Shown here: in pieces, positions 1-64,000 of the stretch
Layout of the letters: each line of letters begins with the position of its first letter
Numbering within the stretch: the first letter of the stretch is position 1
NCBI RefSeq assembly: GCF_000178835.2
Contig: NC_015275.1
Coordinates: 1,509,001 to 1,573,000 of the forward strand
Reading direction: 5' to 3'
Source: Cellulosilyticum lentocellum DSM 5427
GTDB taxonomy: Bacteria; Bacillota; Clostridia; Lachnospirales; Cellulosilyticaceae
DNA: 64,000 nt
Notes under the pieces: generated by a model
Seen by the model: the letters and a program-made list of their open reading frames with translations, nothing else
Told to the model about the DNA's origin: nothing
Database searches by the model: none
Program-made: the position numbers and the translations under genes

Positions 1-34
1 GACTAAAAAGATGGAAAAATCCACTTTTTTGGTC
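1..34. terminator. Hairpin at window edge, probable bidirectional terminator
   Basis: An imperfect stem with A-rich and T-rich flanks surrounds a core TGGA-AAAA-TCCA, with outer GACT/GGTC ends. It could serve a gene left of the window, or be the original terminator of the small gene at 1931-2167 that the IS separated from it. The second reading is inference. Confidence 0.45.
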
Positions 35-107
35 AGCCTCTTCCAATTAGATAGTGAGTATATAAATGAAATAAATAAAATAGGGGGCTGTAAAAAAACA
101 GCCTCGA

Positions 108-150
108 AACAAGGAGCAGGTCGCCTGTAGCGACCTGCTCCTTGTTTTTT
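108..150 (+). terminator. Terminator inside left end of the IS
   Basis: A perfect 17-bp stem (108-124 with 130-146), loop CTGTA, is followed by a T-run on the + strand. It would stop transcription entering the element from the left, which would otherwise run antisense to the transposase. Confidence 0.85.
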
Positions 151-240
151 AATAGATTTATTATCATTATCACAAAATTAGAAGTCACTTATTAAGCCTA
201 TGGTTTTATAGGGTTTAAATGATGATATTATATCCGTTTT

Positions 241-1827
241 TTATGCAGCTATGGATGTCCGATGTTTCTTGTTATGATACTTATAGAGGTTGTATCCACA
301 AGAAATTAACGTGAATTCTAAAATGACAGCTTTTTCACCTCGCCGAAATAATCTTTTATAAGATCTATCCCACTTAATTATCCCAAATGTCCCCTCTGAT
401 TGAATACTTCTGTTCATACACAATAAGGCACCATGAATTGATTCTAGATTATTTATTACTTCCTTATGTATTTCTGTTAATTCTCGATTAAGGCGTACTG
501 TTCTATTTCCATGTGATCTTTTGCAACATTCACTACGATATGGACATCCTGCACAGTCTTCACATTCATATATTTCTTCTGTTCTACCATATTGATTTTT
601 ATATATATGCCTATCACATTTATATATAAACTTTTTATTATTAGGACAGATCAGGTTTCCTTGTTCATCTCTTTTGAAATTTACTGCACGATATGGATCA
701 TAATGATATTTTTCATTCTTAGTTTCCCTCTCAAACATAGTAAATTTCATATATTTTTCCATGCCATGTTCCTCACAATAAAGATAATTATTATAAGAAC
801 CATATCCTGCGTCAGCAACAGGATACGTTGGATAATGACCATAAGTAGCATTAAACTTTTCCATTAAAGGTTGAAAACATTCCATGTCTGAAGCATAAGG
901 TTTTGCGTCTATTACAGCTATATATTCATCACATATGGAAGCCTGCATGTTGTAAGCAGGAAGGAGCTGGTCATTTCCCATATAATCACGTTTGATTCTC
1001 ATAAAAGTTGCATCGTGATCAGTTTTTGAATAACTATTTCTTCGCTCACCACATACTTCGAGGTGCTTTGCATATTTCTTGAGGCGTTCTAGATACCCCT
1101 GCATTTCCTGATACTGTTTTTGATGGATACTTTTCTTATGCCCCGCTCCGGAAACAAATTTTGAAACCTCTAGATTTATTGCCTTCTGATAATTTTCAAG
1201 CAATGCCTCAACGTAATCAATCGCATATTCATCTCTTTTTTCTAACTTCACATTAAGAAAACTAAGAACCTCTGAATTCATTGTATCGATGAGTAATGAG
1301 ATCTTTTCGAACACTTTGTTTCTATTTTTGATGCAAGATTTCTTCCATACCCAGGTATAGCGATTAGCATTAGCTTCGATCTTTGTTCCATCGATGTAAG
1401 TGTGATGTAAATCCACATGCTCTTGATCAAAAATATAAGAATTGATATCAATGAAGATTTGTTCAATTGAAGTCGTTAATTCATTACGAATAAAGTTGCC
1501 GAAAGTAGCAAAAGATGGAGCTTTCATTCCGTCAAGAAGATACATATATCTGATGTCTGTACGGCAGAGTTTTTCAATATTTCTTAAAGAACTAATGCCA
1601 TGCTCCATAAAAGTGAAAAGTATAATCTTAAGCATTTTATCTGAATCACATCTTGGACGACCTGTTTTGCAGTCCTTCTCTACAAAATATCGTGTTAGGT
1701 CAATGTGATCCATTACTTCGCATAAAGTATATACTGGATCTGAAATATCAATTATTTTTTCGATATCCAATGGTAATTTTAGCTGTCTTGGTGTAAAATT
1801 ATCATTGGTATTTTTGTTTAGTAGCAT
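241..1827 (-). CDS. IS1182 family transposase
   Basis: This 528-residue protein has the IS1182 layout: an N-terminal DUF772-type region starting with the motif NFTPRQLKLPL, a DDE catalytic core and a C-terminal Cys cluster (CEDCAGCPYRSECC). Likely catalytic acids are the Asp in YIDGTKIEANANRY, the Asp in VADAGYGSYNN and the Glu in QSEGTFGIIKW. The frame is intact, so the enzyme may be active. No Shine-Dalgarno sequence precedes the ATG. A TATAAT box at 1839-1834 on the minus strand lies only 6 nt upstream, which suggests a leaderless mRNA. A terminator hairpin facing the gene lies just upstream at 1851-1872. Family assignment is firm; activity is inferred. Confidence 0.92.
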   Translation of the reverse strand: MLLNKNTNDNFTPRQLKLPLDIEKIIDISDPVYTLCEVMDHIDLTRYFVEKDCKTGRPRCDSDKMLKIILFTFMEHGISSLRNIEKLCRTDIRYMYLLDGMKAPSFATFGNFIRNELTTSIEQIFIDINSYIFDQEHVDLHHTYIDGTKIEANANRYTWVWKKSCIKNRNKVFEKISLLIDTMNSEVLSFLNVKLEKRDEYAIDYVEALLENYQKAINLEVSKFVSGAGHKKSIHQKQYQEMQGYLERLKKYAKHLEVCGERRNSYSKTDHDATFMRIKRDYMGNDQLLPAYNMQASICDEYIAVIDAKPYASDMECFQPLMEKFNATYGHYPTYPVADAGYGSYNNYLYCEEHGMEKYMKFTMFERETKNEKYHYDPYRAVNFKRDEQGNLICPNNKKFIYKCDRHIYKNQYGRTEEIYECEDCAGCPYRSECCKRSHGNRTVRLNRELTEIHKEVINNLESIHGALLCMNRSIQSEGTFGIIKWDRSYKRLFRRGEKAVILEFTLISCGYNLYKYHNKKHRTSIAA

Positions 1828-1839
1828 AAATAAATTATA

Positions 1840-1872
1840 CCAAAAAAATTGCTGAAGTCTTACGACCTCAGC
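1840..1872 (-). terminator. Terminator inside right end of the IS, upstream of the transposase
   Basis: On the minus strand a 9-bp stem (1872-1864 with 1859-1851, one G-U pair, loop GTAA) is followed by seven T residues. It would block read-through from the neighbouring minus-strand gene into the transposase. Confidence 0.75.
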
Positions 1873-1930
1873 GATTTTTTCGTTAGGGGAGTTTTTTTAC
1901 ATCCCCCTATTTTTATTTATTTTATTAAGC

Positions 1931-2167
1931 CTATTGAATATCGTTTCTTAAGAAACCACAAGGTGATTTACAGAAGCACATCCAAACAATAACAATAATG
2001 ATAATCCACATCCAAGCAGAATTGTCACAGCCACCAAAGAAATTATTGAATAAGCAATCTAGGTTAAAGCCGCCACCACAACTGCCTTTACCGCAAAATA
2101 GTAAGAAGAATGCTATAATAATGATAATACAAGTACAGTTATCTTCTAAGAATCTAAAATCTTCCAT
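1931..2167 (-). CDS. Small cysteine-rich membrane protein
   Basis: This 78-residue protein has two hydrophobic segments (about residues 14-26 and 52-66, each containing a run of isoleucines) separated by a Gly/Cys-rich loop (GKGSCGGGFNLDC). It has seven or eight cysteines. A GGAGG ribosome binding site precedes the ATG. It lies 30 bases after the next small cysteine-rich gene on the same strand, so the two are probably co-transcribed. I do not recognise the family. Similar short Cys/Gly-rich hydrophobic proteins occur among spore coat and envelope proteins of Clostridia, but that role is only a guess. The IS sits 21 bases past the stop codon and has probably displaced its terminator. Confidence 0.75.
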   Translation of the reverse strand: MEDFRFLEDNCTCIIIIIAFFLLFCGKGSCGGGFNLDCLFNNFFGGCDNSAWMWIIIIVIVWMCFCKSPCGFLRNDIQ

Positions 2168-2197
2168 GATATTGCCTCCTATATTTAAAAATTTAAT

Positions 2198-2422
2198 CTA
2201 TAATATTCCTTTACAAAGTAGACAAACAACTCCTAGCATAATAATAAGACAACCACATTCACCTAAGCAGCAAATAAGAATAAGAGCCAAAATGATAAGG
2301 GGTAACCAGGATGAACAACTTAAGTGACATTGGTTACAGCAATTATGCTTAAAAGTGGGATGACAGTCAGAATATGAATGTGTGTTACAGCCCGAATTGC
2401 AGCAACCATTAAAAGCAGACAT
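2198..2422 (-). CDS. Small cysteine-rich membrane protein
   Basis: This 74-residue protein has a Cys/His/Asn-rich N-terminal half (CCNSGCNTHSYSDCH, CCNQCHLSC) followed by a strongly hydrophobic C-terminal half with further cysteines (LICCLGECGC, CLLCKG). An AAGGAGGT site at normal spacing fixes the ATG. It is the first gene of a two-gene minus-strand unit with 1931-2167. The density of paired cysteines suggests metal binding or disulfide cross-linking; both are inference. The family is not recognised. Confidence 0.75.
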   Translation of the reverse strand: MSAFNGCCNSGCNTHSYSDCHPTFKHNCCNQCHLSCSSWLPLIILALILICCLGECGCLIIMLGVVCLLCKGIL

Positions 2423-2653
2423 ATTTGACCTCCTTATGAAAACTATATTTAATTATATGAACCTTCTATTTAAAAAATTACTTATATTACCAAAATAGTA
2501 AATGATAATATTTTTTTCTAGAAATAAAAACAAGTTTTGAGAAACTTTGTTCTTAGCTTCTTCATTAACTATAGTATGAAGTATGGAAAAAAATGTTACT
2601 CTTGTAAAATATTTTTTTATTTAAAAAATTATAATTTAATATTTAATTTTTTA
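2423..2653. other. AT-rich intergenic region between divergent genes
   Basis: About 230 bases of very AT-rich DNA separate the minus-strand cysteine-rich pair from the promoter of the citrate synthase gene. I see no ORF or convincing hairpin. It must hold the promoter of the minus-strand pair, which I could not place with confidence. Confidence 0.5.
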
Positions 2654-2682
2654 TTGACATGAATAGTATGATTGTATACAAT
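2654..2682 (+). promoter_or_regulatory. Sigma-A-type promoter with overlapping palindromic operator
   Basis: TTGACA (2654-2659), a 17-base spacer and TACAAT (2677-2682) form a near-consensus promoter. The -10 region lies inside a perfect 12-bp palindrome, ATTGTATACAAT (2671-2682). A TTGTNNACAA-type palindrome over a -10 box resembles GntR-family operators; which regulator binds is unknown. Confidence 0.7.
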
Positions 2683-2745
2683 TATACATAAGTAATTTTC
2701 AGATAATTAAAGGATTAAAAATAGAAAGATGCAAGGAGTGATACT

Positions 2746-4110
2746 GTGTTTGAACTAAATAAGAGAACTAATTTACTTACTAGCCCTGAAAAGAACCATT
2801 TATTAGAGGATAGAGCTGAGGCGAATATGTTTAGGGAATTTTTCCCTTATGATGAAATTCCTAGAGTTGCCTTCAACGATGTACATGTGCCTATGACTAT
2901 GCAGGAAAAGATTTATATTACAGATACGACTTTTAGAGATGGTCAACAGTCAAGAGCGCCTTATACAACTGAGCAAATTGTTGATATTTATAAAATGTTA
3001 CATCGATTAAGTGGGCCTAATGGCATTGTTCAACAAAGTGAATTCTTCCTCTATAGCGAGAAAGACAGGCAAGCTGTTTATAAATGTAGAGAGTTAGGTT
3101 ATGAGTTTCCACAGATTACTTCTTGGATTCGTGCATCTGAAAAAGATTTTCAGCTTGTAAAGGACATGGAGATTAATGAAACAGGTATTTTAGTAAGCTG
3201 TTCAGATTATCATATTTTCCATAAGCTACATATGAAACGTTCAGAAGCAATTGAACACTATACAAAGATTGTTAAACAATGTATTGATAAAGGCATCATT
3301 CCTCGTTGCCATTTTGAAGATATTACAAGAGCTGATATTTATAAATTCGTCGTTCCTTTTGCCAGGGAACTGATGAGAATTAGTGAAGAAACTAAGATGC
3401 CAATTAAAATTCGTGCTTGTGACACAATGGGCTATGGTGTAAGTTATCCAGGTGCTATGATTCCACGTAGTGTCCCAGGTATTATGTATGCACTTCATCA
3501 ATATGCTGGTGTACCTCATGAATGGATTGAATGGCATGGACATAATGACTTTTATCGTGCTGTAGCTAATTCAACAACAGCATGGCTTTATGGTTGTAAT
3601 AGTGTTAACTGTTCTTTATTTGGTATAGGAGAAAGAACAGGTAATACACCTCTAGAAGCAATGGTTATGGAGTATGCACAGTTAAAAGGTACTTTAGATG
3701 GTATGGATACAACAGTAATCACTGAGCTTGCAGAGTATTTTGAAAATGTAATTGGAGAGAAAATACCAGAACGTACACCATTTGTAGGTAAAAACTTTAA
3801 TGTAACAAGAGCAGGAATTCATGCAGATGGTTTACTTAAAAATGAAGAAATCTATAATATTTTTGATACTGAAAAACTTTTAAATAGACCTGTACGTGTC
3901 TCTATTAGTAATACATCAGGCCTTGCAGGTATTGCTCACTGGATTAATAGTAATCCTGATTGTAGTGAACTAAAAGGTATTGATAAAAATGATCCACTCT
4001 GTATTAGCATTAAAGATTGGGTAGATACACAATATGAAGATGGTCGTACGACTGTTATGAGTGATGAAGAATTAGAAGAATACATTAATCATTATCTTGC
4101 TCAAAAATAG
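2746..4110 (+). CDS. Re-citrate synthase (isopropylmalate synthase-like)
   Basis: The 454-residue protein belongs to the DRE-TIM metallolyase (HMGL-like) superfamily. It matches the Re-face citrate synthases of anaerobic Clostridia, which condense acetyl-CoA with oxaloacetate in place of the usual Si-enzyme. Visible motifs are the signature TDTTFRDGQQSRAP (about residues 59-72), with the Asp and Arg used for metal and substrate binding, and the metal-ligand motif HGHNDFYRA (about 265-273). The start codon at 2746 is GTG, preceded by AAGGAG. It has its own promoter and a terminator at 4177-4205. The next gene encodes isocitrate dehydrogenase, which supports a role in 2-oxoglutarate and glutamate supply. 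A homocitrate or isopropylmalate synthase is the alternative but fits less well. Confidence 0.85.
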   Translation: MFELNKRTNLLTSPEKNHLLEDRAEANMFREFFPYDEIPRVAFNDVHVPMTMQEKIYITDTTFRDGQQSRAPYTTEQIVDIYKMLHRLSGPNGIVQQSEFFLYSEKDRQAVYKCRELGYEFPQITSWIRASEKDFQLVKDMEINETGILVSCSDYHIFHKLHMKRSEAIEHYTKIVKQCIDKGIIPRCHFEDITRADIYKFVVPFARELMRISEETKMPIKIRACDTMGYGVSYPGAMIPRSVPGIMYALHQYAGVPHEWIEWHGHNDFYRAVANSTTAWLYGCNSVNCSLFGIGERTGNTPLEAMVMEYAQLKGTLDGMDTTVITELAEYFENVIGEKIPERTPFVGKNFNVTRAGIHADGLLKNEEIYNIFDTEKLLNRPVRVSISNTSGLAGIAHWINSNPDCSELKGIDKNDPLCISIKDWVDTQYEDGRTTVMSDEELEEYINHYLAQK

Positions 4111-4176
4111 ACATCTAAGGCAGCATGAGAAAATGACTTGAAGAAACACAAAGTATTTAGGTTAAAAAATGTAGTT

Positions 4177-4217
4177 GGAGATGTTGAAGTTAAAGCAGCA
4201 TCTCCATTATTTTTTTA
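4177..4217 (+). terminator. Terminator after Re-citrate synthase
   Basis: A 10-bp stem (4177-4186 with 4196-4205, one G-U pair) is followed by a T-rich run. It separates the citrate synthase transcript from the isocitrate dehydrogenase gene. Confidence 0.8.
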
Positions 4218-4237
4218 TAAGATTGTGATATAAAATT

Positions 4238-4267
4238 TAGACAAGTGCATATTTATTCTGATATAAT
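4238..4267 (+). promoter_or_regulatory. Promoter of isocitrate dehydrogenase gene
   Basis: TAGACA (4238-4243), an 18-base spacer and a perfect TATAAT (4262-4267) lie about 40 bases before the start codon. Confidence 0.65.
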
Positions 4268-4307
4268 AGAAAAGGATATAAAACGGAAAATTTAGGAGGT
4301 ATATAAG

Positions 4308-5444
4308 ATGGATAAGTTAGAAGCAGCAAAAGCACACTTTGCAGCCTTAGTAGAGGAACAATTAGCTAGAGTAGAAAGAATGAAAAATGATACAGGGGCT
4401 GTAGATTACAGTAAGCTAGATCAAATCATTATCGGCTGCTGTGGTGGAGATGGTATTGGACCTGCTATTACAGCAGAAGCTGAGCGCGTTCTTCGTGCTG
4501 TACTTAAAGATGATGTAGCTAGTGGCAAAATTATATTTAAACAAATTGACGGCTTAACGATAGAAAACCGTATTGCAGCTAATAAAGCTATTCCAGATGA
4601 TGTGCTTGCTGAGCTTAAAGCTTGTGATATTATTTTAAAAGGCCCAACGACAACACCAAGTAAAGGTGATGGCCCTAATATTGAAAGTGCTAATGTGGCC
4701 ATGAGAAGAGAGTTAGACTTATTTGCTAACGTAAGACCAGTAGCAGTACCAGAAGAAGGTATTGATTGGACCTTTTTCCGTGAAAATACAGAGGGTGAAT
4801 ATGCACTTGGCAGCAAAGGGATTGCTTTAGATGCTGATATGTCTTTTGATTTTAAAGTAACAACTACTCAAGGCACAGAAAGAATAGCAAGACAAGCTTT
4901 TGAATTCGCGCGTAAAAATGGTAAAAAACGTGTAGCTATTATTACAAAAGCTAATATTCTTAAGAAAACAGACGGTAAATTCTTAGAGCTTTGTTATAAA
5001 GTAGCTAAAGAATATCCAGAAATAGAAGTAGATGACTGGTTTGTAGATATTATTTCTGCTAACCTTATTAATGAAAAAGTAAGAAAGAATTTCGAAGTAT
5101 TTGTACTTCCTAACCTTTATGGTGATATCATTACAGATGAAGCTGCTCAAATCCAAGGGGGTGTAGGTACTGCAGGTAGTGCTAATGTAGGTAATAAGTA
5201 TGCGATGTTTGAAGCGATTCATGGTAGTGCACCAAGAATGGTGGAGACAGGAAGAGAACAATATGCTAATCCAGCAAGTATGATTAAAGCAGCAGAATTA
5301 CTTCTCCGTCATATTGGCTATAAAGATGAAGCTGACCGTGTTATTGCAGCGCTTAAGATTGCAAATGATACTATTAAAATGACAGGTAGAAATGATGGTG
5401 CAACAGGAGCAGAATTTGCTAACTGTGTTATTGAAAACTTATAA
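4308..5444 (+). CDS. icd: NAD-type isocitrate dehydrogenase (isocitrate/isopropylmalate dehydrogenase family)
   Basis: This 378-residue beta-decarboxylating dehydrogenase would convert isocitrate to 2-oxoglutarate. Family motifs include GGDGIGPAIT near the N-terminus, FRENTEGEYALG in the substrate region, NLYGDIITDEAA (metal-binding aspartates) and FEAIHGSAPR before the nucleotide pocket. The ENTEGEY type motif favours isocitrate over isopropylmalate. Its position after Re-citrate synthase supports this. There is a short extra N-terminal helix of about 35 residues. A TAGGAGGT site precedes the ATG. No aconitase gene lies between or beside the two. Cofactor choice (NAD) is inferred from the short family type. 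Confidence 0.85.
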   Translation: MDKLEAAKAHFAALVEEQLARVERMKNDTGAVDYSKLDQIIIGCCGGDGIGPAITAEAERVLRAVLKDDVASGKIIFKQIDGLTIENRIAANKAIPDDVLAELKACDIILKGPTTTPSKGDGPNIESANVAMRRELDLFANVRPVAVPEEGIDWTFFRENTEGEYALGSKGIALDADMSFDFKVTTTQGTERIARQAFEFARKNGKKRVAIITKANILKKTDGKFLELCYKVAKEYPEIEVDDWFVDIISANLINEKVRKNFEVFVLPNLYGDIITDEAAQIQGGVGTAGSANVGNKYAMFEAIHGSAPRMVETGREQYANPASMIKAAELLLRHIGYKDEADRVIAALKIANDTIKMTGRNDGATGAEFANCVIENL

Positions 5445-5469
5445 GCTTCTATACATAAGATGATAAGTC

Positions 5470-5518
5470 AAGGTGCCTTTTATTACTTAGTGATAAGTAA
5501 TGAAAGGCACCTTTTGCT
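5470..5518 (+). terminator. Terminator after isocitrate dehydrogenase
   Basis: A long stem of about 20 bp with mismatches (5470-5489 with 5494-5513, loop GTGA) ends in CCTTTT. Confidence 0.85.
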
Positions 5519-5753
5519 ATGACCTAGTTATTTGGATAGAAATTTGAATAGAAGAAAAAGGCTTTTTAAGACTTATCAAGTAGAATCATTAAATGCTAGA
5601 AAGCAAACTTTAAGAGGTTAAAAATGAGGTAGAGAGATTAAGCATATGCTAAAGATGCAGAAAAAGTGAAGAAATAGTGAACATGAAAAATAAAATAGCA
5701 TAAAATCACATACTTCACAAAAGAAAAAGCAACAAATATCAAATAAAATTTGT
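5519..5753. other. Gene-free AT-rich spacer
   Basis: No ORF with a ribosome binding site and no stable hairpin were found. A TATAAT at 5754-5759, about 40 bases before the next gene, probably belongs to that gene's promoter; its -35 box is not obvious. Confidence 0.45.
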
Positions 5754-5801
5754 TATAATAAAATTAAACATAAAATAAGTCACGACTAGGAGGAAATAAA
5801 C

Positions 5802-6092
5802 TTGAAAAATAAGTTGGATATAGGAACAATAATTGCAATTGTTTGTGGCGTTCTAGCCGTTGTTTTTGCGGGGCTAATGTTACTGGGTAAGGTGACTGTA
5901 GACCTAGCAATTGTAGTGGTTGGAGCAACCCAAGTACTTAGTGGTTTAGTACAAATGCAAATGGTTAAAAAAGCTGAGTCAGAGGAAATTGGCGCGGAGA
6001 AATTTAAAGCAGCAAAGTTTACATTAATCTTAGGGGTGGTTTTCTTAGGATTAATGGCATTTAAATTAGTCTTTGTAGCACTTAATACATAA
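5802..6092 (+). CDS. Small integral membrane protein, unknown function
   Basis: This 96-residue protein has three predicted membrane segments (about residues 8-28, 33-50 and 71-92) with a short charged loop (KKAESEEIGAEKFK) between the second and third. The start is TTG, supported by an AGGAGG site (positions 5789-5794) at proper spacing; there is no nearby ATG alternative. It is monocistronic, with its own TATAAT upstream and a terminator at 6141. The family is not recognised. Confidence 0.7.
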   Translation: MKNKLDIGTIIAIVCGVLAVVFAGLMLLGKVTVDLAIVVVGATQVLSGLVQMQMVKKAESEEIGAEKFKAAKFTLILGVVFLGLMAFKLVFVALNT

Positions 6093-6140
6093 AGAGCTGT
6101 AAATATATACTATAATGAAGAAAGTTAATACAATGAGATA

Positions 6141-6168
6141 AGGCACTTCAGAAGAAGTGTCTTTTTTA
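6141..6168 (+). terminator. Terminator after small membrane protein
   Basis: Stem GGCACTTC / GAAGTGTC, loop AGAA, followed by six T residues. Confidence 0.75.
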
Positions 6169-6189
6169 TTAAAGTTGATATAAAAAGTG

Positions 6190-6218
6190 TTGACATATGT
6201 AAATAGTTCATGTAATAT
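6190..6218 (+). promoter_or_regulatory. Promoter of the tRNA cluster
   Basis: Consensus TTGACA (6190-6195), a 17-base spacer and TAATAT (6213-6218; an overlapping TATAAT is at 6216-6221) end about 15 bases before tRNA-Glu. Confidence 0.75.
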
Positions 6219-6233
6219 AATAAAAGTCAACAC

Positions 6234-6305
6234 GGCCCATTGGTCAAGCGGTCAAGACACCGCCCTTTCACGGCGGTAACACGAGTTCGATTCTCGTATG
6301 GGTCA
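6234..6305 (+). tRNA. tRNA-Glu (anticodon TTC)
   Basis: A full cloverleaf is present. The acceptor stem pairs 6234-6240 with 6298-6304, with discriminator A at 6305. The anticodon stem CCGCC/GGCGG encloses loop CTTTCAC, giving anticodon TTC. The T-arm GAG-TTCGATT-CTC is normal. CCA is not encoded. Confidence 0.95.
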
Positions 6306-6367
6306 TTTGTTAGTGATGATACCCATCTGGAGACAGACTGGGAAAGTAAATAGTTGCTAACATAAAA

Positions 6368-6442
6368 CGGGGTGTGGCTCAGTTTGGCTAGAGCGCCTGA
6401 TTTGGGTTCAGGAGGCCGCAGGTTCGAGTCCTGTCACCCCGA
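6368..6442 (+). tRNA. tRNA-Pro (anticodon TGG)
   Basis: The acceptor stem CGGGGTG (6368-6374) pairs with CACCCCG (6435-6441), discriminator A. The anticodon arm CCTGA-TTTGGGT-TCAGG gives TGG. The T-loop is GTTCGAGTC. CCA is not encoded. Confidence 0.95.
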
Positions 6443-6464
6443 TTTCTCTTGTAAAAGAGAGTTT

Positions 6465-6537
6465 GGGTCACTAGCTCAGTCGGTAGAGCACTTGACTTTT
6501 AATCAAGTTGTCCCGGGTTCGATTCCCGGGTGGCTCA
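6465..6537 (+). tRNA. tRNA-Lys (anticodon TTT)
   Basis: The acceptor stem GGGTCAC (6465-6471) pairs with GTGGCTC (6530-6536) using two G-U pairs, discriminator A. The anticodon arm CTTGA-CTTTTAA-TCAAG gives TTT. The T-arm is CCGGG-TTCGATT-CCCGG. Confidence 0.95.
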
Positions 6538-6544
6538 GTTATAA

Positions 6545-6592
6545 ATAAGAGGCGTATTATTTTGTGCAGATAATACGCCTCTTATACTTTAA
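6545..6592 (+). terminator. Terminator of the tRNA cluster
   Basis: A perfect 16-bp stem (6545-6560 with 6570-6585) lies 8 bases after tRNA-Lys. The T-run behind it is weak (ACTTTAA). Confidence 0.7.
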
Positions 6593-6637
6593 GGAAAGCG
6601 TATATAAATCCAAGTGAAGAATAGAATAGTGAAAAAG

Positions 6638-6675
6638 CCTCTTATAGACGATAAATAATCTATAAGAGGTTTTTT
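6638..6675 (+). terminator. Second terminator downstream of tRNAs
   Basis: A perfect 11-bp stem (6638-6648 with 6659-6669) is followed by six T residues. It lies 40 bases before the AraC gene, so it is either a back-up tRNA terminator or an attenuator for that gene. Confidence 0.75.
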
Positions 6676-6711
6676 ACTAATCGTATATTTTTAAAATAGA
6701 GGAAGTTAAAA

Positions 6712-7611
6712 ATGAACAATAAAGCGTTAAAAGAACAAAAAAATCATGGGACGGCGTATTTTCCTTGTGTATTATATGAGCATGATCATAATCGTATAAA
6801 GTTAGAAGTTAACCACCATTGGCATAAAGAAGTAGAACTTATTTATTTGGAAGAAGGACAGTTTTTAGTAGATATCAATATGGAGCCAACTTGGCTAGAA
6901 AAAGGTTTTTGCTTTATTAATCAAGAAGAACTTCATGCCCTTAAGGCAGAAGGAAATGTAAAGGAAAGTGCCCTAGTCTTTAACTTAGAAATGTTAGGCT
7001 TTAGTATGTACGATGAAGTACAAGCACGTTTCATCCAGCCTCTTTTAGAAAATAAATTACATTTTCCAAGATTCATAGGTATAAAGAATATGGTGGGAAA
7101 GGAGATTTTAATTCATTATGAGAGAATCGTTCAGTGGCATCAGCAAAGCGGACAGTTTTCAATAGCTACTGGAGGAAGTGTAGCAGAAGGCTTAAGTGCC
7201 CAGCTAAATATTAAGGTAGAACTCCTCAATATATTAATGATTCTTCAAAATAATGGGTTATTTTTAGAAGATAAAAGTGGTAGTGTAGATTATAAGGTTG
7301 AATCTATTAAAAAGGTTCTTAGTTATATAGAAGAACATTATAAGGAAGCATTTTATGTGAAAGATTTAGCAACTATCTTAAATATGAATGAGCAATATTT
7401 TAGTAGGTTTTTTAAAAGAATGATAGGTAAAGCACCTATGGCTTATGTAAATGATTACCGTTTAAAGATGGCTAAACAGTTATTAATAAAAACAGACATG
7501 CAAATTACGGAAATTTGTTTAGAAGTAGGATTTAATAATATGAGTAACTTTATTAAGTTATTTAAAAACAAAGAGAATTGTTCGCCTATACAATATCGAA
7601 AAAAGTCATAA
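6712..7611 (+). CDS. AraC family transcriptional regulator
   Basis: The 299-residue protein has an N-terminal cupin-type ligand domain (HHWHKEVELIYLEEGQF, about residues 36-52, with several histidines) and two C-terminal helix-turn-helix units (about residues 200-297; DLATILNMNEQYFSRFFKRM and ITEICLEVGFNNMSNFIKLF). This is the sugar-responsive AraC layout. It sits directly upstream of a GH13 enzyme and an MFS transporter on the same strand, so it probably controls their expression in response to a sugar. The inducer cannot be read from the sequence. Confidence 0.88.
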   Translation: MNNKALKEQKNHGTAYFPCVLYEHDHNRIKLEVNHHWHKEVELIYLEEGQFLVDINMEPTWLEKGFCFINQEELHALKAEGNVKESALVFNLEMLGFSMYDEVQARFIQPLLENKLHFPRFIGIKNMVGKEILIHYERIVQWHQQSGQFSIATGGSVAEGLSAQLNIKVELLNILMILQNNGLFLEDKSGSVDYKVESIKKVLSYIEEHYKEAFYVKDLATILNMNEQYFSRFFKRMIGKAPMAYVNDYRLKMAKQLLIKTDMQITEICLEVGFNNMSNFIKLFKNKENCSPIQYRKKS

Positions 7612-7701
7612 AAGCATAAAAAGCGGTCAATATTTGAGAAGTATATAGGCTTAAGAAATGGTATGATAAGAAGAAATAACAGATTATTGGAGGTTGGGAA
7701 A

Positions 7702-8997
7702 ATGGCTCTTTGTACAGAAATATCTCTTAGAAATCAAGTGATTTACTCAATTTATGTTCGTAATCATACCATGGAAGGTACTTTTAAAGCAATAGAAAAA
7801 GATTTAGATCGTATTAAAGCTCTAGGAACAGATGTGATATGGTTTTTACCTATTCATCCAATTGGAGTGGAAGGTAAAAAAGGGAGCTTAGGTTGCCCTT
7901 ATGCTATTAAAGATTACAGGAAAGTAAATCCTGAATATGGAACGCTAGAAGACTTTCAGCATTTAGTAGAAGCAATACATAAAAGAGATATGAAGTGTAT
8001 CATAGATGTGGTTTATAATCATACCGCTATAGATTCGGTATTGGTAAAGGAACATAAGGAGTATTTTTATAAAAAAGAAGATGGAAGTCTAGGTAATAAA
8101 GCAGGTGACTGGGCAGATGTGATAGATCTTGATTATCAGAATAAAGCTTTGTGGGATTACCAAATAGAAACTTTAAAAATGTGGGCAAAGCTTGTAGATG
8201 GTGTACGCTGTGACGTAGCTTCACTTGTACCACTTGCATTTTGGTTAGAAGCAAGAAGTGAGGTGGAAAAGATTCACCCTGGTTTTATTTGGCTAGCAGA
8301 ATCAGTACATCCAGGGTTTGTAAAATATGTACGTCATCTAGGCTTTAATGCTTGTTCGGATAGTGAAGTTTATCAGGCCTTTGATATAACTTATGATTAT
8401 GATATTTGGGATGAATTTGAGGCTTATATAGAAGGCAAAGCTACACTTACCTCGTATATTACAGCATTAAAAAAACAAGAGGTCATTTATCCTTCTAACT
8501 ATGTAAAGCTTAGATGCTTAGAAAATCATGATCAAGCTAGAATTAAACAGAGGGTTCAAGATGAAAAAGCCCTTAAGAACCTAACAGCTTTCATGTATTT
8601 TCAAAAAGGAACAGCTCTTATTTATGGTGGACAAGAAGTAGAAGCAGAACATACACCAAGTCTATTTGAGAAAGAGCCGATTAACTGGGAAACAGGTCAT
8701 GATTTAACTCATTTATTACAAGCATTATATAATATTAAAAAGCAAGACATTGTCGCTAAAGGCAATTATGAACTTGAAGCTTATGATGAGGCACATATAG
8801 TAGTAGGCAGTTATCAAACTAAGGAGCAAATCTTAGTAGGGCTTTTCACTTTAAAGGGGAAAGAAGCGTGTGTAAAGGTGCCTTTACAAGATGGAAGTTA
8901 TATCAATTTAATAAGTAAAGAAAAGGTAGAGGTTACAGGTGGGTTACTAAAGACCTTCGGTGAACCTATTATCATAAGTCATACTATAAATGAATAA
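7702..8997 (+). CDS. Cytoplasmic GH13 family glycoside hydrolase (alpha-amylase/alpha-glucosidase type)
   Basis: From this start the protein has 431 residues, a TIM barrel of the alpha-amylase superfamily. Conserved regions are DVVYNH (region I), GVRCDVA with the nucleophile Asp (region II), WLAES with the acid/base Glu (region III) and ENHDQAR (region IV). The frame extends upstream to 7663. I prefer the ATG at 7702, which has a GGAGG site 8 bases upstream and matches where family similarity begins. No signal peptide is present, so it acts inside the cell, probably on imported maltodextrin- or sucrose-like oligosaccharides. The exact substrate is undetermined. It lies between the AraC regulator and an MFS transporter. 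Confidence 0.85.
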   Translation: MALCTEISLRNQVIYSIYVRNHTMEGTFKAIEKDLDRIKALGTDVIWFLPIHPIGVEGKKGSLGCPYAIKDYRKVNPEYGTLEDFQHLVEAIHKRDMKCIIDVVYNHTAIDSVLVKEHKEYFYKKEDGSLGNKAGDWADVIDLDYQNKALWDYQIETLKMWAKLVDGVRCDVASLVPLAFWLEARSEVEKIHPGFIWLAESVHPGFVKYVRHLGFNACSDSEVYQAFDITYDYDIWDEFEAYIEGKATLTSYITALKKQEVIYPSNYVKLRCLENHDQARIKQRVQDEKALKNLTAFMYFQKGTALIYGGQEVEAEHTPSLFEKEPINWETGHDLTHLLQALYNIKKQDIVAKGNYELEAYDEAHIVVGSYQTKEQILVGLFTLKGKEACVKVPLQDGSYINLISKEKVEVTGGLLKTFGEPIIISHTINE

Positions 8998-9025
8998 GTA
9001 AGAAGGGATTAAGAAAGGAAAAAAT

Positions 9026-10198
9026 ATGTCTACGATTTTGTTAGTAATTATTTATATTTCATTTATTAGTTTAGGATTACCAGATTCTATATTAGGTTCA
9101 GCTTGGCCTATGATGCATTTAGAACTCAATGTTCCGGTTTCTTATGCAGGGCTTGCAACAATGATTGTGGCTGGAGGTACGATTATATCTAGCTTATTCA
9201 GTGAAAGACTTATTAAAAGATTTGGGACAGGAAAAGTAACAGCCATAAGTGTACTAATGACAGCTTTGGGCCTTATAGGAACTTATATGGTACCTGGCTT
9301 TTGGGGAATATGTTTATTAGGTATTCCTTTAGGTCTAGGAGCGGGAGCTGTAGATTCGGCCCTTAACAATTTTGTGGCATTACATTATGAAGCAAAGCAT
9401 ATGAATTGGCTACATTGCTTCTGGGGAGTAGGAGCTACTGCTGGACCGTTTATTATGTCTTTTTGGTTATTAAGAGAGAGTGGTTGGAGAATGGGTTATG
9501 CCACTATTGGCTTAATTCAAGGTATTTTAGTCATCTGTTTATTTGTAACTTTACCATTATGGAAGAAGATGGAGAAACAAGAAGAGAATAAAGAGAGTGA
9601 AAAAAGTAATACACGTATAAGTGAATTATTAGAAATGAGAGGCGCTAAACCAGCGCTTATAGCATTTTTCTGCTACTGCGGTGTAGAATTAACAACTGGA
9701 CTCTGGGGAAGTACCTTTTTAGTAGATACATTAGGTTTATCAGCTGAAAAAGCAGCAAAGTGGGTATCCATCTATTATCTAGGGATTACAGTAGGGCGAT
9801 TATTGGCAGGCTTTTTAGCTATAAAACTTAATAATATTAAAATGATGCGTTTAGGTCAAATCATTTGTTTACTGGGAGTTATTTTACTAGGAATGCCATT
9901 TACGAGCTATTGTCAGTTAACAGGACTTATGCTTATTGGTTTAGGTTGTGCACCTATTTATCCTGCCATGCTTCATGAAACACCTCAGAGATTTGGAAAA
10001 GAGCAGTCTCAAGGCATTATGGGAATCCAAATGGCTTGTGCTTATGTAGGCAGTACCTTTATACCTCCTGTATTTGGTTTTTTAGCCAAAGGAATGAGTT
10101 TTAAGATTATGCCTGTATTTCTTATGATATTTGTTGTACTTATGTTCATTTGTTCAGAAATGGTAAATCGAGGAACAAAAAAACCAAATAATATATAA
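9026..10198 (+). CDS. MFS transporter, probably sugar uptake
   Basis: This 390-residue protein has about 12 membrane segments in two halves. A charged cytoplasmic loop (about residues 180-205, EKQEENKESEKS) sits between the halves. The first-half motif GLGAGAVDSALNNFVA resembles the FHS/FucP-like sugar symporters. It starts 28 bases after the GH13 gene and both are followed by one terminator (10200-10249), so they form an operon. The likely job is import of the sugar hydrolysed by the GH13 enzyme; this is inference from context. Confidence 0.8.
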   Translation: MSTILLVIIYISFISLGLPDSILGSAWPMMHLELNVPVSYAGLATMIVAGGTIISSLFSERLIKRFGTGKVTAISVLMTALGLIGTYMVPGFWGICLLGIPLGLGAGAVDSALNNFVALHYEAKHMNWLHCFWGVGATAGPFIMSFWLLRESGWRMGYATIGLIQGILVICLFVTLPLWKKMEKQEENKESEKSNTRISELLEMRGAKPALIAFFCYCGVELTTGLWGSTFLVDTLGLSAEKAAKWVSIYYLGITVGRLLAGFLAIKLNNIKMMRLGQIICLLGVILLGMPFTSYCQLTGLMLIGLGCAPIYPAMLHETPQRFGKEQSQGIMGIQMACAYVGSTFIPPVFGFLAKGMSFKIMPVFLMIFVVLMFICSEMVNRGTKKPNNI

Positions 10199-10199
10199 A

Positions 10200-10249
10200 T
10201 ACCAACAAAAAGAGCTATTATTTAAAAGTAATAGCTTTTTTGTTGGTAT
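10200..10249 (+). terminator. Terminator of the GH13-MFS operon
   Basis: A long stem TACCAACAAAAA-GCTATTA pairs with TAATAGC-TTTTTTGTTGGTA. The internal T-run forms part of the stem. Confidence 0.8.
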
Positions 10250-10329
10250 GAAAAATCTAAATAATTAGTAAAAATTGGAATTGGGTGCTATAATAGAATT
10301 AAAAATAGATAGAGGTGAGGGAAAAAGAA

Positions 10330-11589
10330 ATGTCTCATTGCTATATACAATTGTTACAAATAATAGTTCTGACAATAAGTATGGGCCATTCTCAGGTTAT
10401 TTCAGGGGGAAAGATTGATGAAAATTTTAAGCAGTCACAAAATGTTTGGCAATATGTAAAGGAAGCGACTTCACAGGTAGATGAGGTATTAGGACAATGG
10501 CAAGAAGCGCTAACACCCCAGACGATACAGCTCACCACTGTAGGAGATATTATGATGCATGAGCCTCAAATCACAAGTGGATATGATCCTAAGACTAAAA
10601 CGTATGCATATGATTATATGTTTAAGGAAGTAGCACCTTATTTAAAAGCAGCAGATTTAACCATAGGCAATTTAGAACTAACACTTTCGGGAAAAGATAA
10701 AAAGTATACAGGCTACCCCCGGTTTAATGCACCAGATGAGCTTGCTGATGCGCTTAAAGACGTAGGTTTTGATGTTTTAACAACGGCTAATAACCATAGC
10801 TTAGACAGAGATTTTGAAGGATTAAAGAGAACGATAGATGTTTTAGAGCAAAGAGGTTTACAATGCACAGGTACATATCAAACAAAGGAAAGTAGTGAAA
10901 CTATTCTCATTCAAGAAGTAAAGGGAAGTAAGATTGCGTTTTTAGCTTATACATATGGCACCAATGGTATTAAGGTAAGCAAGGGGAAAGAATATAGTAT
11001 CAATTATATTAATAAAGAAAAAATAGCTGCAGATATTAAAAAAGCAAGAGATTTAAAAGCAGAGCTAGTTTGTATAAGTATACATTTTGGTGTGGAATAT
11101 GCAAAAACGCCTAACAAAGCACAAAAAGAAATGGTGAATTTTCTAGTAGAAAATGATGCAGATGTGATACTCGGGAGTCATCCTCATGTACTGGAGCCTA
11201 TGGAAATACGTAAAACTCAAATGAATGGAAGATCAAAAGAAGTGGTTATTTTATATTCACAAGGTAATTTTATATCCGGGCAGAGATCTCGCTATAAAGA
11301 AACAAGTGCCATTTTTAATATCATTTTAAATAAAGCACCTTTAACAGGAGAATTATCCATAAAAGAGGTGACTTATATTCCAACTTGGGTAGATTATTCA
11401 CGGGTCAAAGGGAAATATCATTATCGCATTTTACCAGCTAAAAGAGCTGTACATCTTTATGAGGCAGGGCAAGACCCGCTTATATCTAGCTCAGATTATG
11501 AAAAATTAAAAATTGCACTAAAGGATGTAAGGTCTATGTTTAAAAGTGATGATAAAAGAATAGTAGAGCAGCAAACCTTTATTAATTAA
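10330..11589 (+). CDS. CapA-like secreted metallophosphatase family protein
   Basis: The 419-residue protein belongs to the PGA_cap (CapA) family, a calcineurin-like fold found in poly-gamma-glutamate capsule systems and in many stand-alone surface proteins. Metal-site motifs are visible: GDIMMHE (about residue 71), ANNHSLDRD, IHFGVEY and GSHPHVLEP. A hydrophobic N-terminus (residues 5-22) suggests export or membrane anchoring. The reading frame opens at GTG 10315, but that GTG is part of the ribosome binding site GAGGTGAGG, so ATG 10330 is the start. TATAAT at 10289-10294 is its likely -10 box. No capB/capC genes are nearby, so a role in capsule synthesis is doubtful. Confidence 0.82.
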   Translation: MSHCYIQLLQIIVLTISMGHSQVISGGKIDENFKQSQNVWQYVKEATSQVDEVLGQWQEALTPQTIQLTTVGDIMMHEPQITSGYDPKTKTYAYDYMFKEVAPYLKAADLTIGNLELTLSGKDKKYTGYPRFNAPDELADALKDVGFDVLTTANNHSLDRDFEGLKRTIDVLEQRGLQCTGTYQTKESSETILIQEVKGSKIAFLAYTYGTNGIKVSKGKEYSINYINKEKIAADIKKARDLKAELVCISIHFGVEYAKTPNKAQKEMVNFLVENDADVILGSHPHVLEPMEIRKTQMNGRSKEVVILYSQGNFISGQRSRYKETSAIFNIILNKAPLTGELSIKEVTYIPTWVDYSRVKGKYHYRILPAKRAVHLYEAGQDPLISSSDYEKLKIALKDVRSMFKSDDKRIVEQQTFIN

Positions 11590-11662
11590 GAATATTGTAT
11601 ATGATAAAAGGAAAGCTTATAATATGGTATAAATAAAAAGTAAATAGAAGGTAGGGGAAAAC

Positions 11663-12085
11663 ATGAATGATTTAAAGGCACTTTTAGCAGAAGCTGGTTT
11701 CCATGTAAGAGTAGTGCCAGAAACTTTACTGCCCTTTCAGGAACTAACTGCTTTGATCATTAATGATAATCTTAAGTTCGTTTATGAGGAAGAAGCAGAT
11801 GGCACGCTAATGATTAGGGAGATTAAGGTAGACGAGGCTTATTTGAATCTAGGTTACACAACACGCTTATTAGAGTTTTTACATAAGCAAAGTGTTTATA
11901 ATATTATTTTACCTTTTGTAACGACACCAAAGTTAGTGCATATCTGTGATAAATTGGGGATTAAAAGAGATGATCACTGTGTTGATCAATATGGTTATAA
12001 TAGTGCTTTTTATGCTATAGCAAAGAACTATATCTTTTTTGAAGGAAAATATGGTCATTATGTAGTAAGAAGGTTGGGAGAATAA
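11663..12085 (+). CDS. Protein of unknown function, possible GNAT-like fold
   Basis: This 140-residue protein has a good ribosome binding site (GGTAGGGG). The stretch IREIKVDEAYLNLGYTTRLLEFLHKQ followed by a strand and CDKLGIKRD is reminiscent of the C-terminal half of N-acetyltransferases, but the acetyl-CoA loop is not convincing. Its stop codon overlaps the start of the next gene (TAATG), so it is translationally coupled to the P-loop kinase. I do not recognise a specific family. Confidence 0.6.
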   Translation: MNDLKALLAEAGFHVRVVPETLLPFQELTALIINDNLKFVYEEEADGTLMIREIKVDEAYLNLGYTTRLLEFLHKQSVYNIILPFVTTPKLVHICDKLGIKRDDHCVDQYGYNSAFYAIAKNYIFFEGKYGHYVVRRLGE

Positions 12086-12642
12086 TGAAGAAGCTTATTT
12101 TAGTAGGATCACCACCTGCAAGTGGTAAAACCTTTGTGGCTAAAAAAATTGCAAGTAGTTTAAGCCAGCCAGTTTATCTAGATAAGGATACCTTTATTCC
12201 ATTATCAAAAGCAGCATATGCAGCAGCTCATCAGCCCTATAATAGAGATTCTGATTTTTTTAATACGTACTTAAGGGATGCTGAATATATTGCAGCTATG
12301 GAGGTTGCACTTGAAGCACTTATTTATAATGATCAAGTTATTTTAAATGCGCCTTTCACTAAGGAATTTAGGAATAGGAGCTATATAGAAGCACTAGAGC
12401 AACGTTTAGCTCCAATGGAAGCAGAATTAAAGCTAGTATGGGTATATTGTGACATAGAACTTATTCATGAGCGTATGATTTTGAGAGCATCAGATAGGGA
12501 TACTTGGAAACTAGAAAATTGGGATGCCTATGTTAAAACAAAGGATTTTTCTATCCCTACAATGCCAGGGATCGAAGTAATAGAAAATACAACAGAGGAA
12601 GAGGTAACAAAACAAGTTAAAGAGCTACTTGCTAAGTGGTAA
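12085..12642 (+). CDS. P-loop kinase-like protein (AAA_33/zeta-toxin-like)
   Basis: The 185-residue protein starts with a Walker A motif, GSPPASGKTF (about residues 8-17), followed by a conserved LDKDTF. Toward the C-terminus HERMILRASDRD supplies the arginines of a lid region. This is the layout of small nucleoside or sugar kinases and of zeta-like P-loop phosphotransferases. The substrate is unknown. It is coupled to the upstream unknown gene by a 1-base stop/start overlap and is followed by a terminator. Confidence 0.7.
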   Translation: MKKLILVGSPPASGKTFVAKKIASSLSQPVYLDKDTFIPLSKAAYAAAHQPYNRDSDFFNTYLRDAEYIAAMEVALEALIYNDQVILNAPFTKEFRNRSYIEALEQRLAPMEAELKLVWVYCDIELIHERMILRASDRDTWKLENWDAYVKTKDFSIPTMPGIEVIENTTEEEVTKQVKELLAKW

Positions 12643-12675
12643 GGCAAAGACATTTTTGTAGCGACTAATAAATGA

Positions 12676-12725
12676 AAAGGCCATTATAAGATTAACTTAT
12701 CCGTTAACCCTATAATGGCCTTTGG
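12676..12725. terminator. Bidirectional terminator between kinase and glnS
   Basis: A stem with AAAGGCCATTATA and TATAATGGCCTTT arms (12676-12723) plus an inner TTAAC/GTTAA. The A- and T-flanks let it work for both convergent genes. Confidence 0.8.
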
Positions 12726-12735
12726 TTATTTTGTA

Positions 12736-14394
12736 TTAAAGTTTAAATGAGCTTTTAAGTGGTACAATACGGTTGAAGACAAGTTTGTCCTCTGTAGAGT
12801 ATTTACCATCAACACAGAAGAAACCATTTCTTACAAGTTGGAATTTATCAAGTGGTTTTGCATCCTTGAAAGCCACATTTTCAATAAAGCCTTCTAATAC
12901 TTCAAGTGAATTTGGATTGATTTGCTCTAAGAAGTGTTTACCTTCATTTTCTGGAGCATCATCTAAAATAAGAGGTTCAAACAATCTAAATTCTGCAGGA
13001 ACGGCAGTAGCAGCATCTACCCAATGAATAGTAGCTTTTACTTTACGACCTGTAAAGCCAGAACCACTTTTTGTTTCTGGGTCATAAGTACAGTGTACTT
13101 CTACCACATTACCAGCTTCATCTTTAATAACATCTGTACACTTAACAAAGTAAGCGCCTTTAAGACGTACTTCGTTACCTGGATAAAGTCTAAAGTATTT
13201 TGGAGCAGGTACTTCCATAAAGTCATCTTGTTCAATGTAGATTTCACGAGAAAATGGAATCATGCGTGTACCTTGTTCTGGATCTTTTGCATTATTTTCA
13301 ACTTCTAGAAGTTCTGTTTGTCCTTCTGGATAGTTAGTAATCACAAGCTTCAGTGGTTTTAAAACAGCCATAGCTAAAGTAGCTTTTGGTTGGAGATCTT
13401 CACGAAGGAAGAAATCAAGCATTTGACTATCTACTGTAGAGTCAGCTTTGGCAACTCCGATTTCTCTGCAGAAGTTACGGATAGCTTCTGGCGTATAACC
13501 ACGTCTACGAAGACCAGAAATAGTAGGCATACGAGGATCATCCCAGCCATCAACTACTCTTTCATCAACGAGTTGTTTAAGTTTACGTTTACTCATAACA
13601 GTATTAGTCATATTAAGTCTAGCAAATTCGATTTGACGAGGTTTTGCTGCCATTTCACATTCTTCAACAACCCAGTCGTAAAGTGGACGATGCGCTTCGA
13701 ATTCAAGAGTACAAATAGAGTGAGTAATTCCCTCAATAGCATCTTCAAGTGGATGAGCAAAGTCATACATTGGGTAGATACACCATTTATCACCTGTATT
13801 ATGGTGAGAAGCATGGGCAATACGATAGATAATAGGATCACGCATATTCATATTAGGAGAGCTCATATCGATTTTAGCACGAAGTACTTTTTCACCGTCA
13901 GCAAATTCCCCTTTTCTCATACGTTCAAATAAATCTAAGTTTTCTTCAATGCTTCTAGAGCGATAAGGACTTTCTTTACCTGGCTCTGTTAATGTACCAC
14001 GGTATTCTTTAGCTTCTTCTGGTGTTAAATCACATACATAAGCTTTTCCTTTTTTAATTAAAAGGACAGCACGATTATACATTTCTTCAAAGTAGTCAGA
14101 AGCAAATAATTTTTTCTCCCACTGAACGCCAAGCCATTTAACATCTTCTTCAATAGATTCAACATACTCTGTGTCTTCTTTAACTGGGTTAGTATCGTCA
14201 AAACGAAGATTGGTTTTCCCATTAAATTCTTCAGCTAAGCCAAAGTTAAGTAAAATAGATTTAGCATGACCAATATGAAGGTAACCATTTGGTTCTGGTG
14301 GAAAACGTGTAATGATTTCATTATGTTTGCCACTTTCTAAATCTCCAACAATAATATTGCGGATAAAATTAGAAGAAGTATTTTCTAACGACAT
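12736..14394 (-). CDS. glnS: Glutamine--tRNA ligase
   Basis: This class I synthetase of 552 residues charges tRNA-Gln with glutamine. It shows the HIGH-type motif [14 protein letters not shown] and the KMSKS-type motif VMSKRKL, the GlnRS/GluRS fold, and the two C-terminal anticodon-binding beta-barrels expected for GlnRS. Length is close to that of the E. coli enzyme. The frame is open up to 14451, but the ATG at 14394 ([10 protein letters not shown]) has a GTGAGGT site and gives the usual N-terminus. Some Clostridia use GlnRS instead of, or beside, GatCAB amidotransferase. Confidence 0.95.
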
Positions 14395-14563
14395 ATTTAC
14401 AACCTCACTTATCATTTGATTTATACCAAGATAAATATATGTAGCATACATCTATCTATTTTATAAATAGAAAATTTAAGAATAAATAATTAGTATCATT
14501 ATATTCTAATCTAATATTGGAAAAAAATAAAGGGGCACTTATTTAAAACCTAAAATAATTTAA

Positions 14564-14592
14564 TTGCAAACGGAGAACGAATGTTCTATAAT
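14564..14592 (+). promoter_or_regulatory. Promoter with LexA-like box, upstream of ABC exporter
   Basis: TTGCAA (14564-14569), a 17-base spacer and TATAAT (14587-14592). The spacer contains AGAACGAATGTTCT (14574-14587), which matches 12 of 14 positions of the Gram-positive LexA/DinR consensus CGAACRNRYGTTCG. A repressor bound here would cover the promoter. Confidence 0.6.
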
Positions 14593-14636
14593 TAGTAATT
14601 ATTTGAAAATTTATTCATATATTATGGGGGGAACGT

Positions 14637-15659
14637 ATGGAACAAATTATGATAAAAGTAGATCATTTGACCAAAGAGTTTGTTTCTAATAAGAAGTATA
14701 AAGGTTTAAAGGGCGCATTTAAAGGGTTAATTTCATTTGATAAAGTAAAAAAGGTAGCCGTAGAAGATGTTTCCTTTAACATTCATAAAGGAGAGATTGT
14801 AGGGTATATCGGAAGTAATGGTGCTGGTAAGTCTACCACTATCAAGATGATGACAGGTATTTTGATGCCAACTAAAGGGACGTGTACTGTAAATGGCATT
14901 GTTCCGTATAAAGCAAGGCAAAAGAATGCGCAGAATATAGGAGTAGTCTTTGGACAACGCACACAGTTGTGGTGGGATTTGCCACTTTCGGAAACGTTTT
15001 CAATTTTAAAGGAAATATACGGTGTAAGTGATGAGGATTATAAGGAACGTATGACCTTTTTTAATCAAACTTTAGAGCTAGAATCTTTTATGGAAAGTAC
15101 AGTAAGAACCTTATCCTTAGGCCAAAGGATGAGAGCTGATATTGCTGCAGCCCTGTTACATAACCCTAAAGTACTTTACTTAGATGAACCTACCATTGGT
15201 TTAGATGTAGTAGTGAAAGATCGTATTAGAGTAGCTATTAAGGAAATTAATGCCCGTTATCAAACAACGGTTGTATTAACAACACATGATTTAGGTGATA
15301 TTGAGGAGCTTTGTAATCGGATTATCATTATTGATGGTGGCAAACTCATTTATGATGGTACTATTGAAAAGATTAAGACCTTATTTGGAGCTAAGAAAAC
15401 AGTTAGTTTTGATGTAAAAGATACAAAACCATTTGAAGGGATAGATTATAGAAAACGATTTGGATTGTCAGAGGATGCGCTAAGCTATGAGCTTCATCCG
15501 TCAGAGATTAGCTTTTGCTTTAAAAAAGATCAGCTCCACTTTACAGATTTGATGAATGAGGTAGCTAAAACCAGTGAAATTAGAGATGTGAAGATGAAAG
15601 ATACAGATATTGGCGATATTGTAAAAAGTATTTATAAGCATGGCATGATAGAAGAGTAG
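14637..15659 (+). CDS. ABC-2 type exporter, ATP-binding protein
   Basis: The 340-residue ATPase has Walker A GSNGAGKSTT, signature LSLGQRMRAD, Walker B VLYLDEPTIGLD and switch His in TTHDLGD. An extended C-terminal domain of about 100 residues follows. It is the type paired with two six-helix ABC-2 permeases (YhaQ/NatA-like; called viologen or daunorubicin exporters in some databases). The two permeases follow directly. It probably drives export of a drug, toxic compound or lipid; the substrate is unknown. Its promoter carries a LexA-like box. Confidence 0.88.
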   Translation: MEQIMIKVDHLTKEFVSNKKYKGLKGAFKGLISFDKVKKVAVEDVSFNIHKGEIVGYIGSNGAGKSTTIKMMTGILMPTKGTCTVNGIVPYKARQKNAQNIGVVFGQRTQLWWDLPLSETFSILKEIYGVSDEDYKERMTFFNQTLELESFMESTVRTLSLGQRMRADIAAALLHNPKVLYLDEPTIGLDVVVKDRIRVAIKEINARYQTTVVLTTHDLGDIEELCNRIIIIDGGKLIYDGTIEKIKTLFGAKKTVSFDVKDTKPFEGIDYRKRFGLSEDALSYELHPSEISFCFKKDQLHFTDLMNEVAKTSEIRDVKMKDTDIGDIVKSIYKHGMIEE

Positions 15660-15670
15660 GGGAGGATTAT

Positions 15671-16498
15671 ATGAAAAAACTTAAACACCAGCTTCGTATT
15701 TATATCCCTTTTATGAAAGCAAAGATTCAGACTTTTTTAGCTTACCCTATAAGTGTTTATCTCTTCATTTTTTCCAGCTTTTTAGAGGTATTAGCTAATT
15801 ACTATTTGTGGGTGGCTGTATATCAAAATAGTAACCAACAGATATTAGGTGGCTTCACTATAGATGAGATGATTACCTATATTTTTATGAGCTATGTAAC
15901 GGGAAGTATTGTTCGCGTGGGAATTGCAACAGATATTGGAATAGATGTTGTAGAAGGAAGTATAGCGAGTAATCTCATAAAGCCTATTAACTATAAGGTA
16001 AAGCTTTTGTTCGAATCTCTAGGAGGGATGTTCAGTCAAATAGTTATGCCCGCAGGGTTTGTGTGGCTAGGCCTTATTCTAGTTAATTGGGTAGGTAAAG
16101 GAATAATACCACCTTCTTTAAGTACTATAATTTTTTATATAGTAAGTGGGTTGATGAGTTTTCTCATTTTGTTTTTCTTTGAGTTTTGTTTTGGTATGAT
16201 TGCTTTTTATACTCAGTATGTATGGGGAATGGCAATGATTAAAAATGCACTGTTATTATTCCTTACTGGACAGATTATTCCAATTGTATTTTTTCCTGAG
16301 GCAGTAAGACATGTATTTGATTATTTACCCTTTACTTCCATGAATTATACGCCGGTTATGATTTATCTAGGAAAATTACAAGGTAGTAGCCTCTATTTAG
16401 CTATGGGCAAACAAATTGTATGGGTAATATTACTCTATATATTAAGCTGCATCGTATGGCATAAGGCAACTAAGAGACTTACGGTACTGGGAGGATAA
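15671..16498 (+). CDS. ABC-2 type exporter, permease subunit 1
   Basis: This 275-residue protein has six predicted membrane helices, a short basic N-terminus, and the family feature of long first and second helices (about residues 20-75). It fits the DUF990/ABC-2 permease family. It starts 11 bases after the ATPase gene (GGGAGG site) and is followed 2 bases later by the second permease, so a heterodimeric membrane domain is expected. Confidence 0.82.
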   Translation: MKKLKHQLRIYIPFMKAKIQTFLAYPISVYLFIFSSFLEVLANYYLWVAVYQNSNQQILGGFTIDEMITYIFMSYVTGSIVRVGIATDIGIDVVEGSIASNLIKPINYKVKLLFESLGGMFSQIVMPAGFVWLGLILVNWVGKGIIPPSLSTIIFYIVSGLMSFLILFFFEFCFGMIAFYTQYVWGMAMIKNALLLFLTGQIIPIVFFPEAVRHVFDYLPFTSMNYTPVMIYLGKLQGSSLYLAMGKQIVWVILLYILSCIVWHKATKRLTVLGG

Positions 16499-16500
16499 AA

Positions 16501-17301
16501 ATGAAAGAATTAAAAAAGTATGCTAAATTGTATAGGTTGTTTGTAGCACAGTATTTAAAGACTTTAATGCAGTCCAAGGTGGATTTTATTATTGGTTTAT
16601 TAGGATACTTATTAGTTCAAAGCTGTGGCATTATTTGTCTGGCTTTGATTTTTAATCAAATTCCACAACTAAATGGTTGGAATTTTAATCAATTACTTTT
16701 TATCTATGGATTTGCACAAATCCCTAGGGGGATTGATCATTTACTAACAGATAATGTATGGATACTTGCTTTTAGAATGGTTATAAGAGGCGAATTTGAT
16801 CGCTATTTATTACGTCCTATGAATCCTTTTTTTCAGCTGATTAGTGATAAGTTTCAACCAGATGCTTTAGGAGAATTGATGGTAGGGTTTCTCTTAGTAG
16901 GGGGATCTATTCAAAAAGGAGTTGTGAGTGTAAATCTCCTTAATATTGTTTTATTTATTATTTCAATAGGAGCAGGTGCACTTATTTATACAGATATAAA
17001 ATTATTTTTTGCTTCTTTAGCTTTTTGGGTAAAAAATAGCGGAGGTATTTTGCAGCTTACCTATGATATGTCTGATTTTGCAAAATACCCGGTTTCTATT
17101 TATTCAAAGCCTATACAACTAGTTTTATCAACGATTGTGCCATTTGCTTTTGTAGCTTTTTACCCTGCAAGTTATTTTTTAACGGGAGAGGCAGCTCTTA
17201 AATTAATAGGTGTAGAGGTACTTATTGCACTTGTAGGATGGGGAATTGCTTACGCTACCTTTAATAAAGGAATTAGTATTTATGAAAGTGCCGGTAATTA
17301 A
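16501..17301 (+). CDS. ABC-2 type exporter, permease subunit 2
   Basis: This 266-residue protein also has six predicted helices. The region GEFDRYLLRPMNPFFQL (about residues 98-114) is typical of these ABC-2 permeases: the matching position of subunit 1 reads VEGSIASNLIKPINY. The ribosome binding site GGGAGG overlaps the end of the upstream gene. The stop codon overlaps that of the convergent phosphatase gene in a shared TTAA (17298-17301). Confidence 0.82.
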   Translation: MKELKKYAKLYRLFVAQYLKTLMQSKVDFIIGLLGYLLVQSCGIICLALIFNQIPQLNGWNFNQLLFIYGFAQIPRGIDHLLTDNVWILAFRMVIRGEFDRYLLRPMNPFFQLISDKFQPDALGELMVGFLLVGGSIQKGVVSVNLLNIVLFIISIGAGALIYTDIKLFFASLAFWVKNSGGILQLTYDMSDFAKYPVSIYSKPIQLVLSTIVPFAFVAFYPASYFLTGEAALKLIGVEVLIALVGWGIAYATFNKGISIYESAGN

Positions 17302-17924
17302 ACCGCTGTAACAGGTGTATTTAAATGGGTGGTATCATTTAAACTAACAAGCATGGGCCTTTGCGCCTCGTCAAAGCGAATAGTGGTAATGCAAGTATTG
17401 CCTAAAGCAAAGTGATGATACATATTCATTTTCCAATCAAAAAGACCAATAAGAGCTGATTTAATAAGTCCACCATGAGAGACCATGACAATGGTTTCAT
17501 TAGGATGTTTTTGAACGATGCTGTAAATACAAGCTTTAGCACGCCTGCTGACATTTTGAATACTGCCATCTCCATCGTACATAGGTCCAGTTGATTCATC
17601 TGTGAGCCAGGTGTTGAAATGTGTTGGATATAACTTGGAGATTTCCTTAAAGGTAAGGCCTTCCCAAGAGCCGAAATCTACTTCTTTTAGTGCTTCTAAA
17701 GGTATAGGACTAAGCTGTGTTGGTTTGCAAATAATTTCAGCAGTTTCAAAGGCTCTATGTAAGGGGCTAGTGTAGACGGCAGTAAATGCACCGTTTAACC
17801 TTTCACTTAACAAAGAAGCTTGGGCTTTTCCAGTTTCAGATAAAGCAATATTTTGACACCCTTGAACTTTAGCTAAAACGTTCCAGGGTGTTTCTCCATG
17901 TCTAATGAGTAATAGGGTTGTCAT
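17298..17924 (-). CDS. Histidine phosphatase family protein (phosphoglycerate mutase-like)
   Basis: The 208-residue protein has the catalytic motif LIRHGETPWN near the N-terminus, the second catalytic region SPLHRAFETAEI, and VSHGG toward the C-terminus. These are the two histidines and arginines of the branch that includes cofactor-dependent phosphoglycerate mutase, CobC and broad phosphatases. The substrate is not predictable. The start has an AGGAGG site. No terminator is visible between it and the convergent exporter. Confidence 0.85.
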   Translation of the reverse strand: MTTLLLIRHGETPWNVLAKVQGCQNIALSETGKAQASLLSERLNGAFTAVYTSPLHRAFETAEIICKPTQLSPIPLEALKEVDFGSWEGLTFKEISKLYPTHFNTWLTDESTGPMYDGDGSIQNVSRRAKACIYSIVQKHPNETIVMVSHGGLIKSALIGLFDWKMNMYHHFALGNTCITTIRFDEAQRPMLVSLNDTTHLNTPVTAV

Positions 17925-18038
17925 ATTTACCTCCTACTTATATGTAAAATAACTTAGATTTGTTTAAACATTTAATCACTATAGCATAAATGAGATATGA
18001 AGGTAAATAGGAGAAAGATAAGTAGATTAGCAATAGAT

Positions 18039-18125
18039 TCGAAATAAGGTGTATATTTTGAAAATATTAAGTTTTAAAATAGTAAAATAATATAAAATAA
18101 TATATAATAGAGTCGAAATAATGTG
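18039..18125 (+). promoter_or_regulatory. Promoter region with 13-bp direct repeats upstream of the sugar-sensing operon
   Basis: TCGAAATAAGGTG (18039-18051) and TCGAAATAATGTG (18113-18125) match at 12 of 13 positions and lie 74 bases apart. A TATAAT (18103-18108) sits just before the second copy. The repeats are candidates for binding by the AraC-type response regulator or another factor. Confidence 0.45.
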
Positions 18126-18154
18126 CGTTATAACAAGGGATAAGGAGGAGCTGA

Positions 18155-19171
18155 ATGAAAAAATCACGAGGTGGAATGAGTAATGAACAGCTTTTAAAAA
18201 TAAGTATGATTGTAAGCTGCATGGCTGCTTTAATGATTGTTGCTTTGGGAACAATTTTTTTAAGAGCTAAGATTAGTCATTTATCGGTAGCAGAAATGAC
18301 GACCTCGTTGGCTTATGATAAGCACTATGTTTTTATTTCAGGAGGAGCAAGTGATTCTTTTTGGGAAAGTGTTTTTGAAGCAGCTAAAGAAGAAGGGAAA
18401 AAACAACATATTTTAGTCGAAAATTTAGGAGAAGAATTAGGTAATGATTATTCAGTTAATGATTACTTACGAATGGCTATTTCTAGTGAGGTAGATGGTA
18501 TTTTAGTTGTTCCAGAAGATAAAGAAACAACGACACTTTTAGAGGAAGCAGATCAGAAAGGCATACCGGTTATTACTTTGTTGTATGATGGCGTAGAGGG
18601 GAAAAGAAAGAGCTTCGTGGGGATTAATAGTGTTAATTTAGGGAAAGCCTATGGTGAGCAGATTAAGAAAATTGAAACGCCTATTAACAAGGTAACAGTA
18701 TTAGTAGATGCAGAAGCAGAAAGTAATAATCAAAATATGATTTGCCTAGGCATTAAAGAAGCTTTAGAAGAAGAGAAAATAACAGTAGAAACAAAAGCAA
18801 TTAATAGAGCCAATGCCTTTAGTGCGGAAGAATCCATAAGAAATATTATTTTGAGTCCACAGAAAGTCACAGATGTCTTAGTTTGCTTATCTGCAGAGGA
18901 TACGCAATGTGCTTATCAAGCTTTAGTAGATTATAACCGTGTAGGTGATATTCAAATCATGGGTTACTATAAGTCGGATATTATTTTAGAGGCTATTGCT
19001 AAAAATATTATTCATTCTACAATTGCAATTGATACAAAACAAATGGGTGAAAAGGCCATAAAGGCGCTTGAAGATTTTAATTTAAAGGGAAGAGTAAATG
19101 AATATTTATCAGTGGACATTAATGTCATTGATGCAGAGAATATAGATACCCATAAAGTAAATATGAATTAA
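18155..19171 (+). CDS. Membrane-anchored sugar-binding sensor protein (XylFII-like)
   Basis: The 338-residue protein has an N-terminal membrane anchor (about residues 15-37) without a lipobox cysteine, followed by a periplasmic binding protein fold of the ribose/galactose class (Peripla_BP_4). It starts with AYDKHYVFISGGASDSFWES and contains VDGILVVPEDKET and GKAYGEQI. It is the first gene of an operon with a histidine kinase and a response regulator. This matches the known XylFII-LytS/YesN arrangement, in which an anchored binding protein tells the kinase that a sugar is present outside. The ligand here is not proven. Confidence 0.8.
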   Translation: MKKSRGGMSNEQLLKISMIVSCMAALMIVALGTIFLRAKISHLSVAEMTTSLAYDKHYVFISGGASDSFWESVFEAAKEEGKKQHILVENLGEELGNDYSVNDYLRMAISSEVDGILVVPEDKETTTLLEEADQKGIPVITLLYDGVEGKRKSFVGINSVNLGKAYGEQIKKIETPINKVTVLVDAEAESNNQNMICLGIKEALEEEKITVETKAINRANAFSAEESIRNIILSPQKVTDVLVCLSAEDTQCAYQALVDYNRVGDIQIMGYYKSDIILEAIAKNIIHSTIAIDTKQMGEKAIKALEDFNLKGRVNEYLSVDINVIDAENIDTHKVNMN

Positions 19172-19183
19172 AAGGGGATAAGG

Positions 19184-20686
19184 ATGAATAATAAGATTAA
19201 TCAGTCTATGAGCCGTAAACTTGTTTTTGTGTTTATTTACACTTCGGTAATTACCTTAGTAGCTCACTTTATTACCTATGTGAATATTAATTATACCATT
19301 AATAAGTTTGATTCAGTTTATACAAGTAATACGAATCTGATGCAACTTTCAGAAAGTTTAAAGAAAGTACAAGAGCATATGTACCAGTATTTAAAGCTTA
19401 AGAACTCTTCGGACTTAGAAGCTTATTACATCAGTATACAAGAGTTCCAAGGAATGTTAAGAAATCTAAATGAAAAGCCTTCAGATCATACTAGCTTAAT
19501 GATGGAAAGTCATATTCGAAAAATGTCTACAGACTATTTAAGTAAAACCAATGAAGCTGTCCAAGCAAAACGAGGAAGAAATATAAAAAAGTATAATGAT
19601 TGTTATAACAGCGCTAATCAAATCTATGGCTATATTAATGCTTATATTAGCCGTTTAAATAGTGCTCAGTTTCAGTATAATTCCTACAATTATTTAAAGT
19701 TACGTTCGTCGCTTAAATATTTAGAGTTAGCAAGTACAATTATTTTATTGAGTGTTATTTTCTTTAATGGCGTGATGTTAGTTATTTTATCTAGACGTAT
19801 TACACACCCTTTAATACTTTTATCTAATCAAGCCAATGAGATTGCTAAAGGTAATTTAGAAATAGATTTAATGCATGTAGAGACCGGTGATGAAATAGAA
19901 ATTTTAGCAAAAGCATTTAATAAGATGATTGGTAGTATCAAAGACTATATTCAACGTTTACGAGAACGTATGGAAATAGAAAGTCAAATGAAAGAAAAAG
20001 AGCTTTTAATGGAAAATCATTTAAAAGATGCTCAGCTCAAATATTTGCAAGCTCAAATTAATCCTCACTTTTTATTTAATACCTTAAATGCAGGGGTACA
20101 GTTAGCCATGATGGAAGGTGCTGAACGTACATCGGAATTTATTGAAAATATGGCAGAGTTTTTTAGATATAATATTGCCAGAATTAATCAAGAAACCACC
20201 TTAGAGGAAGAAGTGCAATTAGTAGATTATTATATTTATATTATTAATGTACGTTTTTCAGGTGAGGTAAGCTACATGAAGGAAATCGATGACAAGTTAC
20301 TGCAAACCAAGGTACCTAGTATGATTCTTCAACCTATTGTAGAGAATGTCTTTCAATATGGTATCAGAGATATTGAGTGGCAAGGTAAAATCAAACTTAC
20401 CATTGCTGAGAAAGAAGAAAAAATCTGGATTAGTGTGAAGGATAACGGTAAAGGGATGAGTAAAGAGAGAATTAAACAAGTATTATCAGGTGAAACAAGC
20501 AAGGAAGAAGAAAGTAGGAGCTCTAATGGGATTGGTCTACATAACGTAGTTAATCGCTTGTGTTTATTTTATGGAATTGAGGAAGTTTTAGAGATTAGTA
20601 GTGAAGGTATGAATAAAGGAACAGAGGTTGCTTTAAAAATTCCTTTAAATCAGTCAGTAGAGGAAGGAGTGGAGGCGCGTGTATAA
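19184..20686 (+). CDS. Sensor histidine kinase, YesM/LytS type
   Basis: The 500-residue kinase has two membrane helices (about residues 12-32 and 183-205) around an extracellular helical region, then HAMP (about 205-257), a coiled coil, the His_kinase motif QINPHFLFNTLNA with the phospho-accepting His near residue 291, and an ATPase domain with QPIVENVFQYG, DNGKGM and NGIGLHNVVNRL. It starts 12 bases after the anchored binding protein and overlaps the response regulator gene by 8 bases. It most likely receives the ligand signal through the binding protein rather than directly. Confidence 0.9.
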   Translation: MNNKINQSMSRKLVFVFIYTSVITLVAHFITYVNINYTINKFDSVYTSNTNLMQLSESLKKVQEHMYQYLKLKNSSDLEAYYISIQEFQGMLRNLNEKPSDHTSLMMESHIRKMSTDYLSKTNEAVQAKRGRNIKKYNDCYNSANQIYGYINAYISRLNSAQFQYNSYNYLKLRSSLKYLELASTIILLSVIFFNGVMLVILSRRITHPLILLSNQANEIAKGNLEIDLMHVETGDEIEILAKAFNKMIGSIKDYIQRLRERMEIESQMKEKELLMENHLKDAQLKYLQAQINPHFLFNTLNAGVQLAMMEGAERTSEFIENMAEFFRYNIARINQETTLEEEVQLVDYYIYIINVRFSGEVSYMKEIDDKLLQTKVPSMILQPIVENVFQYGIRDIEWQGKIKLTIAEKEEKIWISVKDNGKGMSKERIKQVLSGETSKEEESRSSNGIGLHNVVNRLCLFYGIEEVLEISSEGMNKGTEVALKIPLNQSVEEGVEARV

Positions 20687-22256
20687 GATTTTATTAGTAG
20701 ATGATGAGGGAATCGTTATAGAGTCACTTAAGATGATTATTCAAAAGCATTTTAATGAAGTTTGCGCTATTGAAAGTGCTAAAACAGGACGCATTGCTAT
20801 TGAAATAGCAGAGCACTTTAGACCAGACATTGCGTTAATGGATATTCAAATACCAGGTATTAATGGCATGGATGCAATAGAGGAGATTAAAAAATTTAGT
20901 CCGTATACCTATTTTGTAGTCATTACAGCATTTGATCAATTTCATTATGCCAAAAGAGCTATTGATTTAGGGGTGATAGAATTTTTAACAAAACCTTTTA
21001 ACAGTAATAAAATAGTAGATATACTAGGAAAAGCAATGAAGCGTGTAGATCAGCAAAGACATGTGAGGGAAATTGAACTTAAGAATAAAGAAAAATTAGA
21101 GGCGGTTGTACCTGTTATTGAAAATGGTTTTATACACAGTATTTTATTTCAAGAGGACTATGATAATCAGCTTAACAATTTTAAAGAGCTTTTAGATATT
21201 GAGGCTAATAATGGCTATATAATGATTATAGAGTTTGGAGATGAGATTAAAGAAAAAAACATGACTAATCCAACAGGAGTAACAGTAAAAGCACAAAAGT
21301 TTTATGAGGAACTTAAGGAGATTATTAAAGAATTTTTTTCTTGTGTGATAGGTCCTATTATGGCTAATAAGGTAGTTGTTTTTGTACCGGAATTACACCT
21401 AGAGAATGAGTATAACGAACGTGTTAAAATCATACAATATACAAGAGATATGCTAAATAAATTAAAGACACGTATAGATGTGAGGTTTCGAGCAGGGATA
21501 GGTAGTGTACAGTCTATGGAGAAGCTTTTTATTTCTTATAAGGAAGCTGTAAGAGCATTAAGGTCATTAGAGGGAAGTGTGGTACATATCAATGACTTAG
21601 TCTTATCTCATCATAGTAAGCAAAACTACATAACAGAACTAGAAAACCACTTTTTAACCCTTGTACAAAAAGGAAATAGTACAGCTGTTTTAGCAGAAGC
21701 CAATCATTTTTTAGGAGAACTTATAGAGTTTTATGGTGCCAATGAGGTAGTGCTTAAAGTCAAATTACTAGAAACCATTATTCTTATTAAAAGACAAGTA
21801 GTTGATACAACCTATTATACAGAAGAAGAGGGTTTAGAACGTATTTTTCAGCTTCAGGGAGATGAAGCACTAAGCGGTTGGTTTCAAGAAACCCTTTCGG
21901 GTTTAGTAAAACAGGTACAAGCTGTTAAAGAAGAATGTTATAGTGAGAGTGTTTCTACAGCAAAACAATATATTGATGAGCATTTTAATCAAGATATTTC
22001 CTTAGATGGTGTATCAAGATTAGTTAATATTAGTGCTTACTATTTTAGTAAAGTATTTAAAGACGAAACAGGAGAAAATTTTATTGATTATGTGACACAG
22101 GTACGCATAGAAAAAGCTAAACAACTACTAATGATTAAGGAAATGAGTATAAAGGAGGTATGTGTAGCAATTGGTTATAAAGATCCAAATTATTTTAGTC
22201 GGTTATTTAAAAAGCAAATAGGTGTAACGCCGACTGAGTACAGAGAGGAGCTATAA
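20679..22256 (+). CDS. Response regulator, YesN type (REC plus AraC HTH)
   Basis: The 525-residue protein has a receiver domain (residues 1-120; phospho-acceptor Asp55 in IALMDIQIPG, Lys in LTKPFN), a long middle region of about 280 residues and two AraC-type helix-turn-helix motifs at the C-terminus (LDGVSRLVNISAYYFSKVFK and IKEVCVAIGYKDPNYFSRLF). The start is GTG with GGAGG upstream, within the end of the kinase gene. It is the partner of that kinase and probably activates the sugar importer at 23424-27372. Confidence 0.9.
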   Translation: MYKILLVDDEGIVIESLKMIIQKHFNEVCAIESAKTGRIAIEIAEHFRPDIALMDIQIPGINGMDAIEEIKKFSPYTYFVVITAFDQFHYAKRAIDLGVIEFLTKPFNSNKIVDILGKAMKRVDQQRHVREIELKNKEKLEAVVPVIENGFIHSILFQEDYDNQLNNFKELLDIEANNGYIMIIEFGDEIKEKNMTNPTGVTVKAQKFYEELKEIIKEFFSCVIGPIMANKVVVFVPELHLENEYNERVKIIQYTRDMLNKLKTRIDVRFRAGIGSVQSMEKLFISYKEAVRALRSLEGSVVHINDLVLSHHSKQNYITELENHFLTLVQKGNSTAVLAEANHFLGELIEFYGANEVVLKVKLLETIILIKRQVVDTTYYTEEEGLERIFQLQGDEALSGWFQETLSGLVKQVQAVKEECYSESVSTAKQYIDEHFNQDISLDGVSRLVNISAYYFSKVFKDETGENFIDYVTQVRIEKAKQLLMIKEMSIKEVCVAIGYKDPNYFSRLFKKQIGVTPTEYREEL

Positions 22257-22257
22257 G

Positions 22258-23283
22258 ATGAAGAGAATAGGAGGGATTTTACTTGCTACTTGTATGTGCG
22301 TACTAATAGGGTGTGGACAGCCATTAGAAACCATAAAGCAAGAGAATGTAGAGATCAAAATAGGACTGTCTTTTGATTCTTTTGTGGTAGAGCGATGGTA
22401 CAGAGAACAAGATGCTTTTATCTCAAAAGCAGAAGAACTAGGGGCAGAGGTTTATGTGCAAAATGCAAATGGGGAAGTAGGAAGACAAGAAGAACAAATA
22501 GAGTATTTAATTGCAGAAAAAGTAGATGTGATTGTATTAGTAGCGACGGATGCAGATGCACTTACACCACTTGTCAAAAAAGCAAAAAATCAAGGGATAA
22601 AAGTGATTGCTTATGATAGGCTTGTTAAAAATGCAGATGTAGACCTATATATTTCTTTTGATAATGAAAAGATAGGTGAATTATTAGCAGAAACAGTTAC
22701 AGAGCAGGTGCCTGATAATGGTAACATTATTATGATATGTGGTTCACCTACAGATAATAATGTTACCATAATAGAAGATGCTATTTTTAAGGTTTTAAAC
22801 AAAACTAAGATTAAGGTGTTACATAAGGCATATGCTGAGAATTGGTTAAGAGAAGTGGCTTTTGATGAAGTATCTCATTGGGTGGAACAACATGGTGCTA
22901 TCGATGGTATTATTTGTGGCAATGATGATCTGGCAGGAGAAGCTGTAAAGGCTCTAGCAGAATATCGCTTAGCAGGAGAAGTATGTGTGGTAGGACAAGA
23001 TGCAGACCTTGCAGCTTGTCAAAGAATAGTAGAGGGCACTCAAGCAATGACTATTTTTAAAGATGTTACCAAGTTAGCTAAGGAAGCAGCTGAGCTTGCA
23101 GTAACTCTTGCTAAAAATGAGCCAGTGCAAACAAAGCAAACTATAAATGATGGTAGTTACGACATCCCTTATCGTGCTTTGACACCAATTAAGGTAACCA
23201 AAGAGAATATGGATGAAGTCATTATTGATGGTGGATTTCATTTAAAAGAGGATGTTTATCTCAATATGATGGATAAGGAATAG
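22258..23283 (+). CDS. Sugar-binding lipoprotein, second binding protein of the sensing operon
   Basis: The 341-residue protein has a lipoprotein signal peptide (lipobox LIGC, Cys19) and a Peripla_BP_4 domain closest to xylose-binding XylF/ChvE types: RWYREQDAF near the N-terminus, VIAYDRLV, GSPTDNN and GQDADLAACQRI. It follows the response regulator by one base and ends in a terminator, so it belongs to the sensing operon rather than to the transporter. It may deliver ligand to the shared importer or take part in sensing. It is a separate gene from the ChvE-like protein at 23424. Confidence 0.82.
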   Translation: MKRIGGILLATCMCVLIGCGQPLETIKQENVEIKIGLSFDSFVVERWYREQDAFISKAEELGAEVYVQNANGEVGRQEEQIEYLIAEKVDVIVLVATDADALTPLVKKAKNQGIKVIAYDRLVKNADVDLYISFDNEKIGELLAETVTEQVPDNGNIIMICGSPTDNNVTIIEDAIFKVLNKTKIKVLHKAYAENWLREVAFDEVSHWVEQHGAIDGIICGNDDLAGEAVKALAEYRLAGEVCVVGQDADLAACQRIVEGTQAMTIFKDVTKLAKEAAELAVTLAKNEPVQTKQTINDGSYDIPYRALTPIKVTKENMDEVIIDGGFHLKEDVYLNMMDKE

Positions 23284-23313
23284 GATTTTTTTGTAACAAA
23301 AATATCCTATTCC
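23277..23313 (+). terminator. Terminator of the sensing operon
   Basis: GGAATAGGAT pairs with ATCCTATTCC, with an inner TTTTTGT/ACAAAAA. The stem includes the stop codon of the lipoprotein gene. Confidence 0.65.
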
Positions 23314-23378
23314 TAAAAGAAAAATGAAAACTTCATAAAAAAGTACAGATACTTATAAAAAAACTCCTTATACGCCTA

Positions 23379-23387
23379 TGCTACAAT
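23379..23387 (+). promoter_or_regulatory. Extended -10 promoter of the sugar importer operon
   Basis: TGCTACAAT is an extended -10 element (TGn plus TACAAT) 37 bases before the start codon. No good -35 box lies 17 bases upstream, as expected for an activator-dependent promoter. Confidence 0.5.
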
Positions 23388-23423
23388 CAATTTATCTTAA
23401 GAAACCGTAAAGGAGTAGGTGCT

Positions 23424-24545
23424 ATGAAGAAAAAGATTTTAAGCCTTGTTTTATGTATTATGATGGTTTTTTGTTTTTCAGCATGTAGCAATAAAGGAGA
23501 TAGCAAAGCAACTGGTGGTAATTCTGGAAATATTGAAGTAGGCATTGTTCTTCCTACAAAGGATGAGCCAAGATGGATCCAGGACCAAGGTAAGTTTGAA
23601 GAACTTCTAGGTAAAGCTGGTTTTACAAATCAAGTACTATTTAGTCAAGGTTCATCAGCTACAGAAAAAGCTAATGTCGAGACTTTAATCTCAAAAGGTA
23701 TGAAAGTATTAATCATTTGTGCACAAGATGCTTCAGCTGCAGCAGCAACGGTAGAAGCAGCAAAGGCAGCAGGTGTAACTGTTATTGCTTATGACCGTTT
23801 AATTACAGGAACCGATGCTGTTGACTATTATGTGACTTTTGATAGTGTTGCTGTTGGAGAAGCAATGGGTACTTTCTTAAGTGAAAAAGCATCAGGAACA
23901 GGTAATCCATTATATCTTTATGCTGGAGCAGCTACAGATAACAATGCTTTCTTATTCTTCCAAGGGGCATGGAATATCTTACAACCTAAAATTGCAGACG
24001 GTACCTTCGTTATCAAAAATTCTTCTGAAGCTTTAGCCTTAAAGGATACGAAAGAACTTACTCGTGATCAATTATCAACTATTATTGGTCAAGTCACAAC
24101 TGATTGGGACTTTAACGTTGCTAAATCCAAAGCTGAAGCTCACTTAACAGCAGTTAGCGCAGCAGATAAAGGAAATGTATTTGTACTAGCACCAAATGAT
24201 GGCACATCTCGTTCAATTGCAGATGTATTTGCAGCAGATTCTGATGTATCAAGTTATGTTATCACAGGTCAAGATGCAGAGGTTGCTTCTATTCAATATG
24301 TAATCGATGGTAAACAATCTATGACAGTATTTAAAGATACAAGAACTTTAGCTGCTGATTCTATTAATATGGCAGTATCTATTTTAAAAGGTGAGACACC
24401 AGCAACAGATGCTACATATGACAATGGTAAAAAAGAAGTGCCATCTAAACAAACACCAGTTGTAGTTGTAACACAGGACAATGTGAAGTCAGCGTTGATT
24501 GATTCAGGCTATTATGATGCTTCTAAATTCACAGGTTTAAACTAA
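23424..24545 (+). CDS. chvE: ChvE-type multiple-sugar-binding lipoprotein
   Basis: The 373-residue protein has a lipoprotein signal (SAC, Cys21) and closely follows ChvE. Shared stretches are VLPTKDEPRWI, VIAYDRLITG, YVTFDSVAVGEAMG, GAATDNNAFLFFQGA, GQDAEVASIQYVI and MTVFKDTRTLA. The RW and GQDAE residues are ligand contacts in this family. It is the first gene of the importer operon. A hairpin separates it from the ATPase gene, consistent with the higher amount of binding protein usually needed. The ligand is likely xylose, glucose, arabinose or galactose; the sequence does not decide. Confidence 0.85.
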   Translation: MKKKILSLVLCIMMVFCFSACSNKGDSKATGGNSGNIEVGIVLPTKDEPRWIQDQGKFEELLGKAGFTNQVLFSQGSSATEKANVETLISKGMKVLIICAQDASAAAATVEAAKAAGVTVIAYDRLITGTDAVDYYVTFDSVAVGEAMGTFLSEKASGTGNPLYLYAGAATDNNAFLFFQGAWNILQPKIADGTFVIKNSSEALALKDTKELTRDQLSTIIGQVTTDWDFNVAKSKAEAHLTAVSAADKGNVFVLAPNDGTSRSIADVFAADSDVSSYVITGQDAEVASIQYVIDGKQSMTVFKDTRTLAADSINMAVSILKGETPATDATYDNGKKEVPSKQTPVVVVTQDNVKSALIDSGYYDASKFTGLN

Positions 24546-24574
24546 TTAGCACCGTGTTATGAATAAACATTAAG

Positions 24575-24612
24575 ATTAAGACCGGCAGTTTATCAGCCGG
24601 TCTTAATTTAAA
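24575..24612 (+). terminator. Intercistronic hairpin between binding protein and ATPase genes
   Basis: A perfect 12-bp stem (24575-24586 with 24596-24607) precedes TTTAAAGGAGG. With only a weak T-run it probably acts as a partial terminator or mRNA stabiliser. Confidence 0.65.
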
Positions 24613-24624
24613 GGAGGCATAGGC

Positions 24625-26151
24625 ATGGAAGAATGCATCTTGGAAATGAGAGATATAACCAAAACCTTTCCAGGAGTTAAGGCATTAAGTAACGTTAACT
24701 TCAAGGTTAAGAAGGGCGAAATTCACTGTTTAGTTGGAGAAAATGGAGCAGGTAAATCTACTTTAATGAAGGTGTTATCAGGGGTCTATCCAATAGGAAC
24801 GTATTCAGGTGATATTGTTTATAGAGGAGAGGTGCAGGCCTTTAAGTCTATTGCAGATAGTGAAAATGCAGGTATTGCCATTATTTATCAGGAGTTAGCA
24901 CTTATTCCAGAGTTAACACTGTATGAAAATATCTATTTTGGACATGAACTCATGAGTGGCAAGATAATCGATTGGAATAAAACAATTATTGAAGCTACAA
25001 AGGCACTTAGAAAAGTACGATTAGATATTAACCCTTCTACAAAAGTCAAAGCTTTAGGAGTGGGAAATCAACAATTAGTAGAAATTGCAAAAGCTTTAAG
25101 CAAGAATGTAGAATTACTCATTCTAGACGAACCTACAGCAGCCCTTAACGAAGATGATAGCCAAAATCTATTAGATTTATTAAGAGAATTAAAAGGTCAA
25201 GGAGTAACTTGTATTATGATTTCTCATAAGTTAAAAGAAATCATTTCTATAGCGGACACTATTACAGTCCTTAGAGACGGAGCAACCATCTGTTCAATGG
25301 ATACTAAAGAGCAAGAAGTAACAGAGCAAGAGATTATTAAATATATGGTCGGAAGAGAAATAGAAAATATTTATCCAAAGAGAGCTAAGAAAGACCAGGG
25401 AGAGATTTGCTTTGAAATCAAAGATTGGACGGTAGAAGATGTTACTAAGGGAAGAGAGATTTTACATCATATTAGCTTAAATGTAAGAAAAGGAGAAATT
25501 GTTGGCATACAAGGGCTTATGGGGGCTGGACGGACAGAACTAGCCATGAGTTTGTTTGGTAATCCTAGTGGCTATAAAATGACTAGTGGTGAAATACTTT
25601 TAAATGGCGAAGCCAAGACTTTTAAGCATCCTAAAGATGCAATTAAAGCAGGTATCGCTTATGTAACCGAAGATCGAAAGGGTAATGGGCTAATACTTAT
25701 TCAAGATATTAGGTATAATACCACTTTAGCAAATTTAGAAGTATTAACTAAGGGTAATGTGATTAATGCTAATGAAGAGATTAATGTGGCTAATCAGTAT
25801 AAGGATTCGATCAATATAAAAGCACCTTCTATTGAACAAAAAGTAGGTAATTTAAGCGGTGGTAATCAACAAAAGGTTTCTCTAGCTAAATGGCTATTTG
25901 TACAGCCCAAAGTACTTATATTAGATGAGCCAACAAGAGGTATTGATGTCGGTGCTAAATACGAAATTTATACGTTGATGAACCGATTAGTAGAAGAAGG
26001 CATGAGTATCATTATGATTTCTTCGGAATTACCAGAGGTACTGGGTATGAGTGACCGTTTATATGTTATGTCTAATGGAACAATTACTGGAGAACTTACA
26101 GCAGAAGAAGCAACAGAGCAAAAAGTAATGGCCATGGCTACAACAAGATAG
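24625..26151 (+). CDS. gguA: Sugar ABC importer, duplicated ATP-binding protein (GguA/XylG type)
   Basis: The 508-residue protein has two fused ABC domains. The first has Walker A GENGAGKST, signature LGVGNQQLVEIAKAL and Walker B LLILDEPTAAL. The second has a degenerate Walker A (GLMGAGRTE), signature LSGGNQQKVSLAKWL and Walker B LILDEPTRGIDVG. This asymmetry is normal for the RbsA/XylG/GguA family. It pairs with the ChvE-like protein and the permease that starts 9 bases later. Confidence 0.92.
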   Translation: MEECILEMRDITKTFPGVKALSNVNFKVKKGEIHCLVGENGAGKSTLMKVLSGVYPIGTYSGDIVYRGEVQAFKSIADSENAGIAIIYQELALIPELTLYENIYFGHELMSGKIIDWNKTIIEATKALRKVRLDINPSTKVKALGVGNQQLVEIAKALSKNVELLILDEPTAALNEDDSQNLLDLLRELKGQGVTCIMISHKLKEIISIADTITVLRDGATICSMDTKEQEVTEQEIIKYMVGREIENIYPKRAKKDQGEICFEIKDWTVEDVTKGREILHHISLNVRKGEIVGIQGLMGAGRTELAMSLFGNPSGYKMTSGEILLNGEAKTFKHPKDAIKAGIAYVTEDRKGNGLILIQDIRYNTTLANLEVLTKGNVINANEEINVANQYKDSINIKAPSIEQKVGNLSGGNQQKVSLAKWLFVQPKVLILDEPTRGIDVGAKYEIYTLMNRLVEEGMSIIMISSELPEVLGMSDRLYVMSNGTITGELTAEEATEQKVMAMATTR

Positions 26152-26160
26152 GAGGAGAGC

Positions 26161-27372
26161 ATGAGTAACTTAGAAAAAAATAATAAGGTATTGAATCAAA
26201 ACTTAAGTTTAGGTCAAGAGATTTGCCAGCTTACAAAAAATAATATTCGTGATTATGCCATGTACATTGCACTTGTTGTGATTTTTATCTTTTTTACTGT
26301 TAAAACGGATGGTGTCTTTGTACAGGCAAGAAATATTTCTAACTTAATTAATCAAACGGGTTATGTGGCAGTACTAGCTATTGGTATGACACTGATCTTA
26401 ATTATTCGACATATTGATTTATCAGTAGGTTATGTGGCTGGCTTTACAGGAGCCATAGCTGCTATATTAATGACAAAGGCTCAATTGTCGGAGTGGCTAG
26501 TCATTCCTATTGTATTATTAATTGGTTTACTAATTGGGTTTTATCAAGGAACTTTAGTAGCTAAGATAGGGGTACCAGCTTTTGTAACGACTCTAGCCGG
26601 TATGTTTATCTTTAGAGGATTATTATCACTAGCTACACAAAAATCAGGAACCATTATTGTACCGAATGAAGGATTTAATGCGCTATCTAATGGATTTATT
26701 CCGGATATACCTGTTAATGCAGGCATTCATGTCATGACACTTATTATTGGAATTATTGCTGTTATTTTAACGCTTTACTTTAAGTGCAAAGCTAGAAAGA
26801 ATAAGCAAAGATATGAGTTTGATGTGATTTCAAAACCTATATTTATATTCTCGCTCATCTTCACTTCAGCTTGTATTTTACTGATTATTGGTGTGCTTGC
26901 AGGTTATCAAGGAATTCCTTGGACAGCAGTTGTTGTGAGTGTTGTACTATTTGCATATAACTTTATGCTCAATAAAACGAAGCTCGGTAGATATATTTAT
27001 GGTATTGGTGGTAATCCAGAAGCAGCAGAATTATCTGGTGTGGATGTAAAAAAAGTAACTTTATTTGTTTTTTGTTCAATGGGAACACTAGCGGCTTTAG
27101 CAGGTGTACTGTATACTTCAAGATTGCAGTCTGCAACACCAACAGCAGGTCTTTCCTTTGAACTAGATGCCATTGCTTCATCTTATATTGGTGGTGTATC
27201 TGTAAGTGGTGGTATCGGTAAAGTAACCAATACGATTATTGGTGCACTCATTATCATGTCACTTACTAATGGCATGAATTTAATGGGAGTAGATGTTTCT
27301 TTTCAATATATTGTTAAAGGTGTTATCTTTATTATTGCTGTAGCATTTGATGTAAAAACACGTAGAAAATAG
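26161..27372 (+). CDS. gguB: Sugar ABC importer, permease (GguB/XylH type)
   Basis: The 403-residue membrane protein is of the BPD_transp_2 (RbsC/XylH) family with about 10-11 helices. Recognisable motifs are GMTLILIIRHIDLSVG near the second helix and YGIGGNPEAAELSGVD in the cytoplasmic coupling loop, plus GGVSVSGGIG near the end. A longer middle section (about residues 215-245, KCKARKNKQRYEF) is typical of XylH/GguB. It completes the importer, and a terminator follows. Confidence 0.92.
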   Translation: MSNLEKNNKVLNQNLSLGQEICQLTKNNIRDYAMYIALVVIFIFFTVKTDGVFVQARNISNLINQTGYVAVLAIGMTLILIIRHIDLSVGYVAGFTGAIAAILMTKAQLSEWLVIPIVLLIGLLIGFYQGTLVAKIGVPAFVTTLAGMFIFRGLLSLATQKSGTIIVPNEGFNALSNGFIPDIPVNAGIHVMTLIIGIIAVILTLYFKCKARKNKQRYEFDVISKPIFIFSLIFTSACILLIIGVLAGYQGIPWTAVVVSVVLFAYNFMLNKTKLGRYIYGIGGNPEAAELSGVDVKKVTLFVFCSMGTLAALAGVLYTSRLQSATPTAGLSFELDAIASSYIGGVSVSGGIGKVTNTIIGALIIMSLTNGMNLMGVDVSFQYIVKGVIFIIAVAFDVKTRRK

Positions 27373-27408
27373 TAAGACATTTCTTTTACTACTTAGTATA
27401 ATTCATAT

Positions 27409-27464
27409 AAAAAAGGCATAAGCTAGTGGAATCCCCCAAGACCTATACTAGCCTATGCCTTTTT
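27409..27464. terminator. Bidirectional terminator between importer operon and recJ
   Basis: A 13-bp stem with one mismatch (27415-27427 with 27447-27459) is flanked by six A and five T residues, serving both convergent transcripts. Confidence 0.85.
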
Positions 27465-27472
27465 ACAGTGTT

Positions 27473-29146
27473 TTAAATAGCAAGATAAATACTTTTAATT
27501 TGCCAGCCTGTTTCACTTACTTGCAAGGTAATGTCACCGGTATAGTCGCCAGCTTCAGGAAGGGTATCATCATTCCAAAGGGTACTTGCAATAGATTTAG
27601 GACCAAAGTTAGCAACGACTTCAGAAATACGATGATTTTTAGCGTATTTTGTATTAAATTTAAGAGAGGCATCTTTAATGAGTAAAGTAGGAGCACTATT
27701 ACCAGCACCTGTAGGTAAGAAAAGCCTTAGTTGTTTTTCTAGTTCATTAAAGTCGTACTCATAAGCGTTATAAATACATTTATCCACGTAAATCTTTGGT
27801 GTTTTATCATGTTCTGTTAAAGAGGAAGCCTCGTTAACAGCTTTGGCAAACGCGTGAATTTGTTCTACAGTGGAAGCTTTAAGACCACAAGCCATAGGGT
27901 GACCACCACCACCATCTAATAAATGAAGAAAAGGCTTGAAGCTTTGGAACATATCATATTCTTCGATAGAGCGTCCAGAACCTTTATAAGTACCATGAAT
28001 AGTGCGTGAAAAAACAACAGTCGGACGATAGTACTTTTCTTTAATACGCCCAGCTACTAAGCCAACCACACTTTCATGAGCCATTTCATCAATGTCAATA
28101 ATAATATCGGGTAAGGTAGTCATGGCTTCAACCTTTGCATTGACTCTTGCAATAGAGTCCATTTCCTCATCTTGGCGCTCTTTATTTAAGCTGTCTAAGC
28201 GTTGTTTAAAAGGATAAAGGGTATTAGGATCAGTGGTACGTAAGTATTCAAGAGCGGTTTCGGCACTTTCAAGTCGACCACAAGCATTTAATCTAGGACC
28301 AATTTGAAAACCTAAAGTTCCCACAGAAATACGAGAATTAATCATGGTAGCGGCAGGTAAGGCACCTTTATTAAGTGCACCCAAACCTGTTTTTACCATA
28401 TGACGATTTTCTCCAACTAAAGGTGCTACATCACAGACAGTACCTAGTGCAACTAATCCCTGAATACGTGCTACTAAAGCTGGAGCAGGTTTTAATTTAA
28501 AGTGAGAGATTAAGGCTTGACCTAATTTATAAGCAATACCTACACCTGCCAGACTTTTATAAGGATAATCACAATCTACTTGATGTGGATTAATGATAGC
28601 ATCTGCTATTGGAAGCTCATTAGGCAGCTCATGGTGGTCAGTAACAATGACTTTCATTCCAAGTTCCTTAGCACTAGCCACAGCTTCTACCGCAGAAATA
28701 CCATTATCTACAGTAATCAGTAAGCTTACACCATCCGCATGAGCATTAGCTACAATATCTGGGTTTAACCCATAGCCGTCCTTCTCGCGAACCGGCAAGT
28801 AATGACTAATATGAGGATAATTTAAGGCTTCGAAGACAGTGAGAAGAACGTAAGTACTCGTTACACCATCTACATCATAATCCCCTACAATACGAATTTT
28901 TTCGTTAAGTGATATACTTTCAGTAATAAGGCTTATAGCTTTTTCAATATCTTTTAGGCCTTTATAGCTTTTAGGTCTCGTAGTACCTAAAATATATTCT
29001 TTTATTTCATCTAAGTTAAAAGCATTGCGCATGCAAATGATAGCAGCAACAAAATCATAAAGTTTGTAAGTTGAAGATACCTCATCAATAACGCACTGCT
29101 CTTCCTTTGTATAGCTTTGCTGTTTATGTTCTAAAATAGTTTGCAT
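27473..29146 (-). CDS. recJ: Single-stranded-DNA-specific exonuclease RecJ
   Basis: The 557-residue protein is a DHH-family 5'-3' exonuclease used in recombination and mismatch/base-excision repair. Key motifs are VGDYDVDG (Asp 89, 91, 93), VTDHHELP (the DHH motif), the GIAYKLGQAL region, the DHHA1 motif GGGHPMACG and a C-terminal OB-like domain. A GGAG site precedes the ATG. It is monocistronic on the minus strand. Its length is typical of clostridial RecJ. Confidence 0.93.
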   Translation of the reverse strand: MQTILEHKQQSYTKEEQCVIDEVSSTYKLYDFVAAIICMRNAFNLDEIKEYILGTTRPKSYKGLKDIEKAISLITESISLNEKIRIVGDYDVDGVTSTYVLLTVFEALNYPHISHYLPVREKDGYGLNPDIVANAHADGVSLLITVDNGISAVEAVASAKELGMKVIVTDHHELPNELPIADAIINPHQVDCDYPYKSLAGVGIAYKLGQALISHFKLKPAPALVARIQGLVALGTVCDVAPLVGENRHMVKTGLGALNKGALPAATMINSRISVGTLGFQIGPRLNACGRLESAETALEYLRTTDPNTLYPFKQRLDSLNKERQDEEMDSIARVNAKVEAMTTLPDIIIDIDEMAHESVVGLVAGRIKEKYYRPTVVFSRTIHGTYKGSGRSIEEYDMFQSFKPFLHLLDGGGGHPMACGLKASTVEQIHAFAKAVNEASSLTEHDKTPKIYVDKCIYNAYEYDFNELEKQLRLFLPTGAGNSAPTLLIKDASLKFNTKYAKNHRISEVVANFGPKSIASTLWNDDTLPEAGDYTGDITLQVSETGWQIKSIYLAI

Positions 29147-29226
29147 ATGAATCTCCTATCTGTATCTATACAAGTATTTTAGCTGAGTAGCTTTATAATT
29201 TCTAGTATTAAAATTTACAAGAGGTG

Positions 29227-29255
29227 TTGAAACTCATAATAGGCTATATTATAAT
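29227..29255 (+). promoter_or_regulatory. Promoter of the cysE T-box transcript
   Basis: TTGAAA (29227-29232), exactly 17 bases, then TATAAT (29250-29255). The predicted RNA start near 29262 begins the T-box leader. Confidence 0.8.
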
Positions 29256-29261
29256 GGGTAG

Positions 29262-29548
29262 ATAGATGAAGGATTATCAAAAGTTAAGATAATCGAATAT
29301 ATTAATGGTATAAGAATAAAAGCAATGAAAGAAAGAGTATTATGAAAAATTATGTCAGAGAAGACTCGGTTGGTGAAAGAGTTTCATAGTGATTCATAAG
29401 AAGTGCATTCTGGAGCTGGATATGTGAAGTAGTTTAGCATATCTCGTAGACTGACGTTACCAGTAAATGAGATAGGGGATTTATGTCCCTTAATCAGAGT
29501 GGAACCGCGAGTGACTTCGCCTCTGAACAAGGAGGGGGAGTTTTTTTA
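29262..29548 (+). promoter_or_regulatory. T-box riboswitch, tRNA-Cys specific, controlling cysE-cysS
   Basis: The T-box core sequence AGAGTGGAACCGCG lies at 29496-29509. It is followed by a terminator stem ACTTCGCCTC / GAGGGGGAGT (29514-29541) and seven T residues. In stem I, GAAG-TGC-ATTCTGGAG offers the cysteine codon TGC at 29404-29406 as specifier. The downstream genes make and use cysteine, which supports the reading. Uncharged tRNA-Cys would stabilise the antiterminator and allow transcription. Confidence 0.88.
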
Positions 29549-29675
29549 TTGTCTAAAAGACAGTGGCTATTTGTAGAAGTAGCAAGTAGTTCATTTATTT
29601 TTATGTGAAACAGAAAATTTGCAGGAAAAGTAGTAAAAAAGGGATCTTTATAAGTGGGAGGAGAAGCAAGCTATT

Positions 29676-30512
29676 ATGGGATATGTAAAAGAACAAATTC
29701 GTGTCATTAAAGAAAGAGATCCAGCGATTAAAACAAGTGCAGAAGTCTTTTTGTACCCTAGTTTTTATGCTTTATTGTTTCACAAATGGGGACATTGGTT
29801 TTATAAGAAAAAGCATTTTTTTATAGCCAGACTTATTTCCCAGATTGGTAGAGGGTTAACAGGAATAGAAATTCACCCAGGTGCAATCATTGGAAAAGGA
29901 TTATTTATTGACCATGGCATGGGAGTCGTTATTGGTGAAACCTGTGAGATAGGAGATAACGTTACGATTTATCATGGTGTTACTCTAGGGGGAACAGGAA
30001 AAGATCATGGCAAGAGGCACCCTACCATTGGTAATAATGTGATGATTAGTACAGGCGCTAAAGTATTAGGACCTTTTAAAGTAGGAGATAATTCTAGAAT
30101 AGCTGCTAATGCTGTAGTGCTTCAAGAAATACCAGAAGATAGTACGGTAGTAGGTATTCCAGGAAAGGTTGTTAGAATTCAAGGAAAACGTATTAATCCT
30201 TGTGAAGACTTAGACCAAGTTAAGTTGCCAGACCCTGTGAAAATGGAAATTTGCACATTAAGAAGAACAGTAGAAGGTTTAGAAGAACAGCTTAAGTCGC
30301 TAGAGCATCAAATGGGTTTGTCTGATAAAGAACTAAAGGGAATGAAAAAAGCCGTTGTTTTAGATGAGTCACCAGAGATTTATGTATCACCAGAGTTTTG
30401 TGAGCGTATGCAGCAGACTGAATTCATCAGACAACCGAATCAACATCGTTGTGAAGATGAAAACTGTGAGAATAAAGAAGCTTGCAACGACTATCAAGAA
30501 AAGAATCAGTAA
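29676..30512 (+). CDS. cysE: Serine O-acetyltransferase with C-terminal extension
   Basis: This enzyme makes O-acetylserine from serine and acetyl-CoA, the first step of cysteine synthesis. The hexapeptide-repeat region (about residues 65-165) carries GIEIHPGAIIGKG, DHGMGVVIGE, HGVTLGGTGK and GKRHPTIGNNV, with the catalytic His and Asp of the family. At 278 residues it is longer than usual. After about residue 185 there is a predicted coiled coil and a tail with Cys-rich RCEDENCENKEAC. The start codon has GGAGG about 14 bases upstream, a rather long gap. It is the first gene of a T-box-controlled operon. Confidence 0.92.
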   Translation: MGYVKEQIRVIKERDPAIKTSAEVFLYPSFYALLFHKWGHWFYKKKHFFIARLISQIGRGLTGIEIHPGAIIGKGLFIDHGMGVVIGETCEIGDNVTIYHGVTLGGTGKDHGKRHPTIGNNVMISTGAKVLGPFKVGDNSRIAANAVVLQEIPEDSTVVGIPGKVVRIQGKRINPCEDLDQVKLPDPVKMEICTLRRTVEGLEEQLKSLEHQMGLSDKELKGMKKAVVLDESPEIYVSPEFCERMQQTEFIRQPNQHRCEDENCENKEACNDYQEKNQ

Positions 30513-30523
30513 GGAGAAAAATA

Positions 30524-31942
30524 ATGATTAAAATTTACAATACTTTAACAAAGCGAAAAGAAGAATTTAAACCAATTGAACCTCATAAGGTACGTATGTA
30601 TGTATGTGGACCAACGGTGTATAACCTAATTCATATAGGTAATGCAAGGCCTTATATTGTATTTGATACAGTACGCCGCTATTTTGAAAGTGTAGGCTAT
30701 GAGGTTAACTATGTTCAGAACTTTACAGATGTAGATGATAAAATCATTAAAAAAGCTAATGAAGAAGGTAGATCTACAAATGAAGTGGTTACACAATATA
30801 TTGAAGAAACCTTAAAAGATGTAAATAACCTTAATGTAACACCAGCAACTCATCATCCTCGTGTAACAGAGGAAATGGACCGTATTATTGAGATGATTAA
30901 GGAGCTTATAGAAAAAGGTTATGCTTATGAAATAAATGGGACTGTTTACTTTGATACAGCAGCATTTGAGCAGTATGGAAAGCTTTCTAAGAAAGTACTT
31001 GAGGAATTAGAAGCAGGACGTAGTGAAAGAGTTGCACTTACAGAAGAAAAGAAAAATCATATGGATTTTGTGCTATGGAAGCCTAAGAAAGAAGGAGAAC
31101 CTTATTGGGAAAGTCCATGGAGTAATGGCCGTCCAGGGTGGCATATTGAGTGTTCAGCAATGGCTAAACGCTATTTAGGAGATACAATAGATATTCATGC
31201 AGGTGGTGAGGATTTAGTATTCCCACACCATGAAAATGAGATTGCACAAAGTGAATGTGCTAATGGTAAAGAATTTGCACATTACTGGATGCATAATGCA
31301 TTTCTTAATATCGATAATAAAAAGATGTCCAAATCACTTGGTAATTTTAAAACTCTACGTGATGTAGGAGAAATGTATGGCTATGATGTGGTACGTTTCT
31401 TCATGCTTAATGCACATTATAGAAGCCCACTTAATTTTAGTGCAGAACTAATAGAATCAGCAAAAAATAGTTTAGAACGTATTAAAAATGCTAAAGCTAC
31501 TTTAAGTTTTGCCTTAGAGCATAGCCAAATAGCAGATTTAACAGAAGAGGAAAAGGCATTACTTAAAGAACTAGATGATTTTAAAGCACGTTTCCATGAA
31601 CATATGGAAGACGACTTTAATACAGCTGATGCCATTAGTATCATTTTTGAACTTGTTAAATTTGCCAATACTTATGCCAAAGAAGGTGCTTCACAACCAT
31701 TCGTAGAAGCTGTATTGAAACTATTTAATGAGCTTACAGACATCCTCGGTTTAATTTATGACAGAAAAGGCAATAATGAAGACGGTTTAAGCGATGAAGA
31801 AATTAAAGAGTATATTGAAAAACGTACAGCAGCTAAAAAAGCAAGAGATTTTGCAGAAGCTGATCGTATTCGTGACTTTTTAAAAGATCAAGGTGTGCTG
31901 ATTGAAGATACGAGAGAAGGTGTACGTTTTAAACGTATATAA
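30524..31942 (+). CDS. cysS: Cysteine--tRNA ligase
   Basis: The 472-residue class I synthetase has CGPTVYNLIHIGNARP (zinc-binding Cys and HIGH motif), GWHIECSAM, HHENEIAQSE (zinc ligands) and the KMSKS motif KKMSKSLGN. The frame is open from 30482, inside cysE, but ATG 30524 with AAGGAG upstream gives the normal N-terminus. It lies 11 bases after cysE and overlaps mrnC by one base. Expression depends on the tRNA-Cys T-box. Confidence 0.96.
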   Translation: MIKIYNTLTKRKEEFKPIEPHKVRMYVCGPTVYNLIHIGNARPYIVFDTVRRYFESVGYEVNYVQNFTDVDDKIIKKANEEGRSTNEVVTQYIEETLKDVNNLNVTPATHHPRVTEEMDRIIEMIKELIEKGYAYEINGTVYFDTAAFEQYGKLSKKVLEELEAGRSERVALTEEKKNHMDFVLWKPKKEGEPYWESPWSNGRPGWHIECSAMAKRYLGDTIDIHAGGEDLVFPHHENEIAQSECANGKEFAHYWMHNAFLNIDNKKMSKSLGNFKTLRDVGEMYGYDVVRFFMLNAHYRSPLNFSAELIESAKNSLERIKNAKATLSFALEHSQIADLTEEEKALLKELDDFKARFHEHMEDDFNTADAISIIFELVKFANTYAKEGASQPFVEAVLKLFNELTDILGLIYDRKGNNEDGLSDEEIKEYIEKRTAAKKARDFAEADRIRDFLKDQGVLIEDTREGVRFKRI

Positions 31943-32394
31943 TGAGAAAGGTACAAGAAGTCCAGATGGAAAATACAATAGAAAATCTTTTAACATTAAC
32001 AGCAGGAAAAATGAATCATAAGGCGAATACGTATTCACCATTAGCACTAGCTTATATAGGTGATGGTGTTTATGAGATTTTTATCCGTACTTATGTGATG
32101 AATAAAGGCAATGCACCTGTTAATAAATTACACAAAGCTTCGAGAGAATTAGTAAAAGCCAGTACCCAGGCAAAGCTTTACTATGCCATAGAAGACATTT
32201 TAACAGAAGAAGAAAAAGCTGTTCTTCGTAGAGGACGTAATGCAAAAAGCTATTCTTCACCTAAAAATGGTGATATTGGTGACTACAGGCATGCTACAGG
32301 TGTAGAAGCTCTCATTGGTTATTTATATATAGATGGGCAAGTAGAACGGATTAAAGAATTGATTGATTTAGGGCTAGAAAAGATGTCACTTTAG
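31942..32394 (+). CDS. mrnC: Mini-ribonuclease III
   Basis: This 150-residue protein is an RNase III-fold catalytic domain without the RNA-binding domain. It matures 23S rRNA ends in Firmicutes. The signature ALAYIGDGVYEIFIRTYV with the metal-binding Asp is present, as is GVEALIGYLYI near the C-terminus. Its place between cysS and rlmB is the usual Firmicutes order. The start overlaps the cysS stop (TAATG). An alternative ATG at 31966 (MENTIEN) is equally possible because neither has a strong ribosome binding site. Confidence 0.9.
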   Translation: MRKVQEVQMENTIENLLTLTAGKMNHKANTYSPLALAYIGDGVYEIFIRTYVMNKGNAPVNKLHKASRELVKASTQAKLYYAIEDILTEEEKAVLRRGRNAKSYSSPKNGDIGDYRHATGVEALIGYLYIDGQVERIKELIDLGLEKMSL

Positions 32395-32421
32395 GTGACT
32401 TAAAGGAGAAAAAGAAAGCAC

Positions 32422-33327
32422 ATGAGAAATGAAATGAGAAACGGCAAAGCAAAAGGAAAGAAACAAGAGCGTACAGATAAACAACCAAGTCAAGAAAATA
32501 AGTTTAACAAACGAGAAAGCTTTAAAAAAGAAAAGCCAGAGTTTACTAGAGGATACAATAGAAGGTCTGTGGTTCCAGAGGATTTTGAAATAGACGAAAA
32601 TATTTTATTTGGTAGAAATGCAGTGATTGAAGCCTTAAAAAGTGAACGTGAAATAGATAAAATCCTTATTCAAAAGGGTGAAAAGGAAGGCTCAGTTATT
32701 AAAATCATAAGTGCGGCTAAAGCAAAAGGCATTGTTACATTAGAGGTAGAAAAAAGTAAGTTAGATGAGCTCACAGGAAGAGAAAAGCATCAAGGTGTTG
32801 TTGCTTATGTAGCTGCACATGAATATGTAAGTGTAGAAGAGATCCTAGAAGATGCAGCAGCTAAAGGAGAGCCTGCCTTTGTACTTATCTTAGAGAATAT
32901 TCAAGACCCACATAACTTAGGTGCGATTATCAGAACAGCTCATACAGCAGGTGTGCATGGTATTATTATTCCAAAAAGAAGGGCAGTAGGTCTTACTGGA
33001 ACAGTTGCAAAAGCGTCAGCAGGCGCCCTTGAACACACTAAGGTAGCAAAAGTAAGTAATATTGCTCAGACTATAAAAGATTTACAACAAAAAGGCTTGT
33101 GGATTGCTTGCGCAGATATGGATGGTAAAGTCCTTTTTGAAGAAAATCTAACTGGCCCTATCGGGATTGTAGTAGGAAGTGAGGGCGAAGGCATTTCAAA
33201 ACTTACAAAGCAGACTTGTGACTATGTAGTGAGTGTGCCAATGTATGGAAAGGTTACTTCATTAAATGCATCAGTAGCAGCTAGCCTTATGGTTTATGAA
33301 GTTGTAAGACAAAGGAACTTTAAATAA
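32422..33327 (+). CDS. rlmB: 23S rRNA (guanosine-2'-O-)-methyltransferase RlmB
   Basis: The 301-residue SpoU/TrmH-family enzyme has a basic, low-complexity N-terminus (residues 1-50), a substrate-binding domain (about 60-130) and the knotted SPOUT methyltransferase domain with NIQDPHNLGAIIRTA, GSEGEGISKLT and VPMYGKVTSLNASVAAS. It is the last gene of the cysE operon, followed by a terminator. Confidence 0.93.
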   Translation: MRNEMRNGKAKGKKQERTDKQPSQENKFNKRESFKKEKPEFTRGYNRRSVVPEDFEIDENILFGRNAVIEALKSEREIDKILIQKGEKEGSVIKIISAAKAKGIVTLEVEKSKLDELTGREKHQGVVAYVAAHEYVSVEEILEDAAAKGEPAFVLILENIQDPHNLGAIIRTAHTAGVHGIIIPKRRAVGLTGTVAKASAGALEHTKVAKVSNIAQTIKDLQQKGLWIACADMDGKVLFEENLTGPIGIVVGSEGEGISKLTKQTCDYVVSVPMYGKVTSLNASVAASLMVYEVVRQRNFK

Positions 33328-33346
33328 GCTATTAATAAGAAAGAAT

Positions 33347-33380
33347 AAAAAACTGAGAAGAAAAGTCTTCTCAGTTTTTT
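33347..33380 (+). terminator. Terminator of the cysE-cysS-mrnC-rlmB operon
   Basis: AAAAACTGAGAAG and CTTCTCAGTTTTTT form the stem around AAAAGT. Confidence 0.9.
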
Positions 33381-33514
33381 GTTGAATAAAAGTATTTATG
33401 ATATCTAAGTCTGATAAGGTAAAGAGATATTTAAGATATATGCGTGATTATGCATAGTATTAAACAGAAGAAGTAGTTTATAAAAGTAAAATTTATAAAA
33501 TATTAATAAAATTA

Positions 33515-33543
33515 TTTACAATTATAAAAAATACAGATATAAT
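33515..33543 (+). promoter_or_regulatory. Promoter of the PA14-domain protein gene
   Basis: TTTACA (33515-33520), 17 bases, TATAAT (33538-33543). It predicts a leader of about 110 bases containing the hairpin at 33586-33608 and the cre-like site. Confidence 0.7.
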
Positions 33544-33585
33544 TAGTGTATAAATAGTGTATTTTTTTTATATTTCAAATGGGAA

Positions 33586-33608
33586 CGTTTCTGATTATAA
33601 AAGAAACG
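33586..33608 (+). repeat. Inverted repeat in the leader of the PA14-domain gene
   Basis: CGTTTCT and AGAAACG are separated by 9 bases. It could be an operator or a short hairpin. Confidence 0.4.
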
Positions 33609-33627
33609 GATTTTTAAATTGAATAAA

Positions 33628-33641
33628 TGGAAACGTTACCA
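33628..33641 (+). promoter_or_regulatory. cre-like (CcpA) site
   Basis: TGGAAACGTTACCA matches the catabolite-responsive element consensus TGWAARCGNTWNCW at all but the third position. It lies between the promoter and the ribosome binding site, where a bound repressor would block elongation. A LacI-family operator is the alternative. Confidence 0.5.
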
Positions 33642-33660
33642 AAAGCAAGGAGGGGTTAAT

Positions 33661-36216
33661 ATGAAAGTAAAGAAGAGGCATTTTTTTGCAAAGCTAATGG
33701 TATTTTGTATGCTGCTGCAAACAACATTAGTTTATGGAGAGTCAACTCTCGATGTCAATGGGGTTCCTACAGAAGTAAGTGGTAATGAGTATGTACAACT
33801 AAATGTCAAACAAGATGGAGAAGTAATTCAAGAAATTCAGCAAACTTTAACTAAGGGGACAGAAACGGGTACGGTAGTTATTTATGTAAAAGCTTATGCC
33901 TATAAAACAGGTGACCAAATCAAAACAAGCACAGTAATTACTTATCTAACAGAAGAAGGTAAAATGAGAACAGAGGATTTTGATCAAATTGGCACTTTAA
34001 GTCAAAGTGATATAGGATGGCCAACTTGTAAGGACTTTTATATTGAAGTAGACAAACCATTAGAATTTGATGGACCTAATGATAACCAAAGAAGAGTAAT
34101 TGTTTCATTTAAAACGTCTACAGGAAAAAGTTTTTATAGACATACAGAAGAAAATGTTAAATTTTCATCGGCAAAAGACAAAGTATCTTTAACAGCTTTG
34201 AATGGCGGTGTGGATGCCATTGATAACTTTACTACCTATTTGGATCCAACAAAGCTTAATAGCAATGGAAAAACTTTCGATACTACTAAATATGTTAAAA
34301 AGGATTCTACGGTAAAGGTATCCTTAGACATAACAGCATCATCTTTATCAAAAGACCCTATGTATCAAGTGATTACATCTGAAACGAAGCCTACACTTCC
34401 ATTAACCTCAGGCACATGGGAAAAGATGGGTGATTTATCTTCTGTTAAAGATGGTATTAAAAAATATGAAGATTTAATTAATACACCTAATCTATTAACA
34501 GTACAACATTATATTTATACGACTGGCTATGATAAAGCTCCAGATGACTATGGCAGTGGTGCACGAGACCGTGAGGAGGTATTTAAATATCCAGTAAATA
34601 GTCCTGTTCAACAAAGTACTACTTTAGGAAGTAATACAACATATTCAACACAGGAAGGAACGCCAGCGTTCTTCCTTAAAAGTACCATTTATGATAAAAC
34701 AAAGTTAACTGCAACTTTTGTTCCACAAGTGAGTGGAAACTACAGATTTTGTGTATATTCGGCAACTGGCTCATATGGGAAAATAACCATTAATGGTAAG
34801 GATGAAGTTTTTGTAAATAATTTTAACCAGTATAAATCAAGAACTCCATATTATCACCGTACGTCTTATGATAGCTTTTATTTAGAAGCAGGAAAGTCTT
34901 ATCCTATTTATTTAGAAACACAACATAAAAGTAGTAAAGATACAGCACCTTGCTTTATGTATGCCATTGAACCTGCAGGAGGTTGGCCTAAAATAAATAG
35001 TAGTGGTAACCATAGTATTAGTCAAAACAAGCACACATCTAGTTGTTATATGGCAGCAGAAGAAAAGTTATGGAAAATAGTAACACCAGATCTACTTAAA
35101 AATCAAAATCCAAGTAACGGTTCTAATAGAGCGGCTAAATTATGGGGATTTATTGTGCCTAAGGTGAGTGGAGAATTTAACTTTGGTTTATTTGCTGATG
35201 ATGGAGCTTATGGCTATTTAGTAGTGGATGATCAGAAGAAAGTATTTGTTGATTCTTTTGGTTTAAGTAGTGCTGTTAATCAATCCAATGGCATTAAAAT
35301 CAGTATTAAAGAAAATGTTCCATATCCATTTTATCTTGAGTGGTATGAAGGATGTCCTACTGAGCAAGCACTCGCTCCAAGATATAGAGAACCTAACGGT
35401 GATTGGAAAGATATTCCTTCAGATTGGTTTAGGCCTAGTTCAAATTTATCCATAGGCAAAATACCATTAGCAATGTATGAGGGAAGTAAAGTAGATAAAG
35501 AAATCCCATTACTTAATACTCAAGGAAAACAATATGTTATTCTTAAGGTAACAGATAAGGATGGCAATGAACACCAGATACCTTATGGTCCATTTTCTGT
35601 TGCAGTTGGAAAGGAAGTAGTAGAGATTGCACCAGCTGGAACAACTGATAAAAATTATATTGTTCCAGAAAGTGTATCTAATGTAAATGCAAAAGTAACC
35701 TATGGAACAGACTGCAAAGAAGTTAAGTATACTATTAATTTGGATAATATAGCAGGTGTTAAAGTAGGTGGAAAAGATACCTTCAAGTTAGATTTGAGCA
35801 AAGCCGTGGTAGAAATAACCGATAAAACAGGCAAGCAAATTATTACAGACACAAATACAATTTATGAGAAGCAAATAGTAGATAATATTATAGTAATTAA
35901 AGTAAAAGATAATAATGCTATAACTCATAGTGGAGAAATACATCAATTAAATGTCTATTTTCCTACAAGCTTTACAAATGATGTTATATATTTTAAGAGT
36001 GTGACTAACAGTAATACTTATATGAATTTGATAGAAAATCAGTCAAGTGCGCCTGTTAAAGTTAATCTCACTATTTCGAGAAAACCTAAGACAAGAGAGG
36101 CTGTAATAGATACAGATACAGGAATTGTTATTCTGCCAGAAGAATATGCTTCAACACCAAGTGAAGATAATGTTTTATTTGAAGTACAGTTAAGAGAAAT
36201 CCCAAGTATTCACTAA
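33661..36216 (+). CDS. Large secreted protein with two PA14-like domains
   Basis: The 851-residue protein has a signal peptide (residues 1-26, ending VYG-ES). Two PA14-like modules follow: one around residues 345-440 (VSGNYRFCVYS, ITINGKDEVFV) and one around 490-590 (VSGEFNFGLFADDGAYGYLVVDD). PA14 domains bind carbohydrate in adhesins and glycosidases. The N-terminal 330 and C-terminal 250 residues are beta-rich and unrecognised. No LPXTG, SLH or dockerin signal was seen, so it is probably released or held by its partners. The frame is open from TTG 33619, but the ATG at 33661 with AAGGAGGGG and a signal peptide is the start. It interrupts the usual rlmB-sigH order. Confidence 0.8.
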   Translation: MKVKKRHFFAKLMVFCMLLQTTLVYGESTLDVNGVPTEVSGNEYVQLNVKQDGEVIQEIQQTLTKGTETGTVVIYVKAYAYKTGDQIKTSTVITYLTEEGKMRTEDFDQIGTLSQSDIGWPTCKDFYIEVDKPLEFDGPNDNQRRVIVSFKTSTGKSFYRHTEENVKFSSAKDKVSLTALNGGVDAIDNFTTYLDPTKLNSNGKTFDTTKYVKKDSTVKVSLDITASSLSKDPMYQVITSETKPTLPLTSGTWEKMGDLSSVKDGIKKYEDLINTPNLLTVQHYIYTTGYDKAPDDYGSGARDREEVFKYPVNSPVQQSTTLGSNTTYSTQEGTPAFFLKSTIYDKTKLTATFVPQVSGNYRFCVYSATGSYGKITINGKDEVFVNNFNQYKSRTPYYHRTSYDSFYLEAGKSYPIYLETQHKSSKDTAPCFMYAIEPAGGWPKINSSGNHSISQNKHTSSCYMAAEEKLWKIVTPDLLKNQNPSNGSNRAAKLWGFIVPKVSGEFNFGLFADDGAYGYLVVDDQKKVFVDSFGLSSAVNQSNGIKISIKENVPYPFYLEWYEGCPTEQALAPRYREPNGDWKDIPSDWFRPSSNLSIGKIPLAMYEGSKVDKEIPLLNTQGKQYVILKVTDKDGNEHQIPYGPFSVAVGKEVVEIAPAGTTDKNYIVPESVSNVNAKVTYGTDCKEVKYTINLDNIAGVKVGGKDTFKLDLSKAVVEITDKTGKQIITDTNTIYEKQIVDNIIVIKVKDNNAITHSGEIHQLNVYFPTSFTNDVIYFKSVTNSNTYMNLIENQSSAPVKVNLTISRKPKTREAVIDTDTGIVILPEEYASTPSEDNVLFEVQLREIPSIH

Positions 36217-36253
36217 TTTAAGTAATTAAATATTAAAGAGAGAAGAATTTATA

Positions 36254-36296
36254 GAGGAGAAGTGTAGATAAATACAACACATCTCCTCTATTTGCT
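36254..36296 (+). terminator. Terminator after the PA14-domain protein gene
   Basis: AGAGGAGA-AGTGT pairs with ACACA-TCTCCTCT, followed by ATTTGCTTT; the T-run is modest. Confidence 0.6.
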
Positions 36297-36341
36297 TTAC
36301 TATATGAAATAAATTGTAGTATAATAAAAATAATATCTTAA

Positions 36342-36562
36342 AATAATCTAGTAGAAATATGGGTGCATAGAGTTTTTAGAGTATTTGATGCATATAACAT
36401 AGAAGGACAAGGTAATGGTTTAGGAGTAGGCACAATAAGGAGAGTTTCTACTGAGTTAAAGGTTAAGCAGAAAGTAAGAGGTGTCATATCAATGCACATG
36501 TGATTATTAAGAATGAGTCCATTAAAGGTTGGACGAGTCAAGAAACTTTAGAAAAATGGTAG
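36342..36562 (+). pseudogene. Possible decayed reading frame upstream of sigH
   Basis: From 36363 an open stretch of 46 codons without a ribosome binding site (contains YNIEGQGNGLGVGTIRRV) ends at TGA 36501-36503. A second stretch in another frame (36509-36562, KNESIKGWTSQETLEKW) follows. The residues look protein-like but do not form one frame. It may be the remnant of a gene that once lay between rlmB and sigH, or chance. Confidence 0.25.
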
Positions 36563-36598
36563 AATTACTTAGAGATCATATTGAGTAAGGAGCAGGTT

Positions 36599-37249
36599 AT
36601 GGCAATTATTCAGGGAGTATCAAAAGAAAATAAAAATCTGGAACAATTAACCGATGAAGAATTAATACAAAGATATCGAGATGGAATAAATGAGGCAATT
36701 GAAGTGCTAGTACAACGATATAAAAGGTTCGTACGTACTAAAATTAAAGCAAATTACTTTATTGGTGTAGATAAAGATGATCTCATTCAAGAAGGTATGA
36801 TTGGTTTATTTAAGGCTATTTGTGATTATGATGCTCATAAAGACACAAGCTTTAAGTCTTTTGCTACACTTTGTGTGACGAGACAAGTAAGTACAGCTTT
36901 CAAAGCAGTTTCAAGACAGAAGCATATTCCGCTTAATACAAGTATATCCCTGAGTATTCCTATTAATCATAAAGGGAATGAAGAGGACGATGAAGGGATT
37001 ACTTTATTAGATACAATTAAAAACAATACATCTATGACACCAGAAGATGAAATGATCAGCAAAGAAAATTTAGAGGTTCTTAATAATCAAATTATAAAAG
37101 CATTAAGCAAACTAGAATGGCAAGTATTAAATCTTTATATTAGTGGGAAGAACTATCAAGAGATTGCTAAAGAACTTGATAAATCACCTAAATCTATTGA
37201 TAATGCGTTGCAAAGGATTAAGAAGAAATTAGAGAGTGTTTGTAAATAG
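36599..37249 (+). CDS. sigH: RNA polymerase sporulation sigma factor SigH
   Basis: The 216-residue sigma-70-family protein is of the early sporulation/stationary-phase type (Spo0H). Region 2 contains DKDDLIQEGMIGLFKAICDYD (about residues 60-80), and region 4 has the helix-turn-helix NYQEIAKELDKSPKSIDNALQRIKKKL. The frame is open from TTG 36581, but that codon precedes the ribosome binding site TAAGGAG; ATG 36599 fits. Length and the nearby cysS-mrnC-rlmB block support sigma-H over other sigma factors. Confidence 0.92.
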   Translation: MAIIQGVSKENKNLEQLTDEELIQRYRDGINEAIEVLVQRYKRFVRTKIKANYFIGVDKDDLIQEGMIGLFKAICDYDAHKDTSFKSFATLCVTRQVSTAFKAVSRQKHIPLNTSISLSIPINHKGNEEDDEGITLLDTIKNNTSMTPEDEMISKENLEVLNNQIIKALSKLEWQVLNLYISGKNYQEIAKELDKSPKSIDNALQRIKKKLESVCK

Positions 37250-37326
37250 CCAACCAATCAAAATGTTTGCTTTTAAAGGTAAATTGTATTTAGTATAAAA
37301 TAAAGTTAAGAAGTTTAAGGTTAAAC

Positions 37327-37367
37327 AAAAAATGCAGCAGATAGAAAATCTATCTACTGCATTTTTT
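37327..37367. terminator. Bidirectional terminator between sigH and the cysteine-rich genes
   Basis: AAAAATGCAG-AGATAG pairs with CTATCT-CTGCATTTTTT, with one internal mismatch. A- and T-flanks serve both convergent transcripts. Confidence 0.85.
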
Positions 37368-37374
37368 GAAAGAA

Positions 37375-37791
37375 CTAAAAGCAACGAGGAAGTACATCTT
37401 CAATGTTATCAATGCGGTTAAAGTTAAAGTATACAATTCTTTGTGTGCAAGGGTTAATCGTTTTTAGGAAACATTTGCCGATTCCTACGATAACAACACA
37501 CATTTTGCAGCCGTCTACATGAATAATAACTCTTTGATTAGTTAATTTACAAGCAACATCTCTTAAACTATCTTCGCAGAGACAATCATTATTATTCTGA
37601 AATGGGCAAGAAATACCAGTAAAGTCGTCATCACGACGTCTATCACAGCAGTCATCATCATCGCGACGTCTATCACAGCAGCGGTCATCATCACGATGTC
37701 TATCACAGCAACGGTCATCATCAAAGTCATCACAGCAAACTCTGTGATTATGAGAAAAGAAATTTCTATTATTTTTTCCACAACAACTCAT
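37375..37791 (-). CDS. Cysteine-rich protein with CCDRRRDDD repeats
   Basis: The 138-residue protein has three parts: a short N-terminus (MSCCGKN), four near-identical 9-10 residue repeats beginning with Cys-Cys at residues 19, 28, 38 and 48 (consensus CCDRRRDDDD), and a C-terminal domain (about 78-138). That domain is clearly related to the whole of the adjacent 64-residue protein: shared pattern ACxxxNQxVIIHxxxCxxC and YFNFxRIDxIExxLPxC. An AAGGAGGA site fixes the start. It follows its paralog by 41 bases on the same strand. Alternating CC, Arg and Asp blocks suggest metal binding or cross-linking, as in spore coat proteins, but no function is known to me. Confidence 0.75.
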   Translation of the reverse strand: MSCCGKNNRNFFSHNHRVCCDDFDDDRCCDRHRDDDRCCDRRRDDDDCCDRRRDDDFTGISCPFQNNNDCLCEDSLRDVACKLTNQRVIIHVDGCKMCVVIVGIGKCFLKTINPCTQRIVYFNFNRIDNIEDVLPRCF

Positions 37792-37832
37792 ATTAAGTCC
37801 TCCTTATTTCATTATAAAATTATGAGACCGAA

Positions 37833-38027
37833 TTAGCACTGAGGTAAACATTCCTCTATATAATCAATGCGGTCAAAGTTGAAGTATCTGATGTTTCCGC
37901 AACCAAGTTCTAATGCACGAATATAGCAAGGGCAAACTTGAGAAATAATGACACAGAAGCTACAACGATTGGAGTGAATAATAACTTTTTGGTTTACAAG
38001 ACAAGCTAAGTCATGTTGAAATCCCAT
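37833..38027 (-). CDS. Small cysteine-rich protein, paralog of the repeat protein
   Basis: The 64-residue protein contains NQKVIIHSNRCSFC, CPCYIRA and YFNFDRIDYIEECLPQC, and aligns along its length with the C-terminal domain of the downstream 138-residue protein. It lacks the CCDRRRDDD repeats. The TAGGAGGT site gives a clear start. It is first in a two-gene minus-strand unit and divergent from thrC. The pair looks like a duplication in which one copy gained a repeat region. Location near sigH and the composition suggest a sporulation-linked role (inference). Confidence 0.75.
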   Translation of the reverse strand: MGFQHDLACLVNQKVIIHSNRCSFCVIISQVCPCYIRALELGCGNIRYFNFDRIDYIEECLPQC

Positions 38028-38210
38028 ATAAATACCTCCTAAGACATTAATAGTACAACTATTTTATAGAGAAGCAGGGGGTAAACCTGCGTTACATTTC
38101 TCTAATATAAGGTATGAAACTTTTGGAATTAATGTTACAAAAAAGTCGAAAATAATACATATCCCCTATAGTTAGAAAATTTAAAAATATGAACAAGTAT
38201 TAATAATATT

Positions 38211-38238
38211 TTGCAATTACTATATAAAATGTTATAAT
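38211..38238 (+). promoter_or_regulatory. Promoter of thrC
   Basis: TTGCAA (38211-38216), 16 bases, TATAAT (38233-38238), about 50 bases before the start codon. Confidence 0.6.
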
Positions 38239-38288
38239 AGAGTGATATAAGCTCACAGTGAATAAATGGAGAAAGGGAGATTAAACAT

Positions 38289-39767
38289 ATGCTATATACA
38301 AGTACACGAAAGAAATTAGAAAATATTACATCAACAAAGGCCATTTTACAAGGTATTTCTGAAGAAGGTGGTTTGTTTATTCCTACAGAACTACCTAAAA
38401 TGGACTTTACTTTAGACGAGCTATCAAAATGGGGATATCAAGAATTAGCTTATCGTGTGATTAAGCTTTTCTTTGAAGATATAAAAGAAGAAGATCTTAA
38501 ACATTGCATTACTCATGCATATGATGAAAAATTTGATACAAAAGAAATTACACCACTTGTACATACAAAAACAGCAAACTTTTTAGAGCTTTTTCACGGT
38601 CCTACTATTGCATTTAAGGACATGGCATTATCAATTCTACCTTATTTTATGCTTGTAAGTAAAAAGTATAATAAAGAAGAAAAAGATATTGTCATTTTAA
38701 CAGCCACTTCTGGAGATACAGGTAAAGCTGCTTTAGAAGGATTTGCTAATGTAGAGGGCACTAAAATTATTGTATTTTTTCCACAAGATGGTGTAAGTGA
38801 GGTACAAAAACGCCAAATGCTTACTACAGAGGGGGATAATACTTTAGTAGTAGGTGTAGAAGGAAACTTTGATGATTGTCAAACAACAGTTAAAGAGATT
38901 TTTGCAGATAAGGAGTTTGCTAAGGAAATAGCGGATAAGAATTATAAATTTTCTTCTGCTAACTCTATTAATATCGGTAGACTTGTACCACAAGTAGCCT
39001 ATTATTTTGCAGCTTATGGAAAAATGATGAAGGATGGAAAGCTTAAAGCCGGTGAAGCTATGAATGTAGTTGTACCAACAGGCAACTTTGGTAACATTCT
39101 TGCAGCTTATTATGCAAAACAAATGGGACTTCCAATTCAAAAACTTATCTGTGCATCTAATACGAATAAAGTACTTTTTGATTTCTTACAAACAGGTACT
39201 TACGATAGAAATAGAGCATTCCATTTAACAACTTCACCTTCTATGGATATTTTAATTTCTAGTAATTTAGAGAGACTCCTTTATCATATTAGTGGAGAGT
39301 CTACAGAAGAAGTCTGCAGTTTGATGAATGCTTTAAAAACAAAAGGGCAGTATACTATATCAGATGAAATGAAAGCTAATTTAAAAGATTTTTATGGTGG
39401 TTATGCAGATGACCAAATGACAAAAGATTATATTAAGAAAGTATATAATGAAGAAAATTACCTTATGGACACGCACACAGCTGTAGCTTATGCTGTATAT
39501 GACACTTATGTAAAAGATACAAAAGATCATACACCAACAGTGATTATATCAACAGCAAGCCCCTATAAATTTACAGGAAGTGTAATGAGTGCAATTGATG
39601 AGAAGTATGAGGGGGTTAATGACTTTACTTTATTAGAAGAAATGCATCACCTTATTCAAGGAGCTATGCCAAAAGCTATGGACCAAATAGCGACAAGACC
39701 TATTAAGCATAAAAAAGTATGTGAAGTACAAGGTATGAAGCAAGTTGTTAGTGATTTTTTAGTATAA
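38289..39767 (+). CDS. thrC: Threonine synthase
   Basis: This 492-residue PLP enzyme converts O-phosphohomoserine to threonine. FHGPTIAFKDMAL carries the PLP-binding lysine, and TATSGDTGKAALEG and PTGNFGN are phosphate-binding loops. It is of the longer (class II, E. coli/yeast-like) type with the N-terminal segment YTSTRKKLENITSTKAILQG. It is monocistronic, with its own promoter; no homoserine genes lie beside it. Confidence 0.95.
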   Translation: MLYTSTRKKLENITSTKAILQGISEEGGLFIPTELPKMDFTLDELSKWGYQELAYRVIKLFFEDIKEEDLKHCITHAYDEKFDTKEITPLVHTKTANFLELFHGPTIAFKDMALSILPYFMLVSKKYNKEEKDIVILTATSGDTGKAALEGFANVEGTKIIVFFPQDGVSEVQKRQMLTTEGDNTLVVGVEGNFDDCQTTVKEIFADKEFAKEIADKNYKFSSANSINIGRLVPQVAYYFAAYGKMMKDGKLKAGEAMNVVVPTGNFGNILAAYYAKQMGLPIQKLICASNTNKVLFDFLQTGTYDRNRAFHLTTSPSMDILISSNLERLLYHISGESTEEVCSLMNALKTKGQYTISDEMKANLKDFYGGYADDQMTKDYIKKVYNEENYLMDTHTAVAYAVYDTYVKDTKDHTPTVIISTASPYKFTGSVMSAIDEKYEGVNDFTLLEEMHHLIQGAMPKAMDQIATRPIKHKKVCEVQGMKQVVSDFLV

Positions 39768-39793
39768 TATAGGGTCTATGCCATATTTTATAA

Positions 39794-39832
39794 ATGCACC
39801 CTATTAAAAGGAAATATTTTTATAGGGTGCAT
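39794..39832 (+). terminator. Hairpin after thrC
   Basis: ATGCACCCTAT pairs with ATAGGGTGCAT around an 17-base loop. No T-run follows on the + strand, so termination efficiency is doubtful. Confidence 0.5.
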
Positions 39833-39866
39833 CTAAAAATAAGGAGTGGTAAATAGGAGAGAAATA

Positions 39867-40038
39867 ATGTATAATAGATATGCTAAAGAAGTAATAACAG
39901 CATGAGCTAAAGGCGCTTTTTAAATGTGACCGGCCAAGGGTGAAGCATACCATGACGATTGCTAGGGGAATAAAGAGAGTACGTAGTAAAGCCAGTAGTT
40001 TTAGTAATGGTGAAATCCTAGGCACATATTTAAAGTAA
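39867..40038 (+). pseudogene. Small frameshifted gene remnant
   Basis: An ATG with a good AGGAGAG site opens a frame (MYNRYAKEVITA) that stops at 39903. A +1 shift leads into an open stretch from 39901 to the TAA at 40036-40038 (ELKALFKCDRPRVKHTMTIA then a basic tail ending GTYLK). Together they would code for a basic protein of about 57 residues. Either a frameshift mutation or a sequencing error in a real small gene would explain it. The family is not recognised. Confidence 0.4.
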
Positions 40039-40054
40039 GAAAAGGAGAATACTA

Positions 40055-40561
40055 ATGACATTATTTGAATTATGGAATAATTACGGTGAAGATGCAAAGG
40101 AAAGATCTGTAGAAGAATACAAAAAAGTTGTAGAAAACTACTTAGGTAGAGAAAGAGACGTTTATAGCCATCTTCTTTCTAATGTTGAAGAAGTGGTAGA
40201 AGGAACTATTGCAGAACTTGGTAAACGTTTTAATATGAACGAAGTAGAATTTTTAGGTTTTGTTGATGGTATTAATACAAGCTTAAAAAATGGTGAATAT
40301 GATTTAACAGACTTTACAGGAGAATCAGCAGTAAGATTAGAATTTGACCTTAAAAAATTATACTGGAATATGTTAGACGCTAAAGCTGAATGGCTTTATG
40401 GTTTACCACAATGGAACACACTTTTAACAGCAGAAGAAAGAGAAGAAATTAAAAGAGAATACAATAAAACAAAAACAGTTGTTAGAGGTAAAAAAGTAGG
40501 ACGTAACGAACCATGTCCATGTGGAAGCGGTAAAAAATATAAACAATGCTGTGGAAAATAA
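40055..40561 (+). CDS. SEC-C motif protein
   Basis: The 168-residue protein has a helical N-terminal domain of about 140 residues that I do not recognise and a C-terminal zinc-binding SEC-C motif ([16 protein letters not shown], last 17 residues), the same module found at the end of SecA. Such stand-alone SEC-C proteins are thought to bind ribosomes or other partners. The AAGGAG site is clear. A short hairpin (CTGCTCATATGAGCAG) follows the stop codon. Confidence 0.8.
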
Positions 40562-40632
40562 CTGCTCATATGAGCAGTTATTTTTAGAATTCTGCAAAGC
40601 AAGTAGCATTTAAAGTGGAAGGGAGCCTCAAA

Positions 40633-41151
40633 ATGGATATAAAGTGGTCCTATTATTTAGTTGTTATCATTTATGTATTAGTACTTGGCCTTCGTTTGAC
40701 TAATATGATGAGTACAAGAAGATTTAAGAATCAATATAAAGAATATAAAACAGTATTTTCTATAAAAAAGGATTTCTTTACAACTGTAAGTACCGCATGT
40801 ATAGTGACAACAATAGCTATTAATGTAGCGGCGCTCATAGGAGGAAGGCCCATCAATAAGGATAGCATTATCATTACATTACTTGTAATAGGCTTTACTA
40901 TTATTAATAGTTGTTATACTATTATTTTCACAGAAGCAACAACAAGTGTGTGCTGGTTAGGGTATGAGCTAAAACAAGGAGATCTTGAAGACGTAAAAAT
41001 CAAAGAAGGACATTTAAAAACAACAGTTAATATGACATTAACCAGAGAAATAGATAGTTATAATTATGCTAAGCTAGTTGTGTTTGGAAAAAATAAAAAG
41101 GCATTAGAAACAGTTTTAGAGGATTTAAAAGTAAAAAAAGTAACTGAGTAA
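40633..41151 (+). CDS. Membrane protein of unknown function
   Basis: From ATG 40633 (GGAAGGGAG upstream; the frame is open from GTG 40615) the protein has 172 residues. It has three hydrophobic segments (about 6-24, 51-70 and 78-97) and a C-terminal cytoplasmic domain of about 70 residues rich in Lys and Thr. No family is recognised. It has its own terminator. Confidence 0.65.
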   Translation: MDIKWSYYLVVIIYVLVLGLRLTNMMSTRRFKNQYKEYKTVFSIKKDFFTTVSTACIVTTIAINVAALIGGRPINKDSIIITLLVIGFTIINSCYTIIFTEATTSVCWLGYELKQGDLEDVKIKEGHLKTTVNMTLTREIDSYNYAKLVVFGKNKKALETVLEDLKVKKVTE

Positions 41152-41154
41152 GAA

Positions 41155-41197
41155 AGCGCTTATTCTACAAATAGTATTGTGGAATAAGGGCTTTTTT
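41155..41197 (+). terminator. Terminator after the membrane protein gene
   Basis: AGCGCTTATTCTACAA pairs with TTGTGGAATAAGGGCT with two mismatches, followed by seven T residues. Confidence 0.85.
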
Positions 41198-41546
41198 TGA
41201 TGTTAAGAAAGGATAAAGAAAATGATAATGGCTATTAAATAGGTAAATAATGATTTCTAAAAAAGGTATTACAAGATTAATGAAAAACGAACTAAAACTC
41301 AAATGGTATTAGGAAAGATATACAGATGTAAAAGTAGAAATTAGGCAAAATACAACAAAAGAATAAAAAATGCATAAATAAAAGTGCTAAAATTAGTCGA
41401 ATTAAACATAACAAGATAGATATAAAATTATAATCATGTTAATGAAATGTATATAATTAAAAAATAATCTTCCTTTTTTAAAATAAAGTGATAGAATAAT
41501 AAAAGTAATAAAATTAATAAAACAAACAACACTAGTAAGAACAGAA
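41198..41546. other. Gene-free AT-rich spacer before the V-ATPase operon
   Basis: About 350 bases without a credible gene. A TATAAT at 41547-41552, 24 bases before the first V-ATPase gene, is the best -10 candidate, but the -35 box is poor. I see no stable hairpin or repeat. Confidence 0.45.
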
Positions 41547-41575
41547 TATAATGCTATTTTAAGTGAGGGATTGTT

Positions 41576-41893
41576 ATGGAAGATATCATTAAACAAATTG
41601 TTCAAATTGACTCTGTAGCTCTGAATACCAAAAAAGGAAATGAAGAAGCCTTAAGGTTAAAAAAAGAACAATATGAAAAAGAAATCGCAAGTTATAGACA
41701 AGATACGTTACAGAGAGCTCAAGAAAGAGCAAATGAAATCTATGAGCAAATTGTAGCAACTGGCGTAAGTAGGCACAATCTCGAAGAAGAAAAGTGTAAG
41801 AAAACTGCTCTTGCTGTAGAAAATCGTTATTTACAAATAGAGGAACAATTATTACAAGAAGTCTTTGAAGAACTTCTCGGAGTGGAGGGATAA
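41576..41893 (+). CDS. V-type ATPase peripheral stalk subunit (G/H-like, NtpF type)
   Basis: The 105-residue protein is almost entirely charged coiled coil (EALRLKKEQYEKEIASYRQ and the following heptads to about residue 95). This is the pattern of the V/A-ATPase subunit that pairs with subunit E to form the peripheral stalk. It is the first gene of the V-ATPase operon, 2 bases before subunit C. The subunit name follows position and coiled-coil nature rather than a diagnostic motif. Confidence 0.75.
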   Translation: MEDIIKQIVQIDSVALNTKKGNEEALRLKKEQYEKEIASYRQDTLQRAQERANEIYEQIVATGVSRHNLEEEKCKKTALAVENRYLQIEEQLLQEVFEELLGVEG

Positions 41894-41895
41894 TA

Positions 41896-42933
41896 ATGAA
41901 TCCTTTTGCAGCATATAGAGCAATTAATACTAAGATTCACGGGAAAAGAAGAGTACTTCTTAACCAAAGTGAATGGTCAAAGGCTATTGAGTACAAGAGT
42001 ATAACTCAAATGATTGACTTCCTAAAGAAAAGAGATGGTTATAAAGAGTTAATAGAAGCCCATAAGGGTGAAGAACTCCATCGTGCTGATTTAGAGATGT
42101 TATTAGACGGTTATGTTGTAAGCCAAATAGAAGGGATGCTTCACTATTTTTCAGGTAGCTATAAGGAATTTTTTAAAACTTTTCTAATGGAATATGAAAT
42201 TAGTGACCTACAGTTACTTCTTAGAATTATTTCAAGAAATGAAGATTTAGAAGAAGTTCGCCATTTATTTGTTCACTCTGAAAGATGGGGAATATCTCAG
42301 TATAATAAATTACTAGCTTGTAAAACAGTATCTCAATTTGTTGAGGCTCTAAAAGGAACAATCTATTATCAAGCTGTTAAAAATATTACTCAAGACGACA
42401 TGGATAAAAGAGAATTTCATATGGAAATGCAGCTGTATATTCTATTTTATAAAATGTTAATGGAAAGAGCTAGCAAACTAAGTAAAGCTGATGAAGCAAT
42501 AGCGAAAAAAATAATAGGTACAAAAGCTGATTTTATTAATGCCCAATGGATTTATCGAGCAGTTAAATATTACGATATTTCATCAGAAGAAATTCTTATT
42601 TACAGCTTACCTTGTGGAAACAAGTTGACTTATAAAAAGCTTAAACAATTAAGTTATGCAAAAAGTGTAGATGAGTTAAAGAAAATGATACAAGAATACC
42701 TAGACTATCCTCTATTTGAAAAAAATGAGGATGCCTTTCTTCATTGTATGGCTGATCGTTATCTATTGAAATATGTAAACAAAATAGGAAGAGAAGGCGA
42801 GAGTATTCAAGCACCTATAGCCCATATTTATACTTTACAAATAGAAGTAAATGATTTAGTTGCACTAACAGAAGGTGTGAGATATGCTTTGTTAGAAAAT
42901 GAGCTAAGGAAGTATTTAGTTCATACAATATAA
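41896..42933 (+). CDS. ntpC: V-type ATPase subunit C
   Basis: The 345-residue, all-helical protein belongs to the AC39/subunit d family, which caps the rotor ring and links it to the central stalk. The N-terminus (AYRAINTKIHGKRRVLL) and the central EYEISDLQLLLRII region are typical. It has a GGAGGG site and is followed closely by subunit I. Confidence 0.85.
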   Translation: MNPFAAYRAINTKIHGKRRVLLNQSEWSKAIEYKSITQMIDFLKKRDGYKELIEAHKGEELHRADLEMLLDGYVVSQIEGMLHYFSGSYKEFFKTFLMEYEISDLQLLLRIISRNEDLEEVRHLFVHSERWGISQYNKLLACKTVSQFVEALKGTIYYQAVKNITQDDMDKREFHMEMQLYILFYKMLMERASKLSKADEAIAKKIIGTKADFINAQWIYRAVKYYDISSEEILIYSLPCGNKLTYKKLKQLSYAKSVDELKKMIQEYLDYPLFEKNEDAFLHCMADRYLLKYVNKIGREGESIQAPIAHIYTLQIEVNDLVALTEGVRYALLENELRKYLVHTI

Positions 42934-42952
42934 TGAGTGGAGGAAGTTGCAC

Positions 42953-44926
42953 ATGGCTATTGAGAAAATGAAACTCTTAAGTCTAGTAGGCGCCCTAGAT
43001 GAAGAATATGCAATACTTCAGGAGTTAGTACTTTGTGAAAAGGTACATTTGAATTTAAGTCATAGCGAAGCTTACGATAATAATTATTTAATGCATGAAT
43101 ATGAGGCTATGATACCAGCTAGCAGTAGCGTAAAAGAAGAAAATTATGCAGAACTTGAGAGTAGTTATTATAACATTTTATCTAATTTAGAAACTATGGC
43201 TATAGATTTAGAATTACCAATGCATTTTATTAAAGAAGATATAAAGGCATATACTAGGCAACAAGCACTTGAGGATTATGAAAAAGTACAACAAAGTATT
43301 GGACCCAATATCGAGGCAATTAGTGAAAAAAGAGAACAAATGAAAACACTGGAAACACTTAATCAGAATTTAAGTTGTATTAACAGAGACATTGATTTTG
43401 CAGAGCTCAATCATTTGAATTACTTTAAATATCAAGTGGGGATGCTTTCTAGAGATAACAGATTACATATTAAGAAAAATCAAGAGAACATTAGTGCACT
43501 TATTTTTGAAATTGGAGAAATTGAGGCATCTAGAGAAGACATTTATATTATTTTTTATTTAAGGGAATTGGAAGAGGAAACAGAAAAACTACTAAAATCT
43601 TTAAACTGGAATAAGTTAGAACTTCGCCCTGGTGCAGAGGGAGAAGTAGTTGCTTGTAGAAAAGAAAATGAAAGTAAGATAGAAATTCTGAAAAAGCAAA
43701 TTGAAAGACTAGAAAAAAATATCTTTGAAAATAGAGGGGAACTTATTCTCCTTTTAAATAAAATTTATACCAGAATAAAGCTAGAGCTTAAAATTATTGA
43801 ACTAAAGAAACAAGTCTTTAGGGGAAATAATGTATTTGTACTTTCTGCTTGGATTAGATCCAAAGATTACCGCAGACTGGATGAGCGCATCGGTGATGTC
43901 ACTGATAAATATGTCATGATGGCTAAAAAACCAAGTGAGTTAGCTCAAGATGTAACACCACCAACCAAGCTTAAGAATAATTGGTTCTTTAGGCCGTTTG
44001 AACTTATTGTGCAGCTATATGGTTTACCAACATATCATGAAATAGATCCAACACCATTCCTAGCTATTACTTTTTGCCTGATGTTTGGTATTATGTTTGG
44101 TGATATTGGCCAAGGTTTTATTTACTTTCTAGCTGGCTTTTTGATTAGCAAGAAGATGGAAACAGCAGGGGGTATATTAAAGCGCTTAGGTGCAACTTCA
44201 ATGATTTTTGGATTTGTTTATGGTAGCGTTTTTGGTTTAGAACATTTGCCAGTTATTTCTGATATTGCCCTTGTCCAAGGAGGCCCTTTGAATAAAGCTA
44301 ATATTATGCCGATTTTAATTGTAGGTGTAGCTTTTGGTGTGGCAGTGCTTACTATATCTTTCTTGATGGGAATTATTAATGCTTTAAAAAGGAAAGATTT
44401 AGAGCAAGCATTTTTTGGGAAAAATGGTATTGCAGGATATATATTCTTTATAGGACTGATTTCAGTGGCGTTATGCTTAGTAAAAGTAATTCCAGTCCCA
44501 GTATATGTACCTGTATTAGTAATGCTGCTCATGTTAGTGGTTATGGTTTTCAAAGAACCACTTGCACATTTAATGGAGGGCAAACGTCCTCTCATACATG
44601 GTGATAAGGGGTCTTACTTTATTGAAAGTGGGTTTGAAGGTATAGAAACCATACTTTCAACTTTAAGTAATGCCATTTCCTTTATTCGTGTGGGTGCTTT
44701 TGCACTTAACCATGCGGGTTTATTTATGGCTTTTTCTGTTATGGCAGAAATGGTACCAGGGATTCCACTTAAGATTATTATTTTAGTACTTGGTAATGTA
44801 CTCATTTTAACGTTAGAGGGATTAGTCGTATTTATTCAAGGATTAAGACTTCAATATTATGAAATGTTTAGTAAGTACTTTGGTGGCGATGGTATAGCCT
44901 ATGAACCAATTCAATTAGAAAAATAA
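42953..44926 (+). CDS. ntpI: V-type ATPase subunit I (membrane subunit a)
   Basis: This 657-residue protein has a soluble N-terminal half with long coiled coils (about residues 95-330) and a C-terminal membrane half (about 360-650) with seven or eight helices. The region NAISFIRVGAFALNHAGL carries the conserved arginine that faces the rotor carboxylate during ion transfer. ATG 42953 is chosen over TTG 42947 because GGAGG lies at proper spacing before it. It forms the stator ion channel with the c ring encoded next. Confidence 0.93.
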   Translation: MAIEKMKLLSLVGALDEEYAILQELVLCEKVHLNLSHSEAYDNNYLMHEYEAMIPASSSVKEENYAELESSYYNILSNLETMAIDLELPMHFIKEDIKAYTRQQALEDYEKVQQSIGPNIEAISEKREQMKTLETLNQNLSCINRDIDFAELNHLNYFKYQVGMLSRDNRLHIKKNQENISALIFEIGEIEASREDIYIIFYLRELEEETEKLLKSLNWNKLELRPGAEGEVVACRKENESKIEILKKQIERLEKNIFENRGELILLLNKIYTRIKLELKIIELKKQVFRGNNVFVLSAWIRSKDYRRLDERIGDVTDKYVMMAKKPSELAQDVTPPTKLKNNWFFRPFELIVQLYGLPTYHEIDPTPFLAITFCLMFGIMFGDIGQGFIYFLAGFLISKKMETAGGILKRLGATSMIFGFVYGSVFGLEHLPVISDIALVQGGPLNKANIMPILIVGVAFGVAVLTISFLMGIINALKRKDLEQAFFGKNGIAGYIFFIGLISVALCLVKVIPVPVYVPVLVMLLMLVVMVFKEPLAHLMEGKRPLIHGDKGSYFIESGFEGIETILSTLSNAISFIRVGAFALNHAGLFMAFSVMAEMVPGIPLKIIILVLGNVLILTLEGLVVFIQGLRLQYYEMFSKYFGGDGIAYEPIQLEK

Positions 44927-44954
44927 ATGTTTTTATATGAAAGGATGAATAATA

Positions 44955-45395
44955 ATGATGCAATTAGTAATCGTTTTAGGGACAATGATAGCAGTAGGAA
45001 CAATTCTTTATGGCGTAAAGGCAATGAAGAGTAATAAAACAGGAAATTTAAGAACACAATTACTAACATCTATAGGTTTATTTTCAGCTATGGTAGTAGC
45101 TTTTGTAGTAGTAGGTGCTGATCAAGTTGTATTAGCAGCCACAGCAGAAACAGCTAATACTGCTGCAGCTACTGGACTTAGTTTAGGTGATGGTTTTAAA
45201 TATTTAGCAGCTGCTCTTAGTACAGGTCTTGCAACTATTGGTACAGGTGTTGCCGTTGGTTCAGTTGGTTCATCAGCAATTGGTGCGGTATCAGAAGATC
45301 CTACTATTTTAGGTAAAACTTTAATCTTCGTAGGTATGGCAGAAGGTATTGCTATCTACGGTATGATTATTTCTATCTTAATCTTATTTATCTAA
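44955..45395 (+). CDS. ntpK: V-type ATPase proteolipid subunit K (c ring)
   Basis: The 146-residue membrane protein has four predicted helices. The C-terminal hairpin has the Gly-rich GTGVAVGSVGSSAIGAVSEDP and the ion-binding Glu130 in GMAEGIAIYG. The N-terminal hairpin (residues 3-60) has no glycine motif and no membrane carboxylate, so there is one ion site per four helices, as in other duplicated V-type c subunits. Whether it carries sodium or protons cannot be decided here. Two hairpins follow the gene before ntpG. Confidence 0.93.
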   Translation: MMQLVIVLGTMIAVGTILYGVKAMKSNKTGNLRTQLLTSIGLFSAMVVAFVVVGADQVVLAATAETANTAAATGLSLGDGFKYLAAALSTGLATIGTGVAVGSVGSSAIGAVSEDPTILGKTLIFVGMAEGIAIYGMIISILILFI

Positions 45396-45416
45396 AAGAT
45401 ACCAATTTGAGTGTAA

Positions 45417-45470
45417 GTGACTAGCTTTATAGCTAGCCACTCCGCCAACTGGCGATATCAAATAAGGAGG
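45417..45470 (+). promoter_or_regulatory. Intercistronic hairpins between ntpK and ntpG
   Basis: Stem-loop 45417-45440 (GTG-A-CTAGCT / AGCTAG-C-CAC, loop TTAT) and a small stem 45443-45454 (CGCC-AACT-GGCG) lie downstream of the c-subunit gene. There is no T-run. The strand CCGCC (45442-45446) can also pair with GGCGG (45469-45473) in the Shine-Dalgarno region of ntpG. Confidence 0.5.
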
Positions 45471-45479
45471 CGGAAGTAA

Positions 45480-45788
45480 ATGAAATCCTTTTTAATTAGT
45501 GATAATCATGATACCTTAGTTGGAATGAGACTCGCTGGTATTGACGGCATCGTGCTTCATCAAAGAGAAGAAGTGCTAGAAAGCTTAAAAGCAGCAATGA
45601 GTAATCCTGACATAGGTATCATTATTCTTACAGAAAAAATAGTTGATTTAGCCCATGATGAAATTATGACTTATAAAATTAAGTATAAAAAACCATTAAT
45701 TATAGAAATTCCAGATAGACATGGAACGACTAGAGGCTCTGACGTTATAACAAATTACGTAAGAGAGTCTGTAGGCATTCGCATATAG
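45480..45788 (+). CDS. ntpG: V-type ATPase subunit F
   Basis: The 102-residue protein has the small alpha/beta fold of subunit F of the central rotor: it starts KSFLISDNHDTLVGMRLAGI and has DIGIIILTEKI and PLIIEIPDRHG, all family hallmarks. The ribosome binding site AAGGAGG is strong but can be sequestered by the upstream CCGCC. Confidence 0.9.
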   Translation: MKSFLISDNHDTLVGMRLAGIDGIVLHQREEVLESLKAAMSNPDIGIIILTEKIVDLAHDEIMTYKIKYKKPLIIEIPDRHGTTRGSDVITNYVRESVGIRI

Positions 45789-45799
45789 AGGTGAGAAGA

Positions 45800-46441
45800 A
45801 TGGTTACGATTGAACAAAAACTAACACTGTTTTCAAAGTTGTTACATCAAGACATCAAAGAAGAAACTGATAGAAAATTTTATGAATTAGAAAAAGAATA
45901 TGAGAAGATTAGTGCGGAAAGCAGACTGTGTACAGATAAGGAAGCTAACGAACTTATAGAACAAGCTAAGAGAAAAGCTGAGAGCAAGAAAATCGAGCTG
46001 ATTAGTAAAGGTAAATTATGTAGTAAAAAAGAAACGATGTTAACGAAAGAAAAGGTTGTAGAACGTTTTATAGCAGCTTTAGAAGAGCGAATTAAAACAT
46101 TCATTTTAACACCTGACTATAAATCTTATTTAACCAAAGTTATTTCAGGATTAGGTTCTTTAAAAGGTTATGCTAATCCATTGGTTATTTATGTAACAGA
46201 ACATGACCTTGAAACAAATCAAGAATTTATTAAAGAAGCTTTAATGAAAATTGGTATTTCTTCTAACAAGCTATCTTTTAAACAAGTGGGAGAAGAAATA
46301 TTAGGAGGACTTATTATCGAAGACCCAGCACTTAATATGCGTATCGATGAAAGTATACTTGCCATGCTTGAAGAGAATAAAGATAGCATTGTAGAGAAGA
46401 TTACATTAGCAATTGGAGAGGTAGGTGGCAAAGATGAGTAG
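45800..46441 (+). CDS. ntpE: V-type ATPase subunit E
   Basis: From ATG 45800 (GAGGTGA upstream; the frame is open from GTG 45791, which is inside that site) the protein has 213 residues. The N-terminal 90 residues are charged coiled coil and the C-terminal part is globular, ending GGLIIEDPALNMRIDESI, a conserved subunit E region. It forms the peripheral stalk with the coiled-coil subunit encoded first in the operon. It overlaps ntpA by 8 bases. Confidence 0.9.
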   Translation: MVTIEQKLTLFSKLLHQDIKEETDRKFYELEKEYEKISAESRLCTDKEANELIEQAKRKAESKKIELISKGKLCSKKETMLTKEKVVERFIAALEERIKTFILTPDYKSYLTKVISGLGSLKGYANPLVIYVTEHDLETNQEFIKEALMKIGISSNKLSFKQVGEEILGGLIIEDPALNMRIDESILAMLEENKDSIVEKITLAIGEVGGKDE

Positions 46442-48203
46442 TGGTTTTGGTATTGTAGAACTCATTAACGGCCCAGTTGTTAAAGGTACAGGTATGGCTG
46501 ACTTTAAAGTCAATGAAATGGTAACAGTAGGTGAAAGACAACTCATAGGTGAAGTTGTTTCATTACAAGAAGATATTGCAACTGTTCAAGTTTATGAAGA
46601 AACAGAAGGACTTAGTGCAGGGGAGCATATTACCTCTACAGGGGCACCACTTTCATTAAGCTTAGGACCTGGGATGCTTAGTAATATGTTTGATGGTATA
46701 CAAAGACCATTAAAAAAAATACAAGAAATTTCTGCTGACTTTATACCAGAAGGTATTGGTTTACTTTCTTTAGATGAAGAAAAACTTTGGGAAGTTAAAG
46801 TAACTGCAGAAGTAGGTATGACTTTAAGTGCTGGTATGGTCTATGCAACTGTACAAGAAACTGAGAGTATATTACACAAAATTATGGTGCCACCTTCTAT
46901 AAAGGGGACTGTTGTAACGGTTAATCCTAGTGGTGAATATAAGCTAAATGATACTATTATCGTTTTAGAACTAGCTAATGGTGAAACAATGAACTTAACA
47001 TTAGTACAAAAGTGGCCAGTAAGAAGACCAAGGCCGATTAGTAAGAGAGTACCTATTTACAAACCACTAGTAACAGGGCAGCGTGTTATTGACACCTTTT
47101 TTCCTATTGCTAAAGGTGGAACTGTAGGTCTTCCTGGTGGATTTGGTACAGGAAAAACTGTAACGCAGCATCAATTAGCAAAATGGAGCGATGCAGATAT
47201 TATCGTTTATATTGGTTGTGGAGAACGTGGTAATGAGATGACTAACGTTCTGGAAGAATTCCCAGCTCTTATTGACCCACGTACTAATCGTCCCTTAATG
47301 GAAAGAACCATATTAATTGCTAATACTTCTAACATGCCAGTTGCTGCACGTGAAGCAAGTATTTATACAGGAATTACCATGGCAGAATATTTTAGAGATA
47401 TGGGATATGATGTAGCGATTATGGCCGACTCTACTTCTAGATGGGCAGAAGCGCTTCGTGAAATATCAGGGCGTTTGGAAGAAATGCCAGCAGAAGAAGG
47501 TTATCCTGCTTATCTTCCTTCAAGACTTGCCCAGTTCTATGAAAGAGCAGGTTGTGTAGAGACTTTAGGTGGAGATGAAGCTTCAGTTACTATTATCGGT
47601 GCTGTTTCACCAGCGGGTGGAGATTTCTCAGAACCGGTAACAGAAAATACAAAACGTTTCGTAAGTGCCTTTCTTGCACTAGATAAAAAATTAGCTTATG
47701 CAAGACACTATCCTTCTATTAACTATTTAACAAGTTATAGTAGTTATGTTTCTATATTAGAGAATTGGTATAGTGAAAATGTAGCACCAGATATGCTGAG
47801 CTTGCGTGCTAAAATGGTACGTTTATTACAAGAAGAAGAAAAATTGAATGAAATTGTACAATTAGTGGGTGAAGACGTACTTCCTAATGATCAATGTCTT
47901 GTACTTGAAATTGCAAGAACGATTAAGAAAGGCTTCTTACAGCAAAATGCCCTACATAAGGATGATACTTACGTAAGTTTAGAAAAACAATATAAGATGC
48001 TACATGTTATCGATGACTTATATGAGAATGCGCTTAAATGCGTTAAAATGGGTATTCCTTTATCTACTATACGTAAGGAACAAGTTTTTGAAGATGTTGT
48101 TAAGATGAAATATGATATTCCAAATGATCATATTGAGTTATTAGATGAACTTCGAGGCCGTATTGTTAGTGACTATGATGCATTAATGAAGAAGTACCAA
48201 TAA
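46434..48203 (+). CDS. ntpA: V-type ATPase catalytic subunit A
   Basis: The 589-residue catalytic subunit has a P-loop [11 protein letters not shown] (about residue 234), the Walker B region [17 protein letters not shown], and the subunit A insertion (residues 120-190) that distinguishes it from F-type beta. ATG 46434 with AGGTGG 5 bases upstream is preferred; a GTG at 46425 is an alternative adding three residues. ATP is hydrolysed or made at its interface with subunit B. Confidence 0.96.
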
Positions 48204-48219
48204 AGGAAAGGGGAAAAAT

Positions 48220-49605
48220 ATGAGAAAAGAATACTTAAAATTAAACAAAGTAGAAGGGCCCCTCATTGTCCTTTCCAATATAGACGATGTTGCTTATGAT
48301 GAAATGGTTCATATTAAATTAGACAATGGGGAAATGAGAAAAGGTAAAGTTATTAAAGTAGAAGGTAAAACCGTTGTGGTTCAAGTTTTTGAAGGTACAG
48401 CCGGTATTTCTACAGGTAATGCTTCTGTTAAGTTTACAGGAGAGCCTTTAAAACTTCCTTTATCAAAAGAAATATTAGGACGTTCTTTTAATGGGATAGG
48501 TGAGCCTATAGATGGTGCTTATCAAATTATCTCTAAGGACAAATATAATGTTAACGGACGTCCTATTAATCCAGTAGCACGTCGTTATCCAAGAAACTTT
48601 ATTCAAACAGGTGTTTCTGCTATTGATGCATTAATGACACTTATTCGTGGTCAAAAACTACCTATTTTCTCTGGTAATGGTATTGCTCATAATGAATTAG
48701 CTGTTCAAATTGTTAAGCAAGCTAAGATTGAAGGAGCTAATGCAGATAACTTTGCTGTTGTCTTTGGTGCAATGGGTGTACGTCATGATGATGCATCTTA
48801 TTTTACACGTAGTTTTGAAGCAGCTGGGGTACTTGATCACGTTGTTATGTATCTTAATCTTGCAGATGATCCTATTACAGAAAGAATTTCTACACCACGT
48901 TGCGCATTAACTGCAGCAGAATACCTTGCATTTGAACAAGACATGCATGTATTAGTCGTATTAACAGATATGACTAGCTATAGTGAAGCACTTCGTGAAA
49001 TGTCTTCAACTCGTGGTGAGGTACCATCTCGTAAAGGTTATCCAGGTTATCTTTATAGTGACTTATCTACGATCTATGAAAGAGCAGGAATGCTAGAAGG
49101 AAAACAAGGGTCTATTACACTGATTCCTATTTTAACCATGCCAAATGATGATATTACTCATCCTATTCCGGACTTAACAGGCTTCATTACTGAAGGTCAA
49201 ATTGTATTAAACCGTGTACTTAATCAAAAAGGGATTTATCCACCGATTGATATTTTACCATCACTTTCTCGTTTAATGAAGGATGGTATCGGAGAAGATT
49301 ATACAAGAGAAGATCATGCTGCTTTATCTAACCAAATTTTCTCATCTTATTCCAAAGTGCAAGATGTACGTTCTTTAGCACAAATTATAGGAGAAGATGA
49401 TCTAGGTGATATAGATAAGCTTTATCTTACATTTGGTAGAGTTTTTGAAGAAAAATTTGTTGCCCAAGGTGCTCATGAAAATCGTACGATTATGGAAACT
49501 TTAGATTTAGGTTGGGAGATTTTATCTATATTACCAAAATCCGAGCTTGACCGTATTGAACCAGAACTTTTAGAGAAGTACTATAAAGGTGAAAAGGAGA
49601 GGTAA
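48220..49605 (+). CDS. ntpB: V-type ATPase non-catalytic subunit B
   Basis: The 461-residue protein resembles subunit A but has no P-loop; [14 protein letters not shown] occupies that position. Family motifs are [40 protein letters not shown] and [15 protein letters not shown]. It alternates with subunit A in the hexameric head. Confidence 0.96.
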
Positions 49606-49608
49606 GCT

Positions 49609-50226
49609 ATGGCTGTTCTCGTTGCACCTACTAAATCTAACCTTATTAAAGCTAAAGCAGCACTTGATTTATCTAATAAAGGCTTTGAGTTATTAGATAA
49701 AAAGAGAAATGTCTTAATCAAAGAAATGATGAGCCTAGTAGATCGGGCAAAAGCTATTCAAGGAAATATTTATGTTACCTTGCAAGAGGCCTATGATCAA
49801 CTTCAGAATGTCAATATTACAACAGGTATTAAGAATGTAGAAAATATTACGCGTAGTATTCCTAAGGATGAAGAATTTGATATTCTTTTAAAGAGTGTTA
49901 TGGGGGTCGATATTCCTACTATTAAGTATTCAAAGATGCCTGTAAAACCTAGTTATGGTTTTCATAACACGAATCCAGCACTAGATGCAGCAGCAGAACG
50001 TTTTAGAACTGTACGTTATATGATGTATGAATTAGCAGAAATTGATAACTCAGTTTTTAAGTTAGCTAAAGAGATTCAAAAGACTCAAAAAAGAACCAAT
50101 GCACTGCAGCATATTCAAATTCCACGTTATAAAGAACAAGTAAAATATATACAAGAAGCACTAGAAGAAAAAGAAAGAGAAGATTTCTTTAGACTTAAAC
50201 GCGTAAAGAAACGTTCAGCACAATAA
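49609..50226 (+). CDS. ntpD: V-type ATPase subunit D
   Basis: The 205-residue protein is two long antiparallel helices around a short middle segment: the N-terminal start (APTKSNLIKAKAALDLSNKG) and the C-terminal KRTNALQHIQIPRYKEQVKYI are diagnostic of the central rotor shaft. It is the last gene of the operon, followed by a terminator. Confidence 0.94.
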   Translation: MAVLVAPTKSNLIKAKAALDLSNKGFELLDKKRNVLIKEMMSLVDRAKAIQGNIYVTLQEAYDQLQNVNITTGIKNVENITRSIPKDEEFDILLKSVMGVDIPTIKYSKMPVKPSYGFHNTNPALDAAAERFRTVRYMMYELAEIDNSVFKLAKEIQKTQKRTNALQHIQIPRYKEQVKYIQEALEEKEREDFFRLKRVKKRSAQ

Positions 50227-50231
50227 ATAAG

Positions 50232-50271
50232 AAGACATAAAAATCTAATTTGGTTTTTATGTCTTTTTTGA
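50232..50271 (+). terminator. Terminator of the V-ATPase operon
   Basis: AAGACATAAAAA pairs with TTTTTATGTCTT around a 10-base loop, followed by TTTT. Confidence 0.85.
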
Positions 50272-50331
50272 TTGCCATTTTAATTGAATAAGGTAAGGAA
50301 GTTATTGGAATCTATTAGGAGAAAAATAAAC

Positions 50332-50359
50332 TTGCAAAAAAGGTAGAAAATGATATAAT
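50332..50359 (+). promoter_or_regulatory. Promoter of 6S RNA
   Basis: TTGCAA (50332-50337), 16 bases, TATAAT (50354-50359). The predicted RNA start is near 50366. Confidence 0.7.
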
Positions 50360-50365
50360 GAAGGT

Positions 50366-50603
50366 AACAAAAGACAAATTACCTGGGGTGTACGACAACC
50401 TGTTATTTTGAACCTACAAATTATGCACGGGAACTTGATTTACTTACTAGCTATGTCAGGCCACAAGATAATTCCCTTTGGGCAGTGGAAGGCAGAATAA
50501 GTAAGAAAGGTACCCACCTAGAGTAGTCTAGGGCGTCAAAATCGCAGGACCGGCATTTTGGGCATTGTATGAGCATCAACCTATAAGAGGTTGATGCTTT
50601 TTT
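50366..50603 (+). ncRNA. ssrS: 6S RNA
   Basis: The region between a strong promoter and an intrinsic terminator has no ORF. Its two ends pair as in 6S RNA: CCTGGGGTG (50382-50390) with GCATTTTGGG (50553-50562), then an internal loop (TACGACAA opposite ACCGG), then CCTGT with GCAGG, leading into a long interrupted stem with a central bubble. The TTTTGAACC segment near the 5' side is like other 6S RNAs. 6S RNA binds the housekeeping RNA polymerase by imitating an open promoter. The assignment rests on structure and recalled family features, not on a covariance search. Confidence 0.75.
50573..50603 (+). terminator. Terminator of 6S RNA
   Basis: A perfect 10-bp stem (50573-50582 with 50588-50597, loop ATAAG) is followed by six T residues. 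Confidence 0.92.
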
Positions 50604-50673
50604 GCTAATAAAAATAATGACTAAATACATAAAAATAAGAAAAACATAATACACTGAAAGAAAGGAGCAAGAT

Positions 50674-51162
50674 ATGGTTTATCGTATTAAGCAGTTTGTT
50701 TGGGCTATGGTGGCTAAGATGAGTATAGAGGAAAAAGAATTTGTAAATCATTACTTATCTGAGAAAGAAAAAGAACTCTTTTACAAGCTTAGGGTTTATG
50801 AACAAAAACATAGTTTACGCGTCGCTAATGCGTTAAAAAAAAGAGCAGGAAAAGACCAACAAGTAGAATATATACGTTTAGGGCTGCTACATGATATTGG
50901 AAAAAGTGAATATCCACTCAATCCCATAGAGAAAAGTATTATAGTCGTATTAGATCACTTAACAAAGGGAAAAATACAAAAAATGAGCCATTTGAAAATG
51001 GTGAAATGTTATTATTATCATGGGAATATAAGTTATAATCTTTTAAGTGAGGCAGGTGACTATAATCTTTTGTTCTTAGAAGCAATTAAAGATCATCATA
51101 GCGCTAAGGAGACATCTAATTCATTACTTAAAGCTTTAAAAGAATGTGATGATTTAAGTTAA
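50674..51162 (+). CDS. HD-domain phosphohydrolase
   Basis: The 162-residue protein has the HD-superfamily ligands: His in EQKHSLRVAN, the His-Asp pair in LLHDIGKSEYP and further His residues in IKDHHSAKE. It resembles the small HDIG-type metal phosphohydrolases of Firmicutes. The substrate is unknown. The AAGGAGC site is clear. It starts about 70 bases after the 6S terminator, with no strong promoter of its own visible. Confidence 0.75.
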   Translation: MVYRIKQFVWAMVAKMSIEEKEFVNHYLSEKEKELFYKLRVYEQKHSLRVANALKKRAGKDQQVEYIRLGLLHDIGKSEYPLNPIEKSIIVVLDHLTKGKIQKMSHLKMVKCYYYHGNISYNLLSEAGDYNLLFLEAIKDHHSAKETSNSLLKALKECDDLS

Positions 51163-51176
51163 TTCTTGTGAAACTA

Positions 51177-51232
51177 TTGCAAATGATTCGCAACAAAGCT
51201 ATAATGAAAATGTAAATGCAAGTTATTTGCAT
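51177..51232 (+). promoter_or_regulatory. Promoter with two palindromic Fur-type operators
   Basis: Promoter: TTGCAA (51177-51182), 17 bases, TATAAT (51200-51205). Operator 1, TTGCAAATGATTCGCAA (51177-51193), overlaps the -35 box. Operator 2, ATGCAAGTTATTTGCAT (51216-51232), lies between RNA start and ribosome binding site. Both have the 7-1-7 symmetry of Fur-family boxes, and their centres are 39 bases apart. The Fur-family protein encoded in the same operon is the likely ligand. Confidence 0.7.
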
Positions 51233-51244
51233 ATAGGAGGTCTT

Positions 51245-52114
51245 ATGGAATTAATAATAGATGCTTTATTAGATAGTATAAAGCTATTACCGTTTTTATT
51301 TTTAGTTTATTTACTTATAGGTTATTTAGATAGCAGTACAGATAATCGTTTATATAGGAGGTTAGTAGGCGCTAAATGGTTAGGTCCTATTATAGGAAGT
51401 ACGTTAGGATGCTTACCACAATGTGGCTTTTCTGTGGTAGGAGCTAATTTATATAGTAGAGGTATGATTAGTATAGGTACCTTGTTAGCTATTTTTATTT
51501 CTACTTCAGATGAAGCCATTCCCATTTTATTTGCTAATCCTGGTATGCTGAGCAGTGTAGGAATTGTACTTGGTCTAAAATTTATTATTGCAATCTTTAT
51601 GGGGTTAGTGATTGAAGCCATAATGAGAATGTTAGGAAGGTCTACTTTAACACCCAAACAAATGGTATCTGAAAACGTGGAAGTACAAGGTGGATGTAAA
51701 TGTCAAGACGGATGTCATAGTCATAATGGTGGGATTTGGAGAAGTGCACTTTTACATACTGTAAAAGTATTTATGTATATTTTGGTGATAAATCTTATAC
51801 TTAATGCTATAATTGAAGGGATTGGTGAAGATTCATTAAGTCAAATCTTACTATCCAATAGTATGTGGCAACCAGTGCTTGCAGCATTAGTAGGGCTTAT
51901 TCCTAATTGTGCAGCTTCTATCGTTTTAACAGAGATGTATATTGCAGGTACATTAAGTTTAGGCTCGCTTATTGCAGGATTAATACCAGGTGCAGGTATG
52001 GGGCTCGTTATTCTTTTTAAAGCTAATAAGTCTTTTATAGAGAATATAAAAATTTTAGGAATACTATATGTGACGGGTGTTATATTTGGTATGCTACTAC
52101 AAATGATTTCATAA
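51245..52114 (+). CDS. Putative heavy-metal (manganese) exporter
   Basis: The 289-residue membrane protein matches the family often named putative manganese transporter (ArsP_2-like, about ten helices in two halves). Diagnostic stretches are LGCLPQCGFSVVGANLYSRG, TLLAIFISTSDEAIPIL and, in the second half, GLIPNCAASIVLTEMY. A cytoplasmic loop (about residues 150-162, CKCQDGCHSHN) is rich in Cys and His and may sense or bind metal. The start is ATG 51245 with TAGGAGGT (the frame is open from TTG 51227). It is followed 25 bases later by a Fur-family regulator. The ion is inferred from family naming and context. Confidence 0.8.
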   Translation: MELIIDALLDSIKLLPFLFLVYLLIGYLDSSTDNRLYRRLVGAKWLGPIIGSTLGCLPQCGFSVVGANLYSRGMISIGTLLAIFISTSDEAIPILFANPGMLSSVGIVLGLKFIIAIFMGLVIEAIMRMLGRSTLTPKQMVSENVEVQGGCKCQDGCHSHNGGIWRSALLHTVKVFMYILVINLILNAIIEGIGEDSLSQILLSNSMWQPVLAALVGLIPNCAASIVLTEMYIAGTLSLGSLIAGLIPGAGMGLVILFKANKSFIENIKILGILYVTGVIFGMLLQMIS

Positions 52115-52139
52115 AGTACTTTGCAAGTGAGGGATAAAT

Positions 52140-52562
52140 ATGAAGCAAGAGCTATTAGCAAGTTTAGGGATAAAAGTAACTAAGCAAAGAAAAGTGATAG
52201 TAGCTATTCTTGAAAAAAGTAAAGAGCCTATTACAGCAGAGGAAATTTATAGCTGTATTGATGTACAAGAAGGCATTAATTTTTCGACTGTATATAGGAC
52301 CCTCAATACCTTGGCTGAAAAAGGTGCGGTTACTAAGACAGGTGAACCAGGAGGAAAAATTTATTTTCAGCTCAAAGAGCATCATCATGCACATGAGTTA
52401 GAATGTTTAGCTTGTCATAAGCATATCATGATAGATGAGTGTCCAGTGGAAAGTTTCAGCCGGACTTTAAATAAGGAAACGGGTTTTGTCGTAACAGAAC
52501 ATCATTTACAATTAAAAGGTTTGTGTGCTGAGTGTGCAAGCCATTCCGATAAAAGTGTCTAA
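52140..52562 (+). CDS. Fur family metal-responsive regulator
   Basis: The 140-residue protein has an N-terminal winged helix (KVTKQRKVIVAILEK, NFSTVYRTLNTLAEKG) and a C-terminal dimerisation domain. The metal-site motif is HHHAHELEC, and two CxxC pairs (CLAC, CAEC) form the structural zinc site. Fur, Zur, PerR and Mur cannot be told apart with certainty. Its place behind a putative manganese exporter, and the two operators upstream of the pair, suggest it controls its own operon. Confidence 0.88.
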   Translation: MKQELLASLGIKVTKQRKVIVAILEKSKEPITAEEIYSCIDVQEGINFSTVYRTLNTLAEKGAVTKTGEPGGKIYFQLKEHHHAHELECLACHKHIMIDECPVESFSRTLNKETGFVVTEHHLQLKGLCAECASHSDKSV

Positions 52563-52590
52563 GCTTATAAGCTTAGGCACTTTTATTATT
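52549..52590 (+). terminator. Terminator of the exporter-fur operon
   Basis: ATAAAAGTG-CTAAGC pairs with GCTTAG-CACTTTTAT; the stem includes the stop codon and ends in T-rich sequence. Confidence 0.8.
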
Positions 52591-52654
52591 TTGTTCTTAC
52601 ATAAGACAAGCTAGCATAGACTGTAGTATAAGGAGTTACTAAGGAGGCAAATAA

Positions 52655-55075
52655 ATGAGCAGAAATATGCATCGGGTTAAGCGCTATAAGAGGCGAGTAA
52701 AACGAAGAGGGAAAAGAAATGATGCAACCTTATGGGCGGTTCTCTTTATAGTAGCGCTATGGTACTGTTTGATAGGACGAGAGCTTTTACCAGGATTTTT
52801 TTTAGGGAGGGAAGTAGTAGCTGTAAGTGAAGAAAGCAGTTTGTATGAAGTACCTTGTACACAAGCTAATATGGCAAAACTTTTGGCATGTACATTAGAT
52901 GAGAAAGAAACAACAGGTAAGCAGGAAGACAAATCTGAGACGACTTGGTATAGTTCATATTATGCAAGTTTGCAGCAACAAGGTTTTAAGGCGTTAAATG
53001 AGAAGGAGGCTCTCCAATTAATGGATGAACAAACTCTAAGTAAAGTTTTATCAGAAGTAGTTGGAGAAGGCTATGAGGTTACGGCAACTAAGAGTGAAGC
53101 TAATAAAGATAAACATTTAAGCATCCATGAGGTCATTAATACCTATTATTCAGCAATGAATCAAGTAAAGAAGGATTCTCATATGAAGTACATAACCTTA
53201 GTCATCTTAGCAACGCCTTCAGATGAACAGCTGGGAGCATGGCAAGTCGTTACTGACCAAGGTACCTTCGGATTTAAAGGATTGATTTTAGAGCCACTTA
53301 AAAATCAGACGATACAGATAGCAGTAAGGGGGCAAGAAATATTAGGCGTCATGAAAGTGATAAGCAAAGAAGGTACTATAGAGAATTGCGAAATTAAATT
53401 AGTAACTGACCAGATAGTTACAGCAGTAGTCAAAGGGAAGAGTATAAGCTTTCAAAATAAAGGAGTAGATCTCCAGCAAGAGGGGAGTATTGGCAAGCTC
53501 ACTATAAGTAGCGAAGGAGCAATTGCATATGAACCAGAAATATATGGAGAAAAAGATATCGTAACAAAAGTAACTAGCAATACTATAACTTTAGAAAAAG
53601 CAGGCGTATTAAATTATAAAGACGTAACAATTTCTGACAAAACGGATTTAGGAAATTATACGTCTATTAACCAGTTACCCTATGGCGTACAAATTGCTTA
53701 TCAAAAAGAAGGTAATGAGCTTGTTGCACTTCAGGTAATAGGTAGAAGTAATAGAGAAGGCTTGAGAGTGGTACTTGCTAATAAAGAAGGAAGCTATGTT
53801 CATAAACAAGTAAAATTAGTAAGTACAGCAGAATATGATCTTATATATAATGGGGAAACATCTAAACTAGCACCAGAAGAAGTATGGGATAGCCAGACAT
53901 TTAATTGGAATAAGGAGGCTGCAGTGGTACGTTTGGTGCCAAAAGGAGACACTGCTATGAAGCTTTTGACTGTAAATAAAAGTCAAGGTTTTCCTAAATA
54001 TAAAGGATGTATGGAAATAACAAAAGTACAAGATGGCTATCATATTGTGAATGAAGTGGATATGGAAAATTATGTAGCAGGTGTTATTCCTAGTGAAATG
54101 CCAACAAGTTATGGGATTGAAGCATTAAAGGTGCAAGCTATTGCAGCTAGAACCTATGGGGTAGCTAGTAAGGAAAGCAGTAAGTTTGTTCAGTACGGTG
54201 CACAAATCGATGATACAACAGCCTCACAAGTTTATAACAATTTAGCACCTAATCCATTAGCTTATGAAGCAACAGCGGCTACTGAAGGAAAAGTATTAAC
54301 TTACAAGGGAAAACTATTAAGTAGTAAGTTCTTTGCTACTTCTTGTGGTTACACGGCTAATTATGGAGAGGTATGGGCAGCAGGAGAAACCTTTCCTAGT
54401 GATACACCACCCTATATGATGGCTGAAAAGCAGTATACAGGTGACAAGATGGTAGAGAATATGAAGGAAGAGAAGACGGCTTATCAGTTTTTTAAGCTAA
54501 CAGCAGCGGATATAGATGCTTTTGATGAAAATTCACCTTGGTTTAGATGGCAGGTACAGTTATCACAGGAGGAATTGAGTACTTTAGTTAATAATGCTAT
54601 AAGTAAGCTTACTAATGACTATCCAGCACTAATCAAAGTGAAAGTAGACAATGAGTGGAAGAGTCAAGGTATAGAAGGTATCGGGGAGATTCAAAATCTG
54701 CAAGTAGTTGAAAGAGGAGAAGGTGGAAATGTAATGACTCTTATTTTAAAAGGGTCTAAAGCAACTATTAAAGTATCAACAGAGTACGTGATTAGGCGAT
54801 TACTTGGTGGTGCTGGTAATCCAGGAGTTGTAGTAACAAGAAGTGATGGTAGTATCACGAATCCTATGTCACTTTTACCAAGTGCTTTTTTTGCACCTGA
54901 TATTACCTATAATAATCAAGAGCAATTAAAACAGATTGTTTTGTATGGTGGTGGTTTTGGTCATGGCGTAGGTATGAGCCAAGATGGTGTAAGAGGAATG
55001 GCTGAAATGGGGTATACTTATGATGTGATATTAAAACATTTTTATAAGAATGTAGAAATAGTAACTTATCAATAG
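52655..55075 (+). CDS. SpoIID/LytB domain protein, membrane anchored
   Basis: The 806-residue protein has a very basic N-terminus (residues 1-22), one membrane helix (about 25-46) and a long extracytoplasmic part. The SpoIID domain begins near residue 465 (EVDMENYVAGVIPSEMP) with KVQAIAARTYG, SCGYTANYGEVWA (about 562) and GGGFGHGVGMSQDG (about 765). SpoIID-type enzymes are lytic transglycosylases that cut glycan strands lacking stem peptides; LytB relatives stimulate amidases. The 420-residue N-terminal extension is unusual for SpoIID itself. It is monocistronic, not near other spoII genes, so it is probably a paralog rather than the engulfment SpoIID. Confidence 0.85.
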   Translation: MSRNMHRVKRYKRRVKRRGKRNDATLWAVLFIVALWYCLIGRELLPGFFLGREVVAVSEESSLYEVPCTQANMAKLLACTLDEKETTGKQEDKSETTWYSSYYASLQQQGFKALNEKEALQLMDEQTLSKVLSEVVGEGYEVTATKSEANKDKHLSIHEVINTYYSAMNQVKKDSHMKYITLVILATPSDEQLGAWQVVTDQGTFGFKGLILEPLKNQTIQIAVRGQEILGVMKVISKEGTIENCEIKLVTDQIVTAVVKGKSISFQNKGVDLQQEGSIGKLTISSEGAIAYEPEIYGEKDIVTKVTSNTITLEKAGVLNYKDVTISDKTDLGNYTSINQLPYGVQIAYQKEGNELVALQVIGRSNREGLRVVLANKEGSYVHKQVKLVSTAEYDLIYNGETSKLAPEEVWDSQTFNWNKEAAVVRLVPKGDTAMKLLTVNKSQGFPKYKGCMEITKVQDGYHIVNEVDMENYVAGVIPSEMPTSYGIEALKVQAIAARTYGVASKESSKFVQYGAQIDDTTASQVYNNLAPNPLAYEATAATEGKVLTYKGKLLSSKFFATSCGYTANYGEVWAAGETFPSDTPPYMMAEKQYTGDKMVENMKEEKTAYQFFKLTAADIDAFDENSPWFRWQVQLSQEELSTLVNNAISKLTNDYPALIKVKVDNEWKSQGIEGIGEIQNLQVVERGEGGNVMTLILKGSKATIKVSTEYVIRRLLGGAGNPGVVVTRSDGSITNPMSLLPSAFFAPDITYNNQEQLKQIVLYGGGFGHGVGMSQDGVRGMAEMGYTYDVILKHFYKNVEIVTYQ

Positions 55076-55175
55076 GTGGAAGGCTATCTTGATAAAATAA
55101 GTATATATGTAGTTTAATAAGATGGTATAATAGTCTTAATATAAAATATATTTTATCAAAAAGGTTGGGATATAA

Positions 55176-55400
55176 ATGAACATTTTTACACAGCTAATAG
55201 AAATTGATAATAAGATAGCCTTAGCCAAGGAAAAGAAAAAACAGCAACAGCTTTTTCAAGTAGGTATCACAGAGCAAATGAATGTTAACTTTTTTAATAA
55301 TGAAGAAAGTTTTCGAGTGAGCCCATTAATAGAAGCACCTATACCAGAAAAAGAAAAAGTTACTCCTCTTATTTCCGGATTTGGACCATGGGTATGGTAG
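55176..55400 (+). CDS. Small protein of unknown function
   Basis: The 74-residue protein starts with an amphipathic, charged helix (IEIDNKIALAKEKKKQQQ) and ends with the aromatic tail SGFGPWVW. It lacks a signal peptide. The upstream site is AAAGGTTGGG. It lies 13 bases before the start of the M48-type peptidase gene, so they are probably co-transcribed. Not recognised. Confidence 0.6.
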   Translation: MNIFTQLIEIDNKIALAKEKKKQQQLFQVGITEQMNVNFFNNEESFRVSPLIEAPIPEKEKVTPLISGFGPWVW

Positions 55401-55413
55401 AAGGGGAGAAAAG

Positions 55414-56745
55414 ATGAATCAGTATAGCTTATTATGTATTATTTATCAAATAGTAAATGAGGAAGATAGAAAACAAGTTTTAGAACTTGTAAGTAAACAG
55501 GAGTCTTTTAAAAATTTATCTTTTGGAACAGTCACAGAGGGAAAATACCAGTTAGAATTGCTCTGTCATCAACTTTCAAAGGCTCAAAAATTGATGATAT
55601 ATAATTATGGATATTTATATCAGTACTTAAAGGGCAGTATGGGTATAGAGAAGTTCGCTGAAAAATGGGGGAGGCTGTTACAACTTGAAAAAGCTGATAT
55701 GAAAACCATAGAAAAAGAATGGAGCGAAGAAAGGGTAAATTACATTAAAAATAGATGTAAAGAAAAGCAATATACGTCTGTGCAATGTATTGTGGAGCCA
55801 GAAGAATACATAGAAGAGTTTATTACTAGGCTTATAGAGCAGCTATTAGTTGAAGTTTATAGTACGGATATAGATGAAAGGGAAGCAGGGAGAATTACAC
55901 AAAGAATCATTTTGACAAATCTTGACGCTATGGAATATGAACATCCAGAAGATCATCGTTTATTAGAAGTATTACGTGGTAATAAGATGCTAGAGGCACC
56001 CCTTAAATTGTTTGTAGAGTATGATATAGAACGATTTATTAAGGTTCAGTATACAGGCAGTAATATTAAAGTAACACCAACCAATATGCCTTATATTTAT
56101 GAAGCTGTTAAAACAGCTTGTCGTATATTAAATCTTAATAAGATGCCAGATGTTTATGTGCAACAAGGGTTTCAAATCAATGGTTGTACAACTGGTATTG
56201 AAAATCCTATCATTATATTAAATGCTGGATGTTTAAGTCTACTGGATTATGATGAATTACTGTTTATCATAGGGCATGAGATAGGGCATATTAAGAGTCA
56301 GCATTTAATGTATCATATGATGGGACAAGCATTGCCATATTTAGCGGAAATAGCAGCTCAAATGACATTAGGGTTTGGCAGTATCATTGGAGCAGGACTT
56401 CAAATTTCTTTATATAATTGGTATAGAAAGTCAGAACTTACGGCAGATAGAGCAGGCCTACTGGTTTGTCAAAGCCACAAAGCAGCTATTAAGGCGTTAA
56501 TGAAATGTGCAGGTTACCCACCACAATTTTATGGGCATATGAATGAAATGGATTTCTTAAAGCAAATGGAGCAATTTGAGAACTTAGATTCAGAGGCTTA
56601 TAATAAAGTGGTTAAGGTATTAAGCTCTTTGTATCAGACACATCCTTGGACAGTACTAAGAGCTAAAGAGCTACATGAATGGTATAAGCAAGGTGAATAT
56701 GATCAGATTATAAGTAGAAAGATCTGTTTAACAAAAGTAAGATAG
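55414..56745 (+). CDS. M48-like zinc metallopeptidase
   Basis: From ATG 55414 (AAGGGGAG upstream; the frame is open from 55381 inside the previous gene) the protein has 443 residues. The zinc motif HEIGH is near residue 297, in FIIGHEIGHIKSQHLM, with the third ligand in SELTADRAGLL. No transmembrane helices like those of HtpX are evident around the N-terminal 230-residue domain, which I do not recognise. It is likely cytoplasmic or peripheral. The operon partner is the 74-residue protein. Confidence 0.8.
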   Translation: MNQYSLLCIIYQIVNEEDRKQVLELVSKQESFKNLSFGTVTEGKYQLELLCHQLSKAQKLMIYNYGYLYQYLKGSMGIEKFAEKWGRLLQLEKADMKTIEKEWSEERVNYIKNRCKEKQYTSVQCIVEPEEYIEEFITRLIEQLLVEVYSTDIDEREAGRITQRIILTNLDAMEYEHPEDHRLLEVLRGNKMLEAPLKLFVEYDIERFIKVQYTGSNIKVTPTNMPYIYEAVKTACRILNLNKMPDVYVQQGFQINGCTTGIENPIIILNAGCLSLLDYDELLFIIGHEIGHIKSQHLMYHMMGQALPYLAEIAAQMTLGFGSIIGAGLQISLYNWYRKSELTADRAGLLVCQSHKAAIKALMKCAGYPPQFYGHMNEMDFLKQMEQFENLDSEAYNKVVKVLSSLYQTHPWTVLRAKELHEWYKQGEYDQIISRKICLTKVR

Positions 56746-56825
56746 GAATAGTTGAAATCAGAACGATTTATTTATAAAATAAAGTAAAAAGACTAATCTT
56801 GTAAAGACAGAAGGCGAGTGAGAAT

Positions 56826-56996
56826 ATGTTTTGTAAGCGTTGTAAAGAAAAAGGGAAAGTAAGAAAGCAAGTCCTTATTCGTTGTAAGCAGTGTGGGGAA
56901 GAGACATATGTACCACTTTATAACAATGATAAGTGTCAAAAATGTAATGAAGCAGCAAATACCTGTGAAGAATGTGGTAGGAAAATAGATTCATAA
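56826..56996 (+). CDS. Small zinc-ribbon protein
   Basis: A 56-codon frame starts MFCKRCKEKG and contains four CxxC pairs (CKRC, CKQC, CQKC, CEEC), enough for two zinc ribbons. Upstream AAGGCGAG is a fair ribosome binding site. It lies 80 bases after the metallopeptidase gene on the same strand and before a bidirectional terminator. No specific family is recognised. Confidence 0.7.
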   Translation: MFCKRCKEKGKVRKQVLIRCKQCGEETYVPLYNNDKCQKCNEAANTCEECGRKIDS

Positions 56997-57013
56997 GTAA
57001 AAAATAGAATAAT

Positions 57014-57070
57014 ATATACAACTAAAAAGGTAGGTTGCCCAATAGGGAACCTACCTTTTTAGTTGTATAT
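57014..57070. terminator. Bidirectional terminator
   Basis: A long stem of over 20 bp, ATATACAACTAAAAAGG-TAGGTT with AACCTA-CCTTTTTAGTTGTATAT, between convergent genes. Confidence 0.9.
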
Positions 57071-57084
57071 AAAAGATGAGCGTT

Positions 57085-58242
57085 TTAATGTGATCTTCTT
57101 GAACGTGGAGAAGTGGATTGTGGGTTAGGTGCAGAATCACTAGAGGAAGCATTTTCAGTTGTTAGACGATGACTTAAAAATTCTTCATAAAGTTTAAAGG
57201 CCACGGCACAAAGTGGAACAGCTAATAAGCAGCCTACAACACCAAAGAAACCGCCGCCAACAATAACAGCTAACAAAATCCATAAACCATCCAAGCCAGT
57301 AGAGTCTCCTACTATTTTTGGACAGATAAAATTACCATCAATTTGTTGAAGAATCGTAATAAAGATGACATACCAAATAGCTTTAGTAGGTTCTACCATT
57401 AAAATAATAAGTACACAAGGCACAGCTCCAATAAATGGCCCGATAACAGGAATAACGTTAGTTACTCCAGCTAGGAAGCCAAGAAGGATAGGATAAGGAA
57501 AACCAAACAAGCTAGAGCAAACAAAGGTAATAATACCAATAATAAGTGCATCTGTTAGTTGACCAATAATAAAGCCTCTAAAAGTTTGATCAGTTACTTC
57601 TAAGACATGTTTTAACTTAGTCTTTGTCTTATTGGTAGCAAAAGCATCTAAGGTGCGTGTGACAAGAGACATCAAAGTTTCTTTACTTGCCAAGAAGTAA
57701 ACAGAGATAAATAAAGTACCCAGCAGGTTAACTAAACCAGAAGCAGTACTAGTAACGACACCAATTAAAGAAGGTAATAAACCTTTAAGGACTTCTACGA
57801 GAGACATAATTGCTTTTTGAATTTCATTCCATATAGAAGGCTCTAATTTAAGTTTAGTAACAATATCAGTTAAGTAGTTCTGTAAAGTCTGATAGTATTC
57901 AGTAGAGTTAGCCATGAATATATTAATACTTTCACCTAATTGAGGAATAAGCATAGAGAAAATAAAGCCAATGATGAAAAAGAAAATTAAGTAGGAAGCA
58001 ATGAGTGACAAAGACTTCTTTAGTTTATAACGAGGATCTCTCTTATTGTTTTTAAACAGTTTAGTTAAGAAATAAGTATAAGGAATATTAAGAATATAAG
58101 CTAAAGCAAAGCCCCAAATAAAAGGTTTTGTAAGATTTAAGAGTTTGAGCATGACTCCTGAAAAAACTTCAAATCGTAATAAGAAAAAATATAAGATTAA
58201 ACCATAAGTTACTAAAAAAACAGGTTTTTTAAAACGATTCAT
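57085..58242 (-). CDS. AI-2E family transporter (YtvI/PerM-like permease)
   Basis: The 385-residue membrane protein has about eight helices, a long extracytoplasmic helical loop (about residues 80-150) and the family motif GFPYPILLGFLAGVTNVIPVIGPFIG in the second half. The start is ATG 58242 with GGAGGAGG; an upstream ATG at 58257 lies within that site. The family includes sodium/proton antiporters and the AI-2 exporter TqsA; the substrate here is unknown. The C-terminus is Ser/Pro/Arg-rich. Confidence 0.85.
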   Translation of the reverse strand: MNRFKKPVFLVTYGLILYFFLLRFEVFSGVMLKLLNLTKPFIWGFALAYILNIPYTYFLTKLFKNNKRDPRYKLKKSLSLIASYLIFFFIIGFIFSMLIPQLGESINIFMANSTEYYQTLQNYLTDIVTKLKLEPSIWNEIQKAIMSLVEVLKGLLPSLIGVVTSTASGLVNLLGTLFISVYFLASKETLMSLVTRTLDAFATNKTKTKLKHVLEVTDQTFRGFIIGQLTDALIIGIITFVCSSLFGFPYPILLGFLAGVTNVIPVIGPFIGAVPCVLIILMVEPTKAIWYVIFITILQQIDGNFICPKIVGDSTGLDGLWILLAVIVGGGFFGVVGCLLAVPLCAVAFKLYEEFLSHRLTTENASSSDSAPNPQSTSPRSRRSH

Positions 58243-58288
58243 AAATACCTCCTCCATTTTGTAATCTATCTTATTCTAAGGTATTTTT

Positions 58289-58334
58289 GAGGTGCAAACA
58301 AGTATTTATTATTGTTTAAGCACCTCATTTTTTG
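58289..58334 (+). terminator. Terminator-like hairpin in the divergent region
   Basis: GAGGTGC-AAACAA pairs with TTGTTT-AA-GCACCTC, then ATTTTTT on the + strand. No + strand gene precedes it: the nearest is more than 1.2 kb upstream. It may end a short leader or small RNA. Confidence 0.5.
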
Positions 58335-58613
58335 CCTTGTTCGCAGGTAGGTTAGATAAATTACCTTGGAGTACCAAACTTTTACCTTGTTTTGGGTTTT
58401 CCAAAGAATAATCAATTTAGCACTATTTATAAAAAAAATATTGATTTTTGTTGGTTAGTAATAAAAATTTTTATTTCCATGACAAATACATTTATTTCAT
58501 GTAAAATAAAGATAATAGTGTAAACAAAATAAAGTGATAATAGATGTTTATACTAATATAAATTAATAAATATGAATAAAATTTTGAATTGAAATAGAAA
58601 CGAGGAAACGACT
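58335..58613. other. AT-rich region upstream of the GH105 gene
   Basis: No gene was found. The 120 bases before the start codon are nearly pure A/T and must hold the promoter, but no clear -35/-10 pair stands out. No cre-like site was noticed. Confidence 0.4.
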
Positions 58614-59732
58614 ATGGATATGCTTAGAAAGTACATCGAAGAGCTCATTGATAAGAGTACACCAGCTAGACCTATATGGAATATTGAAAAAATATTACAA
58701 GGTAAAGAGCCAACATGGAATTACATAGATGGATGCATGATTAAAGCACTTTTAGAAATGTATGCCATTACTAAAGGGGAAAAATATTTAGCTTTTGCAG
58801 ATGATTTTATTAGTTATCATGTAAGAGAAGATGGTCAGATTAATCACTATGATATTCATGAGTTAAACATCGACAATGTTAATGCAGGAAAGGTGCTTTT
58901 TGAACTTTATGAGTTAACAGGTAAAGAAAAGTACAGAAAAGCTATAGATACAGTTTATGAGCAAGTTAAAATACAGCCTCGTACAAAGGAAGGTAACTTT
59001 TGGCACAAGAAAATCTATCCAAATCAAGTTTGGTTAGATGGACTTTATATGGGGCAACCTTTTTATATGGAATATGAAACAAAGTTTAATAATAAGAAAA
59101 ACTATAAAGATATTTTCAATCAGTTTGCTAATGTTGAAAAAATAATGAAAGATTCTAAAACAGGCTTATATTATCATGGTTATGATTCTTCAAGAGAAGC
59201 TTCATGGTGTGATAAAGTAACCGGTCTTTCTAAAAATTTTTGGTTGCGTGCATTAGGTTGGTATGTTATGGCACTCTTAGATACTTTAGAAAAGATGGAT
59301 TCAACCTATACAGAAGGTTATACACAATTAAGCAATAACTTTAAAGATATTATGGAAGCTATAATTAAATTCCAAGATGAGAGTGGTATGTGGTATCAAG
59401 TAGTAGACCAAGGTAATAGAGAAGGAAACTATCTTGAAACGAGTGGTAGTGCTATCATGGCATATGGTATTCTTAAAGGAGTAAGAATGGGCTTCTTACC
59501 AGAGAACTATAGAGCATATGGTGAAAAGGCATTTAAAGGTATTTGTGATAAATATTTATATGAGAAAGATGGAGAGCTTTGCTTAGGAGGCATTTGTCTT
59601 GTGGCAGGATTAGGTCGTCCAGACAGTAGAGATGGTACTTTTGAATACTATATTTCAGAACCAGTTGTTGAAAATGAAGCTAAAGGTGTTGCACCACTTT
59701 TATTAGCTTATACTGAAATTTTAAGATTATAA
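58614..59732 (+). CDS. GH105 unsaturated rhamnogalacturonyl hydrolase (YteR/YesR-like)
   Basis: This 372-residue alpha/alpha-barrel enzyme removes the unsaturated galacturonyl residue left at the end of pectin (rhamnogalacturonan) fragments by lyases. Typical motifs are NYIDGCMIKALLEMY near the N-terminus, QVWLDGLYMGQPFYMEY with the likely catalytic Asp, and SKNFWLRALGWYVMALLD. No signal peptide is present, so it works in the cytoplasm on imported oligosaccharides. It is monocistronic; no pectin lyase or transporter lies beside it. Confidence 0.9.
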   Translation: MDMLRKYIEELIDKSTPARPIWNIEKILQGKEPTWNYIDGCMIKALLEMYAITKGEKYLAFADDFISYHVREDGQINHYDIHELNIDNVNAGKVLFELYELTGKEKYRKAIDTVYEQVKIQPRTKEGNFWHKKIYPNQVWLDGLYMGQPFYMEYETKFNNKKNYKDIFNQFANVEKIMKDSKTGLYYHGYDSSREASWCDKVTGLSKNFWLRALGWYVMALLDTLEKMDSTYTEGYTQLSNNFKDIMEAIIKFQDESGMWYQVVDQGNREGNYLETSGSAIMAYGILKGVRMGFLPENYRAYGEKAFKGICDKYLYEKDGELCLGGICLVAGLGRPDSRDGTFEYYISEPVVENEAKGVAPLLLAYTEILRL

Positions 59733-59739
59733 TGATAAG

Positions 59740-59774
59740 AAGCTGATTTCTAGTATCTAGAAGTCAGCTTTTTA
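59740..59774 (+). terminator. Terminator after GH105
   Basis: A 14-bp stem with one mismatch (59740-59753 with 59757-59770), overlapping the start of a T-run. Confidence 0.85.
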
Positions 59775-60208
59775 ACAAGGAGACAACAAGATTTGAGATT
59801 AAGAAAAAAGTGAATGATTAAGGGTATAAAATAAGTAAACTGGCGCATAATAAGCTTGTACAGAAGATATCTCAAAGGTAATCTTACTGTATATAGGTTA
59901 GGAGATGGTACCCTTGGAGAGTGGAATGCAGTAGCAAACTAGTTAAAGAGAGTTATCACAACCTAATATTGCCTAGCTAAAACATAGTTTATTAATGCTA
60001 ATTCAGGAAGCTTAAGCTAGTAGAGTCTAGCCATACTAAGAAACATCTTAGGCCGTGATCGTTTGAGTAACTACTTATTGATCATCACCATAACTTAGTC
60101 TGGGGGCTACCCAAAGTAAGCAAACTTACAAAGTTACAAGGAATGAGAATAAAGGTGAAAGATTTAAGCGAATAATTAGCTGTGAACTTTATTTTAATGA
60201 AGGCAATC
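59775..60208 (+). other. Gene-free, hairpin-rich stretch: candidate structured RNA or gene remnant
   Basis: No intact ORF is present, but the stretch is visibly less AT-biased than nearby spacers and ends in a strong terminator. Local stems include TACAGAAGAT with ATCTT(A)CTGTA, TAGGTT with AACCTA, GCTAG-TAGAGT-CTAGC, CTAAG-AAACAT-CTTAG and GTAAG-CAAA-CTTAC. One frame, 59835-59939, stays open for 35 codons (contains LTVYRLGDGTLGEWNAVAN) before a TAG and then a second stop at 59964, but has no start or ribosome binding site. Either a large non-coding RNA or decayed coding DNA is possible. I do not recognise a known RNA class. Confidence 0.4.
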
Positions 60209-60241
60209 AACGAGAGCTGTAAAAGGCTCTCGTTTTGTTTT
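60209..60241 (+). terminator. Terminator at the end of the hairpin-rich stretch
   Basis: AACGAGAGC pairs with GCTCTCGTT (60209-60217, 60226-60234), followed by TTGTTTT. No protein gene precedes it directly. Confidence 0.8.
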
Positions 60242-60363
60242 GATTTAATCTGAAGTTTTTGTAGAATTATAAAGAATTATTACTAATACAACTTTCTTTT
60301 TATAGGAAAATAGTATAATATTTATAGTACTAATAGTAAATAATGTCTAATGAAGAGGTAGTT

Positions 60364-62466
60364 ATGATAAACAAGAAGAAGCTAGAAGAGCAGCTTGATA
60401 ATATAAAAAAGGATCCTACTTATATAGATGGTTTTATTGCATTAATGACAAGAAGTTGGGGGGGGGATATAGAGGATAATATTGAGGCTATTAAAGGCGC
60501 TATATCCCTTATTCATAAAGAAGAAGGTAAAAAAGCTTATATTGAGCTATTAATGCTACAAGCAAAATATTATTTTGTTTTGGGAAAGTATAGCCAGGGG
60601 ATAGAGGGTTTATTAGATGGCGTTCAAATCCTACAAGAGCCTAAAAATGAGGTAGAGAAACATCAACTTATTCAACTTCAAAATATGTTGTTAGTAGGCT
60701 TTACAAAAAAAGAAGAGTTTGCGCTAGCTATTGAATATGGTTTACAAGGCCTTGAGAAAGCTGAAGCCTTAGCAAGGCCTGAAATTAAAGTAAAATTATT
60801 ACTAAGTATTTTAGATTTATATATTGCTATTAAAGCTTACAAAAAAGCAGAATTTATTTTACAGAATATCGTTGCCATAGACTATATTTTAATGGATACA
60901 ACTAAGCTTTATATTGAGATTGCTTGGCTTAAACTTTTTTTGTGCCAAAAACAATTTGAACTAGCAGCTGAATATAGTAAGAGAGCTTATGATTTAGCCA
61001 AGAAGAATGAAGAACAGTATGCACTTGAATTGATCCAGATTTTAAGTTTAAGAGCAAAACTTAATGTAAGTCGTGAATTATATGCACAAGCAGAAAAGGA
61101 CTTTAAGGATATAAAAGAAAGAATTAAGAAAATTAGATTTAAAGAAATAGAAGAACAAAGTTTATTTGAATGGGCGAAATATGATAAAAAACAAGGAAGA
61201 ATGAATGAGGCTATTCAAAAATTAAAAAAAATTATTGAAGAACAAGATGAATCACTGATTTATGTTAAAGAAAGTTATAAACTATTAAGTGAAATTTATG
61301 AAGAAACTAACGAGTGGCAAGATGCATACAGGTATCTGAGAAAATATGAAAAAAGTAAAGAGAATATATTAGATGAAAATGTACATAAATACTTTGATAA
61401 ACTGAATCAAATTAATATGACTAAAGAAATTGAAAAATACAAATTACTTTATCAAGATATGCAAGTTCTTGCACAGATAGGCGTTGCTTTGACAGAACAT
61501 TTAAAACCAACAGTACTCAATAATAAAATATATAAGCAGCTGAGTAAATTATTTAAGATGGATTTATTCAGTATTCTTATATTAGATCAAGAAGTACCTC
61601 GATATATTTTGGTTGATCATAAAGGTGATATTGTGAAAGAACGTAAAGAACTTATTAGAAATACAGAGTATTTAGCAGAATACTGTACCAAGGAAAGAAT
61701 AGATATTTCAGTAAGTAATGGAGATTTTGAAGCATATCATATAAAAGAGATAGGTGAAGCAGAAGAGTTACAACTACAATCAGTTCTTTTTACGCCACTT
61801 ATCATAAATGATAAGGCGATAGGGGCTGTTGGAATAGGAAGCTACAAGGTCAATATATTTAATAGTAATGACCTTAATTCATTACGTGTAATTGCGTCTT
61901 ATTTGGCTATCACAATACAAAATACTACTTTATATCATCAAGCAGAGTATTTAGGAATGCATGACTCGCTTACCGGTCTTTTAAATAGAGGTGCTTTATT
62001 AAAGCAAGGAGAAATACTATTTAAGAAAAATCATAAACAACATAAAAGCACAGTTGTGATGATGTTAGATACAGACTATTTTAAGCAAGTAAATGACCGC
62101 TATGGTCATCAATTAGGCGATGAAGTACTAAAGAAAATAGGAAAAATCCTAAAAAAAGTGGTTAGAAAGCAAGATTATGTAGGACGATATGGCGGAGAAG
62201 AATTTTTAGTGATATTAGATGATTTATCGGAAAAAGAAGTCGTTAAGGTATGTCAAAGAATTAAAAAAGCCTTAAGTGAAAGTTGTTTTGAAACTAAAAA
62301 GGATACCAAGATTAAAGTAACTGTAAGTGGAGGGTTTTATATCTGTAATGAGTATACCTTAAACTTTAGTGATGCTATTCAATTTGCAGATCATGCTTTA
62401 TATCGTGCTAAATTATTAGGTAGAAATCGTATGATTAGTTATTGTTTAGGAGAGAATGAATCTTAG
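60364..62466 (+). CDS. TPR-GAF-GGDEF diguanylate cyclase
   Basis: From ATG 60364 (GAAGAGG upstream; an upstream ATG at 60343 has no such site) the protein has 700 residues. The first 340 or so form TPR-like helical repeats, then a GAF-like domain (about 365-515) and a GGDEF domain with the active-site motif RYGGEEFLVI near residue 608 and DSLTGLLNRGAL at its start. It should make cyclic di-GMP. No membrane helix is present. A canonical inhibitory site (RxxD) is not evident before GGEEF. TPR repeats suggest control by a protein partner. TATAAT at 60314-60319 is the likely -10 box. Confidence 0.9.
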   Translation: MINKKKLEEQLDNIKKDPTYIDGFIALMTRSWGGDIEDNIEAIKGAISLIHKEEGKKAYIELLMLQAKYYFVLGKYSQGIEGLLDGVQILQEPKNEVEKHQLIQLQNMLLVGFTKKEEFALAIEYGLQGLEKAEALARPEIKVKLLLSILDLYIAIKAYKKAEFILQNIVAIDYILMDTTKLYIEIAWLKLFLCQKQFELAAEYSKRAYDLAKKNEEQYALELIQILSLRAKLNVSRELYAQAEKDFKDIKERIKKIRFKEIEEQSLFEWAKYDKKQGRMNEAIQKLKKIIEEQDESLIYVKESYKLLSEIYEETNEWQDAYRYLRKYEKSKENILDENVHKYFDKLNQINMTKEIEKYKLLYQDMQVLAQIGVALTEHLKPTVLNNKIYKQLSKLFKMDLFSILILDQEVPRYILVDHKGDIVKERKELIRNTEYLAEYCTKERIDISVSNGDFEAYHIKEIGEAEELQLQSVLFTPLIINDKAIGAVGIGSYKVNIFNSNDLNSLRVIASYLAITIQNTTLYHQAEYLGMHDSLTGLLNRGALLKQGEILFKKNHKQHKSTVVMMLDTDYFKQVNDRYGHQLGDEVLKKIGKILKKVVRKQDYVGRYGGEEFLVILDDLSEKEVVKVCQRIKKALSESCFETKKDTKIKVTVSGGFYICNEYTLNFSDAIQFADHALYRAKLLGRNRMISYCLGENES

Positions 62467-62541
62467 AAGAAAGTTGCTAAATTAAAATAAAATGTTATAC
62501 TAACTGTAAGTGTATTTTTATAAAGAAAGGAAGGTATGCGT

Positions 62542-62964
62542 ATGTCTTTTGAAAAAATGAAAACAGTTAGTGATCAAGAAGTGATTCACGAAAGAAGCTG
62601 TATGATGCTGTATTATTTTACCCAAGCAGAGCTTAAACAGATTCAAATGGTGGCTAGAATGGCAGGCGTAGGAGATCAAATTATACTTGGAATGGAGCAT
62701 GGTGAATGCACTTTACAAGCTATTTTAGATAATCAGTTAACTTCTAGTACAGACGCATGTTTAAAACAAAAAGCCATTATTTTTAATAATATCTCTAGTA
62801 CAAGAATAAGTGCTTTTATAGAAGGATTAAAGAAGTTTCGCATGAATAGGCCATTAATAGCAGTTGTAACTGAAACTTCTATTAAATGGACTTTAAAGGA
62901 GCTTTTGCTACATTTAAATGAAGAGCATCATGCAGTAAAGAATAATCAATTTAATGAGCATTAA
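62542..62964 (+). CDS. DUF3783-like protein
   Basis: From ATG 62542 (AGGAAGG at good spacing; an ATG 6 bases earlier is too close to it) the protein has 140 residues. The centre, YFTQAELKQIQMVARMAGVG to ILGMEHGECTLQAILDNQL, and the later FIEGLKKFRMNRPLIAVVTETS match the pattern of DUF3783 proteins of Clostridia, whose function is unknown. No signal peptide or membrane helix. It is followed by a bidirectional terminator. Confidence 0.7.
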   Translation: MSFEKMKTVSDQEVIHERSCMMLYYFTQAELKQIQMVARMAGVGDQIILGMEHGECTLQAILDNQLTSSTDACLKQKAIIFNNISSTRISAFIEGLKKFRMNRPLIAVVTETSIKWTLKELLLHLNEEHHAVKNNQFNEH

Positions 62965-63054
62965 AAGAAGAGACTTCTCCGTTTATTTTGGTACATTGTG
63001 CATAGGCGTGTACTACTTAGTAAAGTAGCTGAACGGTAAGAGCTTTATAGGCAT

Positions 63055-63099
63055 AAAAACCATGTATAGCTAGGATGTTTTTAGTTATACATGGTTTTT
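63055..63099. terminator. Bidirectional terminator
   Basis: ACCATGTATA pairs with TATACATGGT, with an inner AGCTA/TAGTT, flanked by A5 and T5. It lies between convergent genes. Confidence 0.85.
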
Positions 63100-63149
63100 A
63101 TTTATAAAAGTTATTAGCTGTTTATTTTATTACAGCTATTTCTCATTTC

Positions 63150-63413
63150 CTATTCCAATAAATCTTTTAAGAGGATATCTAGGGGAATTGGTTCATTTTG
63201 TAAGCTATTAGCAGCTTCTAAAGCAGAGGTAGCAAGTAGGTCATCTAAGTTTCGGTAACCACTTCCACCATATTTTGCAATAAAATCCTCTATGGCTGCA
63301 TCGAATACAGCGTTTTCTTGGGAATGCGGCTCACAAATTTCTTGTAAGGTTTCCTTAAATTCATTTTCTAGAGGTGCTAGGGTGTGAGATAAATCCAGTT
63401 GTTTTTTAGCCAT
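63150..63413 (-). CDS. Small acidic protein of unknown function
   Basis: From ATG 63413 (AAGGGA upstream) the protein has 87 residues, acidic and helical, without signal or membrane segment (LENEFKETLQEICEPHSQE, FIAKYGGSGYRNLDDLLATS). The frame is open from TTG 63431. It starts 26 bases after the helicase stop on the same strand, so the two may be co-transcribed. Not recognised. Confidence 0.6.
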   Translation of the reverse strand: MAKKQLDLSHTLAPLENEFKETLQEICEPHSQENAVFDAAIEDFIAKYGGSGYRNLDDLLATSALEAANSLQNEPIPLDILLKDLLE

Positions 63414-63439
63414 GTTGAGTTCCCTTGTCAATGATATGA

Positions 63440-64000
63440 TTATTCGTAGTTTTTACCAAATTTATCTTGTGCAATAAGAGATAGTGCATCAGCTAGCGTA
63501 CTTGTATGAGAAGCATGTGATGCATCCTCCTTAAAAGAGGTATTCTTTTTGTGCGATTTAAGTTTAGCTTCAGGTACTGGTGTAGAAGCAGTAGAGTTTT
63601 TCTTTTTTTCGCTATTAAAGCCTTTAGGATATTTATTACGTTTCTTTGATTCGGATTTTTCTAAAGATGGTTTTTGATGGCTAGGGTCACAAGAAGCAAC
63701 AATCTCACCTGTTTTTAAATCTCTAACTTGTCCTTTAATCAGTTTAATAGGTATAATTGTAATATTGAAGTCACGTTCAAAAATACGTATGGCACCTAAG
63801 TCTTTAGGTGTAGCTAAGCAAATAGAATGACCTTCTTTAAAGCCTCTTGCACTACGACCTGCACGATGTAAATACTCATGAGCGGTTAGTGGAAAATCAA
63901 AATGAATGACATGAGTAATATCTGGTACATCTAAGCCTCTGGCAGATAAATCAGAGGAAATAAGAAGTTTTACTTTACCTGACCTGAAGGCTGTTAAAGC
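63440..64000 (-). CDS. DEAD-box RNA helicase, C-terminal part (runs off the window)
   Basis: The 186 visible residues are the end of a DEAD-box helicase. Motif V (SSDLSARGLDVPDI) and motif VI (HRAGRSARG) of the second RecA-like domain are present, followed by a Lys/Ser-rich basic tail of about 90 residues that probably binds RNA. The N-terminal domain with the DEAD motif lies beyond position 64000. It should unwind or remodel RNA; which member of the family it is cannot be decided from this part. Confidence 0.88.
   Translation of the reverse strand, partial: ALTAFRSGKVKLLISSDLSARGLDVPDITHVIHFDFPLTAHEYLHRAGRSARGFKEGHSICLATPKDLGAIRIFERDFNITIIPIKLIKGQVRDLKTGEIVASCDPSHQKPSLEKSESKKRNKYPKGFNSEKKKNSTASTPVPEAKLKSHKKNTSFKEDASHASHTSTLADALSLIAQDKFGKNYE

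Follow-up and report, generated by a model that had tools for sequence, protein, structure and literature searches.

A structured RNA with a predicted sigma-G-type promoter and its own terminator upstream of a diguanylate cyclase gene in Cellulosilyticum

The genome of Cellulosilyticum lentocellum (G000) is a single contig of 4,714,237 bases; the window, which is the whole 64,000-nucleotide stretch of DNA that was analysed, corresponds to G000:C1:1509001-1573000. Near its 3' end a gene-free stretch lies between a GH105/GH88-type gene and a diguanylate cyclase gene. The features of this locus, in window positions and with conservation counted over eight family members, are as follows.

58614-59732, GH105/GH88-type gene (Pfam Glyco_hydro_88), flanking the gene-free stretch on its 5' side
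59824-59828, + strand, -35 element GTATA of a predicted sigma-G-type promoter (GHATR in six of eight members)
59846-59852, + strand, -10 element CATAATA of this predicted promoter (YATAMTA in all eight members; sigma-G fits best of eight sigma consensuses)
59857-59893, + strand, hairpin P1 at the predicted 5' end of the RNA, variable in sequence (folds in all eight members)
59897-59967, + strand, core P2, with a GTTAGG/CCTAAT stem, an inner GATGGTAC/GTTATC stem and a small UGC-AGUA-GCA hairpin
59969-60206, + strand, 3' domain, closed by the long-range helix P4 between TTGCC (59969-59973) and GGCAA (60202-60206)
60103-60117, + strand, conserved GGGGCTACCCAAAGT hairpin element inside the 3' domain
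60209-60241, + strand, intrinsic terminator of the RNA (terminator scan and separate folds)
60343-62466, + strand, TPR-GAF-GGDEF (diguanylate cyclase) gene, outside the RNA (Pfam GGDEF, 8.8e-45)

A preliminary description had presented 59775-60241 as free of genes, rich in stems and equipped with its own terminator, and all three properties were borne out. The longest start-to-stop open reading frames are two antisense frames of 41 amino acids each; none of the six longest open pieces in the three forward frames has a Pfam match at the cut-off (best E 0.18). The stretch folds at -112 kcal/mol against a mean of -95.9 for shuffled sequences (z -2.86; none of 100 shuffles equalled it). The terminator scan returns a single site in 59700-60360, at 60209-60234, where 0.2 would be expected. 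The hairpin proposed as the terminator of the GH105 gene, at about 59736-59773, is visible in the sequence and missing from the scan. The 3' end of the proposed unit stands at about 60241; its start is moved to the promoter at 59824, since 59775-59820 is not conserved.

Homologs of the RNA are found in three genera. By BLAST, 59888-59969 matches DNA in five of the six other Cellulosilyticum genomes and in Sporanaerobium hydrogeniformans (G007), which makes seven genomes with the window's own; among 392 genomes of the order, a covariance model built on the core (R1) picks out these seven and no others at E<=0.01. With laxer filters over the 24 genomes of the family, R1 adds G008, which belongs to a further genus (E 0.029). 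The locus in G008 has a similar upstream element, a P1 hairpin, an GGGGATGATTCCCTTGGAGA core and a terminator. The RNA is present in eight of the 24 family genomes, comprising six of seven Cellulosilyticum (the window's genome, G001, G003, G004, G005 and G006), S. hydrogeniformans and G008; the first seven of these are referred to below as the close members. The RNA measures 385 nt in the window, 320 in G004, 427 in G006, 432 in G003, 229 in G007, 429 in G001, 388 in G005 and 266 in G008. The seventh Cellulosilyticum genome (G002), which is 84% complete, contains no acceptable match. Phages and plasmids yielded no match to the RNA, nor did viral contigs when searched with two exact patterns drawn from the core of the close members; such patterns would overlook a member as divergent as G008.

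Matches outside these eight genomes were discarded. A scan of the class with a second model (R2) returned two of 391 genomes at E<=0.05, G000 and G747, from an evenly drawn sample that contained no other known member; the match in G747 is a plain hairpin with a T-run. An order-wide pattern search matched 15 of 392 genomes, eight of them the members; by eye, the other seven sites (L063, L064, L073-L077) have open reading frames running through them and no such RNA around them. A Planctomycetia contig (L051) with one 23-base match, scoring 16 bits with R2, was judged to be chance. Weak model matches within the family fell on terminator hairpins, tRNA genes or coding-like sequence (L055-L057, L061, L078-L082, with the second inspection of L055 falling off the match) or were dropped on score alone (L058-L060, L083-L087).

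The preliminary description proposed a large noncoding RNA and offered a decayed protein gene as the alternative. The homologs uphold the former: they share a common topology, compensatory changes in P1 and terminator-like 3' ends. The idea of a decayed gene arises from a 35-codon open piece in the window that holds GDGTLGEWNAVAN, and the first seven codons of the GDGTLGEWNAVAN frame are alike in all members. This frame stops within eight codons in five of eight members, after seven codons in each case (G006, G003, G001, G007 and G005); it runs on to 13 codons in the window and in G004 and to 22 in G008. No protein family is recognised by Pfam, and P1, immediately upstream, contains indels and covariation. 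The homologs thus already refute the decayed gene, to which we attach next to no probability.

When each sequence is ended at its terminator-like hairpin and folded separately, all eight members show the same plan: a variable hairpin (P1), a conserved core stem (P2), a 3' part of variable length and a terminator-like hairpin. T-rich sequence follows this last hairpin in all eight, the T-run being weak in G006 and G001. An extra hairpin, P3, is found in G004, G006, G003 and G001. Two long-range pairings had been suggested from the window alone. The TAGGTT/AACCTA pairing was in the right place and in the wrong register; the register shared by the seven close members pairs GTTAGG (59897-59902) with CCTAAT (59962-59967). 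The CTAGCT/AGCTAG pairing falls away, as both segments are confined to the window's copy.

Within the P2 core, GGAGATGRTACCCTTGGAGA is strongly conserved, and two GGAG motifs are each kept in seven of eight members (GGGG in G008, GGAA in G007). The 3' domain is poorly conserved outside four Cellulosilyticum members (the window, G006, G003 and G001), in all of which, as aligned, TTGCC pairs with GGCAA. Pairing of this type also appears when G004 and G007 are folded singly, and is absent from the folds of G005 and G008. The same four members and G005 contain GGGGCTACCC, which is absent in G004, G007 and G008. Core-only folds give a z of -1.82 for the window (10 of 200 shuffles as good) and of -2.3 to -4.9 for six others; whole-RNA folds that include the terminator give -5.5 for G008 and -7.0 for G007. 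A pseudoknot between the core GTAGC and the GGGGCTACC loop could form in some members, is impossible in G001 and shows no covariation; it is not claimed here.

Comparison with relatives, a check that had been proposed for the noncoding reading, reveals compensatory changes that are strong in P1. A sequence-only alignment (A3) has 91.7% of its cells paired. Both sides of the pair change in eight of its 33 pairs, against a mean of 2.9 in shuffles, a count that none of 500 shuffles reaches, and at most 3 in a slid register; further pair types are matched in 3 of 500 shuffles. In a model-fitted alignment that includes G008 (A5), both sides change in 11 of 33 pairs (shuffle mean 4.1, 11 not being reached in any of 500 shuffles; at most 4 in a slid register). 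P1, which has 15 pairs, contains every one of the eight covarying pairs of A3 and nine of the 11 in A5. The P2a stem is invariant and P2 has no covarying pair in A3; in A5 it has one in the inner stem and one in the small hairpin, both owed to G008. The fold of P2 consequently rests mainly on its recurring topology. The RNAalifold covariation term is about zero and slightly unfavourable (+0.06 kcal/mol for A3 and +0.12 kcal/mol for A7, the 3' alignment).

The position of the RNA raises the question of whether it is a gene or a leader. It lies on the same strand as the TPR-GAF-GGDEF gene and upstream of it in all six Cellulosilyticum members, with a gap of 48-245 nt, as would a cis-acting leader (a riboswitch or attenuator) with a conditional terminator. 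A TPR-GGDEF relative is found in seven of the 24 family genomes, every one of which carries the RNA; six of the seven are of one genus, so this co-occurrence is a weak hint of a functional link. A separate promoter for the GGDEF gene is weakly supported in the six gaps (sigma-A p 0.01-0.34; the best consensus in the window's gap is sigma-G, p 0.06), and read-through or a shared signal may therefore occur within Cellulosilyticum. Against a leader, the gaps of G004, G006, G003 and G001 (four of six) have in common a -10-like GTAAAATTTA before the gene, which is perhaps the -10 region of the GGDEF gene itself.

In S. hydrogeniformans the RNA is present and no TPR-GGDEF relative is found at E<=1e-5; the RNA is flanked by HxlR and ftsH genes, and ftsH, the next listed sense gene, lies about 0.75 kb beyond the terminator. 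In G008 it is flanked by a BadF-type gene and a convergent DUF3810 gene, with no forward open reading frame of at least 60 amino acids after it within the 3.1-kb locus. Two TPR-GGDEF relatives of G008 are about 43 and 173 kb away from the RNA, and neither has the RNA upstream of it. A constant place before the sense gene of one pathway, as expected of a riboswitch or cis leader, is thus seen in the six Cellulosilyticum members and fails in G007 and G008. These different neighbours indicate an independent unit, so the RNA does not serve generally as a cis leader, and control of the TPR-GAF-GGDEF gene in cis is an unlikely account of it. The sequence-level marks of a stand-alone structured noncoding RNA are found at the locus: a predicted promoter of its own, a terminator, covarying stems (chiefly P1) and noncoding sequence.

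The start of the TPR-GAF-GGDEF gene itself contains a run of nine G residues at window 60458-60466, in a low-GC genome. This run is a possible slippage (phase-variation) site for the diguanylate cyclase.

Directly upstream of P1, six of eight members have GHATR-N17-YATAMTA, with near matches in G006 (GAATT) and G008 (ACATA); the -35/-10 spacing is 17 nt in all eight. Among the seven close members, identity is 0.73 in the -35 element and 0.86 in the -10 element, compared with 0.44 in the spacer and 0.40 upstream. Eight sigma consensuses were scored at the site, with 10-nt windows from these loci as background. For sigma-G, p is 0.002-0.010 in seven members (the top 0.2-1.0% of windows) and 0.09 in G008, with a geometric mean of 0.0045. 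Geometric means for the other consensuses are 0.055 for sigma-E, 0.074 for sigma-B, 0.37 (chance) for sigma-A and 0.15-0.17 for the rest. The test was not blind: the motif had been seen by eye before scoring, the scored consensuses were set down before a printed version was consulted, and the members, being related, do not give an independent combined p.

An excerpt of PMC3416734 prints the sigma-G consensus as GNATA / CAWAMTA, and the window's GTATA-N17-CATAATA, as was found after scoring, fits it exactly. The same excerpt gives predicted sigma-G promoters for the relative Epulopiscium, such as GCATA / CATAATA for spoVT. Passages of PMC3789822 describe the sigma-G promoters of C. difficile as closely resembling their B. 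subtilis counterparts and as having a conserved A that follows the -10 element. Exact GNATA-N17/18-CAWAMTA occurs at 22 sites in 2.53 Mb of genome strands, about one per 115 kb, the RNA's own site included. A motif search of 1.26 Mb of genome recovered no known sigma-G gene as a control set, and the consensus is accordingly uncalibrated in this genus. At the sequence level, and by a test that was not blind, the RNA has a predicted promoter of the forespore sigma factor type, as CsfG-like sporulation RNAs do.

The same stand-alone RNA might instead be transcribed under another sigma factor (sigma-F, sigma-E or a vegetative one) and not be specific to sporulation. Sigma-E scores somewhat above chance, and the sigma-F and sigma-G promoters of C. 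difficile are very similar to each other according to PMC3789822 (in part). Sigma-G is far the best of the eight consensuses, sigma-A is at the level of chance and the window's site matches the printed sigma-G consensus exactly; transcription by a different sigma factor is therefore considered unlikely.

Another sigma-G-like site, GAATA-N18-CATACTA, lies 31 nt ahead of an open reading frame for a hydrophilic protein of 51 amino acids (L140 9685-9839, - strand; G000:C1 near 4,009,800). This frame has no Pfam or NCBIfam match and possibly encodes an undescribed small spore protein. At the RNA locus, a sigma-70-like site on the - strand (TTGAGA, 17, TATTAT; 59875-59847; 10 of 12 matches) overlaps the place of P1 and the promoter, and is a possible source of antisense transcription. 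Five sigma-70-like sites are found in the region, where 2.8 are expected.

As the preliminary description had judged, the locus does not match the RNase P, 6S or T-box models of Rfam. With Rfam 15 at E<=10, all matches in the window region and in six homologous loci (those other than G008) are below their gathering scores. The RNase P of the genome (RF00010) is elsewhere, at C1:2575001-2575351 (309 bits), as is the 6S RNA of the window (RF00013), at 50377-50568 (65.6 bits); 6S is likewise a long structured bacterial RNA, and its model does not match the RNA described here. A T-box leader is present at 29316-29527 of the window (Rfam, 130.3 bits). OLE, GOLLD and ROOL are likewise large structured RNAs that contain conserved stretches; the present RNA is shorter and has no Rfam match.

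CsfG of Bacillus is about 200 nt long and contains two near-identical 19-nt stretches. The present RNA is 229-432 nt long with a different conserved core, and is set apart by the description of CsfG only. The likeness lies in regulation: an excerpt of PMC9147052 describes CsfG as a stand-alone noncoding RNA tied to the forespore sigma factors, expressed there under sigma-F and sigma-G. The raiA/ModT RNA is similarly structured, stand-alone and abundant in Bacillota, and PMC11706538 reports an effect of ModT on both cyclic di-GMP and sporulation in C. difficile. The RF03072 covariance model for raiA does not match the RNA; over its cut-off it finds nothing in 24 family or 76 order genomes, where no control passed the cut-off either, which leaves the absence of raiA unproven. 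The best raiA match in the window's genome lies elsewhere and has 16 bits against a cut-off of 101.3. Given these functional parallels, the RNA could belong to a known class (raiA/ModT, OLE, 6S or CsfG) and have diverged too far for the narrow Rfam models to recognise it. Against this stand the Rfam scores and the location of 6S and RNase P at other loci, and we regard it as very unlikely.

The Soda Lake RNA (smtA motif, HRC-65-1) is also large (>350 nt), structured, confined to one genus and of unknown function, as outlined in part of PMC11109978; it differs, in a comparison by description only, in being found in Thioalkalivibrio upstream of smtA. Term searches of the main text of two structured-RNA genome surveys (PMC11109978 and PMC8632094) did not return the genus, and RNA terms were absent from the text searched of a C. 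ruminicola transcriptome paper. Among freely accessible articles, supplements aside, searches for noncoding RNA of C. lentocellum or Cellulosilyticum, for large RNAs of Lachnospir- taxa and for forespore sigma-G RNAs returned no description. The RNA appears to be new, in that no earlier description was found in Rfam or in the literature searched.

The reading that we favour, and hold to be probable, is that of a stand-alone, sigma-G-dependent, structured RNA of about 385 nt that would be expressed in the forespore and act in trans. Forespore RNA polymerase with sigma-G would start the RNA directly before P1, and the intrinsic terminator would end it; the RNA would then fold into the hairpin, the conserved core stem and the 3' domain. 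Action in trans is suggested by the varying place of the locus and by the lack of a close downstream sense gene in two genera. The conserved core would most likely hold a protein or another RNA during spore maturation, since the most conserved letters cluster in P2 beyond the needs of pairing. An antisense mode of action is possible; it is not favoured, as the conserved letters lie in the folded core. A bolder proposal, which we find doubtful, is that the RNA may represent a new class of forespore ribonucleoprotein, in which the GGAG-bearing core binds a protein or the ribosome, with a role in entry into or exit from dormancy; it would do in this lineage what ModT or CsfG does elsewhere, with a fold of its own.

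To our knowledge, sporulation has been linked to only a small number of structured noncoding RNAs, hardly any of which is understood mechanistically. For the present RNA the start, promoter type, fold and 3' end are all predicted, and its eight natural variants (229-432 nt) delimit a conserved core. A direct test is possible in a sequenced, spore-forming cellulose degrader. According to an excerpt of PMC3416734, C. lentocellum forms endospores and, of the endospore formers whose genomes are complete, is the one most closely related to Epulopiscium, a giant bacterium in which sporulation has been turned into the production of offspring.

In two Cellulosilyticum genomes a small cysteine-rich, zinc-ribbon-like protein is encoded close to the RNA, at 56826-56996 of the window and at 1186-1386 of L009; the two are similar by eye.
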